IMG/VR virus record: IMGVR_UViG_3300028423_000519
Coordinates: 1-36,080 of that record
Direction: 5' to 3' (one strand)
Length of the DNA: 36,080 nucleotides
Source of the DNA: a virus
The position numbers and the translations under genes are program-made. The notes beneath the pieces were generated by a model, which saw nothing but the letters and a program-made list of their open reading frames with translations, ran no database searches and was not told the DNA's origin. Shown here piece by piece: positions 1 to 36,080 of the stretch (positions are counted from its first letter, which is position 1; each line of letters begins with the position of its first letter).

Positions 1-528
1 GGCAACGGCACCAACAAGCCCACAGGCTTCTTGGCTGGCACGCCTGTGGCGACTGCTGACGCCTCACGCACGTTTGGCACGCTGCAATACGTACCCACTG
101 GAGAGGCGGCGGCGCTTTCGTCCAATCCCTTTGATGAGATGATTGACCTGATCTACACGCTCAAATCGGGATACCGGGCAAGTGCGCGGTGGGTCATGAA
201 CAGCTTGACCATGGCTGGCTTTGCTAAGGTCAAGGATGCCGACGGGCAGTATTTGCTGCAATCGGCGGTGTCTGCGGCTGATCCGGCTACGATGAAGGGC
301 TACCCGATCACAATTGCCGAAGATATGCCAGACATCGCTGCGGATGCGCACGCGGTTGCTTTCGGTGATTTCCAGCGTGGATACCTGATCGCGGATCGTG
401 TCGGCATGGGCATCGTGCGCGATAACGTCACGAAGCCCGGCTATATCCGCTACATCATGTTCAAGCGGGTCGGCGGTATCCTCAAGGACACCAACGCGAT
501 CAAGCTGCTGAAGGTTGCCGCAACCTGA
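1..528 (+). CDS. HK97-family major capsid protein, C-terminal part (5' end outside window)
   Basis: Frame 1 is open from base 1 and begins GNGTNKPTGFLAG, the loop near the middle of many HK97-fold capsid proteins, then runs 175 codons to TGA at 526-528. The C-terminal half has the usual features, including a 'KGYPITIAEDMPD' type segment and the closing 'GYIRYIMFKRVGGILKDTNAIKLLK' pattern split over residues 140-173. A TTG at 31 is not the true start, because the family sequence continues upstream without a break. The protein forms the head shell. It is followed by head-tail connector genes, the standard order in HK97-like phages and in gene transfer agents. Family assignment is by recognition of the sequence pattern; the missing N-terminal half prevents a length check. 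Confidence 0.9.
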   Translation, partial: GNGTNKPTGFLAGTPVATADASRTFGTLQYVPTGEAAALSSNPFDEMIDLIYTLKSGYRASARWVMNSLTMAGFAKVKDADGQYLLQSAVSAADPATMKGYPITIAEDMPDIAADAHAVAFGDFQRGYLIADRVGMGIVRDNVTKPGYIRYIMFKRVGGILKDTNAIKLLKVAAT

Positions 529-584
529 GTTTTGGTGAGGGGCCGGGCTATCTCGGCCCCCATCCTAAGCATAGGAGGTGCAAC

Positions 585-758
585 ATGCCCAAGTTGACGA
601 AAGCCATTCGCGCCGTGCCGCCGGGCGAGGTGTATCCGCGCACGTTTGAGGCGGGCGAAGAAGTTGAAGGCCGCGTTGCCGATGTTGCCGAGGCGATGGG
701 CGCTCTTGAAAAGCCAGCGCCGAAAGGCAAGGCCATGAAGGCACCGGAAAACAAATGA
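585..758 (+). CDS. Small hypothetical protein between capsid and connector
   Basis: ATG at 585 is preceded by a strong AGGAGG at 573-578 and encodes 57 residues starting MPKLTKAIRAVPPGEVYPR and ending in a lysine-rich tail. The stop at 756-758 overlaps the ATG of the next gene (ATGA), which indicates translational coupling. The protein is small, charged and lacks membrane segments or cysteines. Position suggests a minor head or head-tail joining role, but I recognise no family. The strong ribosome binding site and the coupling are the support for its being real. Confidence 0.7.
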   Translation: MPKLTKAIRAVPPGEVYPRTFEAGEEVEGRVADVAEAMGALEKPAPKGKAMKAPENK

Positions 759-1354
759 AGGGCGCGTTTTCCGCCATCGTGACGCAACCTGCCACGCCGC
801 TTTTGTCGCTGGCTGAGGCCAAGTCGTTCATCCGTTTTGAAGCCAACGACGACGACGACGATATCGAAGCGTTTGTCGCGGGATGCACCGATCAGGTGGA
901 CGCAGAGTTTGGTGAGTTGGGTCGCGCACTCATCACGCAGACATGGCGGCTGGCGTTGCCCGAGTTTCCGCAAGGGGACCGCATTGCGCTGCCGATTTCC
1001 CCGGTGCAGTCCATCACCAGCGTGACCTATTACGACGCAGACGGGGCAGAGCAGACGCTTGCGGCTGAGAAGTACCGGCTGATTGCGGGCGCGGATGAAG
1101 GCTTCATTGAACTGGTCGGGAATGAGATTTGGCCCGCGACCATCACACGCTCTGACGCGGTGAAAGTCACCTACGTGGCGGGCTACGGCGATGCTGCAAC
1201 GGACGTTCCCGAGGGCATCCGGCAGGCCGTTCGGTTGATGGTTTCGCACTGGTACGACAACCGCAAGGCGGCGACAGAAGACAAGTTGTCGGAAATGCCG
1301 ATGGGCGTGCGTTACATTCTGGCAAAATACCGCGTTCCGCGCGGTCATATCTGA
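755..1354 (+). CDS. Head-tail connector protein (gp6-like / phiE125 gp8 family)
   Basis: The 199-residue product has the pattern of phage gp6-like connector proteins: 'PLLSLAEAKSFIRFEANDDD' near the N-terminus, then 'DDIEAFVAGCTDQVDAE', a 'LPISPVQSITSVTYYDADG' strand segment and a 'IRQAVRLMVSHWYDNR' helix near residue 165. These proteins form the ring under the portal that joins head and tail. The ATG overlaps the preceding stop. Position after the capsid and before the closure protein agrees with this role. Known: family order in HK97-like phages. Inferred: its place in the ring. Confidence 0.87.
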   Translation: MKGAFSAIVTQPATPLLSLAEAKSFIRFEANDDDDDIEAFVAGCTDQVDAEFGELGRALITQTWRLALPEFPQGDRIALPISPVQSITSVTYYDADGAEQTLAAEKYRLIAGADEGFIELVGNEIWPATITRSDAVKVTYVAGYGDAATDVPEGIRQAVRLMVSHWYDNRKAATEDKLSEMPMGVRYILAKYRVPRGHI

Positions 1355-1363
1355 GGGGCAGGC

Positions 1364-1525
1364 ATGAAAGTCAAGCTAATCAAGGACTACAACGGCATCG
1401 ATCGCAAGAAGGGCGACACGGTGGATTGCAACAAGGCCGAGTTCGAAAGCATGGTTGCGCGCGGTTACGTCGCTGACCCTGATGTCAAACCCGCGAAGGC
1501 AAAAGACGATGGCGCAGGCGGGTAA
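1364..1525 (+). CDS. Small hypothetical protein in head-tail joining cluster
   Basis: ATG at 1364 follows GAGGGGCAGG, a fair ribosome binding site, and gives 53 residues starting MKVKLIKDYNGIDRKKGDTV. The stop at 1523-1525 lies inside the next gene, whose ATG at 1509 is in another frame. The pattern 'DYNGIDRKKGDTVDCNKAEFESMVARGYV' (split here over residues 8-36) resembles the small proteins with a KxGD turn that often lie in this position in phage head clusters. No catalytic residues are seen. It may be a minor structural protein. Confidence 0.7.
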   Translation: MKVKLIKDYNGIDRKKGDTVDCNKAEFESMVARGYVADPDVKPAKAKDDGAGG

Positions 1526-1853
1526 GTTCCGCGAGCGGGTCACGTTCCAACGCCTGACCAACGGCAGCGGCACGACGGACAAATACGGCAACGCACTGGA
1601 CGTTTGGGGTGGGGATGTCGAGCGGTGGGCCGACATTATCGAGCGGCCAGGCCGGGAGCGCATCGAAGGCGGCGCGCTTGCGAGCGTGAACACCGCCACG
1701 GTGCGGGTTCGGGCCGACAGCGCGACAAAGACAATCGGCACCGGATGGCGCATGTTTGCGCGCGGTGTCTATTGGGACATTGAAAGCGAAATTCAGGTGG
1801 ATCGCGCCGGGTCGTTTATCGAGTTTATGGCGCAGAAGGGAACAGCGGTGTGA
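1509..1853 (+). CDS. Phage head closure protein (SPP1 gp16-like / head-tail adaptor)
   Basis: From ATG at 1509 the product is 114 residues. It starts MAQAGKFRERVTFQRL, the typical opening of head closure proteins, which have an 'LRERVTFQ' strand, followed by 'DKYGNALDVW', 'VERWADIIERPGRER' and a conserved arginine-rich turn. The C-terminal 'WDIESEIQVDR' is also family-like. An upstream in-frame ATG at 1455 was rejected because it lies within the preceding gene and adds sequence not found in the family. The protein closes the head after packaging and docks the tail. Confidence 0.87.
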   Translation: MAQAGKFRERVTFQRLTNGSGTTDKYGNALDVWGGDVERWADIIERPGRERIEGGALASVNTATVRVRADSATKTIGTGWRMFARGVYWDIESEIQVDRAGSFIEFMAQKGTAV

Positions 1854-2239
1854 TTACCGGCGACAAGAAGCTGATCCGCAAGCTGTCCGACCTGCCGGTG
1901 AAGGTGCAGCACCGAGTGGCGCAGGCGGTCAAGCGCAATACGGAAGAAGGCGCGCGGGTTGCGCGGGCGCTTGCTCCGATTCGCGAGGGCTACACCAAAG
2001 GCGATATTTTCACTCAATACGAGCCGGACGGGATGAAAGGTTCGGTCGAGGCGGCAAGGCCGTTTAAGGACGAGCAAATCAGGGCCGGGGCAATCGAGTT
2101 TGGCCGAAAGCGCGGGCTGCGCGGCACGACAGCGCCGCAGCCATACATTCGACCGGCGCAGGAGTTCCTCGGCAAGAAGTTCGGGCGGTCCATTCGGCGA
2201 GCGGTCAAGAAGGCGGCGAAGGAATCGATGAATGGCTGA
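1850..2239 (+). CDS. HK97 gp10-family tail completion protein
   Basis: GTG at 1850 overlaps the preceding stop by four bases and gives 129 residues. The family signs are an N-terminal helix 'LIRKLSDLPVKVQHRVAQAVKR', split over residues 8-29, then 'EGARVARALAPI', a 'AGAIEFG' strand, and the C-terminal 'PYIRPAQEFLGKK' segment before a basic helix. These proteins cap the tail tube at the head-proximal end. Basic residues are abundant. Order between the closure protein and the DUF3168 protein matches HK97-like phages and gene transfer agents. Confidence 0.87.
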   Translation: MITGDKKLIRKLSDLPVKVQHRVAQAVKRNTEEGARVARALAPIREGYTKGDIFTQYEPDGMKGSVEAARPFKDEQIRAGAIEFGRKRGLRGTTAPQPYIRPAQEFLGKKFGRSIRRAVKKAAKESMNG

Positions 2240-2651
2240 CGGATACGCACTCGCAACGCAGGTTGCCGTCATCGCGGCGTTGAAGGCGGACGCTGGTGTT
2301 GCAGAGATTGTCGGGCAGCGCATCTATGACGAGCCGCCGACAGGTGTGGCTTTTCCGTACATTCATTTCAGCAGCGTAGAGCCTGCGCCATGGGACACGT
2401 CATGCACCCAGGGGGCGACAGTCCAGATCGGCCTGCAAGCGCACTCACGGGCCACACAGGGGCGCGTGCAGGCCACGCAGATAGCCGAGGCAGTCCAAAC
2501 CGCGCTGCACCGCAATGAGGGCGCGCTGACGGTTGCCGGGTACAATCTCATCGAAGTGATATTTCAGACATATGTGACAGACCGCGACCCAGAAGGGCGG
2601 GGCTTCACATCCCGAATGGCGTTTCAAGCACTGCTTGAAGCACCAGCCTAA
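2232..2651 (+). CDS. DUF3168 tail terminator protein
   Basis: The product is 139 residues, with 'ALKADAGVAEIVGQRIYDE' followed by 'PYIHFSSVEPAPWDT', the hallmark of DUF3168 proteins, and then 'VQIGLQAHSR' and 'AEAVQTALHR'. This family is the tail terminator (gpU-like) that stops tube polymerisation and joins the tail to the head. The ATG overlaps the end of the preceding gene. The 72 bases after it, up to the tail tube gene, hold no gene I can support. Confidence 0.87.
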   Translation: MADGYALATQVAVIAALKADAGVAEIVGQRIYDEPPTGVAFPYIHFSSVEPAPWDTSCTQGATVQIGLQAHSRATQGRVQATQIAEAVQTALHRNEGALTVAGYNLIEVIFQTYVTDRDPEGRGFTSRMAFQALLEAPA

Positions 2652-2723
2652 ATCATCGCCCTTGGGCAAGGCATGACCGGAGCGCCGTGAGGCGTCCCAT
2701 TCCCAAATTGAAGGAGCCTAATC

Positions 2724-3152
2724 ATGGCAAAGCAACTAGGCCGGACGCTGCTGGTCAAAATTGGCGACGGCGAAGCATCTGAGGCGTTCGCAAATCTCTG
2801 CGGCCTCAACTCCAAGTCCCTGACGATCAACAACAACGCAATCGATGTGACGACGCCGGACTGCGACACACCCGGCGGTGTTTTGTGGACCGAAACGCTG
2901 TCAGGCGTTAAGAACGTGTCGGTTTCGGGCGATGGGTTCTTTGAGGATAGCACGGCGGAATTGCGTATGAACACCGTCGCGATGGCATCTGACAACGCTG
3001 CCAACTTCGAAATCACTGTCCCTGATTTCGGCACCTACGCGGGGTCTTTTAGGATCGACAGTGTGGAGTTTGGTGGCGAAAGTGAAGGCGGCGTGACCTA
3101 TTCGCTTTCCTTGTCGTCCACGGGCGCTGTCACGTTCACTGCCGCCGCATGA
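2724..3152 (+). CDS. Major tail tube protein, TP901-1 family
   Basis: ATG at 2724 follows AAGGAG at 2710-2715. The 142-residue product has the TP901-1 major tail protein layout: 'GRTLLVKIGDG', 'FANLCGLNSKSLTINNN', 'DVTTPDCDTPGG', 'VSVSGDGFFED' and a C-terminal 'TYSLSLSSTGAVTFTAA' strand. Its length is normal for the alphaproteobacterial form of the family, which is also the tail tube protein of gene transfer agents. It polymerises to form the tail tube. Its separate strong ribosome binding site fits the high copy number needed. Confidence 0.9.
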   Translation: MAKQLGRTLLVKIGDGEASEAFANLCGLNSKSLTINNNAIDVTTPDCDTPGGVLWTETLSGVKNVSVSGDGFFEDSTAELRMNTVAMASDNAANFEITVPDFGTYAGSFRIDSVEFGGESEGGVTYSLSLSSTGAVTFTAAA

Positions 3153-3523
3153 CTATAACCGCAGAGGCGCCTCGGGGTGGTCTTGTCGAGGAAATCGGCG
3201 GGGCCACCTATCCTTTTGTCTTGCGGAACCGTGAGATTGAACGGTTCGAGGACAAGCATCGCGGCATATTTGACCTGTGGGATGGCTTCTACCGAGGCGG
3301 CAAAAAGCCGACTTCAACGGAAGTACGGGACTTGCTGGCATTGGCTTTGGTTGGCGGCGGGATGAAGGACGCGAAGGCCGACGAAGTGCTGAAGGGCTGC
3401 ACGCCCGGTGATTTGTTGCGCATCTATGCTATTGCTCAGGCAGTCTTAGGCGCGGCGTTCATGCCGGATGTTGGTGACGAACGTGAGGATAAAAAAAAAG
3501 CGGTGAAGCCCCAAGCCGATTGA
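3149..3523 (+). CDS. Tail assembly chaperone, GTA-gp10 type (G-like product)
   Basis: The 124-residue product starts MTITAEAPRGG and has 'IGGATYPFVLRNREIERFED' and 'LLALALVGGGMKDAKADEVL', typical of the GTA-gp10 / Phage_TAC_11 chaperone family. Such proteins coat the tape measure during tail assembly. The ATG overlaps the tail tube stop (ATGA). Near the 3' end nine A residues encode three lysines (3491-3499). A -1 slip there would join this frame to the next open frame at 3520, giving a G-GT type long product; see the slippery site entry. Confidence 0.87.
   Translation: MTITAEAPRGGLVEEIGGATYPFVLRNREIERFEDKHRGIFDLWDGFYRGGKKPTSTEVRDLLALALVGGGMKDAKADEVLKGCTPGDLLRIYAIAQAVLGAAFMPDVGDEREDKKKAVKPQAD
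3493..3499 (+). promoter_or_regulatory. Probable -1 frameshift slippery site A_AAA_AAA in tail chaperone gene
   Basis: The zero frame reads GAT AAA AAA AAA GCG at 3488-3502. A -1 slip on the A run continues AGC GGT GAA GCC CCA AGC CGA TTG with no stop, straight into the frame of the 3520-3714 gene. The -1 frame is closed by TAA at 3490-3492 only just upstream of the slip point, so it opens exactly where it is needed. Programmed -1 frameshifting in tail chaperones (lambda G/GT) is well known. That it occurs here is inference. Confidence 0.65.
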
Positions 3524-3714
3524 ACGTTCGGCAGATGATCCGCAACGGAATCGTCATTGGCATGAAGCCTGACGAAATCCGCGATCTTCTGCCGCGTGAT
3601 GTGTGGCTTTGCTTTGAAGGCTGGAACGCAGCGCACGAAGGGCCGAAGCCTGGGTCAAGCGCGCCGTCCAAAGAAGAATACCTTGACCTTGTGAGGCGCG
3701 TCGATGGCAATTAG
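3520..3714 (+). CDS. Phage tail assembly chaperone, small (T-like part)
   Basis: From TTG at 3520 the product is 64 residues with 'GMKPDEIRDLLPRDVWLCF' and 'WNAAHEGPKPG', resembling the small TAC proteins that follow GTA gp10-type chaperones. There is no convincing ribosome binding site ahead of the TTG and the start overlaps the previous stop. This supports production as the -1 frameshift extension of the 3149-3523 product; coupled re-initiation at TTG is the alternative. The stop overlaps the tape measure start. Confidence 0.75.
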   Translation: MNVRQMIRNGIVIGMKPDEIRDLLPRDVWLCFEGWNAAHEGPKPGSSAPSKEEYLDLVRRVDGN

Positions 3715-5698
3715 TGCGGAAGAACTGAACATCATTCTGCAAGTGCGGGATCAGCAGTTTCAGAAGGCGCTCAAAGCTGACCAGCGGCGAGTAAACAATT
3801 TCAGCAGCCGGGTTCGCAAAGACACCCGAGCTGTAACAAAATCGTTCAATACTATGGGGCGATCTGCCGGGGCAAACCGGGCCGCAATGCAGAATGTCAG
3901 CTTTCAGTTGCAAGACATTTTCACGCAAATCAGCATGGGTACGCCGATAACGCGCACTCTTTCTATCCAACTTCCGCAGCTTCTGGGCGGCTTTGGCGCG
4001 CTTGGCGCGGCTGTCGGTGTTGGTGTTGGTGCGTTGGGTATGTTTGCCCCTGCGCTATTGGACAGTACAGATGCGGCGGGGGACTTGGAGGACCAGCTTA
4101 AAGGGCTGTCCGAAGCTGTGGGCGCTTTGAATGATGCGCAGGAAATGGCTGCGTCAAGCAGCTCTGACCTGATTAACCAATACGGGAATCTTGCGCCGGT
4201 GGCGCGAGAGCTGCTTGACATCCAGCGGCAGGTTGCGGAAATCCGCGCTATGGAAGCGCTGGACACCGCCACGCGCGGGATGGCCGATGCTCTGGGCGTT
4301 GGCGGTGCGTTGGATTTTGCGGCAGACAATATCCGCGACATCAAGGGCAGCATGGAGGCGCTGCGCGCAGAACAAGACGCCTTGAACGCATCGGCGCGTG
4401 ATTTGTCGGACACGCAGTTGCGCGCCGCGATCAAGCGCGGAGATGAAATAGCAAACGAGCTTGCTGATCTCGGAATTCTTCGCCGCAATATGGACGATCT
4501 TGCGGATATGTTCGGCATCACCGAGGATGCAGCTACGGAAGTCGCGGCCAAGTTTGCCGAAATCGGCGCAGCGGATGGGCCAGCACAGCAAGCGCAGGCG
4601 ATGATCGATCTTGCTTCCTTCATCAAGCAGGCGTCGGGCAATCTGTCCGACGCAGAGGAAGAAGGTGACGCGCTCTATTCGCAACTTTTGGAGGCGGCGC
4701 GACAGGCGCTGTCTTTGTCTGCTGTGGATTTGCACTCAAATATCGGCGCTGGGGCAGATGAGGCCGACAGACTGGCCGGCAATCTTGAGCGTGCTGCAAT
4801 TTGGGAGGCTGCTCGCGTTCAGCACGAAAGGTCGTCTGGTCGCTACTCGGGCCGTGGGGGAGACCCAAGACAATTTGACACCGATGGACGTTTGGGCGGC
4901 GGGTTTGTTCCGTCTCAAGATATTGTGGATCGGGCCAACAGCATGATGTCCGGGTCTTCTGGGCGCAAGGGATCAAGCGGTGGAAGGGCACGCACGCCGC
5001 GTGACGTGTTGTCCGATTTGGTCAAAGAGGTTGCGTTAAATGAGCAGCTTTTGGGCGCTTCCGAGGCGCGCGCACAAGTCATGCGGCGGCTTGGCGATGA
5101 TGCCGAGAACTACAACCAGACCGAGATCAACGGCGTGATCCAGCGGGTTCAGGCGTACGAGACCGAGAGGGCCGCGCTGGAAGAAATCCAGGCGCAACAG
5201 CAGAATGTTGCCGACACCATCGAAAACGAAATGACCAGTGCGTTCACGGGCATCATTGACGGCACCAAGACAGCGAAAGAGGCTTTCGCGGACATGGCGC
5301 GAAACATCATCGCAGAGTTGATGCGGGTTCTGGTTGTTCAGCAGATGGTCGGCAGCTTTGACAGCAAAACCGGCTCTGGCACCGGCATTGTCGGGGCGAT
5401 TATGGGCGGGCTGTCAGGTCGCGCCTCTGGCGGCTCTGTGATGGCGGGTAACGCATATCGAGTAGGGGAGAACGGGCCGGAGCCTTTCGTGCCAGCGCAA
5501 AACGGGCGCATCTTGTCAGTGGCGCAGGCCAAGTCAGCAATGGGGCAGCAGGGGGCGGGGCAAACAGTCAATCAGACCATCAATGTCACGACTGGCGTGC
5601 AGCAGACCGTGCGGGCGGAAATCAAGTCGTTGATGCCGCAGATCACAGAAGCCGCAGTGGCGGCGACACGGGCGGATAATCGCCGGAGGCCGACATAA
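3704..5698 (+). CDS. Tail tape measure protein
   Basis: The 664-residue product follows the chaperones, as a tape measure must. It has an N-terminal helical region ('ADQRRVNNFSSRVRKDT'), a hydrophobic glycine-rich stretch at about residues 88-118 ('LLGGFGALGAAVGVGVGALG'), and a long alpha-helical middle rich in Ala, Asp and Leu. The C-terminal part has 'MTSAFTGIIDGTKTAKEAF' and 'RASGGSVMAGNAYRVGENG', the common lambda-gpH-like end. Its length is short for a siphovirus and predicts a tail of roughly 100 nm by the usual 1.5 angstrom per residue rule. No peptidase domain is seen. Confidence 0.9.
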   Translation: MAISAEELNIILQVRDQQFQKALKADQRRVNNFSSRVRKDTRAVTKSFNTMGRSAGANRAAMQNVSFQLQDIFTQISMGTPITRTLSIQLPQLLGGFGALGAAVGVGVGALGMFAPALLDSTDAAGDLEDQLKGLSEAVGALNDAQEMAASSSSDLINQYGNLAPVARELLDIQRQVAEIRAMEALDTATRGMADALGVGGALDFAADNIRDIKGSMEALRAEQDALNASARDLSDTQLRAAIKRGDEIANELADLGILRRNMDDLADMFGITEDAATEVAAKFAEIGAADGPAQQAQAMIDLASFIKQASGNLSDAEEEGDALYSQLLEAARQALSLSAVDLHSNIGAGADEADRLAGNLERAAIWEAARVQHERSSGRYSGRGGDPRQFDTDGRLGGGFVPSQDIVDRANSMMSGSSGRKGSSGGRARTPRDVLSDLVKEVALNEQLLGASEARAQVMRRLGDDAENYNQTEINGVIQRVQAYETERAALEEIQAQQQNVADTIENEMTSAFTGIIDGTKTAKEAFADMARNIIAELMRVLVVQQMVGSFDSKTGSGTGIVGAIMGGLSGRASGGSVMAGNAYRVGENGPEPFVPAQNGRILSVAQAKSAMGQQGAGQTVNQTINVTTGVQQTVRAEIKSLMPQITEAAVAATRADNRRRPT

Positions 5699-6282
5699 TG
5701 GCGATTAGCTATCCGCTTTCCATGCCTACCGGCAAGTGCGCGCTATCAGTCGAATTCCGTCCGGTTAACGCGGTCGCGATGGACCAGAGCCCGTTTGCCT
5801 TTTCGCAGTCGGTCCACCATTGGGGTGGTGAAATGTGGCAGGCGGATATCACTTTGCCGCCGATGAACCGGGCCGACGCGGAGAAGTGGAACGCCTTTTT
5901 AACCAGCCTGCGCGGGCAATACGGCACTTTCCTGATGGGCGATCCGCGCGGCAAGAAATCACGCGGCACGGCGACAAGCGCGACACTGACCGGATCACAA
6001 GGGTCGTCATCGGTATCTATCACAATGGCCGGGACGCTTCTGGCCGGGGATTATATCCAGCTTGGCGGCGGCATAAGCGCAAATTTGTATAAGGTGCTGG
6101 AAGATCAGTCAGGCAATGGCACGCTTGAGATATGGCCGGGGCTGCGCAATGGGGCAGCGGATGCACCCGTCTACATCGACAATCCGCGCGGCGTGTTTCG
6201 CCTATCCAGCAATGATATTGGCTGGACCATCGATCAGTTGAACAAGTACGGGATCACGATCCCTGCGATGGAGGCGATTTAA
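5698..6282 (+). CDS. Distal tail protein-like (tail tip) protein
   Basis: The start overlaps the tape measure stop (TAATG). The 194-residue product is beta-rich with 'VHHWGGEMWQADITLPPM', 'LRGQYGTFLMGDPRGK' and 'WSIDQL'-like closing strands (here 'IGWTIDQLNKYG'). It follows the tape measure directly, the position of the distal tail / baseplate hub protein (gp12 in gene transfer agents). I infer a role at the tail tip from position and fold pattern; a firm family name would need a profile search. Confidence 0.7.
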   Translation: MAISYPLSMPTGKCALSVEFRPVNAVAMDQSPFAFSQSVHHWGGEMWQADITLPPMNRADAEKWNAFLTSLRGQYGTFLMGDPRGKKSRGTATSATLTGSQGSSSVSITMAGTLLAGDYIQLGGGISANLYKVLEDQSGNGTLEIWPGLRNGAADAPVYIDNPRGVFRLSSNDIGWTIDQLNKYGITIPAMEAI

Positions 6283-6410
6283 TCGCGCATTAAATCCCAC
6301 GCCCGCTCAAGGCTTTCTTGCTTTTGCGTATGGTAATAATCGACAGCAAGGTAGCTTGCCGCGACCAGCCATGCTGTTCCGCCAACGATCCAAAGTGCTT
6401 TGATTAACAT
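6279..6410 (-). CDS. Small single-pass membrane protein, opposite strand inside tail module
   Basis: On the minus strand an ATG at 6410 is preceded by a perfect AGGAGG (complement of 6417-6422). It encodes 43 residues: MLIKALWIVGGTAWLVAAS, then YLAVDYYHTQ and a charged end. Residues 5-24 form a membrane helix with N-terminal lysine. Its 3' end overlaps the stop of the rightward tail gene by four bases, and it fills an otherwise empty 160-base gap between two tightly packed tail genes. I do not recognise a family. A prophage-expressed 'moron' is plausible by its opposite orientation. Confidence 0.65.
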   Translation of the reverse strand: MLIKALWIVGGTAWLVAASYLAVDYYHTQKQESLERAWDLMRD

Positions 6411-6444
6411 CACAATCCTCCTAACCCATAGATAGGCACTGCCC

Positions 6445-6996
6445 ATGGCCCGTACCATACCATCCGCCTTGCTGACAGCCCTGACGGCGCGGGAATGCCA
6501 GCCCTACTTGGCGTTCGAGGCGCTGCTTGACGCGGGCGCTCTGCGGCTCTGGACAGGCACCGGCAACAAAACCATCGACGGCAACACCTACACCGGCGCG
6601 GGCGCGCTGATCAACGTGGGCGAAATGTCGGAGGTCATCGACCTGACGGCGCAAAGCCTGACGGTCACGCTTTCGGGCTTGGCATCGGGGATCTTGTCCA
6701 CTGCGCTTGCGGAGCCGTATCAGGGCCGGGTGGCGAATGTCTACGTTGGCGAGCGGTCCACGTCTGACGTGATGCTGGCGTTTAGCGGCTATCTCGACAC
6801 CATGTCACCGGCAGACGATGGGCAGACATCCAGCCTGACCGTGACCATCGAAAGCAAGCTGGTGGACCTGCAAAGGCCACGCACGCGGCGGTACACCAAA
6901 GAGAGCCAGAAAGCGCTGTATCCCGGCGATACGTTCTTCGACTGGACGGCTGATCTGGCCGACAAGCAAGTGCCTTGGGGGCGTGATTTGGATTGA
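6445..6996 (+). CDS. Tail hub / baseplate protein (gp13-like position)
   Basis: The 183-residue product is beta-rich. It starts MARTIPSALLTALTAREC, then 'PYLAFEALLDAGALRLWTG' and 'LTVTLSGLASGILSTAL', a pattern found in tail hub proteins that sit between the distal tail protein and the tail peptidase. The C-terminal 'PGDTFFDWTADLADKQVPWG' is also common in this group. It overlaps the next gene by four bases. In gene transfer agents the DUF2163 hub protein holds this slot. Role is inferred from order and sequence pattern. Confidence 0.72.
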   Translation: MARTIPSALLTALTARECQPYLAFEALLDAGALRLWTGTGNKTIDGNTYTGAGALINVGEMSEVIDLTAQSLTVTLSGLASGILSTALAEPYQGRVANVYVGERSTSDVMLAFSGYLDTMSPADDGQTSSLTVTIESKLVDLQRPRTRRYTKESQKALYPGDTFFDWTADLADKQVPWGRDLD

Positions 6997-7397
6997 CCCT
7001 GCAAGGCTACCTGCGGGCGCACAGGCACACGTCTTTCGAGTGGGGCGTCTGGGACTGCCTGATCTTCACCAACGGCGCTTGGCGGGCCATGCACGGGCGC
7101 GGGTGGGCCGACGATTGGCTGGGCCGCTACATGGACGCTGATGGGCCGCTGGGGCGTCATGCGTTGCAGCGTGAGTACGGGTTCAAATCCCTGCCCGACG
7201 CCATCGACGCGCGCATGACACGACTGGACAGGGTGCCTCCGAAGGGCGCTCTGGTTTGCCGTCGCACATGGCGCGCGCCGTTTGGCTACGGGCTGGGCAT
7301 CGCCATGGGTCACACGGCGGTTTTCACCGGGCTGGACGGCCTGATCAATATCGACATTTCGGACATATCGGGGGCATGGGTTGAAACAGCCGTTTAA
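6993..7397 (+). CDS. DUF6950-type tail protein (NlpC/P60-like)
   Basis: TTG at 6993 overlaps the preceding stop. The 134-residue product has 'SFEWGVWDCLIFTNGAW', with the W-D-C motif in which the cysteine would be the nucleophile of an NlpC/P60-like fold, and 'GHTAVFTG', which supplies the histidine. This matches DUF6950 phage proteins, which lie just before the gpJ-like gene as the GTA gp14 peptidase does. The likely job is local cell-wall cleavage during DNA entry, or structural. Catalysis is inferred from the Cys and His positions only. Confidence 0.75.
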   Translation: MTLQGYLRAHRHTSFEWGVWDCLIFTNGAWRAMHGRGWADDWLGRYMDADGPLGRHALQREYGFKSLPDAIDARMTRLDRVPPKGALVCRRTWRAPFGYGLGIAMGHTAVFTGLDGLINIDISDISGAWVETAV

Positions 7398-10300
7398 CGT
7401 ACTGCGCACACCGCAGCCTGTCTATGACCCGATCACGGCTGCCGTGGCAACGGCGGTCGGGGTCTCGTCAGGCACCATCGGTTACGCGGCCATCGGCTTT
7501 GCGGTCAATATCGCGGTCTCCGCAGTCGCGTCATACGCCATGAACGCGCTTGCACCGAAGCCGGAAATGCCCGGCAGCGGCGGGTTTCTGGTGAATGAAG
7601 TCAATCCGACTGCACCGGCGGAATACGTCTATGGCGAAGTGCGCAAGGGCGGCGTTGTCACCTATGACGAAGCGATTGACGAAAACCGCGTTTTGCACCG
7701 GATCATCGTGCTGGCAGCGGGTGAGCACGAGGTTGGCGACATCTACCTAAATGATGAGATTGTCGATATTTCCGGCGATGCGTTCAGCCTGCAAGACCCC
7801 GGCGATGATGATGACCTTTACGAAGGCGCGGGCTGGGTCACGACCGAAAAATGGATGGAAGACAACCAAATTCGCGAGCCGCGCATCCGCATTTTTGTGC
7901 ATGACGGCTCGCAGACGGCGGCGACGGACACGTTTGCCAATTCCAGCACCCGGTCGATGGCAAACGAATTGATCGCTAAAAGCGCCGCTGGCCTGGATAG
8001 CAATTTCGTGGGCAAGGGCCTGACGTATCTTTATGTGCAGATGAACATCGACAACGAAGTTTTTGCGGGCGGCATTCCAAGGATCACGGCGAACGTGAAG
8101 CGCAAGGGCATCTACGATCCCCGCGACGACACCAGCAAGATCACGTCGAATTGGGCGTTGTGCCTGGCTGACTATCTGCAAGCGGATTACGGGCTGGGCG
8201 ACACGGGCAGCGTGGACGACACGGCGCTATCGGTCGAGGCCAACACCTGTGACGAAGCAATCACCTTGGCGGCAGGCGGCACACAGAAGCGATACGAGAT
8301 GAATGGGGTTTTCCGGGCCGACGAACAGCCGGGGCAAATCCTGTCGCGCATGATGCCCAGCGGTGCCGGTAATCTGTTCTGGGGGCAGGGCAAGTGGGTG
8401 ATCCGGGCCGGGGATTATGCCGGGTCCATTGCCAGCTTCACGCTTGACGACTTTAGGTCAGGTATCCAGGTCGAGACCAGAACGCCGCGCGCGCAGAATT
8501 ACAACGCCGTTCGAGGCGTGTTCAACGACAAGTCGCAGCGCTACATCGAGGGCGAATACCCGCGTATTTCTTCGGCCACTTTTCTTTCGGTCGATGGTGG
8601 GTTCGAGAATGTGCTGGACTATGATTTGCCGTTCGAAACTGACGGCATTCGGGCGCAGCGGCTGGCCAAGGTGGCCTTGTTCCGACAGCGCGAGCAGATC
8701 AGGCTTGAGGCCGATTTCAGCCTTCGCGCGGCATCGGTGCAGCCCGGCGATGTGATTGATCTGACGATTGACCGCTACGGCTGGGATGCGAAAGAGTTCG
8801 AGGTTGTCGGCTGGACGCTCAAGATCAGCGAAAGCGGCACGCTGTGCGTTCGGATGCAATTGAAAGAGACATCCGAGGCGTCGTTCGATTGGGACGCAGA
8901 GGAAACAGTCTTTGAGGGCAACAACACCAACCTGCCGGATGACTTGACGGTTCCGACCGTTGCGATTGGAGCGCCAATCGTCAACTACATCCAGAACCCC
9001 GGCGGCACAGAACAGCCGCGCGTGACCGTCCCTTGGTCTGTCACATCGCCGGGGCTTGTATCTGACTATGTTTTTGAGTGGCGCGAAAACAGCATCGACT
9101 ATGATGCAAATGGCGGCTTTGTTGATTTGGGATCAACGCCAACCGCGCGCGAGCAAGAGGTCTACGCGGCGTATCTGAAGGGCTTGGGGCGCGCGCCGGA
9201 TCAAAACGGGTTTGATTTCTACGTCAGCGGCGGCGGCTCTGGTTTGAGTGCCAATGATGTATTGATCCAAATCACAAACTCGGCTGAGGGAAAATCGCAG
9301 GATAACTTCCAGTCGATGGTTCTACGAACAACACGCGCCGAATTGAGGGATTTGTCGTTTTACAAGCGCTATGATTTCCGCGTGTATGCGCGCAATGCGC
9401 GAGGCGCGAGGTCGGCGTCCGACGCCACGACATACTTAATCGAGCCGGACACTCAGGCCCCTGGCGCGCCGACCGGCCTCACGGCGTCGGCTGATTTCGG
9501 CGTGATTCGGCTGGGCTGGATAAATCCGCAAGACCTCGACCTAAAGCATATCGAGATTTGGGAAGGCTCAAATTCCGCCCTGGGCAATGCAAGCCTTTTG
9601 GCAGTCACGCAGGGCGACACTTATGTGCGGTCGAACCTGGCACCGCAAACGACGCGATATTACTGGATCAGGGCATCCGATTATACCGGCAATCTGTCGT
9701 CTTTTGTTGGCCCGGTGAACGCGACCACGCGGCAAATTGGGACCGCCGACATCGGCCCGGCCGTGGTGGATTACGAAAACCTGACGCCAACTGCGCAGGG
9801 CATCATCGAAGCAATCGAAGGTGATGTAAGCGACATTCGGGGCGATCTTCTTGGCATCGAGGGTGACCTGAACAGCTTTCTGAATGGGTTCACGGGTAAT
9901 ATTAGCCAATTGTCTCTGGCAGATTTATCCACGGTGTCGGGCGACATTGCAGGAACATATGTCACCAGCGCGACCCTGACCTCGAACTATTACACGGCTG
10001 CGGGCGTTGACGGCGCCATAACCGCTGCAATCACCGACTTCGAGTCCACGTTCGTCTCCGACAATGATCTGGTCACCAGTGCCTTTCTGACGACGAATTA
10101 TTACACGAAGGCCACGACAGATTGCGCCATTTCCGGTGATTTCAGCGAGTTCGAGTCCACGTTCGTTTCCGACAATGACTTGCTGACCACTGCGGCGGCA
10201 GATGTTGCGTATTACACGAAGGCCACGACCGACAGCCTAATCAGCAGCGCGATTACCTCCCTCGAAGGTGACTTGGGTGACACCTATGCCACATTGACGC

Positions 10301-11496
10301 AGACCTCCATCATTGAGGGAAATATCGGTGATGTCGAAGGCGACGTGGCGAGTATCGAAGCCAAGTGGTCTGTCGATGTCGATGTCAACGGCATCGCCAG
10401 TGGCTTCCAGCTTATCAGCGGCGCGAGCACCTCAGCGTTCAACATTCGCGCCGATCAGTTCAACATATACCCGCCGTCGGGCTCGACGGGCGGCGATCAG
10501 GTTTTCACGGTCCTCAGCACGTCACAGACGATCGACGGCGTTACCTACCCGGCGGGGACATACGTCCAAAACACACTCTTTGCCGAAGGTATCAGCACAT
10601 TGTCTGGCGGCGTGGGCTTGCAGGTCAACGCGGACAATCGACCGGACGCGGTCTACATCACGCAAAACAGTAAGCAGTTTTATGGGCTCTATGTCGGCAA
10701 CTTTTACAACCCAGGTCTGACAGAAGGAGCCGGGGGCGCCGCCTTCATGTCGAGCCGCGGCGGCTTCACGCTGGAGGTGCGCAACACCGAAAACAATTCG
10801 TCGTCTGACGATGCGGCAATCTTCGCGCAAAACGCTGCCAGCGGTGGAGGCGCCGCTTGGGTCGGGGAATCCGGGTTGGATGGCGGCTATGGCGTGAACG
10901 CATTGCGGGGCGGATATTACGACACGTCCGGCGATGGATATTTGCCATTCACCGGCGTTCACGAAGCCATGATCCGAAAGCAGGAAAAGCCTGTGCCCGG
11001 CGATATCCTGTGCGATGAGCGCGCGGTAACCACCACGATCAATGACAGCTTCACGGTGGTGGGGATGTCGTCATCGCCAAACCAGTCAACGGCAGTCGGC
11101 GTTTTTAAATCCTATCGCCCGAATTGGGAAGGTATCGCGGCCTTTGTCGACCAGGATCGAATGAAAGAGGAAACGAGAGCCTCGCCCGTGAATGCGTCGG
11201 GCGACAAGGTCAGTCGGCCCAACATGAAAGGGTATCGGGTCAACCCTCGCCCCTATGCTCGCCGCTATGATCCGCTGCGAATGAACAGCCTCGGTGAAGG
11301 CGGGATTAACGTTTGCGGGGAAAACGGCAACATCAAAACAGGCGATCTGATCGTCACGTCCAGCGCGCCCGGAAAGGGTATGCGCCAGGCCGACGATCTG
11401 GTGCGCAGTTGCACCGTCGCCAAAGCGCGCGACTCAGTCACCTTCGACCACCCCGATCAGGTCAAAATGATCGCTTGCATCTATCTCTGCGGCTGA
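7381..11496 (+). CDS. gpJ-like host-specificity / tail tip protein with FN3 domains and a DUF4214-like insert
   Basis: The 1371-residue product starts at TTG 7381, overlapping the previous gene. Residues 20-60 are hydrophobic, then come tail-hub domains ('YVYGEVRKGGVVTYDE', 'PGQILSRMMPSGAGNLFW') typical of gpJ/gp15 proteins. Residues about 530-690 form an FN3-like domain carrying an insert at about 588-640 that resembles DUF4214. A second FN3 ('APGAPTGLTASADFGVIRLG') lies at about 693-790. Then come short helical 'EGDVSDIRGDLLGIEGDL' repeats, 'NYYTKATTD' fibre repeats and a DUF1983-like 'WSVDVDVNGIASGFQL' near 995. The end has 'GDLIVTSSAPGKGMRQADD', seen in other phage fibres. It should contact the host surface. 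Confidence 0.87.
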   Translation: MKQPFNVLRTPQPVYDPITAAVATAVGVSSGTIGYAAIGFAVNIAVSAVASYAMNALAPKPEMPGSGGFLVNEVNPTAPAEYVYGEVRKGGVVTYDEAIDENRVLHRIIVLAAGEHEVGDIYLNDEIVDISGDAFSLQDPGDDDDLYEGAGWVTTEKWMEDNQIREPRIRIFVHDGSQTAATDTFANSSTRSMANELIAKSAAGLDSNFVGKGLTYLYVQMNIDNEVFAGGIPRITANVKRKGIYDPRDDTSKITSNWALCLADYLQADYGLGDTGSVDDTALSVEANTCDEAITLAAGGTQKRYEMNGVFRADEQPGQILSRMMPSGAGNLFWGQGKWVIRAGDYAGSIASFTLDDFRSGIQVETRTPRAQNYNAVRGVFNDKSQRYIEGEYPRISSATFLSVDGGFENVLDYDLPFETDGIRAQRLAKVALFRQREQIRLEADFSLRAASVQPGDVIDLTIDRYGWDAKEFEVVGWTLKISESGTLCVRMQLKETSEASFDWDAEETVFEGNNTNLPDDLTVPTVAIGAPIVNYIQNPGGTEQPRVTVPWSVTSPGLVSDYVFEWRENSIDYDANGGFVDLGSTPTAREQEVYAAYLKGLGRAPDQNGFDFYVSGGGSGLSANDVLIQITNSAEGKSQDNFQSMVLRTTRAELRDLSFYKRYDFRVYARNARGARSASDATTYLIEPDTQAPGAPTGLTASADFGVIRLGWINPQDLDLKHIEIWEGSNSALGNASLLAVTQGDTYVRSNLAPQTTRYYWIRASDYTGNLSSFVGPVNATTRQIGTADIGPAVVDYENLTPTAQGIIEAIEGDVSDIRGDLLGIEGDLNSFLNGFTGNISQLSLADLSTVSGDIAGTYVTSATLTSNYYTAAGVDGAITAAITDFESTFVSDNDLVTSAFLTTNYYTKATTDCAISGDFSEFESTFVSDNDLLTTAAADVAYYTKATTDSLISSAITSLEGDLGDTYATLTQTSIIEGNIGDVEGDVASIEAKWSVDVDVNGIASGFQLISGASTSAFNIRADQFNIYPPSGSTGGDQVFTVLSTSQTIDGVTYPAGTYVQNTLFAEGISTLSGGVGLQVNADNRPDAVYITQNSKQFYGLYVGNFYNPGLTEGAGGAAFMSSRGGFTLEVRNTENNSSSDDAAIFAQNAASGGGAAWVGESGLDGGYGVNALRGGYYDTSGDGYLPFTGVHEAMIRKQEKPVPGDILCDERAVTTTINDSFTVVGMSSSPNQSTAVGVFKSYRPNWEGIAAFVDQDRMKEETRASPVNASGDKVSRPNMKGYRVNPRPYARRYDPLRMNSLGEGGINVCGENGNIKTGDLIVTSSAPGKGMRQADDLVRSCTVAKARDSVTFDHPDQVKMIACIYLCG
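9958..10260 (+). repeat. Tail-fibre repeats (SNYYT / TNYYTKATTD / AYYTKATTD)
   Basis: Within the gpJ-like gene the protein pattern 'ESTFVSDNDL' occurs twice and 'YYTKATTD' twice, with an earlier weaker copy 'SNYYTAAGVDG'. The DNA repeats are close to identical around 10100-10120 and 10209-10230. Such repeats are common in phage side fibres and can change copy number by recombination. Confidence 0.7.
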
Positions 11497-11511
11497 AACG
11501 GAGTTTCCAAA

Positions 11512-11964
11512 ATGCCACGATCACCTATCCGCTCAAGCGGCAAAGACGTTATTGGCGATGACGGCGCGGTCCTGATTTCCATCGCCCAGGGCGAACAGCT
11601 ACAAATCGGGTTTGACCTGGATTGGGTGTCTGACCTGAGCGGCTACACGATTACTGCGAAGGTGGTCGAAGGGCTGAACCTGCCGGGGGATGGCGCAGAG
11701 CCTCCGCTTCAGGAAGAGCCGACCACCAAGGTCATCACCGATCTCACTGTCATTGATCCAAATGTGACGGACAGCAAATTCATCGTCGTCTTGCCGCACG
11801 ACCTGATCGACCAATGGGACACGGAGCCGACGCCGGATGATCCGGTTTACGGGTTCCTCGCGATCAGCATTGCAGACACCGGCGTTGGCAGCCTTCAGCA
11901 AATCCGAGTGCCTGTGCGGGGCATGATCGAAGCCGTTTACAATCCTCTGGAGTCCACAGCATGA
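11512..11964 (+). CDS. Hypothetical structural protein between tail tip and fibre
   Basis: The 150-residue product starts MPRSPIRSSGKDVIG and is beta-rich and acidic, with 'ISIAQGEQLQIGFDLDWVSD' and 'LSGYTITAKVVEG', which look like an immunoglobulin-like or BppU-type N-terminal fold used in phage baseplates. Position between the gpJ-like gene and the fibre suggests a linker or adaptor for fibre attachment. Its stop overlaps the fibre ATG (ATGA), so the two are probably co-translated. No family name can be given with confidence. Confidence 0.7.
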   Translation: MPRSPIRSSGKDVIGDDGAVLISIAQGEQLQIGFDLDWVSDLSGYTITAKVVEGLNLPGDGAEPPLQEEPTTKVITDLTVIDPNVTDSKFIVVLPHDLIDQWDTEPTPDDPVYGFLAISIADTGVGSLQQIRVPVRGMIEAVYNPLESTA

Positions 11965-14900
11965 CCACATATACCGTAACGCTTTCTCAAGTCGGGATGC
12001 AGGGCGCGCCTGGTGTTGATGGCGCAGAGCTGAATTTTCAGGGCGCGTGGGTGGAGCCGCGCGGCTATGCGACTGACGATCTGGTATCGCACAACGGTAG
12101 CACCTATGCCTGCATTCTCGGTCACACGTCCACCACTGATGATGAGCCGGGTGTTGGCGTCAATACCGCGACCTACTGGACCATCTTCACCGAGAAGGGC
12201 GATAAGGGCGACCAAGGCGATCAGGGCATCCAAGGCGTTCAGGGCGTTCAGGGTGAGACCGGGCCGGGCTTCACGGGCGGCACCTACAACCCGGGAACGG
12301 GCGCAGTCACATTCACCTCTGAGGATGGCATCGGCTTCACAACGGATGACATTCGAGGCGATCAGGGCGACAAGGGCTGGTCCCCGGTTTTTGTGATTGC
12401 CAGCGATGGTGCGCGCCGGGTTTTCCAGGTTGACGATTGGGTCGGCGGCGAAGGCACGAAGCCTGCAGTGGGTGATTATGTCGGGCCGACCGGGCTTGTG
12501 GCTGACATCGCCAATGCGGTCGATATTCGCGGCCCCAAAGGTGAGATCGGTGATACCGGCCTTACGGGCGACACGGGGGCAACCGGCGACCAAGGCGATA
12601 AGGGCTGGTCTCCGATCCTCGTGATTGCCAGCGACGGCGCGCGTCGGGTGTTGCAGGTCGATGATTGGGCCGGTGGCGCGGGCGCAAAACCAGCGGTCGG
12701 GGATTACGTGGGCGCAGCGGGCCTCGTGACTGACGTCGCCAACGCGGTGGATGTCCGGGGGCCTATTGGCGCGACGGGCGACCAGGGCATTCAGGGCATC
12801 CAAGGCATCCAGGGTGAGACCGGCGCGACCGGTGCGACAGGTGACAAGGGCTGGTCTCCGATCCTCGTGATTGCCAGCGACGGCGCGCGTCGGGTGTTGC
12901 AGGTCGATGACTGGACAGGTGGCGAAGGCACGAAACCGGCGACGGGCGACTATATCGGGCCGACCGGCCTTGTCAGCGTGATCGGTAGCGCGGTTGACAT
13001 TCGCGGGCCGGAAGGTGCGGCGGGTGACGGTGCAGGCGACATGCTGGCCTCCACCTATGACCCGCAGTCGATTGCGGGCGATGCGTTTGCGCGGGCCAAC
13101 CACACCGGCACGCAGGCTCTGTCCACGATTTCGGATGCTGGGACTGCCGCGGCGCTCGATGTCGCCGCGACAGGTGATGCTGCTGTGGGCGAAGTCGTGA
13201 AGGGTGACGACACCCGCCTCACGGACGCCAGAACCCCGACCACCCACACGCACACCAAGTCGGACATCACCGATTTCAGTGATGCGGACTATGCCACGGC
13301 GGCGCAAGGCGGTTTGGCTGACACTGCGATTCAGCCTGCGGACATCGGCACGGCGGCGCCTCTTGATGTTGCCATGTCAGGCGATGCCTCGGTTACAGAA
13401 GTGGTCACGGGCAATGACAGTCGCCTGAGCGACAATCGCAGCCCAACCGCGCATACGCACACGCTTTCGGAGATCACCGATGCGGGCACTGCGGCTGCCA
13501 GCGACGCATCCGATTTCGCAACAGCCGCCCAGGGGTCGAGTGCCGACACGGCGTTGCAGCCTGGGGATGCTGTCGATCAGACCTCGGCTACTGGGTCTGC
13601 TGCAATCCCAGCCGGGACAGAAGCGGAGCGTGACGGCACACCGTCAGCGGGGTATCTGCGGTTCAACTCGGATGCGGGGTCGTTCGAAGGCTATGATGGT
13701 TCCGAGTGGGGCGCGATTGGCGGCGCAGGCGGCTCATCTGTCGCTCTGGACGGTCCCATCAGCGCCTATGTCGGCCAGGAAAAGGCCTACACGATCACCG
13801 ACTATTCCGCCTTCGCCGACTATTCCGTCGCAGCCGCGTCTGGCACGGCGACGATCAGCGGTGATACGATCACCTACACTGCGCCGGCGTCGGACGGGAC
13901 GGACACGCTGACCGTCACGCGCGATGGGGTTGGCGTGGCGTTTTCGATCACGGTGCTGCCTGCGGGCGTTGACACGCCGACGCATGTGGCCCCGTCTGAT
14001 GGTGCGACGGATCAAGGCGGCTCCGTAACGCTGCAATCCTCGGCATTTTCTTGGTCGGGGCTGTCGGACACGCACGCATCTGCCGACTGGCAAGTGGCGA
14101 CGGATAGCGGCTTTTCGAACATCGTTGCAAGCGCCACGGCGGATGCCAGCAACCTCACGTCTTTCGAGGTCACGGGCCTGAGCGAAAGCCAGACCTATTA
14201 CTGGCGCGTGCGACATACAGGTGCGAGCAATGGTACATCAGACTGGTCCACTGCGACGACATTCACCACAGCCGCGTCGTTCGGCGGTCTGATCGGTGTG
14301 GCGGGTGCGCAGGGCTTTGGCGTGGGCGAATATCCCGGCACGCTGCCATCCGGCTTCTCGAATTTGTCTGGCAATACCGACCCGGCGAACGCCAACTACG
14401 GCAATTATGAATATAGCGACGGCTCGATCATGGCATTCGTGCCCCGGTTCTATTACCGGATCGGTGATGCCGCCTCGCCACATTACGCGACGTACGGGGC
14501 CAATGCGATCGACATCGCGGGTGTCGATACATACGCCGATGAAGCTGCGGCCAACGCGGCGGGGTTCGCCATGCACCGGGCGTTCATTGACGCTGCCACG
14601 GTCAAAGACGGCTTTTTCATCGACAAATATCTGTGTTCCAAAAACGCAGGCGACGATGCGGGCAAATCAGTGCAAAACGGCGTGCCAATCTCGCTGACCG
14701 ACAGCACCAGCTATACGCGCTCGGACGGCATGACCGGCTGCACCGGCATCCTCGCTGACGCGGTTGTTCTCAGCCGGGCGCGGGGCGCGGGCTTCAATGC
14801 GGCATCGGCCTTCATGTATTCGGCGCTCTGGATCTTGGCCTTGGCGCACGGGCAGGCGGCGACATCCGCCACGAATTGCGCGTGGTATGACAGCGGCGGC

Positions 14901-15593
14901 ACGACGAATTACCCCAAGGGGTGCAACGACGGTGCCTTGGGTGACGCGGATGATGCGTCGCTGTCATTTACGACTGCGGGGGATGGCAATGCAGATAAGC
15001 CGCTCACCGGCAGCGCAAGCGATCTCGCCAAGACAGCACATAACGGCCAGGACTGCGGCGTGGTCGATTTGAATGGCGCGATGTGGGAGGTGCAGCTCGG
15101 CATCACCGCGCCGGGCAGTAGCGCGACAGACACCACGCAGATCAGCTCCGGCGATGTTTACGTCTTGCAAGAGGCGCAGGCCTTGGGCGACCTCACCGGC
15201 GGCTACGGCGGCGCGACCGACGCATGGGGTGACGCCACGCATCTGGGCACGCTCTACGATGCGGAGACCGGCTTGATGCCTTGGGGCAGCGGCACGGGCT
15301 GGGAATATCTGGGCAGCGGCACCAACCAGGTGCTTGATGGTGCAACGTCGGGTCAAGGGTATCAGCGCATGGCAGTGGGCCTGCCAATGGCAACCACCAG
15401 CTATGATGCGACGGGCACCAATCTGTTCGGTCTGGATGGGCAATACACCTACAACCGGGCCAATTTGTGCCCGATCGCCGGCGGCTATTGGTCCGATGCC
15501 TCGGACGCCGGCCTCGGCGCGCGCAACTGGGTCCGCAGCCGGTCGAGTGGCACCACCCTCGCCGGGTTCCGGGCCGCCGCCTATGGACCGTAA
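11961..15593 (+). CDS. Tail fibre with C-terminal C-type-lectin-like variable domain (DGR variable protein)
   Basis: The 1210-residue product has a carbohydrate-binding-like segment at residues 28-76 ('FQGAWVEPRGYATDDLVSHN'). Collagen-like Gly-X-Y stretches follow, alternating with three copies of a 'GWSPILVIASDGARRVLQVD' module at about 135, 211 and 293. Next come 'THTHTKSDITDF' and 'AHTHTLSEITDAG' fibre repeats, an Ig-like domain near 592-665 and an FN3 near 670-770. From about 775 it has a formylglycine-enzyme / C-type-lectin-like domain ending 'GARNWVRSRSSGTTLAGFR' and AAAYGP. This ending is typical of diversity-generating retroelement targets, and its last 130 bases match the downstream template repeat. 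It should be the adhesin of the tail. Confidence 0.9.
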   Translation: MTTYTVTLSQVGMQGAPGVDGAELNFQGAWVEPRGYATDDLVSHNGSTYACILGHTSTTDDEPGVGVNTATYWTIFTEKGDKGDQGDQGIQGVQGVQGETGPGFTGGTYNPGTGAVTFTSEDGIGFTTDDIRGDQGDKGWSPVFVIASDGARRVFQVDDWVGGEGTKPAVGDYVGPTGLVADIANAVDIRGPKGEIGDTGLTGDTGATGDQGDKGWSPILVIASDGARRVLQVDDWAGGAGAKPAVGDYVGAAGLVTDVANAVDVRGPIGATGDQGIQGIQGIQGETGATGATGDKGWSPILVIASDGARRVLQVDDWTGGEGTKPATGDYIGPTGLVSVIGSAVDIRGPEGAAGDGAGDMLASTYDPQSIAGDAFARANHTGTQALSTISDAGTAAALDVAATGDAAVGEVVKGDDTRLTDARTPTTHTHTKSDITDFSDADYATAAQGGLADTAIQPADIGTAAPLDVAMSGDASVTEVVTGNDSRLSDNRSPTAHTHTLSEITDAGTAAASDASDFATAAQGSSADTALQPGDAVDQTSATGSAAIPAGTEAERDGTPSAGYLRFNSDAGSFEGYDGSEWGAIGGAGGSSVALDGPISAYVGQEKAYTITDYSAFADYSVAAASGTATISGDTITYTAPASDGTDTLTVTRDGVGVAFSITVLPAGVDTPTHVAPSDGATDQGGSVTLQSSAFSWSGLSDTHASADWQVATDSGFSNIVASATADASNLTSFEVTGLSESQTYYWRVRHTGASNGTSDWSTATTFTTAASFGGLIGVAGAQGFGVGEYPGTLPSGFSNLSGNTDPANANYGNYEYSDGSIMAFVPRFYYRIGDAASPHYATYGANAIDIAGVDTYADEAAANAAGFAMHRAFIDAATVKDGFFIDKYLCSKNAGDDAGKSVQNGVPISLTDSTSYTRSDGMTGCTGILADAVVLSRARGAGFNAASAFMYSALWILALAHGQAATSATNCAWYDSGGTTNYPKGCNDGALGDADDASLSFTTAGDGNADKPLTGSASDLAKTAHNGQDCGVVDLNGAMWEVQLGITAPGSSATDTTQISSGDVYVLQEAQALGDLTGGYGGATDAWGDATHLGTLYDAETGLMPWGSGTGWEYLGSGTNQVLDGATSGQGYQRMAVGLPMATTSYDATGTNLFGLDGQYTYNRANLCPIAGGYWSDASDAGLGARNWVRSRSSGTTLAGFRAAAYGP
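12366..13010 (+). repeat. Three tandem ~75-residue modules in fibre stem
   Basis: The module 'GDKGWSP(I/V)..VIASDGARRV' + 'QVDDW.GG.G.KPA.GDY' occurs at about 12366, 12594 and 12840. Copies two and three are almost identical at the DNA level over about 70 bases, while copy one has diverged. This suggests a recent duplication or gene conversion. The collagen-like Gly-X-Y linkers separate the modules. Confidence 0.75.
15464..15593 (+). repeat. DGR variable repeat (VR) at 3' end of fibre gene
   Basis: These 130 bases align without gaps to 16057-16186 (offset 593) with 110 identities. Ten of the 20 differences are at adenines of the downstream copy, which has only 20 adenines in all. In the first 80 bases seven of eight differences are at adenines (for example template AAT TGG AAC AAT against TAT TGG TCC GAT here). 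It encodes the last residues of the fibre's lectin-like domain through to the stop, the expected VR position. Confidence 0.85.
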
Positions 15594-15601
15594 GCATGTG
15601 C

Positions 15602-15619
15602 GTGGCGCGATAGCGCCAC
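15602..15619 (+). other. DGR target hairpin/cruciform just downstream of VR
   Basis: A perfect 7-bp inverted repeat GTGGCGC / GCGCCAC surrounds the tetraloop GATA and begins eight bases after the VR stop codon. In the Bordetella phage DGR a short inverted repeat with a 4-base loop directly downstream of VR is needed for efficient retrohoming, and GRNA-like loops recur in other phage DGRs (from memory). GATA fits that form. No T run follows, so it is not an ordinary terminator. Confidence 0.7.
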
Positions 15620-15637
15620 ATCCACGGGAGACATGAT

Positions 15638-16051
15638 GTGCAGACGCAGCGATCCGAAAATCCGCAAGCCGCGATCTTCCACAAGTGCCGAGAGGTGATC
15701 AAGTTGTTGAACATCCATCTCAATCACTTCCCGCGTCACGAGAAATACGGGCTCTGCCAGGAAATCCGGCAGGCAATGTATGACGTGTATGGTCTTCTGG
15801 TGGAATGCCAGAAGCGGTTCCACAACAAGACCAGCCTGACGAAGCTGAATGTCCGGCATGAGCAATTGCGCATGCTGGCCAATCTGGCCTTCGAGTTGGG
15901 CTATTATGACTATCATCAGAACAAGCGCACGCGGTCCCAGACCGAAGCGCTGCGCCGATACACTGCCGCCTCGGTTCTCATCAATGAGCTGGGCGCGATG
16001 ATCGGCGGATGGCTTCGCAGCCTTGGGGCTGCGGAGAGGGCGGGGGCTTAA
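15638..16051 (+). CDS. avd: Accessory variability determinant (Avd), four-helix bundle protein of DGR
   Basis: GTG at 15638 follows GGGAG at 15627-15631. The 137-residue product is helical and basic. It has 'LCQEIRQAMYDVYGLLVEC', 'SLTKLNVRHEQLRMLANLAF', and ends with 'RRYTAASVLINELGAMIGGW' plus LRS. That last pattern (INE-G-M-GGW) is the signature of DGR Avd proteins, which form a pentameric bundle and bind the reverse transcriptase and template RNA. Length is close to the 128 residues of the Bordetella protein. It lies between VR and template repeat, the usual order. The reverse transcriptase that should follow is absent. Confidence 0.88.
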   Translation: MQTQRSENPQAAIFHKCREVIKLLNIHLNHFPRHEKYGLCQEIRQAMYDVYGLLVECQKRFHNKTSLTKLNVRHEQLRMLANLAFELGYYDYHQNKRTRSQTEALRRYTAASVLINELGAMIGGWLRSLGAAERAGA

Positions 16052-16056
16052 GATGT

Positions 16057-16186
16057 TTTGTGCCCGATCGCTGGCGGCAATTGGAACAATGCCTCGGACG
16101 CCGGCCTCGGCGCGCGCAACTGGAACAGCAGCCGGTCGTATGGCTTCTCCTACGCCGGGTTCCGGGCCGCCGCATACGGGTCTTAA
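16057..16186 (+). repeat. DGR template repeat (TR)
   Basis: The segment starts six bases after the avd stop and is 84.6% identical to VR. Read in the VR frame it would encode GGNWNNASDAGLGARNWNSS, with AAT/AAC asparagine codons at the positions that vary in VR. That is the hallmark of a template repeat. It has no start codon in this frame and is not part of a longer gene. In other DGRs this RNA is the template for mutagenic reverse transcription. The 33 bases that follow lead directly to an unrelated gene. Confidence 0.83.
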
Positions 16187-16219
16187 CGATGACACACAGT
16201 AACAAAAAGGAACTGTATT

Positions 16220-16660
16220 ATGCCCATGTATAAATACAAGCGCATCACCACGCCTGGTCCCAACGGCACCGTGCTGACATTCCGCGCAGCCGACGACAGC
16301 GCAGCGACGGAGATTGCCGAGCTGGACGGCTGGCATTACGTGCATGTGCCGGACGGTGAGACTATCCCCGATCAGCGCGCAGATATCGAGTGGACCTCAG
16401 TCACGATGACGGATGAGCTGCGCGCGCAGTTGCGCGCCGCGTCTCGGCACGAAAAAAACATCAAGCGCGAAATCCAGCGCCGCATCCGTGCTGTCTACAG
16501 CGCCGACGACGAGCAGTATTTTTCGCGCATTGGCGTCGGTGCCGCGCTCGGGATGTATCAATTCCAGCCGGGCGAACAGGAAGCGCTGCTGGAGTTCGGC
16601 CAATTCATCGAGGGCATCCGCGAATGGGGGCGGGCAGAGCGCGCCAAGATCGGGCTGTAA
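16220..16660 (+). CDS. Hypothetical protein after the DGR
   Basis: ATG at 16220 follows AAGGA at 16207-16211. The 146-residue product begins MPMYKYKRITTPGPNGTVL, has a beta-rich first half with 'DGWHYVHVPDG', and a helical basic second half ('LRAASRHEKNIKREIQRRIR', then 'EALLEFGQFIEG'). It occupies the place where a reverse transcriptase gene normally lies but has no RT motifs (no YxDD, no polymerase fingers). Tail-fibre assembly or lysis-associated functions are possible by position. I do not recognise the family. Confidence 0.72.
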   Translation: MPMYKYKRITTPGPNGTVLTFRAADDSAATEIAELDGWHYVHVPDGETIPDQRADIEWTSVTMTDELRAQLRAASRHEKNIKREIQRRIRAVYSADDEQYFSRIGVGAALGMYQFQPGEQEALLEFGQFIEGIREWGRAERAKIGL

Positions 16661-16672
16661 GGAGAGAGCGAA

Positions 16673-17026
16673 ATGACACACGCTGACACGATCATCATTG
16701 CGGCAGGGCGGGCTCTGCGCGACCGGGTGCTGTCGATTTCGGATGACATCGAATTTGACGATTTCCGCCGAGAAATGTTTCAGACCCATGGAATTACCCT
16801 GAGCGACTTGGCGCGCATATCTGGCGTGGCGATTGAGCATGTCATCGGCAAACAGCGGGCCGGGATTGTCACGTCTTTTGCAGAGCGCGGTATCGACCCG
16901 ATCCCGGCGTATGTCGAGCAGGCCAAGCCTTATCACGGCAAAGCCCTAAATCCCGAGGACCATGGCGACCCGGACGCACCAGAGGATTTTGATACCCGGA
17001 CGGTTTCGCGTTCTGGCTGGGGCTGA
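16673..17026 (+). CDS. Hypothetical protein, possibly frameshifted at its 3' end
   Basis: ATG at 16673 follows AAGGAGAG at 16660-16667. The 117-residue product has 'ISDDIEFDDFRREMFQTHGI' and a likely helix-turn-helix 'TLSDLARISGVAIEHVIGKQ'. The last residues after 'PEDFD' look unlike a natural end. The -1 frame just past this point is open and protein-like to 17088, where its TGA overlaps the GTG of the next gene. A small indel or a frameshift near 16990 would join them. Function unknown. Confidence 0.65.
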   Translation: MTHADTIIIAAGRALRDRVLSISDDIEFDDFRREMFQTHGITLSDLARISGVAIEHVIGKQRAGIVTSFAERGIDPIPAYVEQAKPYHGKALNPEDHGDPDAPEDFDTRTVSRSGWG

Positions 17027-17088
17027 TCGCCGAAGGGCATAGCGAAGACACTGTGCGGGGGTGGATTATAGACGGCTTTGAAAAGTGA
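16993..17088 (+). pseudogene. Orphan reading frame, possible displaced 3' end of the preceding gene
   Basis: In the frame of 16993 the sequence reads YPDGFAFWLGLIAEGHSEDT then VRGWIIDGFEK and TGA at 17086-17088. It has no usable ATG, and TGA lies just upstream at 16990. The stop overlaps GTG of the next gene in the usual four-base coupling, which is evidence that this frame is the one actually translated up to that point. Whether the join is a mutation, a sequencing error or recoding cannot be told from one sequence. Confidence 0.4.
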
Positions 17089-17363
17089 GCAGGCTGCCAC
17101 AGATGCCCCGCCCGCTGTATATCCTCTACCGCCTCGCGGAAATGCTGGTCAGTATTCTGAGCCGGATCATAAACGCGGTTTTCTTTGGCGGCAGCACCCA
17201 CCAGACCACCAGCGCGCGGGCGCATATTGAACCGTGGCCGCGCCGGAAACGCATCATTAACGCGCTGTTCTTCTGGCAAGCCGACCACTGCAAATGGGCG
17301 TGGGAACGTGAAGTCGAGGAAGCCCGCAAGACGCTTGAGCGCGCACGGGCAGCGAAAACATGA
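17085..17363 (+). CDS. Conserved phage hypothetical protein of the lysis region
   Basis: GTG at 17085 overlaps the preceding TGA. The 92-residue product has 'LSRIINAVFFGGSTHQTTSA' and 'RRKRIINALFFWQADHCKWA', two related halves of the type found in small phage proteins near lysis genes ('INALFFWQ.DHC..AW'). It ends in a charged helix. The stop overlaps the next ATG. I know the pattern from other phages but no function for it. No membrane helix is certain. Confidence 0.7.
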   Translation: MSRLPQMPRPLYILYRLAEMLVSILSRIINAVFFGGSTHQTTSARAHIEPWPRRKRIINALFFWQADHCKWAWEREVEEARKTLERARAAKT

Positions 17364-17680
17364 CCAGGACACTATCAATGAGCAGTGGAGGCGAGATGTC
17401 CGAGAAAGCAGACATCGCAAATTTTGTCGCGGACTGGTGGCAATTCGGCGTTTTCGTGGGCGGTGCGATCATCGCTTTCCTCGTCGGCAAGGAACGGCAG
17501 CGATACAAGGTGGATCAGATCGGGCAGGAGGTCGAGGCGCAGGGCAAGCGGATCGAGAAGCTGGAAACGCAGGGCAATGCCGAGGCGGTGCAGCTCGCGC
17601 AGATCGTCACGTCTCAGACCCACATCATCCGCACGCTCGATGAGATCAAGGCGAACTTGCACAACAAGGTCGATAAATAG
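17360..17680 (+). CDS. Small membrane protein with coiled coil; holin candidate
   Basis: The 106-residue product has one clear membrane segment at about residues 27-42 ('FGVFVGGAIIAFLVG'). A long charged helix with heptad pattern follows ('VEAQGKRIEKLETQGNAEAV'). It overlaps the preceding gene by four bases. A second in-frame ATG lies about 12 codons downstream (residue 13) and is a possible start. Position before the endolysin suggests a holin or holin regulator, but one membrane pass and a cytoplasmic coiled coil are not diagnostic. Confidence 0.65.
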   Translation: MTRTLSMSSGGEMSEKADIANFVADWWQFGVFVGGAIIAFLVGKERQRYKVDQIGQEVEAQGKRIEKLETQGNAEAVQLAQIVTSQTHIIRTLDEIKANLHNKVDK

Positions 17681-17713
17681 ATCACCCCGACACATCACAC
17701 ACAGATTGATTGC

Positions 17714-17734
17714 CCGGCCGAGTGCCGGTTTTTT
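17714..17734 (+). terminator. Rho-independent terminator after the 17360 gene
   Basis: CCGGC CGAGT GCCGG followed by six T residues. The stem is only five base pairs but fully GC. It separates the upstream genes from the Acb2-like gene, so that gene may be partly insulated or have its own promoter. A second inverted repeat, ATTGGG / CCCAAT, lies at 17737-17755. Confidence 0.6.
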
Positions 17735-17800
17735 GCATTGGGGCAAACGCCCAATCGCCAGCCCGAGCGTCAACGGGCCATACAGCAGAAAGACACTGAT

Positions 17801-18064
17801 ATGCATGTGAAACTCCACATGGGCACGGAGGTGCCCTTTGAAACGCCCGTCACGAACAGTGCCGCCGATCTTGTTCGGTACAAGTTCAACCCGTCTGGCC
17901 TCGATACCGTACAGAAGATCAAGTTTCTGGCGGCGGCGCTGATCTCCGAGTGCGAAGCGATCCGTGATCACAAAGGGCCAGGCGCGCGCGAAGCAGCTAT
18001 CGCCATTACCGATGTGCAGAAGGCCAGCATGATGGCCGTCGCTGCCGCAACCGCTCATCTGTGA
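17801..18064 (+). CDS. Acb2/Tad1-like (DUF7681) cyclic-nucleotide sponge, candidate anti-CBASS protein
   Basis: From ATG at 17801 the product is 87 residues. The C-terminal two thirds reads 'YKFNPSGLDTVQKIKFLAAA', then LISECEAI, then 'REAAIAITDVQKASMMAVAA'. This is the helical-hairpin pattern of the Acb2 family (DUF7681), small phage proteins that bind cyclic di- and trinucleotides in a hexamer and so block CBASS signalling. An in-frame ATG at 17738 was rejected because it adds sequence unlike the family. The ribosome binding site is weak. Binding of ligand here is inferred from family membership only. Confidence 0.72.
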   Translation: MHVKLHMGTEVPFETPVTNSAADLVRYKFNPSGLDTVQKIKFLAAALISECEAIRDHKGPGAREAAIAITDVQKASMMAVAAATAHL

Positions 18065-18109
18065 GCCAACGGGGCGGTTTGCGCCGCCCCTCATTCATTG
18101 GAGAACATC

Positions 18110-18904
18110 ATGCGACTGATCCCGAACGCGGGGGCTGTAGCCCGCCGCGCCTTTTCCATGTGGTGCAACTATCTCGGCATTCTGTGCCTGATTGCGCCCG
18201 AGCTGATCTATCTGGTCGCGGAAATCGACACGAACCCGCGCTTGTGGTTCTGGGCCGGTCTGGCGCTGATCGTGGCCGGGATCGTCGGTCGGATCACGGA
18301 CCAGGGCATCGACCATCCGAAGGACGTGCGGTTCTTTTCCTCGGCTGTCGTGGCGCTGGTGGCTATGGCCTCGATCCAGGCGTTGCTTGGGTACGAAGAC
18401 CAGCGCGGTCCGGATCCTGAACCGACCGGATCGGCCTACACGATTGCAGACTTCGACGCGGTAGCCGTGCCACTCATCGCCAAATGGGAAGGGCTGCGCA
18501 CCGAGGCGTATCTCGACACCATCGCCAGCCCTAATGTCTGGACCGTCTGCTACGGCGAGACCAAGGGCGTCAAGCCCGGTGACAGCTACACGGAAGCGCA
18601 GTGCCGCGACATGCTGGCCCGCGAGGTCAGGGAGTACCGGGCAGGGCTGCATCGATACTTCACACCCGAGACACGCGCAGAGCGGCTCACAGCGCACCGG
18701 GACGCGGCATATACATCGCTGGCCTATAACGCTGGCGTCCAATCCATTGGCAAAAGCACGGCCACGCGGCGGCTGAATGCCGGCGACATCCGCGGTGGTT
18801 GCGAGGCGATCGGCTGGTGGAACAAAGCGGGGCAGCGCGTCGTGCGCGGGCTGGTCAATCGGCGGGCTGATGAAACCGCGCTTTGTCTTCGGGGGCTGAC
18901 GTGA
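18110..18904 (+). CDS. Endolysin: GH24 lysozyme fused to an N-terminal multi-pass membrane (holin-like) domain
   Basis: ATG at 18110 follows GGAG at 18100-18103. Of 264 residues, the first hundred hold three hydrophobic segments: about 20-37 ('YLGILCLIAPELIYLV'), 45-62 ('LWFWAGLALIVAGIVG') and 76-95 ('SSAVVALVAMASIQALLG'). The rest is a T4/P21-type lysozyme: 'LIAKWEGLRTEAYLD' with the catalytic Glu, then 'WTVCYGETKGVKPGD' with Thr in the E-x8-D-type triad region, and 'AYTSLAYNAGVQSIGKSTAT'. It cuts peptidoglycan. Three membrane passes are more than a SAR signal-anchor needs, so this may be a holin-endolysin fusion. Confidence 0.85.
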   Translation: MRLIPNAGAVARRAFSMWCNYLGILCLIAPELIYLVAEIDTNPRLWFWAGLALIVAGIVGRITDQGIDHPKDVRFFSSAVVALVAMASIQALLGYEDQRGPDPEPTGSAYTIADFDAVAVPLIAKWEGLRTEAYLDTIASPNVWTVCYGETKGVKPGDSYTEAQCRDMLAREVREYRAGLHRYFTPETRAERLTAHRDAAYTSLAYNAGVQSIGKSTATRRLNAGDIRGGCEAIGWWNKAGQRVVRGLVNRRADETALCLRGLT

Positions 18905-19092
18905 GCGATCCGGACAACGAAAGCTCATTCTATGTCGGCTTCCAGGTGGGCGATAAGGGCTACGGATTCCAGCTGCGCTCGCGGTCCACAAAGATGGTCG
19001 CCTGGTCGCTGTTCGGCGTGATCGTCCTGCTGATCGTGGCGGTGATCATGTGGCAATTCCAGCCGCTCCTGCGCGACCTGGTGCTGCGATGA
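18901..19092 (+). CDS. Small single-pass membrane protein of the lysis cassette
   Basis: GTG at 18901 overlaps the endolysin stop. The 63-residue product starts MSDPDNESSFYVGFQVGDKG and has a strong membrane helix at about 34-52 ('AWSLFGVIVLLIVAVIMW') close to the C-terminus. The layout N-in or N-out cannot be fixed from sequence. It could be a holin, antiholin or lysis accessory protein. The stop overlaps the next ATG, so the lysis genes form one coupled unit. Confidence 0.7.
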   Translation: MSDPDNESSFYVGFQVGDKGYGFQLRSRSTKMVAWSLFGVIVLLIVAVIMWQFQPLLRDLVLR

Positions 19093-19283
19093 GCCGCGCC
19101 ATGATCGTCCTCGGCGCGCTGGTGATCGGCGGCGCCATGATCTTCGCCGTCGCGGCCTACTGGACCGAAACCGACGAGCGGGAAACCACCCTCGAACGTG
19201 AAAAGGAAATCGGTGATGCGATCAAGGACTTGGATGCCCGTGACGCTCCTTCTTGGCGTGACATCCTGCTTGGGCGTGAGTGA
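19089..19283 (+). CDS. Rz-like inner-membrane spanin (i-spanin) candidate
   Basis: The 64-residue product has an N-terminal membrane helix ('MIVLGALVIGGAMIFAVAAY') followed by a charged helical segment ('ETDERETTLEREKEIGDAIK'), the type II layout of i-spanins. It is short for the family. A lipoprotein gene starts inside it in the +1 frame, as Rz1 does in Rz. Together they would bridge the periplasm and fuse the membranes at lysis. Role is inferred from this layout and the endolysin next door. Confidence 0.7.
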   Translation: MSRAMIVLGALVIGGAMIFAVAAYWTETDERETTLEREKEIGDAIKDLDARDAPSWRDILLGRE

Positions 19284-19422
19284 CGCCGCGTTCTGCGGTC
19301 CCGACTACACCGCCGCGATCGACCGGCTGGCCGTGGCGCTGCCGCATCCTGAGACGCCCGACGAAGTAGGCCGCGCTGGCACGGCCGTTGTCGTGGGCCA
19401 TGACGCCGGGTGCGCGACATGA
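19216..19422 (+). CDS. Rz1-like outer-membrane lipoprotein spanin (o-spanin) candidate
   Basis: ATG at 19216 follows AAGGA at 19202-19206 within the Rz-like gene, in the +1 frame. The 68-residue product starts MRSRTWMPVTLLLGVTSC: a basic start, a hydrophobic core and a lipobox VTSC with Cys18 for lipidation. Residues after it include two more cysteines and a proline-containing tail. Overlap of 68 bases with the upstream gene repeats the Rz/Rz1 design, although the gene is not wholly nested. An upstream in-frame ATG at 19198 would add six residues and is less well placed. Confidence 0.7.
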   Translation: MRSRTWMPVTLLLGVTSCLGVSDAAFCGPDYTAAIDRLAVALPHPETPDEVGRAGTAVVVGHDAGCAT

Positions 19423-19502
19423 GCCGGGTCGAGTGGGCTTTGCTGGTCCTGTGCGCGCTGATCTGGTCTGTCTGCGCGATAGCATGGATGGTGTTTATGT
19501 GA
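19419..19502 (+). CDS. 27-residue membrane microprotein
   Basis: ATG at 19419 overlaps the o-spanin stop (ATGA). The product MSRVEWALLVLCALIWSVCA plus IAWMVFM is a single hydrophobic helix with one arginine and one glutamate at the start. The coupling and the clean membrane helix argue that it is real. It ends 52 bases before the operon terminator. It may be a pinholin-like or lysis accessory peptide. Confidence 0.5.
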   Translation: MSRVEWALLVLCALIWSVCAIAWMVFM

Positions 19503-19553
19503 TCCTCACTCAGGGGAAACCGCGCCTGCCGGATGCAGGCATCGTCTATGTCA

Positions 19554-19585
19554 CCCCGCTCGGAGCCTCACCGGGCGGGGTTTTT
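19554..19585 (+). terminator. Rho-independent terminator closing the late operon
   Basis: CCCCGCTCGG and CCGGGCGGGG form a 10-bp stem (one G-T pair) with a 7-base loop, followed by TTTTT at 19581-19585. It lies after the last rightward lysis gene, and the leftward gene ends at 19568 within it. Without an A run on the left side it works best for the rightward operon. Confidence 0.85.
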
Positions 19586-19849
19586 GCGTTTAGAGCGGTG
19601 CGGGCTGAACGGGTGACGATACGGATGGTTGCTTTTCGGCGCTCCGCACTTGGCACAATACTCCTCTGGCGGATTGCGCAACCGCTCATTCTCAGCCCGC
19701 AAGGCATCGCGTTCGGCGGCGAGGGCGCGGATCAAAGTAATTGCTTCTCCGTAAACCTCCTTGTCTACATCTGGGAGGTGCACATACTGCGCCAAGCTGT
19801 GTAGCGAGTATGTGAACTGCTCAACTGCTTCCGTGCTTATGTCACTCAT
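19568..19849 (-). CDS. Hypothetical coiled-coil protein with zinc-ribbon-like end
   Basis: The 93-residue product starts MSDISTEAVEQFTYSLHSLA, has a heptad-rich helix ('ALAAERDALRAENERLRN'), and ends with 'EYCAKCGAPKSNHPYRHPF', which has Cys-x2-Cys and His residues able to bind zinc. Such proteins are frequent small phage accessory genes. It is the last gene of the leftward set, its start overlapping the preceding stop, and its 3' end lies in the terminator stem. Function unknown. Confidence 0.68.
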   Translation of the reverse strand: MSDISTEAVEQFTYSLHSLAQYVHLPDVDKEVYGEAITLIRALAAERDALRAENERLRNPPEEYCAKCGAPKSNHPYRHPFSPHRSKRKNPAR

Positions 19850-20201
19850 CGTCTTTCCCTTCTGCGATAGCGCGGAGGCGTTGGTTGAACTGGCCGGTCA
19901 ACGCTTCTGCCATTCGTCGCGTCCATCGTTTATCGCCGTCTTTCGTCATGTCGGCAACTTCGGTGCCTGTGATTATCGTGAGACATTCCTGAACCGTCAT
20001 CTCCTGCACGCTGACCGCTTCTCGCACCCCGCCCATCTCGGCAAGGGCGGCGTCTGCGCGGGTGAAGCAATTCGGGCCGTCACCATCGCAACAGTTGTCC
20101 GGCCCCCAGTCTTCAACAATGCGCCAGCACGGCGGATCGCCAAACGCCGCGCATTCCTCGGCGCACAAAGCCCGCGCCACCCGGTTCCGTTCGTCGCTCA
20201 T
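19842..20201 (-). CDS. Hypothetical cysteine-rich phage protein
   Basis: ATG at 20201 has AAGGAGG upstream (complement of 20209-20215). The 119-residue product begins MSDERNRVARALCAEECAAF, then a Cys-rich part 'DWGPDNCCDGDGPNCFTRAD' and a helical end. An ATG further upstream was rejected because it lies inside the neighbouring gene and has no such site. It overlaps both neighbours by four to eight bases. No known family. Confidence 0.68.
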   Translation of the reverse strand: MSDERNRVARALCAEECAAFGDPPCWRIVEDWGPDNCCDGDGPNCFTRADAALAEMGGVREAVSVQEMTVQECLTIITGTEVADMTKDGDKRWTRRMAEALTGQFNQRLRAIAEGKDDE

Positions 20202-20362
20202 GTGGTCGCCTCCTTGGCTGTGAGTGCGGCAATCTTCGCATCCCTGCGGCTCCTCTCTCTGAGAATGTCGCGCATCGACGCCTCGCATTCGTCGCGCAGC
20301 GTGGCGAGGCGGTCAAACTCCGCCATTAGCCGTTTGTCGGTCAGGTCGGTCAGGTCGCTCAT
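20198..20362 (-). CDS. Small helical hypothetical protein
   Basis: ATG at 20362 follows AGGAGA on the minus strand. The 54-residue product is one long charged helix with 'RLATLRDECEASMRDILRER' and no membrane part. It is the first leftward gene beyond attP. In the circular genome it lies downstream of int; in a prophage it would be at the other end. Function unknown. Confidence 0.65.
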   Translation of the reverse strand: MSDLTDLTDKRLMAEFDRLATLRDECEASMRDILRERSRRDAKIAALTAKEATT

Positions 20363-20388
20363 GTGTGGTTCTCCTGTCTGGGGGTTGC

Positions 20389-20398
20389 TCTTTGGTCC
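20389..20398 (+). other. Candidate integrase arm-type site, left of core
   Basis: TCTTTGGTCC here is repeated in inverted form at 20597-20606 (GGACCAAAGA). The two copies flank the att core at distances of about 105 and 50 bases. Paired inverted arm sites are normal for tyrosine integrases of the lambda type. A short palindrome GGTCC-GCT-GGACC lies over the left copy. Assignment is by position only. Confidence 0.35.
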
Positions 20399-20502
20399 GC
20401 TGGACCTGTTTTGACCGGGTAAGGCTGCGCAAATGGGCGAAACCCGCGTCTGGGGGCGGCTTATTTGGCCGGAATCGCTTATTTTGGCGGGGGCGCTACC
20501 CC

Positions 20503-20547
20503 CTCCTAAAGGGCAGGTTGCAGGTTCGAATCCTGCCGGGATCGCCA
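20503..20547 (+). other. attP: attP core: 3' half of tRNA-Arg(CCT)
   Basis: The segment begins CTCCTAA, an anticodon loop with CCT, and includes a perfect T arm (GCAGG TTCGAAT CCTGC), the acceptor 3' strand CGGGATC, discriminator G and CCA. The 5' half of a tRNA (acceptor GATCCCG and D arm) is not present upstream. Phage integrases often use such tRNA 3' halves, so that integration restores the tRNA gene. The int gene starts its 3' end 15 bases away. With phage genes on both sides this is attP, not attL or attR. Confidence 0.82.
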
Positions 20548-20561
20548 TAAAATCAAGGGCT

Positions 20562-21593
20562 TCACTCCGCATCAGGGGTTTTCCCTCTGGTTCGTTGGAC
20601 CAAAGACGGCCCCCCAAATTCAAGCGAACCAGCCGCGCGGCGAAGATAGTCCGGCGAAAACTGGCTGTATGTCGAGCGCGTGATGTTCGGGTTCGTGTGG
20701 CCGAGGTACTGCGCAATCTCGTCAATCGGCACGCCATCCTCTGCCATGAGGCGTCCAGCGGTTCGGCGCAGGTCGTGCGGCGTGCAGTGGTCAATGCCAG
20801 CGCGCGCGACGGCGGCATTGAACCCGGTCTTGATGGACTGGACCTTTCGGCCCCCCCACTCCACGACATAATCGGACAGGGCGGCTTCGCGCGCTGCGGT
20901 CAAAGCGGCCTTGAGCGTGTCGTTTATCGGCACCGTGGCGCGTCCCTTGCGCGGCCCTATGTCGTTTGTCGCCAGCTTGATGATGCCCCGGTCCAGATCG
21001 ACACGACGCCATTCCAGGTCGAGGATCGCGCCGGTGCGGCCTGCTGTGGTCAACATCAGCAGCATCGCCAGTTTGATATGCGGCTCCCCTGCGGCGGCGA
21101 GCAGCTTTCTGACCTCGGCCCGCGTCAAGTATCGGTCGCGCGGTGGCGGCGTCTGGGGCAATTCGATGGCAGGCGCGGTGCGGATCAGCTTGACCTTTGC
21201 GGCCCATTTCAGGGCGGTGCGCAGGCATCCGAGTTCGGTGCGGATTGTGCCGTCCTTCCGGCCTTCCTTGTGGCGCTTGGCGATGTAGGATCGGCAATCG
21301 GCAATCGTGACCTGATCGGCAGCAAGATGGCCAAAGTCGGGCAGCACGTTGCGCCCGGTCTGTGTCAGCTTGGATGCTTGCCGCCTTCCTGCCATTTCCA
21401 CCGTGTATGCCTCCCAAATCTGTTCGACCGTTGCCCCCGATGGCGGCGCGGTCCTGCGAACGACTACATCCCGCGCTTCGCGCTCGGCCTCTTTGCGCGT
21501 GTGTGCGTCAAGACGATAGCGTCGGCGCTTTCCGTTCTCGGTCCAGATGACGACCCATCGCCCCTTGAGCTTTCCAAGTTTTGCCTCTGGCAT
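20562..21593 (-). CDS. int: Tyrosine recombinase, phage integrase
   Basis: ATG at 21593 has GGAGG upstream; a start further up was rejected because it lies in the xis gene. The 343-residue product has an N-terminal arm-binding part ('GRWVVIWTENGKRRRYRLDA'), a SAM-like core-binding domain, and a catalytic domain with Arg in 'LMLTTAGRTGAILDLEW', HxxR in 'TPHDLRRTAGRLM', the LGH motif 'AQYLGHTNP' and the tyrosine in 'RSTYSQF'. It catalyses site-specific integration at the adjacent tRNA-Arg site. It overlaps xis by 130 bases in another frame. Confidence 0.93.
   Translation of the reverse strand: MPEAKLGKLKGRWVVIWTENGKRRRYRLDAHTRKEAEREARDVVVRRTAPPSGATVEQIWEAYTVEMAGRRQASKLTQTGRNVLPDFGHLAADQVTIADCRSYIAKRHKEGRKDGTIRTELGCLRTALKWAAKVKLIRTAPAIELPQTPPPRDRYLTRAEVRKLLAAAGEPHIKLAMLLMLTTAGRTGAILDLEWRRVDLDRGIIKLATNDIGPRKGRATVPINDTLKAALTAAREAALSDYVVEWGGRKVQSIKTGFNAAVARAGIDHCTPHDLRRTAGRLMAEDGVPIDEIAQYLGHTNPNITRSTYSQFSPDYLRRAAGSLEFGGPSLVQRTRGKTPDAE
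20597..20606 (-). other. Candidate integrase arm-type site, right of core
   Basis: The inverted partner of the 20389-20398 decamer, lying within the last codons of int. See that entry for the reasoning. Confidence 0.3.
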
Positions 21594-21748
21594 TCGTATT
21601 CCTCCACCGCCTGCGCTGGTATGCGGATCATGCGTCCGACGCGAAAGCCATGCAACTCCCCGCGCTTGACCATCTGACGCACGGTTTCCGCGCTGCAATC
21701 CCAGCGCTCGGCCAACAAGTCGGGCGTGTACGGACGGGCGGCGGGCAT
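21464..21748 (-). CDS. xis: Excisionase-like helix-turn-helix protein
   Basis: The first 50 of 94 residues form a MerR/excisionase-type winged helix: 'YTPDLLAERWDCSAETVRQM', then 'VKRGELHGFRVGRMIRIPAQ', and 'AVEEYE'. This is the common HTH_17 pattern that binds DNA next to att sites. The remaining C-terminal part overlaps int in another frame and is low in structure. Position directly upstream of int agrees with an excisionase or recombination directionality factor. Confidence 0.82.
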   Translation of the reverse strand: MPAARPYTPDLLAERWDCSAETVRQMVKRGELHGFRVGRMIRIPAQAVEEYECQRQNLESSRGDGSSSGPRTESADAIVLTHTRAKRPSAKRGM

Positions 21749-21749
21749 G

Positions 21750-22184
21750 TTAGATGTCCCCCTCTGCCGCCCGGTCGATGAGGGCGAGGATTAGTGATGA
21801 ATTGTAATTTGCATCATCCCAAGCAGAAACGCGGGCATTGTCGTCGGAATTACCGCAGTAGCACCCATCACAATCACATGGGCGATCTCCTGCGGGAGAC
21901 ACCAATGTTGCCGCCTTCCGCAGACCCGCCTGTTCGCCTTCCTCCCGTGCCTTGGCAAGCATCGCGTCGAGGGCTGCGCGGGCGTCGGCGGGGGTGCGGG
22001 AACGCATTTCCATGCGGCTTGCTCCCCATGACTCTGGGAGCAATTCCGAAGCATCCTCGTAAGCAGCGGCAACCATCGCTTGCGCTAGGGCTTCGGGGAT
22101 GAACGGAACGTCAGTCTCAAGCAGCTTCATGCCATCCTGCACCAGCGTCTTGCCACATTTACTTACCCAAATTCGGTCACTCAT
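21750..22184 (-). CDS. Hypothetical protein with Cys-rich loop
   Basis: The 144-residue product starts MSDRIWVSKCGKTLVQDGMK, has a helical middle ('ADARAALDAMLAKAREEGEQ') and a compact 'CDCDGCYCGNSDDNA' loop that could bind metal. It ends ILALIDRAAEGDI. It stops one base before xis begins, and its start overlaps the preceding gene. Similar loops occur in small phage proteins of unknown role. No function assigned. Confidence 0.66.
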   Translation of the reverse strand: MSDRIWVSKCGKTLVQDGMKLLETDVPFIPEALAQAMVAAAYEDASELLPESWGASRMEMRSRTPADARAALDAMLAKAREEGEQAGLRKAATLVSPAGDRPCDCDGCYCGNSDDNARVSAWDDANYNSSLILALIDRAAEGDI

Positions 22185-22338
22185 AGGTCTGTCCCTTCGG
22201 CACGGGGTTTTGCATGATGCGCTTGAGCACCAGCGGATGCACCAGCGACACGGCGCGGCGCTCCACCTCGGCGACTATGCGCGCCTTGGCCGGGTCGGGC
22301 GTGGCGGCTCCTGCGGGGGTGACGTGGATGGTGGTCAT
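22177..22338 (-). CDS. Small hypothetical protein
   Basis: ATG at 22338 with GGAG upstream (in ATGGAGCACATC) gives 53 residues starting MTTIHVTPAGAATPDPAKAR. A second ATG at 22350 has no ribosome binding site. The protein has one amphipathic helix 'AKARIVAEVERRAVSLVHPL'. Both ends overlap the neighbours. Function unknown. Confidence 0.6.
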   Translation of the reverse strand: MTTIHVTPAGAATPDPAKARIVAEVERRAVSLVHPLVLKRIMQNPVPKGQTYE

Positions 22339-22517
22339 GATGTGCTCCATATCTTTGCAATGCCCCAAGCGATCAGCAGCCAGCCCATAACGCCGCCTGC
22401 CAAGATCAGGACCAGCGGCACGGGGCGCTCGCGGGGCGGTTCCTCGCCGTAGTCGGTGATTTCGAGGTGCATCGCGCGGCGGGCGTGGTCGGCTATGTCG
22501 TGTTCGTGCTTGGTCAT
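22335..22517 (-). CDS. Small single-pass membrane protein
   Basis: The 60-residue product starts MTKHEHDIADHARRAMHLEI and has a membrane helix near the end ('VPLVLILAGGVMGWLLIAWG'). It has a long soluble N-terminal part, so it is probably a tail-anchored protein. The ATG and stop overlap the neighbours by four bases each. Function unknown; several such small membrane proteins occur in this leftward operon. Confidence 0.65.
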   Translation of the reverse strand: MTKHEHDIADHARRAMHLEITDYGEEPPRERPVPLVLILAGGVMGWLLIAWGIAKIWSTS

Positions 22518-22798
22518 GACTGGCCTCGCGCTTTGGCAATGGCGACGAAGCCTTCACATGCCGCGCAGTCGTGTCTGGACAGTTTTCCGCATCCATCCTC
22601 AACACCCTCACAAAGCTGAGGCACCAACGCTTCCAACGCCGCCAGCAGATCGTCGCGGTCGGCAATCACCTTTGCCAAGTCGGAAGCGTAAAGCGTGGTC
22701 TTGCCGCGCAGGTCGAATGCATAGACATAATCATTCATCGTGCGGTCGGCCCGCGTCGTGGCTTCGGCGCTGAATGCGCGCAGGGTTTCATCACTCAC
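22514..22798 (-). CDS. Hypothetical protein with CxxC-type motif
   Basis: GTG at 22798 overlaps the preceding TGA. The 94-residue product starts MSDETLRAFSAEATTRADRT, has 'YVYAFDLRGKTTLYASDLAK' and ends with a cysteine-rich part 'GCGKLSRHDCAACEGFVAIA'. The frame stays open upstream to 22900 but that part is inside the neighbouring gene. Function unknown. Confidence 0.62.
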   Translation of the reverse strand: MSDETLRAFSAEATTRADRTMNDYVYAFDLRGKTTLYASDLAKVIADRDDLLAALEALVPQLCEGVEDGCGKLSRHDCAACEGFVAIAKARGQS

Positions 22799-22953
22799 AG
22801 CACCATCCCCCATGCGACAGCCAGCCCAGCGACCGCGCCAAGCACGATTGCGGCGGCGTGGTGCCAGCGAGACGCGGGCTGCGAGTGATACCGAGTCCAC
22901 ATCTGGACAAATCTATCGCCGTGATCGGGGAGGGTGAGGTAAATGCGGGTCAC
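22795..22953 (-). CDS. Small tail-anchored membrane protein (nested start)
   Basis: GTG at 22953 overlaps the TGA of the 22950-23108 gene (GTGA). It gives 52 residues starting MTRIYLTLPDHGDRFVQMWT with a C-terminal membrane helix 'AAAIVLGAVAGLAVAWGMV'. The same frame is the C-terminus of the longer frame from 23454. The four-base coupling, seen at nearly every other junction of this operon, supports this as the natural start. Confidence 0.55.
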   Translation of the reverse strand: MTRIYLTLPDHGDRFVQMWTRYHSQPASRWHHAAAIVLGAVAGLAVAWGMVL

Positions 22954-23454
22954 GATGCGCCCTCCTTTGCCTTGCGGGCCGCTTGGGCTTTGATAAGTTG
23001 GATCGCCAGAAGCTTCACGGCCTTGCGCTCGTCGGGGCGCATTTCGCGCACCTCGGGCAGCTTTCGGCCAAGGCGGGCTTCGATGATGGTGCGGGCGGTC
23101 AACCTCATCAATCCAGTCGGAGCCAAGCCGGTCTTGGATTTCAGCGCGGTCGAGATAGGTGTTTGTCCAGTCGCCGCCGGACCCGCCCTTGACGCGGACG
23201 CCTTTCAGCACCGGCGCGTATTCCCAGCCCTCGGAATAGCGGGAAGGGTCCGGATGCGCGCGCTCGACCCACACCTGAGCATCGTCGAAATAGGCCGTGC
23301 AGCACTCTCCGAGGGTGCACTGCGGGTCTGTGGCTACGCGCCATTCGTCGCTGCAATCGAGCGTGGCGTCCGGTGTGCGCGCCCATTGCGGCGGGCTGGC
23401 GAGATTGTTTTTCGCTTGGAAAAGCAAGTCCCTAGCTGCAAAAAGTCGGCTCAT
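22795..23454 (-). CDS. Hypothetical protein; open frame probably fuses two genes
   Basis: ATG at 23454 overlaps the stop of the nucleotide-hydrolase-fold gene. Residues 1-116 look like a real protein ('CCTAYFDDAQVWVERAHPDP', 'LGSDWIDE'). Residues about 117-167 are the antiphase of a convincing small gene (22950-23108) and are rich in Pro, Arg and His, unlike the rest. The end from about 168 matches a separate membrane protein with its own GTG at 22953. A lost stop by a small indel near 23110 is likely; the frame-c codons there read TGA TGA. Confidence 0.55.
   Translation of the reverse strand: MSRLFAARDLLFQAKNNLASPPQWARTPDATLDCSDEWRVATDPQCTLGECCTAYFDDAQVWVERAHPDPSRYSEGWEYAPVLKGVRVKGGSGGDWTNTYLDRAEIQDRLGSDWIDEVDRPHHHRSPPWPKAARGARNAPRRAQGREASGDPTYQSPSGPQGKGGRIVTRIYLTLPDHGDRFVQMWTRYHSQPASRWHHAAAIVLGAVAGLAVAWGMVL
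22950..23108 (-). CDS. Small basic helical protein
   Basis: ATG at 23108 gives 52 residues: MRLTARTIIEARLGRKLPEV, then REMRPDERKAVKLLAIQLIK and a lysine-rich end. It is in a different frame from the longer one that covers it but has typical coding character, and its TGA overlaps the next GTG. It lacks a strong ribosome binding site and may depend on coupling. Function unknown. Confidence 0.55.
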   Translation of the reverse strand: MRLTARTIIEARLGRKLPEVREMRPDERKAVKLLAIQLIKAQAARKAKEGAS

Positions 23455-24200
23455 TTTTCGTGCTCCTCACAAAACAGGCCGCAGTCAGGCATGGATTTCA
23501 GCGGCCTTCCCTTGGCATTTTCGTCCAATTCATCGAGGTAAATTCGTTCGTTTTTGACGCGCACCAGCTTTGCGCCAAGGCGGCGGGATTGCTCCGCGCG
23601 CTGGCGAAACACCTCCGGGTGCGTCTTGCGAACTAGGTTCCAGTAAGTCGGGCTGGTGGCTTTTACGCAGCCGATGCAATTTGCGTTCGGATATCCAAGG
23701 CGGTACATCGCGGGCAAACGGATGCCATCGCGCCGCAGCATGTCCCAGCAATCCTCTTTGGTCATTCCGGCATCAATTAAGACCGGCAGAACATTCTCGC
23801 GCTCAGTCAGAACAAAACGCTCGTGACGCTTTTTTTCGTCGGCAGTGAAGCCAAGAACATGCCAGTCCGCGCGGTTGGCCTTTTCCCATTCTTGGCGAGC
23901 CTCTTTTTTCAGGTGGTCGGTGCATGGGGCAACAGCACCCTTGCCGGGAACGATGATCGACATTGCGCCGCGCTTTTCCCATACATCCACACAGTCGGCG
24001 GTCGGGTATTTCGAGTTGATGGCGTCCTCTATTTCAACGCCAACCCATTCCTGCACGTCTGCGAGAAAGCGGCGGTTGTCGGGGTGTTCATTCGCAACCG
24101 GGTTGTTGATGGCCCGCACATCGTCTGCCCCGTACTTCTCAACGGTCAGCTTAAGAGCGCAGGCGCTTGCCGCACCGCAGGAGAACCAGACAGCAATCAT
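23451..24200 (-). CDS. PAPS-reductase-like adenine nucleotide alpha-hydrolase (phage type)
   Basis: From ATG at 24200 the product is 249 residues. It begins MIAVWFSCGAASACALKL, the PP-loop pattern of phage phosphoadenosine phosphosulfate reductase-like proteins. It has 'FTADEKKRHERF' and a Cys motif 'GYPNANCIGCVKAT' near residue 180, plus 'PDCGLFCEEHE' at the C-terminus, a possible metal or Fe-S site. Upstream in-frame ATG codons were rejected as they precede the conserved strand. True sulfate reduction is doubtful in a phage; such proteins may act in nucleic acid modification. Function inferred only at the fold level. Confidence 0.78.
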   Translation of the reverse strand: MIAVWFSCGAASACALKLTVEKYGADDVRAINNPVANEHPDNRRFLADVQEWVGVEIEDAINSKYPTADCVDVWEKRGAMSIIVPGKGAVAPCTDHLKKEARQEWEKANRADWHVLGFTADEKKRHERFVLTERENVLPVLIDAGMTKEDCWDMLRRDGIRLPAMYRLGYPNANCIGCVKATSPTYWNLVRKTHPEVFRQRAEQSRRLGAKLVRVKNERIYLDELDENAKGRPLKSMPDCGLFCEEHEK

Positions 24201-24334
24201 CCGATTACCCCCAAGGCCATCAGCACAATGCACGGAAGTCCGACGAATACGCACAGAAAAAGGCCGACGATGGCGAAGTAAAACGCCACAGTCTCAATCT
24301 TTGTCGGCTTTCCTTGGCAACCAAAGACATCCAT
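24197..24334 (-). CDS. Small membrane protein
   Basis: ATG at 24334 follows GGAGG (complement of 24343-24347). The 45-residue product starts MDVFGCQGKPTKIETVAFYF and then has one long or two short membrane helices ('AIVGLFLCVFVGLPCIVLMA'). It overlaps the next gene's start. Function unknown. Confidence 0.65.
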   Translation of the reverse strand: MDVFGCQGKPTKIETVAFYFAIVGLFLCVFVGLPCIVLMALGVIG

Positions 24335-24408
24335 CAGAACGCCTCCGGGCTGGCAAGGCCGAGGCGCGCGGCGGTGAGGGTGTCGCGGGTTTGAAAGAGG
24401 GCGGTCAT
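24334..24408 (-). CDS. 24-residue coupled peptide
   Basis: ATG at 24408 overlaps the stop of the DUF7666-like gene (ATGA) and its own TGA shares one base with the next ATG. The product is MTALFQTRDTLTAARLGLAS plus PEAF. Its own 3' end carries the ribosome binding site of the next gene. It may be a real micropeptide or a translational relay between its neighbours. Confidence 0.4.
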   Translation of the reverse strand: MTALFQTRDTLTAARLGLASPEAF

Positions 24409-24964
24409 GCGGCCACCAGCTTCCCGCCTTTAGCGACATAGAACGTGTCAGGCTCCAATCCGTCTTGACCAATGCAGCCCGTCGCAAAACCGACGCACTT
24501 GCCGTTCTGAAATTCAGCAATGCTGATCCATGTTCCAACCGCGCCCTTGGCTTTGGCGTTGATGCCAGCAGATGCAATGACGGAATTTTCGCCCGTCGCT
24601 TCGATCTGCGCGTAGCCGCCGCTGGACCCGATCTTCGCGGAGTCGCCGCTGGACCCGATCTGCGCGGAGCCGCCGCTGGACCCGATCTTCGCGAAGCCGC
24701 CGCTGGACCCGATCTGCGCGGAGCCGCCGCTGGACCCGATCTGCGCGTCTTTTTTGTCTCGCCAGAAACTTCGACAAGGGCGAAGCGGGAGTCGGTCAGA
24801 TCGTAGTAATTCCAGCAATCGAACGGCGAGAAGCACGAGTGGAAACCGCTTTCGCAGGCGATCACATCGCCGTCATGCGTGTGCGTCTCGCCAATGGCGT
24901 ACTGGAAGCCTCCGCACTTGAGGTCTTTATCAAAGGCTTTGTAGGCGATGGTGGGGCTGGTCAT
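24405..24964 (-). CDS. DUF7666-like protein made by a -1 frameshift, with 9-residue repeats
   Basis: ATG at 24964 follows GGAG. Residues 1-72 have 'YKAFDKDLKCGGFQYAIGE', 'HDGDVIACESGFHSCFSPFD' and 'SRFALVEVSGETKK', the DUF7666 pattern. The family's next part, Ser/Gly-rich repeats and a 'GKCVGFATGCIGQDGLEPDT' + FYVAKGG end, is found only in the -1 frame (24749 to 24405). The join is at a heptamer A AAA AAG. With the shift the product is about 186 residues and family-like. Without it, the zero frame runs on as Arg/Pro/Ala repeats to 24197. Programmed frameshift, or an indel in the A6 run, are the two readings. Confidence 0.65.
24612..24746 (-). repeat. Five tandem 27-bp repeats (9-residue units)
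   Basis: In the -1 frame of the DUF7666-like gene the unit A-(Q/K)-I-G-S-S-G-(G/D)-(S/F/Y) occurs five times, followed by degenerate units (AQIEATGEN, SVIASAGIN). The DNA copies differ by only a few bases. Such units fit a beta-helix-like or glycine-rich stack. Copy number could vary by slippage. They are coding, not CRISPR. Confidence 0.85.
24749..24755 (-). promoter_or_regulatory. Slippery heptamer A_AAA_AAG in DUF7666-like gene
   Basis: On the minus strand the zero frame reads ACA AAA AAG ACG. The heptamer is the same as that of E. coli dnaX. A -1 slip gives AAA AAA GAC GCG CAG ATC, entering the repeat frame directly. The repeats just downstream are GC-rich and could form the stimulating stem. 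That it is programmed is inference. Confidence 0.55.
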
Positions 24965-25013
24965 ATCGGTCTCCGGGTGAAAGGAGCGGGGGCCGTAACC
25001 CCCGCGTTGGGGG

Positions 25014-25220
25014 TTAGGCGGCGGCGCGAAGATAGTCGCAAATTCCGTTGTATGTGCCGCTTTTTGGGAGTGCGGCCTCGGCGCGAGCAAGCTCTTCCAT
25101 TGCAGCATCGAATGCGTCGCGGTCAGCATCGGTCGGGATGCCATCAGCGGGATATGCGCGTTTTGCTGCCTCTTGTGCGGCGACGCGAGCGGCTTCGTAG
25201 TTTGCTTTTGCGTTGGTCAT
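25014..25220 (-). CDS. Small helical protein, first gene of leftward operon
   Basis: ATG at 25220 follows GGGAGAG on the minus strand. The 68-residue product starts MTNAKANYEAARVAAQEAAK and is nearly all Ala/Glu-rich helix with 'DADRDAFDAAMEELARAEAA' and an end 'YNGICDYLRAAA'. It lies about 73 bases downstream of the predicted leftward start point. Function unknown. Confidence 0.7.
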   Translation of the reverse strand: MTNAKANYEAARVAAQEAAKRAYPADGIPTDADRDAFDAAMEELARAEAALPKSGTYNGICDYLRAAA

Positions 25221-25299
25221 CTGTCTGTCTCTCCCAAGGGTTGATCCATGTCACGGCGCGGCGTCTGAGGCGGGTGTATGGAGCGGTGTGTATGGGGGT

Positions 25300-25328
25300 A
25301 GAGTACGTGTGAAACTTCACACCGTCAA
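25300..25328 (-). promoter_or_regulatory. Leftward early promoter with operator in spacer
   Basis: Minus strand -35 TTGACG (25328-25323), a 17-base spacer and -10 TACTCT (25305-25300). The spacer holds the palindrome GTGTGAA-GT-TTCACAC, so repressor binding would block RNA polymerase. It should drive the leftward operon from the 25220 gene towards xis and int. Confidence 0.65.
25307..25322. promoter_or_regulatory. Operator copy 1
   Basis: GTGTGAAACTTCACAC, a perfect 7+2+7 palindrome. It shares half-sites GTGTGA / TCACAC with copy 3 and lies exactly 30 bases (centre to centre) from copy 2, about three helical turns. Confidence 0.75.
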
Positions 25329-25332
25329 GCCA

Positions 25333-25360
25333 TTGAGTGTGAAAAAACACATTTTACAAG
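25333..25360 (+). promoter_or_regulatory. Rightward promoter with operator copy 2 in spacer
   Basis: -35-like TTGAGT at 25333-25338, a 16-base spacer and -10-like TACAAG at 25355-25360. Operator copy 2 begins in the -35 and covers the spacer. It points to the 25412 gene and runs antisense to the repressor. It is back to back with the leftward promoter. Match to consensus is moderate. Confidence 0.45.
25337..25352. promoter_or_regulatory. Operator copy 2 (imperfect)
   Basis: GTGTGAAAAAACACAT: the left half-site is exact and the right half is degenerate, so it is probably a weaker site than copies 1 and 3. Confidence 0.6.
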
Positions 25361-25411
25361 CAGGCGTCATAACTCTACCGTTAGCTGCACGGGGGCAAAT
25401 GGGAGTTATCT

Positions 25412-25612
25412 ATGACGAATCTGAGTGATTTATCACGTCTTCAGGCCGCGACCCTATTAACCGTCCTCAAGCGTGTAGAGAGCGAACCGCAAGAATACCG
25501 TCTAGAAGCCGCTCTTGCTCTACTTCGTCGTATCGACCAAGGTACTCTGCCACTTTCGGAGCTACACTGTGCTTCGGGGCAAGACCCATCATTTCAGCGG
25601 GATCGCGGTTAA
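25412..25612 (+). CDS. Small hypothetical protein overlapping the repressor gene in antisense
   Basis: ATG at 25412 follows GGGAG at 25400-25404. The 66-residue product starts MTNLSDLSRLQAATLLTVLK and continues 'EYRLEAALALLRRIDQGTLP', a helical, protein-like sequence. Its last 146 bases overlap the 3' end of the repressor on the other strand. The ribosome binding site and the operator-bearing promoter upstream are the support; the overlap keeps confidence low. If made, its mRNA would be antisense to the repressor mRNA. Confidence 0.4.
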   Translation: MTNLSDLSRLQAATLLTVLKRVESEPQEYRLEAALALLRRIDQGTLPLSELHCASGQDPSFQRDRG

Positions 25613-25787
25613 GGGCTTTTGCTATCTTCACTGCCGTGGAGATTTTCGGACTTTTAACTCGTCCTTCTCGTAAATCAGTGACCGCGCGCTTGTTCAAGCC
25701 CGCCTTCCGAGACAACTCAGCCTCGTTCAGGTTGTCAGCTCTAATGGCGTCAACCAGGTTCTTTATGAAAATCTCGCCTTCATCCAT
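25467..25787 (-). CDS. XRE-family repressor (CI-like, short)
   Basis: From ATG at 25787 the product is 106 residues. A Cro/CI-type helix-turn-helix is clear: 'LNEAELSRKAGLNKRAVTDL' with 'KISTAVKIAKALNRDPAEMM' after it. It lacks the LexA-like peptidase domain of lambda CI, so induction must work by another route. No ribosome binding site precedes the ATG, and the frame is open upstream to 25946. It is divergent from the Cro-like gene across operator copy 3, the usual immunity layout. It should bind the three 16-bp palindromes. Confidence 0.8.
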   Translation of the reverse strand: MDEGEIFIKNLVDAIRADNLNEAELSRKAGLNKRAVTDLREGRVKSPKISTAVKIAKALNRDPAEMMGLAPKHSVAPKVAEYLGRYDEVEQERLLDGILAVRSLHA

Positions 25788-25801
25788 GGTGAGAAATTTA
25801 C

Positions 25802-25822
25802 CGCACCCGCTCGAAGGGTGCG
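25802..25822 (-). other. Inverted repeat in the repressor leader
   Basis: CGCACCC and GGGTGCG form a 7-bp stem with a 7-base loop (GCTCGAA in plus orientation), 15 bases upstream of the repressor ATG. It could be an RNA hairpin in the leader or a binding site for another regulator such as the Cro-like protein. Confidence 0.45.
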
Positions 25823-25838
25823 AATGGGAACTTTCTGC

Positions 25839-25867
25839 TTGAACGGTGTGAAAAATCACACTAGCAT
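25839..25867 (+). promoter_or_regulatory. Rightward early promoter with operator copy 3 in spacer
   Basis: -35 TTGAAC at 25839-25844, exactly 17 bases, then -10 TAGCAT at 25862-25867. The spacer holds operator copy 3. The predicted start point near 25874 is only a few bases before the ATG at 25876, so the mRNA would be leaderless or nearly so. It drives the rightward early genes. Confidence 0.7.
25846..25861. promoter_or_regulatory. Operator copy 3
   Basis: GTGTGAAAAATCACAC, a 6+4+6 perfect palindrome with the same half-sites as copy 1, lying between the divergent repressor and Cro-like genes. Confidence 0.78.
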
Positions 25868-25875
25868 CAGCAACC

Positions 25876-26166
25876 ATGGATATCACCGAACATCTCAAGC
25901 TCGAAATCGAGCGCACCGCACAGGCGATCAACCGCGAGCCATCCACCGTTGGCCGGATGGTCGGGCAGGGCGGTCACTTCTACCGTAGGCTTTGCGAGGG
26001 CAAGCGCGTCTGGCCGGAAACGGCGGACGGCGTGTTGGCGCAACTTCATCAACTTCGTTCTCCATCGTCTGACGCCTCTGAGGGCGGTTCACAGCCGACG
26101 GGCTCCTTGCCTTCTAAAGAGGTTGGGGACGCCACGCCCGATGTTCAAGGGCGAGGTGCAGCATGA
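25876..26166 (+). CDS. Cro-like regulator, first rightward early gene
   Basis: The 96-residue product starts MDITEHLKLEIERTAQAINR and has a helix-turn-helix-like 'EPSTVGRMVGQGGHFYRRLC', then 'KRVWPETADGVLAQLHQL', a pattern seen in small alphaproteobacterial phage regulators. The C-terminal third is low in structure. It is divergent from the repressor and separated from it only by the operator. No Shine-Dalgarno is present, which agrees with a leaderless start. The stop overlaps the next ATG. Confidence 0.72.
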   Translation: MDITEHLKLEIERTAQAINREPSTVGRMVGQGGHFYRRLCEGKRVWPETADGVLAQLHQLRSPSSDASEGGSQPTGSLPSKEVGDATPDVQGRGAA

Positions 26167-26372
26167 CCGCCGCGCAGCAAACCGTTCTCGCAAGATTGTC
26201 GGACGAGCAGTGGCGGCTTGGCGACCAGCTAGACGCGCACCCGACCGTTCTTGGCGCGCTATCCCGCAAGGGCCTCATTCGCGGCGCTGACATGGGCGCG
26301 CACGGAATGCTGGCCGAGAATTGGGTGATTACGCCAGCGGGCTTGTTGGCGCTCGAAGGTGCGGACGCATGA
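26163..26372 (+). CDS. Small winged-helix-like protein
   Basis: The 69-residue product starts MTAAQQTVLARLSDEQWRLG and has 'TVLGALSRKGLIRG' and 'WVITPAGLLALEG', the outline of a small winged helix (helix, recognition helix, beta hairpin) as in MarR-type domains. It overlaps both neighbours by four bases. It may regulate early genes. Confidence 0.7.
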   Translation: MTAAQQTVLARLSDEQWRLGDQLDAHPTVLGALSRKGLIRGADMGAHGMLAENWVITPAGLLALEGADA

Positions 26373-27136
26373 CCTACGATTGGGAAGCTGACGCCAAGGG
26401 CTGCTATGACGAGGCGATCCGCGCCAAGCGGGAACAGTGGCTTGTCGAGAACATCCCCGGCGTAAAGCGGGCGCGCGTCATTGGCCGGTGTGAACTGCTG
26501 CAAGGTGATTGCCTCGAAGTCATGCCGCATCTGGACCGGGTGGATGCTGTCGTGACCGATCCGCCGTATGGGATTGGGGCGCGCATGAAGGGCGGCGCAT
26601 GGGCCGTCACGAGCGGTTACAACGACATGGACAGATGGGATTCCGTCGCGCCTCAAGACGCCGTTGTTTTGGCAATCCAAAAAGGCGACAGCGCGATTGT
26701 TTGGGGCGGCAACTATTTTTCATTGCCACCATCGCGCGGCTGGCTGTCTTGGTCAAAGTTAGGTTCTGCCCCCAAAATGGCGGATCTCGAACTTGCTTGG
26801 ACTAGCCTTGATATTTGCGCACGCGAGTTTCGGTTTCATATCGAGAATGGATTTTTGCGCGTTGGCGAAGGTAGGCACCCCACCCAAAAGCCAGTCGCGC
26901 TCATGGAGTGGTGCCTAGGCTTCCTGCCGAACGCCGACACCATCCTTGATCCCTTCATGGGCAGCGGCACCACCCTAGTCGCCTGCGCCAAGCTGGGCCG
27001 CAAGGGCATCGGCATCGAACTGGACCCCGACTATTTTGACATAGCCTGCAAGCGCGTCGAGGACGCCTATCGCCAGCCCGACCTATTCGTGAGCCAGCCC
27101 GAACCGCAACCCGTGCAGGAGGGCTTCGACCTATGA
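26369..27136 (+). CDS. DNA methyltransferase, beta-class (N6-adenine or N4-cytosine)
   Basis: From ATG at 26369 the product is 255 residues. Motif IV DPPYGIG is at about residue 66 and the SAM-binding motif FMGSGTTLVACAKLGRKGIG at about 200, with 'GRHPTQKPVALMEW' between them. This order (catalytic motif first) marks the beta class. DPPY is usual for adenine-N6 methylation. It overlaps the upstream gene by four bases. No partner restriction enzyme is next to it, so it is likely an orphan methylase that protects phage DNA or affects timing. Confidence 0.9.
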   Translation: MTYDWEADAKGCYDEAIRAKREQWLVENIPGVKRARVIGRCELLQGDCLEVMPHLDRVDAVVTDPPYGIGARMKGGAWAVTSGYNDMDRWDSVAPQDAVVLAIQKGDSAIVWGGNYFSLPPSRGWLSWSKLGSAPKMADLELAWTSLDICAREFRFHIENGFLRVGEGRHPTQKPVALMEWCLGFLPNADTILDPFMGSGTTLVACAKLGRKGIGIELDPDYFDIACKRVEDAYRQPDLFVSQPEPQPVQEGFDL

Positions 27137-27318
27137 CCACCACTCACGAATTCGAGGCCGGGGCGGTCCTTAAATACCGCCAAACGACAGCCGTGCCGGG
27201 GGCTGCGGCCTTGATCCCGGCAAACACCGCTCGGGGGTTCCTCCTGTTGACCCGAGCCAACTCCCCCGGCGGCGTCCTCCCCGCTGCCGGGGCTTTTCTC
27301 ACAACGAAAACGGGCTGA
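27133..27318 (+). CDS. Short hypothetical frame after the methyltransferase
   Basis: ATG at 27133 overlaps the methyltransferase stop and gives 61 residues starting MTTTHEFEAGAVLKYRQTTA. It has no recognisable domain and its composition (Ala, Gly, Leu, Thr) is not telling. Coupling is the only support. The DNA at 27260-27290 also has GC-rich inverted repeats. It may be coding or merely a spacer. Confidence 0.4.
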   Translation: MTTTHEFEAGAVLKYRQTTAVPGAAALIPANTARGFLLLTRANSPGGVLPAAGAFLTTKTG

Positions 27319-27369
27319 CGCGGATCACACCCGACGCCAGCCCAAAACCCGGCCATAGGAGGGCCAAGT

Positions 27370-28161
27370 ATGACCAACGTAGCAAAAATGACTGACACCG
27401 CGCAAGAGGTACACCTTCCCGCCGATCCGATGGTTTCGATGATCGAGCGGCTTGTCCTCAACCCTGACGCCGATCTGGACAAGCTGGAACGGATGCTTGC
27501 TATGAAAGAACGGATTGACGCGCAGGCCGCGCGAACATCCTTTGCCCGGTCGCTTTCCGAAGCCCGCGCAGAAATCCCGCCAATCATCAAAGATGCAACG
27601 GTTGATTTCACCACGCAGAAAGGCCGGACGCATTACAAGCACGAAACGCTTTCAGGGATTGCCAAGGTCATTGACCCGATCTTGTCGCGCTATGGCCTGT
27701 CCTATCGCTTCCGCACCGATCAGGGAAGCGGCGGCGTCAAGGTAACGTGCATCATCACGCACAGCGCCGGTCACTTCGAGGAAACCAGCCTTTCGGGCGC
27801 GCCGGATTCGTCTGGTAGCAAGAACGGCTTTCAGGCTGTCGGTTCGGCGGTGACGTACTTGCAGCGGTACACGCTCAAAGCCGCGCTTGGCTTGTCTGCG
27901 GAGGTTGACGACGACGCGCAAGGCGCAGCCCCAAGGCCGGAAAAGCGCCAGCAGGGACCGTCGCGCGAAGCCGTAGAGGCCGCAACCGATAGCCTGAGCA
28001 ATGCCGACGACATGGACCAACTCAAAGCCATTTGGTCCGATCTGCCCAAAGCCGTTCAATCGGTCCCTGCGGTCATCAACGCCAAGAACGAGCGCAAGAC
28101 GGAACTGGACAAAGAGCCGGAGCCGCAGCGCGCCAGCATTGATGACGAAATCACATACTGA
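27370..28161 (+). CDS. erf: ERF-family single-strand annealing protein
   Basis: ATG at 27370 follows AGGAGG at 27358-27363. The 263-residue product has the ERF core: 'FARSLSEARAEIPPIIKDAT', 'GRTHYKHETLSGIAKVIDPI', 'GLSYRFRTD' and 'GSAVTYLQRYTLKAALGL'. The C-terminal part is charged and less ordered. Erf proteins promote annealing of single strands and circularise phage DNA in recombination. The DEDD exonuclease and NinB follow in the same operon. Confidence 0.92.
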   Translation: MTNVAKMTDTAQEVHLPADPMVSMIERLVLNPDADLDKLERMLAMKERIDAQAARTSFARSLSEARAEIPPIIKDATVDFTTQKGRTHYKHETLSGIAKVIDPILSRYGLSYRFRTDQGSGGVKVTCIITHSAGHFEETSLSGAPDSSGSKNGFQAVGSAVTYLQRYTLKAALGLSAEVDDDAQGAAPRPEKRQQGPSREAVEAATDSLSNADDMDQLKAIWSDLPKAVQSVPAVINAKNERKTELDKEPEPQRASIDDEITY

Positions 28162-28171
28162 GGGGCCGAAC

Positions 28172-28837
28172 ATGGAACACACAATTTTTCTGGATATCGA
28201 AACTATCCCCGCGCAATCGCCGGATGTCTTCGCCAAATTCCGCAAGGACGTGAAGGCACCCGGCAACATCAAAAAGCCCGAAAGCATCGCGGCATGGATG
28301 GAGGAAAACGCTGACAGCGCAGCAGCCGAGGCCGTGGCGAAAACGAGTTTCGATCCGGCTTATGGGCATATCTGCACAATCGGATGGGCCGTAAATGACG
28401 AAGATCCCGAAACTGCACACGCCTATGGCGTCGATCAGGAGGCCGATGTCCTCAAGGCGTTCTTTGCCAGCTTCAACAAATTTCACCGCCTGACCTTCGT
28501 GGGCCACAATGTCGGGTCGTTCGATCTGCGGTTTATCCTGTGCCGTGCCGTTGTTCTAGGCGTTCCGGTGCCGAGGTCGCTGCCCCGTGATCCGAAACCG
28601 TGGGATAAGACGATCTTTGACACGATGCTGGCATGGGCTGGAACGCGCGGCACGATCAGCATGGACCGGCTATGCGAAGCCCTGAGCCTTCCCGGCAAGG
28701 ACGGCTTTGACGGGTCGATGGTGGCCGAGGCGTGGGCAAACGGCGAACACGAGCGCATCGCGGAATATTGCGCTGATGACGTGCGCAAGACGCGGGAAGT
28801 CTGGCGGCGGTTCAACGCGGTTGGCTTGGCCGCGTGA
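28172..28837 (+). CDS. DEDD-family 3'-5' exonuclease
   Basis: From ATG at 28172 the product is 221 residues. Motif I is DIET ('TIFLDIETIPAQ'), motif II 'FVGHNVGSFDLRFILCR', and motif III 'AEYCADDVRKTREVW'. These supply the four acidic residues of RNase H-like exonucleases (PolB-type proofreading fold). It stands alone without polymerase. With the ERF protein it may form the phage's recombination pair by resecting ends. The ribosome binding site is a GAGGGG ahead of the ATG. Confidence 0.88.
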   Translation: MEHTIFLDIETIPAQSPDVFAKFRKDVKAPGNIKKPESIAAWMEENADSAAAEAVAKTSFDPAYGHICTIGWAVNDEDPETAHAYGVDQEADVLKAFFASFNKFHRLTFVGHNVGSFDLRFILCRAVVLGVPVPRSLPRDPKPWDKTIFDTMLAWAGTRGTISMDRLCEALSLPGKDGFDGSMVAEAWANGEHERIAEYCADDVRKTREVWRRFNAVGLAA

Positions 28838-29286
28838 GAACGTATCGCGTCATGACCGCCGATCAGGCGAAACAGTTGGTCCGCAGCCTTGCGGACCTTC
28901 CACTGCCGTTCACGGTCACCGTGACCGAGGGCGAGATAAAGCGCACGGTCGCGCAGAACGCCTTGCTGCACCAGTGGTATGGGCAGGTCGCAAAGCAGCA
29001 CGGCGACTGCACGATGGTCGAGGTCAAGGGCTGGTCGCATCACAAGTGGGGATTGCCGATCAAGCTGCGCAATCCGCAGTTTGCTTGGGTGTGGAAGCAG
29101 AGCGGCGCGGCACTGAATTACGAACAGCAGTGCAGCCTTTTGGCGTCCGGCGTTCTCAACATCAGCAGCAGCATGAACGTGTCGGAGTTGTCCGAATACA
29201 TGGACGCAATGCAAGCGCATTACCGCGCCGAGGGTGTGGCTTTGGTCGATCCCGACGCGCTCAAGTACGAGGGGCAAGCAGCATGA
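28834..29286 (+). CDS. ninB: NinB-like recombination protein
   Basis: GTG at 28834 overlaps the exonuclease stop. The 150-residue product has 'LADLPLPFTVTVTEGEIKRT', 'VAQNALLHQWYGQVAKQHGD' and 'MNVSELSEYMDAMQAHYRAE', which match the NinB (lambda Orf) family of recombination mediators that load onto single-stranded DNA in place of RecFOR. The neighbouring annealing protein and exonuclease agree. Confidence 0.87.
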   Translation: MRTYRVMTADQAKQLVRSLADLPLPFTVTVTEGEIKRTVAQNALLHQWYGQVAKQHGDCTMVEVKGWSHHKWGLPIKLRNPQFAWVWKQSGAALNYEQQCSLLASGVLNISSSMNVSELSEYMDAMQAHYRAEGVALVDPDALKYEGQAA

Positions 29287-29639
29287 GCAACATAACGAAC
29301 CGCCCGATCTACCAGAAGGGCCAGAAGCCCGCCAAGGTCAAGGCCGTCCGCGACGACGCGCGCAACCGGCACTGCGCCCTGCACATTCCCGGCGTGTGCC
29401 GCCAAGACCCGGCTTACACCGTCGGCTGTCACCTGCGCCTCTTTGGCTTGGCTGGCATGGGCGACAAGCCCGATGACATTCTCATCGTGGATGGCTGCGA
29501 CCGCTGCCACGCAATCCTAGACAACCGCGCTGCATGGGCTGACGCCGCTTTCGGGTGGGATGACCTATTGCGCGCCCTGATGGTCACGCTGCGCAACAGG
29601 CGCGCGGCTGGCCTTATCAAGCTGAAAGGGGAGCCATGA
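29283..29639 (+). CDS. DUF1364-type HNH-like phage protein
   Basis: The 118-residue product has 'CALHIPGVCRQDPAYTVGCH', 'LRLFGLAGMGDKPDD' and 'VDGCDRCHAILDNR': paired cysteines and histidines in the DUF1364 spacing. This family has an HNH-like zinc fold and is often next to ninB. Probable nuclease or structure-specific DNA-binding protein. Overlaps both neighbours by four bases. Confidence 0.82.
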   Translation: MSNITNRPIYQKGQKPAKVKAVRDDARNRHCALHIPGVCRQDPAYTVGCHLRLFGLAGMGDKPDDILIVDGCDRCHAILDNRAAWADAAFGWDDLLRALMVTLRNRRAAGLIKLKGEP

Positions 29640-29806
29640 CCGACGATATACGCGCAGCCCGCGCCAGACGGGCCGCAGAGGCACGAGAGAAGGCAATCCG
29701 CAGGGCAGAGGCCAAGGCGGGCAAGGATGGCGTCACGCGGGCGCGTGTGGAGGCGTACAGGGCCACGCACGAGGCTCTTAGGGCAGAGAACGAGGCGCGG
29801 CGATGA
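29636..29806 (+). CDS. Small highly charged helical protein
   Basis: ATG at 29636 follows AAAGGGGAG. The 56-residue product starts MTDDIRAARARRAAEAREKA and is an Arg/Ala/Glu-rich single helix to the end. Both ends overlap the neighbours. Function unknown; charge suggests nucleic acid or protein contact. Confidence 0.65.
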   Translation: MTDDIRAARARRAAEAREKAIRRAEAKAGKDGVTRARVEAYRATHEALRAENEARR

Positions 29807-30195
29807 AGGACCGCGAGACGCCAATTCAGCGCGCTATCGTGGCGTACCTGCATAGCGTCATGCCCGATGCTCTTGTGCATCATTCACCGGGCGAAAGCCA
29901 CTTGCCCGGCAAGAAGGCGATGCTGGCGACAGTGCGCAAGAAGGCCAACGGCATGGTGCCAGGGTGGCCGGATTTGATTGTCCTGCCCTATGCGACTGTT
30001 GGGCCGCTGTTCTTTGAGGTCAAAGCCGAGGGCAACTACGCCACGACTTCGCAGAAAGCCGTTCACGCGCATTTAGAGCGTCTTGGCTACCGCGTGGCGG
30101 TTGTTCGGTCGGTCGATGACGTGCGCGAATGCCTGCGAGATTGGGGCGTTGGGTTTGCTGAGAAGATACCGCTGCGAGGGGCGATAAATGGGTGA
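29803..30195 (+). CDS. VRR-NUC domain nuclease
   Basis: The 130-residue product is a full VRR-NUC domain: 'ETPIQRAIVAYLHSVMPDAL', then 'PGWPDLIVLP' with the catalytic Asp, 'GPLFFEVKAEGNYATTSQKA' with E-x-K, and 'LGYRVAVVRSVDDVRECL'. Stand-alone phage forms cut branched DNA such as Holliday junctions. It fits the recombination cluster before it. Confidence 0.9.
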   Translation: MKDRETPIQRAIVAYLHSVMPDALVHHSPGESHLPGKKAMLATVRKKANGMVPGWPDLIVLPYATVGPLFFEVKAEGNYATTSQKAVHAHLERLGYRVAVVRSVDDVRECLRDWGVGFAEKIPLRGAING

Positions 30196-30304
30196 TTTTG
30201 CTTGGAAATCATCTGGGAATGATGGTAGAAAAAAAGCGAGCCGAAACGGTGTTGGTAGCACCGATCCGGCTCTTGAACACGAACACCTGATGAGGAGGTG
30301 CTGA
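30188..30304 (+). CDS. Possible 38-residue frame in the leader of the replication gene
   Basis: ATG at 30188 overlaps the VRR-NUC end and gives MGDFAWKSSGNDGRKKASRN and a further 18 residues to TGA at 30302. It covers two RNA hairpins and the next gene's ribosome binding site, so it may be a leader peptide whose translation opens them, or a chance frame. Confidence 0.3.
   Translation: MGDFAWKSSGNDGRKKASRNGVGSTDPALEHEHLMRRC
30238..30272 (+). other. Structured leader: two-tier hairpin
   Basis: GAGCCG / CGGCTC form the lower stem and CGGTG / CACCG the upper, separated by a symmetric 3-base internal loop (AAA opposite ATC) and closed by a 7-base loop. No T run follows, so it is not a terminator. 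It may be a protein-binding RNA or a DNA site. Confidence 0.5.
30284..30300 (+). promoter_or_regulatory. Hairpin that covers the ribosome binding site of the replication gene
   Basis: CACCT (30284-30288) pairs with AGGTG (30296-30300), the 3' part of the strong Shine-Dalgarno AGGAGGTG just upstream of ATG 30306. Pairing would limit translation until opened, for example by upstream ribosomes. Confidence 0.4.
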
Positions 30305-30305
30305 C

Positions 30306-30824
30306 ATGTCCCGTTGCCGGGAATATAGCGATTCTGCGCGCGTTTACAACGCAGAACAAACCGGAACATTCAAAGACAGCCAAGAAGCGTCGTTTCGCCG
30401 GATTATCCGTCAGACGATCCGCAAGGGGCCGTTCACCAAGTCCGAGCGCGAGGTCGTGCTCGCATTTATCAACCATTGGTTTCATCACCGGAAAAGCACC
30501 AAGGGCGTTGTGCATCCCGGTCGCAAGAAGCTGGCGAAGCGGGCCAATGTGTCCATTGCTACCGTGAAGCGGACGCTGGCGATGCTGCGCGATTATGGCG
30601 TCATCAGTGCAAAGGCACATCTTGAGGGGCTGCACGGCAACGCGACGGAATACACTGTTTGCACCATCGCCTTGACCGAACTTTGCGCCAAGAAAAAAGC
30701 CGACATACGCGTAGACGGGGGGTCAAATGAGCCGACCCAAGGGCGGGTCAAAATGACCCCCCGTATAAACAACGTTATCGCATTCCCTAGCCAAGATGCG
30801 AAAGCATCAGGCGGTGCGGCATGA
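30306..30824 (+). CDS. Replication initiator-like helix-turn-helix protein
   Basis: The 172-residue product has a central winged helix, 'VVHPGRKKLAKRANVSIATV' then 'KRTLAMLRDYGVISAKAHLE', as in phage replication proteins of the O / RepA-like helix-turn-helix type. A preceding helical part ('FTKSEREVVLAFINHWF') is also usual for these. The C-terminal part is low in structure. A helicase and primase follow in overlapping frames. It probably binds the origin or regulates replication. Confidence 0.78.
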   Translation: MSRCREYSDSARVYNAEQTGTFKDSQEASFRRIIRQTIRKGPFTKSEREVVLAFINHWFHHRKSTKGVVHPGRKKLAKRANVSIATVKRTLAMLRDYGVISAKAHLEGLHGNATEYTVCTIALTELCAKKKADIRVDGGSNEPTQGRVKMTPRINNVIAFPSQDAKASGGAA

Positions 30825-32317
30825 TGGACATGTTTCACCAGTTTCAGGCGTCGGAAGGCCAAGCCAAGAAGAAGGAATTAAGACCGCATCAAGTCGAAGC
30901 GATCAACCTTGTTCGTCAATCTCTTGGCAAGGGAAATCGACGGGTTGTCGTTCAAGCGGCAACTGGATTTGGAAAGACCCTGACAGCCACGAAGATAATC
31001 GAAGGTGCCTTGGAAAAGGGCAACAAGGTCATCTTCACGGCACCGGCCATCAGTCTTATTGACCAGACCGTCGCGGCGTTCGAAGCCGAGGGCGTTACCG
31101 GCATCGGTGTGATGCAGGCCAGCCACCCGCGCACTGATCCGACAGCGCAAGTGCAAGTCGCGTCGGTTCAAACGCTGGCAAGGCGGGACATTCCCGAGGC
31201 CGCACTCATCATCGTGGATGAATGCCACAAGCGCGCTGAGGTGATTGACCAACTGATGAAGGAACGCAGCGACGTGTTTTTCATTGGCCTATCCGCGACA
31301 CCGTGGGCCAAGGGCATGGGCTTGCTTTGGCAGGACATGGTTACGCCTTGCACGATTGGCGACCTGATTGACCAAGGCTTCTTGTCACAGTTTCGCGTGT
31401 TTGCACCGGACATCCCCGACATGAACGGCGTCAAGACGACGAACGGCGATTACAACGAAGGCCAGACATCCGAAATCATGGAAGGCACGGCGCTGATGGC
31501 GTCGGTTGTCGAGACATGGCTAGAGCGTGGCGAAAACCGTCCGACCCTTCTGTTTGCCGCAAGCTGCGCACACGCCAGACAGCTTGCCGAAAGTTTTGAG
31601 CGAGCGGGCGTGGCGACGGCCTACTGTGACGCCTACACCGACATGGTTGAGCGGCACCGGATAGAGCGTCAATTTTGTCGCGGTGACGTGAAGGTGTGTT
31701 GCAGCGTTCGGACCCTGACCACTGGCGTTGATTGGCCCGTGTCCTGCATTGTGGACGCAGCGCCTACCAAGTCCATCATGCTGCACGTCCAGAAGATCGG
31801 GCGCGGCCTGCGGGTCAATCCTGGCACTGAGGATTGCCTTATCCTCGACCATGCGGGCAACAGCCTGCGGCTTGGCTTGGTCACAGACATCCACATGGAT
31901 GCACTGGACAAGACACCGCCGAAGGAAAAGCAGAAGGTTGAGCGCGAGGCAAAGCTGCCGAAAGAATGCGCCAACTGCGGCGCGCTGCATACCGGCCTGA
32001 TCTGCCCCTACTGCGGACATGAGCGCAAGCCGGTTGCTGGGATTGAGACCGTTGACGGCGAACTGATCGAACTAACCCCAAAGCAAGCCAAAAGCGAAAA
32101 GGCCAGTCGTGAGGAAAAGCAGAAGTTTTACGGCATGGCGCTTTGGATGGCTCAAGAGCGCGGATACAAGCGCGGGTGGGCTGCGAACAAGTATCGCGAG
32201 AAATTCGACGTATGGCCGCGTGGCCTAGAAGATCGCGTTGTTCAGCCTGACCAAGCCTTCCTGAATTATGAGAAATCCCGCCGGATTGCATACGCAAAGC
32301 GGAGGGCTGCGAAATGA
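30821..32317 (+). CDS. SF2 DEAD/DEAH-box helicase with C-terminal zinc ribbon
   Basis: The 498-residue product has Walker A 'VVQAATGFGKTLTATKI', motif II DECHK, motif III 'GLSATPWAKG', and motif VI 'QKIGRGLRVNPG'. Residues about 384-405 are a zinc ribbon with two C-x2-C pairs ('CANCG', 'CPYCGHE'). This set is the common phage replicative SF2 helicase that pairs with a TOPRIM primase. Starts four bases within the previous gene. It would unwind DNA at the origin. Confidence 0.92.
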   Translation: MMDMFHQFQASEGQAKKKELRPHQVEAINLVRQSLGKGNRRVVVQAATGFGKTLTATKIIEGALEKGNKVIFTAPAISLIDQTVAAFEAEGVTGIGVMQASHPRTDPTAQVQVASVQTLARRDIPEAALIIVDECHKRAEVIDQLMKERSDVFFIGLSATPWAKGMGLLWQDMVTPCTIGDLIDQGFLSQFRVFAPDIPDMNGVKTTNGDYNEGQTSEIMEGTALMASVVETWLERGENRPTLLFAASCAHARQLAESFERAGVATAYCDAYTDMVERHRIERQFCRGDVKVCCSVRTLTTGVDWPVSCIVDAAPTKSIMLHVQKIGRGLRVNPGTEDCLILDHAGNSLRLGLVTDIHMDALDKTPPKEKQKVEREAKLPKECANCGALHTGLICPYCGHERKPVAGIETVDGELIELTPKQAKSEKASREEKQKFYGMALWMAQERGYKRGWAANKYREKFDVWPRGLEDRVVQPDQAFLNYEKSRRIAYAKRRAAK

Positions 32318-33252
32318 CATTTCACAGCAGAACCGTAGACGCAGCAAAAGGCAAGTGGCGCGGCATCCTCTTGGAATTTGGCCTGCCCGAAACCGCCCTT
32401 AAGGATCGGCACGGACCTTGCCCATTGTGCGGCGGCGACGACCGCTTTCGCTGGGATAACAAAGACGGTCGCGGGACTTATATCTGCGGGCAGTGTGGCG
32501 CTGGCGACGGCATGAAGCTGGCTATGGAGTACACCGGCAAGGAGTACAAGGTTGTCGCTGGCCTGATCGACGGGATGCTTGGCAATCTCAAGGTCGAAGC
32601 GCCCAAGCCGGACCTGTCACCAGAAAAGCGCCGAGACATCCTGCGGGACACCTACCGGGCAACACAGCCCATAGAGCCGGGCGATCTTGCGCACACCTAC
32701 CTGACCACGCGCGGCGTTGAAGAACTGATCTATCCTGACGCGCTGCGCTTTGCGCCACGGCTCAAGGATGGCGACGGCGGCGTCCGTCCTGCGATTGTCG
32801 CGATGGTTGGCGTTCCCGGCATGGCGAAATTTGTGTCCATGCACCGGACGTTCCTAAAGCCTGATGGCAAGGGCAAAGCCGAGATGGCAGCACCGCGAAA
32901 GCTGATGGCAGGCGAACTGCCGGACGGGGCTTGCGTGATGCTCTCGGAATATGTGCCGGGTGGTCCGCTTGGCATTGCCGAGGGCATCGAAACGGCAATG
33001 AGCGCATCAGCACTCTATGACCTGCCGGTCTGGGCCGCGATCAACACGACGCTCTTGGCGAAGTGGACACCGCCAGAAGGCTGCACCGAAGTCGCCATAT
33101 TTGCCGACCACGACCAGAAACTGGGCGGGCAGGCTGCGGCCTACGCCTTGGGGCATCGCCTAGCAGTCAAGGGCATCACCGTCACTGTGCATATCCCCGA
33201 GCGGGTCGGAACCGATTTCAACGACATTCATATGGAAAGGCTCAAGACATGA
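32314..33252 (+). CDS. DNA primase with zinc finger and TOPRIM domain
   Basis: The 312-residue product starts with a zinc-binding domain: 'GPCPLCGGDDRFRWDNKDGR' and 'YICGQCGAGDG' (four cysteines, as in T7 gp4 and P4 alpha). A linker follows, then TOPRIM: 'LGIAEGIETAMSAS' with the catalytic Glu and 'VAIFADHDQKLGGQAAA' with DxD. No helicase domain is attached; that role falls to the preceding gene. It makes RNA primers for phage DNA synthesis. Confidence 0.92.
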   Translation: MTFHSRTVDAAKGKWRGILLEFGLPETALKDRHGPCPLCGGDDRFRWDNKDGRGTYICGQCGAGDGMKLAMEYTGKEYKVVAGLIDGMLGNLKVEAPKPDLSPEKRRDILRDTYRATQPIEPGDLAHTYLTTRGVEELIYPDALRFAPRLKDGDGGVRPAIVAMVGVPGMAKFVSMHRTFLKPDGKGKAEMAAPRKLMAGELPDGACVMLSEYVPGGPLGIAEGIETAMSASALYDLPVWAAINTTLLAKWTPPEGCTEVAIFADHDQKLGGQAAAYALGHRLAVKGITVTVHIPERVGTDFNDIHMERLKT

Positions 33253-33464
33253 ACCTGACACCGACAGAACAAGATTTCGTCACGGCGCTGGAAATGGGTA
33301 AAGGCCAGCCGGTCAGCCTGTCCGACATCATGCTCCGCATGTATGGCGCACCGGGTCGCAATCGAGCGCATGGCATCCTCTGGGTCATTGCTCACAAGTG
33401 CCGCAAGAAGGGCGTGCCGGTGCAAACCGGAGCCGGGGCTTATTTCTTGGAGGCACGCGCATGA
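33249..33464 (+). CDS. Small winged-helix-like protein
   Basis: ATG at 33249 overlaps the primase stop. The 71-residue product has 'LTPTEQDFVTALEMGKGQPV', 'SLSDIMLRMYGAPG' and a hairpin-like 'GVPVQTGAGAYFLEA', the layout of a winged helix (as in transcriptional regulator C-domains). Likely DNA-binding accessory. Confidence 0.68.
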   Translation: MNLTPTEQDFVTALEMGKGQPVSLSDIMLRMYGAPGRNRAHGILWVIAHKCRKKGVPVQTGAGAYFLEARA

Positions 33465-34084
33465 CCTACCAATACCTTTCCACAGCCCGCCTGAACGCCG
33501 TACCGCGCCCGGAGCATGTCGGCACACCCGCCGAACGGCCAGCGCCGCAATTCGACAGCGCCGACGCTCTGCGCGAGGCGATGATGGCGGATGCGCTAAA
33601 AACGAAGCACCGCATGGCGAAAAGCCAAATGACAGAGCAAAGCCAAGTGGAAGCGACCAGCCTGACAAACGAGGACATCTTTGCGCTAATTCAGGAAGCA
33701 CCCGGCATTACAACAAACCAAATTGCCATGAAGCTGCGCGCGAAAAGCAGCGTGATCCTGTCACGGCTCAAGACGCTACAGCGAAAAAATTGTATCGAAT
33801 CGAAACTTGTTGCCGGGAAAACCAGGTCAGAGCGCGCCTATGTTGCGGTGCAGGGCGCGACATTGGATGCCAGAAAAGCAACGCCGATGCGCGACAAGCT
33901 GCTGGCGTATTTGCGCGAAAATAACGGAGCCACGACGCTGGAAATCGCGGATCACCTTGGATGCTCACGTCAGGGCGCTGTTTCTGCACTGGCGCGGGCC
34001 AAGCAGGTAGTAAACATCACGGTGGAGCGCCAAGGGCATGGCAATCAGCCCGCGCGCTATTGGGTGGAGGAGGCCGCGCAATGA
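33461..34084 (+). CDS. Hypothetical protein with two winged helices
   Basis: From ATG at 33461 the product is 207 residues. One winged helix is at about 68-127 ('IFALIQEAPGITTNQIAMKL', then 'SSVILSRLKTLQRKNCIESK') and a second at about 145-203 ('KLLAYLRENNGATTLEIADH', then 'LGCSRQGAVSALARAKQVVN'). The N-terminus is unstructured. Double winged-helix proteins next to primases may act in replication control. Family unknown to me. Confidence 0.72.
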   Translation: MTYQYLSTARLNAVPRPEHVGTPAERPAPQFDSADALREAMMADALKTKHRMAKSQMTEQSQVEATSLTNEDIFALIQEAPGITTNQIAMKLRAKSSVILSRLKTLQRKNCIESKLVAGKTRSERAYVAVQGATLDARKATPMRDKLLAYLRENNGATTLEIADHLGCSRQGAVSALARAKQVVNITVERQGHGNQPARYWVEEAAQ

Positions 34085-34377
34085 TTAGCTATGTGAAGGG
34101 CGAAAGCCCACTGCCAGAATCGCCGGATGTCTATATTTGCACTGAATGTTTCGAGCGCCAAGCGGGTGACGAAATATTGAAAGCGCCGAATCCGTTCAAT
34201 GATGAAGATACCATCATTGCCTGCCGTTGGTGCCAGCAGATTTGCACGCTTGAAGTGGCTTGCGTGGTGGAAAATTGTCTCAACGAAACTTGCGCGGGAG
34301 CGCCAGATAGAGGCGGCTACCGGTATGTTCGCTTGTGCAGCGATCACATCAATTGGGGCAATGAGGCCGCGCAATGA
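34081..34377 (+). CDS. Cysteine-rich zinc-binding hypothetical protein
   Basis: The 98-residue product has 'YICTECFERQAGDE', 'IACRWCQQIC' and further Cys/His residues ('CVVENCLNETCAG', 'LCSDHINWG'), enough for one or two zinc sites. It overlaps both neighbours by four bases. Function unknown. Confidence 0.68.
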   Translation: MISYVKGESPLPESPDVYICTECFERQAGDEILKAPNPFNDEDTIIACRWCQQICTLEVACVVENCLNETCAGAPDRGGYRYVRLCSDHINWGNEAAQ

Positions 34378-34562
34378 CTGAAAATCAGGAAAAAATCCTC
34401 GCATCCCTGCGCCAGAGCAACACCGCGTTGACACAGGCCGAGATTGCCAGCGCCACGGGCCACAGCGCAGAGGACGTGCGGCGCGACTGCTACGCGCTCG
34501 GGGCACAAGGGCAAGTCGCGTATCGCGGCGGGTATTACAGCATCAGGAGGGCGAAGCGATGA
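34374..34562 (+). CDS. Small winged-helix protein
   Basis: The 62-residue product is a minimal winged helix: 'KILASLRQSNTALTQAEIAS', 'ATGHSAEDVRRDCYALGAQG' and hairpin 'QVAYRGGYYSIRR'. It resembles the domains in the 33461 gene, which suggests a local duplication or shared DNA targets. Confidence 0.7.
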   Translation: MTENQEKILASLRQSNTALTQAEIASATGHSAEDVRRDCYALGAQGQVAYRGGYYSIRRAKR

Positions 34563-34858
34563 CCAGAGACGGATTATTCACACCTCACAGCACATGGGCC
34601 GGAGAGGCAAAAGCACGCGCGGCTGCAATGGCAGAGGACCAAGCGACAATCGAGCGGCTGCGGGCAAGGGTCGAGGCGTTGGAGGCGACGTTGGGTGATA
34701 TGCTTGGCCGTTGGGAGCTTTACTGCGGTGGCCCAGACAACCCACACGGAGGGCGCACCGACGGGAAGCTAATGGAGCAAGCCCGCGCCGCACTAGAAGC
34801 CACCACACAGCCACACAGCAAGCCACACAGCGCGAAGTCGGTCCCGCCTAGGGGATGA
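34559..34858 (+). CDS. Hypothetical coiled-coil protein
   Basis: The 99-residue product has a heptad-rich helix at about 25-52 ('ATIERLRARVEALEATLGDM') and a Pro/His/Ser-rich tail. It resembles small phage proteins of unknown role that carry one coiled coil. Its ATG overlaps the preceding stop. Confidence 0.65.
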   Translation: MTRDGLFTPHSTWAGEAKARAAAMAEDQATIERLRARVEALEATLGDMLGRWELYCGGPDNPHGGRTDGKLMEQARAALEATTQPHSKPHSAKSVPPRG

Positions 34859-34897
34859 CACCACGACAGGCAGAGAACGCAACCAGAGGACAGGACA

Positions 34898-35440
34898 GTG
34901 CAAATCATCGCATACGGGCGCGCGGGCCACGAATTTGACATCCGCGACGAACTCAAACTGGACGGCTACGCCGCCACAGTGCCGCGCAAGGTCGAGACCG
35001 TCAGCAGGGGCAAGGACCGCAAGGCAAAGCTGGAAGACGTGCCGTTGCTGCCAAACTATATCTTCCTGGACATGTCGGTTGACCAGTATCACAGGCTGAT
35101 ACGCTCCGGCGGGCAATACAAGTATCTCGCCAGCACGTTCCAGATTGTTCCGGCGCGGTTGGAAAAGGCAATGACGCTCTGGGCAAACAGCATCGAGGCC
35201 GAGGCGCAGCGCGAAATCGACAGGTACAAGCGCGGCGAAGAATTGTCGCTGTTCCAGAACGGCGAAGCGGTCAAGGTCACAGAAGGGCCGTTTGCGCAGT
35301 GGCTGGACGGGGCGAACGTGACATTCCGCAAAATGGCGCAGGCGGCGCATGACACATTCCCGCGCGCCGAGGTGGAGTTGGAGCTGTTCGGGCGGGTCAC
35401 AAAAGTCGAAGTTGACCCGCTCCACGTTCGACGCGCATAG
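34898..35440 (+). CDS. NusG-like (NGN + KOW) transcription elongation factor, candidate late antiterminator
   Basis: GTG at 34898 follows AGAGGACAGGA. In 180 residues, the first part is an NGN fold: 'QIIAYGRAGHEFDIRDELKL' then 'DVPLLPNYIFLDMS', matching the NusG/RfaH strand 'PLFPGYVFV'. The end is a KOW-like barrel: 'LFQNGEAVKVTEGPFAQWLD', 'VELELFGRVTKVEVDPLHVR'. Such proteins bind RNA polymerase and reduce pausing or termination. It is the last early gene and precedes HNH and, in a circular genome, the packaging genes, the place of a Q-type late regulator. That role is inference. Confidence 0.82.
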   Translation: MQIIAYGRAGHEFDIRDELKLDGYAATVPRKVETVSRGKDRKAKLEDVPLLPNYIFLDMSVDQYHRLIRSGGQYKYLASTFQIVPARLEKAMTLWANSIEAEAQREIDRYKRGEELSLFQNGEAVKVTEGPFAQWLDGANVTFRKMAQAAHDTFPRAEVELELFGRVTKVEVDPLHVRRA

Positions 35441-35469
35441 TTGCGTTGCGCCTCATTCCATGCTACAGG
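35441..35469 (+). promoter_or_regulatory. Candidate late promoter
   Basis: -35-like TTGCGT at 35441-35446, 17 bases, and -10-like TACAGG at 35464-35469, directly after the NusG-like gene. The match is moderate and the call rests partly on position ahead of the packaging genes. Confidence 0.35.
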
Positions 35470-35496
35470 TTGTGTCAAGAGCCGATTGCCTGAACA

Positions 35497-35575
35497 TCTC
35501 GACCAGCGAGACAATGGGACGGCCAACCCGGCGGCATATCCGGGTAACACCGCAAAGGCCGCGCGCCCTGCGGTG
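35497..35575 (+). other. Three-hairpin leader ahead of the HNH gene
   Basis: Three stems lie in a row: TCTCG/CGAGA (35497-35511), ACCCGG/CCGGGT with an 8-base loop (35526-35545), and CACCGCA/TGCGGTG with a 14-base loop (35548-35575). None is followed by a T run. The region 35441-35598 holds no gene I can support. An RNA antitermination element (put-like) or a DNA packaging site are possible. Confidence 0.45.
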
Positions 35576-35598
35576 CTACTGCATTTCAGGGACATGAC

Positions 35599-35955
35599 AT
35601 GGCGCTATCCAAAGACGCCAGGCACCACAGCACAGCATGGCGCAAGCTACGGCTGCACATACTGGCAAGAGACCTCTACGCCTGCCGCATGTGTGGCGTC
35701 CTACTCCGAGGCAACGGCAAGACAGCGCCCGAGGTAGACCACATCAGACCGGCAGAGTTGAGACCGGACCTGTTTTTCGATCCCGACAACCTCTGGTCAC
35801 TGTGCAAGCAATGCCACGGCACCACGGCGCAGGCGATAGAGAAGCGACACCCGAACAACTCGGAAGCCATCGCGAAAGCGAAAATGGCATACAGGCCGGT
35901 AGGTCTCGACGGGTATCCGTCGCACAGCCACGCACAGCGCGATGAGACAGCGTAG
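35599..35955 (+). CDS. HNH endonuclease of the packaging module
   Basis: The 118-residue product has 'HSTAWRKLRLHILARDLYAC', 'CRMCGVLLRGNGKTAPEVDH' with the catalytic His in VDHI, and 'DPDNLWSLCKQCHGTTAQAI' with zinc cysteines and the final His. This small form lies directly before terminase in HK97-like and related phages, where it is needed for cos cleavage and packaging. Terminase would lie just outside the window. Confidence 0.9.
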   Translation: MALSKDARHHSTAWRKLRLHILARDLYACRMCGVLLRGNGKTAPEVDHIRPAELRPDLFFDPDNLWSLCKQCHGTTAQAIEKRHPNNSEAIAKAKMAYRPVGLDGYPSHSHAQRDETA

Positions 35956-36080
35956 GCGGCAAGGGTAGCGGAACACATCAACACCGCACTCACGGGCGCA
36001 CACAGCGGCGCACAGGGCCATCCCAAGGGGTAGGGGTGGCTCAATCTCTAGGGCATCGACCGGCCAAACCTGTCGCGCCG
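35956..36080 (+). other. cos-like region between HNH and (unseen) terminase
   Basis: No gene is seen. The G-rich stretch GGGGTAGGGGTGGCTCAATC at about 36027 resembles the purine-rich element often found between HNH and small terminase genes in phages that use an HNH protein for packaging, and may include the cos site. This is from memory of the pattern and is not shown by the sequence alone. Confidence 0.35.

Follow-up and report, generated by a model that had tools for sequence, protein, structure and literature searches.

The diversity-generating retroelement (DGR) of the Bordetella phage BPP-1 has the order mtd/variable repeat (VR) - hairpin - avd - template repeat (TR) - spacer - brt, in which the spacer recruits RT-Avd (RT, reverse transcriptase) and holds the priming adenine (PMC12875486). 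The hairpins of phage DGRs have a GRNA loop and a GC-rich stem of 7-10 bp (PMC3240598). We analysed a 36,080-bp stretch of viral DNA (hereafter the window), whose gene order up to the TR is that of BPP-1, and which also has in common with it a GRNA-loop hairpin placed after the VR, a protein of the Avd family and a VR that forms the end of a fibre-type gene. In contrast to BPP-1, the window is devoid of an RT, a spacer and an IMH*-type template end, and the 3′ half of its template is a VR-type gene end. No description of such a TR/VR chimera was found in the open-access literature, itself an incomplete source.

Structure of the phage record

The window is a linear IMG/VR virus record derived from an integrase-bearing tailed phage. 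The record is incomplete: it begins within the major capsid gene and stops past an HNH gene, and the missing part probably comprises mainly the terminase, the portal and the first part of the capsid gene. The left part contains head-tail connectors, tape measure, tail tip, a 1210-aa fibre-like gene (11961-15593), avd and the repeat; to the right of the repeat there are the gene starting at 16220 (the 16220 gene), endolysin, integrase, methyltransferase, helicase and primase. A megablast comparison with annotated phages matched no closer phage. Relatives of avd were detected in only four of the 395 genomes searched around one Rhodobacterales MAG, and, besides that MAG, the other three are distant; hits so few and so distant do not permit the phage host to be named. 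Phages related through their tail-tip/helicase genes (L200-L207) gave no match to the target, avd, RT or 16220 gene, and the tail-tip/helicase relatives L099, L200 and L203 yielded no RT.

Target gene, hairpin and avd

The target gene (11961-15593, plus strand), defined by its ORF and Pfam matches, encodes a fibre-like protein with collagen-like repeats, which is 67% identical over 816 residues to the target of L077 (2840908651_000002), the closest complete relative found and one that carries an RT. The C-terminal 343 aa of the window protein, where a DGR target would have a variable domain with a C-type lectin-type fold, matched nothing in Pfam. As in a functional DGR, the 3′ end of the gene is a VR (15464-15593, plus strand), identified as a direct repeat, and a target-recognition hairpin follows it. 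The VR ends in GCCTATGGACCGTAA, i.e. its end is of the VR type GCCTAT, as in the RT-bearing relatives. The hairpin (GTGGCGC-GATA-GCGCCAC; 15602-15619, plus strand), recognised by sequence and fold, has a 7-bp stem and a GATA loop, which agrees with the description of phage DGR hairpins (PMC3240598).

The accessory variability determinant, a further component of functional DGRs, is also present. The avd gene (15638-16051, plus strand; GTG start) is full length and encodes a 137-aa protein matching Pfam bAvd (50.3 bits; cut-off 40), the PHROG "Avd protein of DGR" (8e-22) and NCBIfam Avd (79.3 bits; cut-off 80). It is 76-77% identical to the Avd proteins of the RT-bearing L077 (76%) and L002, and retains 40 of 43 conserved Avd residues. 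Amino-acid changes relative to L077 are not in excess in three of four outgroup comparisons, and number 12 versus 8 in the fourth. This pattern suggests an Avd without relaxation, and would also fit its continued use.

RT-bearing relatives

In the RT-bearing relatives avd is followed by a conserved leader, whose last bases are ATG, and then by the template. The template is AAC/AAT-rich along its whole length, and its end is GACTAT in place of the GCCTAT of the VR; 3′ of it there is a conserved spacer of about 100-150 nt, and then the RT. The GACT/GCNT mark is found in 136 of 144 RT-bearing relatives and is missing from the window. Across these 144 relatives, 93% of the mismatches fall at template adenines, and the median number of other mismatches is 0. 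An RT accompanies avd, at the cut-off applied, in 43 of the 48 viral records that contain a relative of avd; the 13 genomes with such relatives all carry an RT. L077 and the window are 75% identical at the DNA level along 2.7 kb that extend from the target past avd into the TR, and they have the same template leader. Past the TR homology L077 retains, unlike the window, the adenine-rich 3′ half of the TR, GACTAT, the spacer and a 343-aa RT.

Some individual features of these relatives may be added. At the TR start (e.g. around 6047 in L006), the ATG is nearly invariant in an alignment of 103 relatives. In L005 most adenines of the TR (at 1871) are gone (7 mismatches at adenines, 10 elsewhere), and GACTAT and an open RT are kept; its template has apparently been overwritten by VR-like sequence. 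A TAG stop interrupts the RT of L037, which matches RVT_1 only partly, and this locus is likely to be another inactive DGR.

The second repeat and the missing RT

The direct repeats at 15464 and 16057 are 84% identical over 135 nt, and the longest exact run common to both is 35 nt. The second copy is preceded by the end of avd and the former template leader (GAGAGGGCGGGGGCTTAAGATG; 16022-16056, plus strand), which is in register with the RT-bearing relatives, including L077. The 5′ part of this copy (16057-16138, plus strand; 82 bases) thus lies at the template position, directly behind the conserved leader, and is template-like and adenine-rich: seven of its eight differences from the VR are at its adenines (hypergeometric P 6.6e-6), with a single non-adenine difference. 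The 3′ part (16139-16186, plus strand) is instead a VR-type gene end (YGFSYAGFRAAAYGS followed by a stop) without GACTAT and with mutated adenine sites; only 3 of 12 mismatches are located at adenines, several differences being found at VR adenines instead. From about 16139 the window copy reads TAT GGC TTC TCC TAC ... GCA TAC GGG TCT TAA, and its last ~48 bases encode GFRAAAYGS-stop. Over the whole 135-nt alignment, 10 of 22 mismatches are at template adenines. A template-plus-spacer profile from which L077 and the window had been left out could be aligned to L077 along almost its entire length (153.7 bits), whereas the window was matched only up to 16141.

The preference for template adenines that characterises a functional DGR is therefore confined to 16057-16138, and the repeat has no template 3′ end distinct from that of the VR (IMH* vs. 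IMH, here GACT vs. GCNT). Judged from its sequence, the region 16057-16186 is a template/VR junction that contains no intact template repeat. The VR, the GATA-loop hairpin, the intact avd and a second copy of the VR end, all listed in the initial annotation, are present; that second copy, which it named a template, is not an intact one. Its own counter-proposal, that the repeat is a mere duplicated gene end, proved half right, since it applies to the 3′ half, and the 5′ half is template-like.

The spacer and the RT gene of the relatives are replaced in the window by a 33-nt intergenic stretch (16187-16219, plus strand), in which no spacer match was found. A profile of the spacer alone, which scored 69.6 bits with the held-out L077, gave no match in the window at E 10; the spacer RNA that serves for priming 3′ of the TR is thus missing. 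A search of the whole 36-kb record with RVT_1 was also without a match. No DGR-type RT is present at the locus, and the RVT_1 search agrees with the earlier statement that no other reading frame of the window looks like an RT. The next gene (16220-16660, plus strand) encodes a conserved protein of unknown function. It was considered as an RT candidate and rejected, in agreement with the initial annotation, because it matched no RT family and its homologue is the gene that follows the RT in the RT-bearing relatives. In the comparison of related phages proposed for this locus, the RT-bearing relatives have the spacer and RT there, before the 16220 homologue.

RT-less relatives

Two IMG/VR records, L134 and L135, which are identical over 5.9 kb and possibly come from related samples, resemble the window in having an intact avd, a template-like 5′ half joined to a VR-type 3′ half with a stop, and the 16220 homologue as the next gene, with neither RT nor spacer. 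They differ from it in their avd (about 45% identical), breakpoint and flanks. Other RT-less relatives have lost the spacer and the RT (whole, N-terminal part or catalytic core) at the same locus by internal deletion, HNH replacement or acquisition of another fibre end, and contain no TR/VR chimera. Among them, L218 and L245 have an intact avd and a template leader fused to the RT C-terminus, in L012 the intact avd is joined to the end of another fibre gene, and L159 has an intact avd with an HNH gene where the TR and RT would be; the fusions found in further relatives belong to the same group. In further RT-less relatives part of avd is lost too. Most RT-less relatives are without a second VR copy, and in those of the other RT-less records that were searched, fusion remnants were the only trace of a second RT. 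When unique loci with full-length avd were compared, the spacer was matched in 142 of 147 RT-bearing loci, partly by construction, as many of them supplied the spacer model, and in none of the six RT-less loci with intact avd (the window included), which supplied none of it.

In L129, L151 and L166 a fibre end is located directly 5′ of the 16220 homologue, without avd, TR or RT. L122, which also lacks these three components, has a fibre end followed by an HNH gene and then the 16220 homologue; it is the closest by 16220 protein (63%), and has CGATGA after the stop codon in common with the window.

Origin of the chimeric repeat

It is probable that the window contains a decayed DGR remnant, once a system for rapid mutation of the tail-fibre tip, which arose by TR/VR recombination accompanied by loss of the RT, and that its fibre is frozen. 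In the ancestor the locus would have been arranged like that of L077, with the order target(VR)-hairpin-avd-TR-spacer-RT-(16220 gene). A crossover in the TR/VR homology may then have joined the 5′ part of the TR to the VR 3′ end of another fibre gene, which would have been located directly upstream of the 16220 gene; the donor would most simply have been a relative lacking a DGR, either co-infecting or resident. Relatives of this donor type exist, but the exact donor was not found among them, one record only sharing the end pattern. Such a crossover could have removed the template 3′ end, the spacer and the RT in one step, leaving avd, the VR and the hairpin intact. With the template end, the priming spacer and the RT all gone, no mutagenic cDNA would be produced from the window copy, so that the fibre would be stuck at its last VR sequence. 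The fibre is thus most likely frozen, and this part of the initial annotation (RT lost, fibre frozen) is supported by the repeat devoid of template 3′ end and spacer, and by the record devoid of RT. The same annotation argued from the intact avd for continued use. The gene is indeed intact, but recent loss of the RT would explain this without use: the loss is probably recent, because outside the adenines the 5′ part of the repeat has diverged from the VR at just one site, and we infer that avd is a passenger that has not yet decayed.

Two other routes to the present structure were rejected. Self-mutagenesis of the TR by retrohoming should keep GACTAT and the spacer (cf. L005), both of which are missing from the window. 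Recombination between TR and VR within one genome would not place the 16220 gene after a VR end.

It is very unlikely that the DGR is still active through an RT encoded elsewhere (in the host, another prophage or the unsequenced part of the phage) and acting in trans, for which avd and the template would be kept. The intact avd, VR and hairpin would suit such an arrangement, as would the occurrence of RT-bearing relatives in phages of several hosts and the presence of an RT in every genome with an avd relative; moreover, since the record ends in the capsid gene and after the HNH gene, an RT in the missing terminase/portal part is conceivable. However, borrowing of an RT would require that the template RNA be retained with its spacer, and a locus sharing an RT would need a usable template. 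The spacer and the IMH*-type end are gone from the window repeat, and its 3′ half is already VR, without template adenines. In BPP-1, RT-Avd recruitment and cDNA priming are functions of the spacer (PMC12875486); a template without a cDNA start site makes a borrowed RT unlikely, and, as far as can be read from its sequence, no RT would be expected to function with the window copy. If RTs were borrowed, RT-less loci with intact avd should have retained the spacer, whereas none of the six has it, and the other RT-less records searched hold no second RT, fusion remnants aside.

An assembly artefact is an unlikely explanation. In this case the assembler would have merged reads from two strains, one with an RT and one without a DGR, at the TR/VR homology, and the DGR of the actual phage would be either complete or non-existent. 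The junction falls exactly in a strain-shared repeat, where assemblers can jump, and the record is a virus contig. Nevertheless, the two window copies have at most 35 nt in common as an exact run, the same architecture is found in the distant L134/L135 (whose agreement over 5.9 kb may reflect related samples), and clean RT losses at other breakpoints are common in the family. There is also little reason to expect that the second copy is a silent cassette, exchanged with the VR by homologous recombination to vary the fibre independently of an RT. Although it keeps a VR-type frame with a stop and 84% identity to the VR, and the arrangement arose at least twice, a single partial copy would yield little variation, simple decay fits too, and most RT-less relatives have no such copy. 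It seems equally improbable that chimeras beside an intact avd, having formed at least twice in distant phages, are more than decay and have been kept because the fibre is still varied, with neither spacer nor RT of their own, by a helper RT or by plain recombination with the second copy.

Recurrent loss of RT

The decayed DGR favoured here is not isolated: RT losses at several breakpoints indicate that RT loss is recurrent in the family, having occurred several times by similar routes, and no special selection is needed to account for it. The locus would illustrate how phages switch off a hypermutation system. Since the template shares homology with the variable region, an RT-bearing phage that recombines with a DGR-less relative may cleanly lose the RT and the priming RNA, and keep the fibre, the hairpin and avd. 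RT-based surveys miss such RT-less loci, and an intact avd with a copy of the VR is no evidence of a trans-acting RT. The RT-less relatives are common enough to test when a frozen fibre is favoured.

In L151, a DGR-less phage, the fibre end (3890-4017) is still strongly template-like, with many Asn codons and a score of 52.9 bits with the TR profile. HNH genes of one family (PHROG 374) are located on the minus strand at the place of the relatives' TR and RT in L159 (4225-4860) and L122 (4295-4948). In L058 (8001-8297), L060, L061, L062/L063, L090 and L148, internal deletions have produced in-frame fusions of a part of Avd with the RT C-terminus; the deletions of L057 and L179 do not keep the frame, and that of L197 is frameshifted. 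Of the nine avd-RT deletions called independent, six keep the frame (P about 0.04, assuming a chance of one in three).
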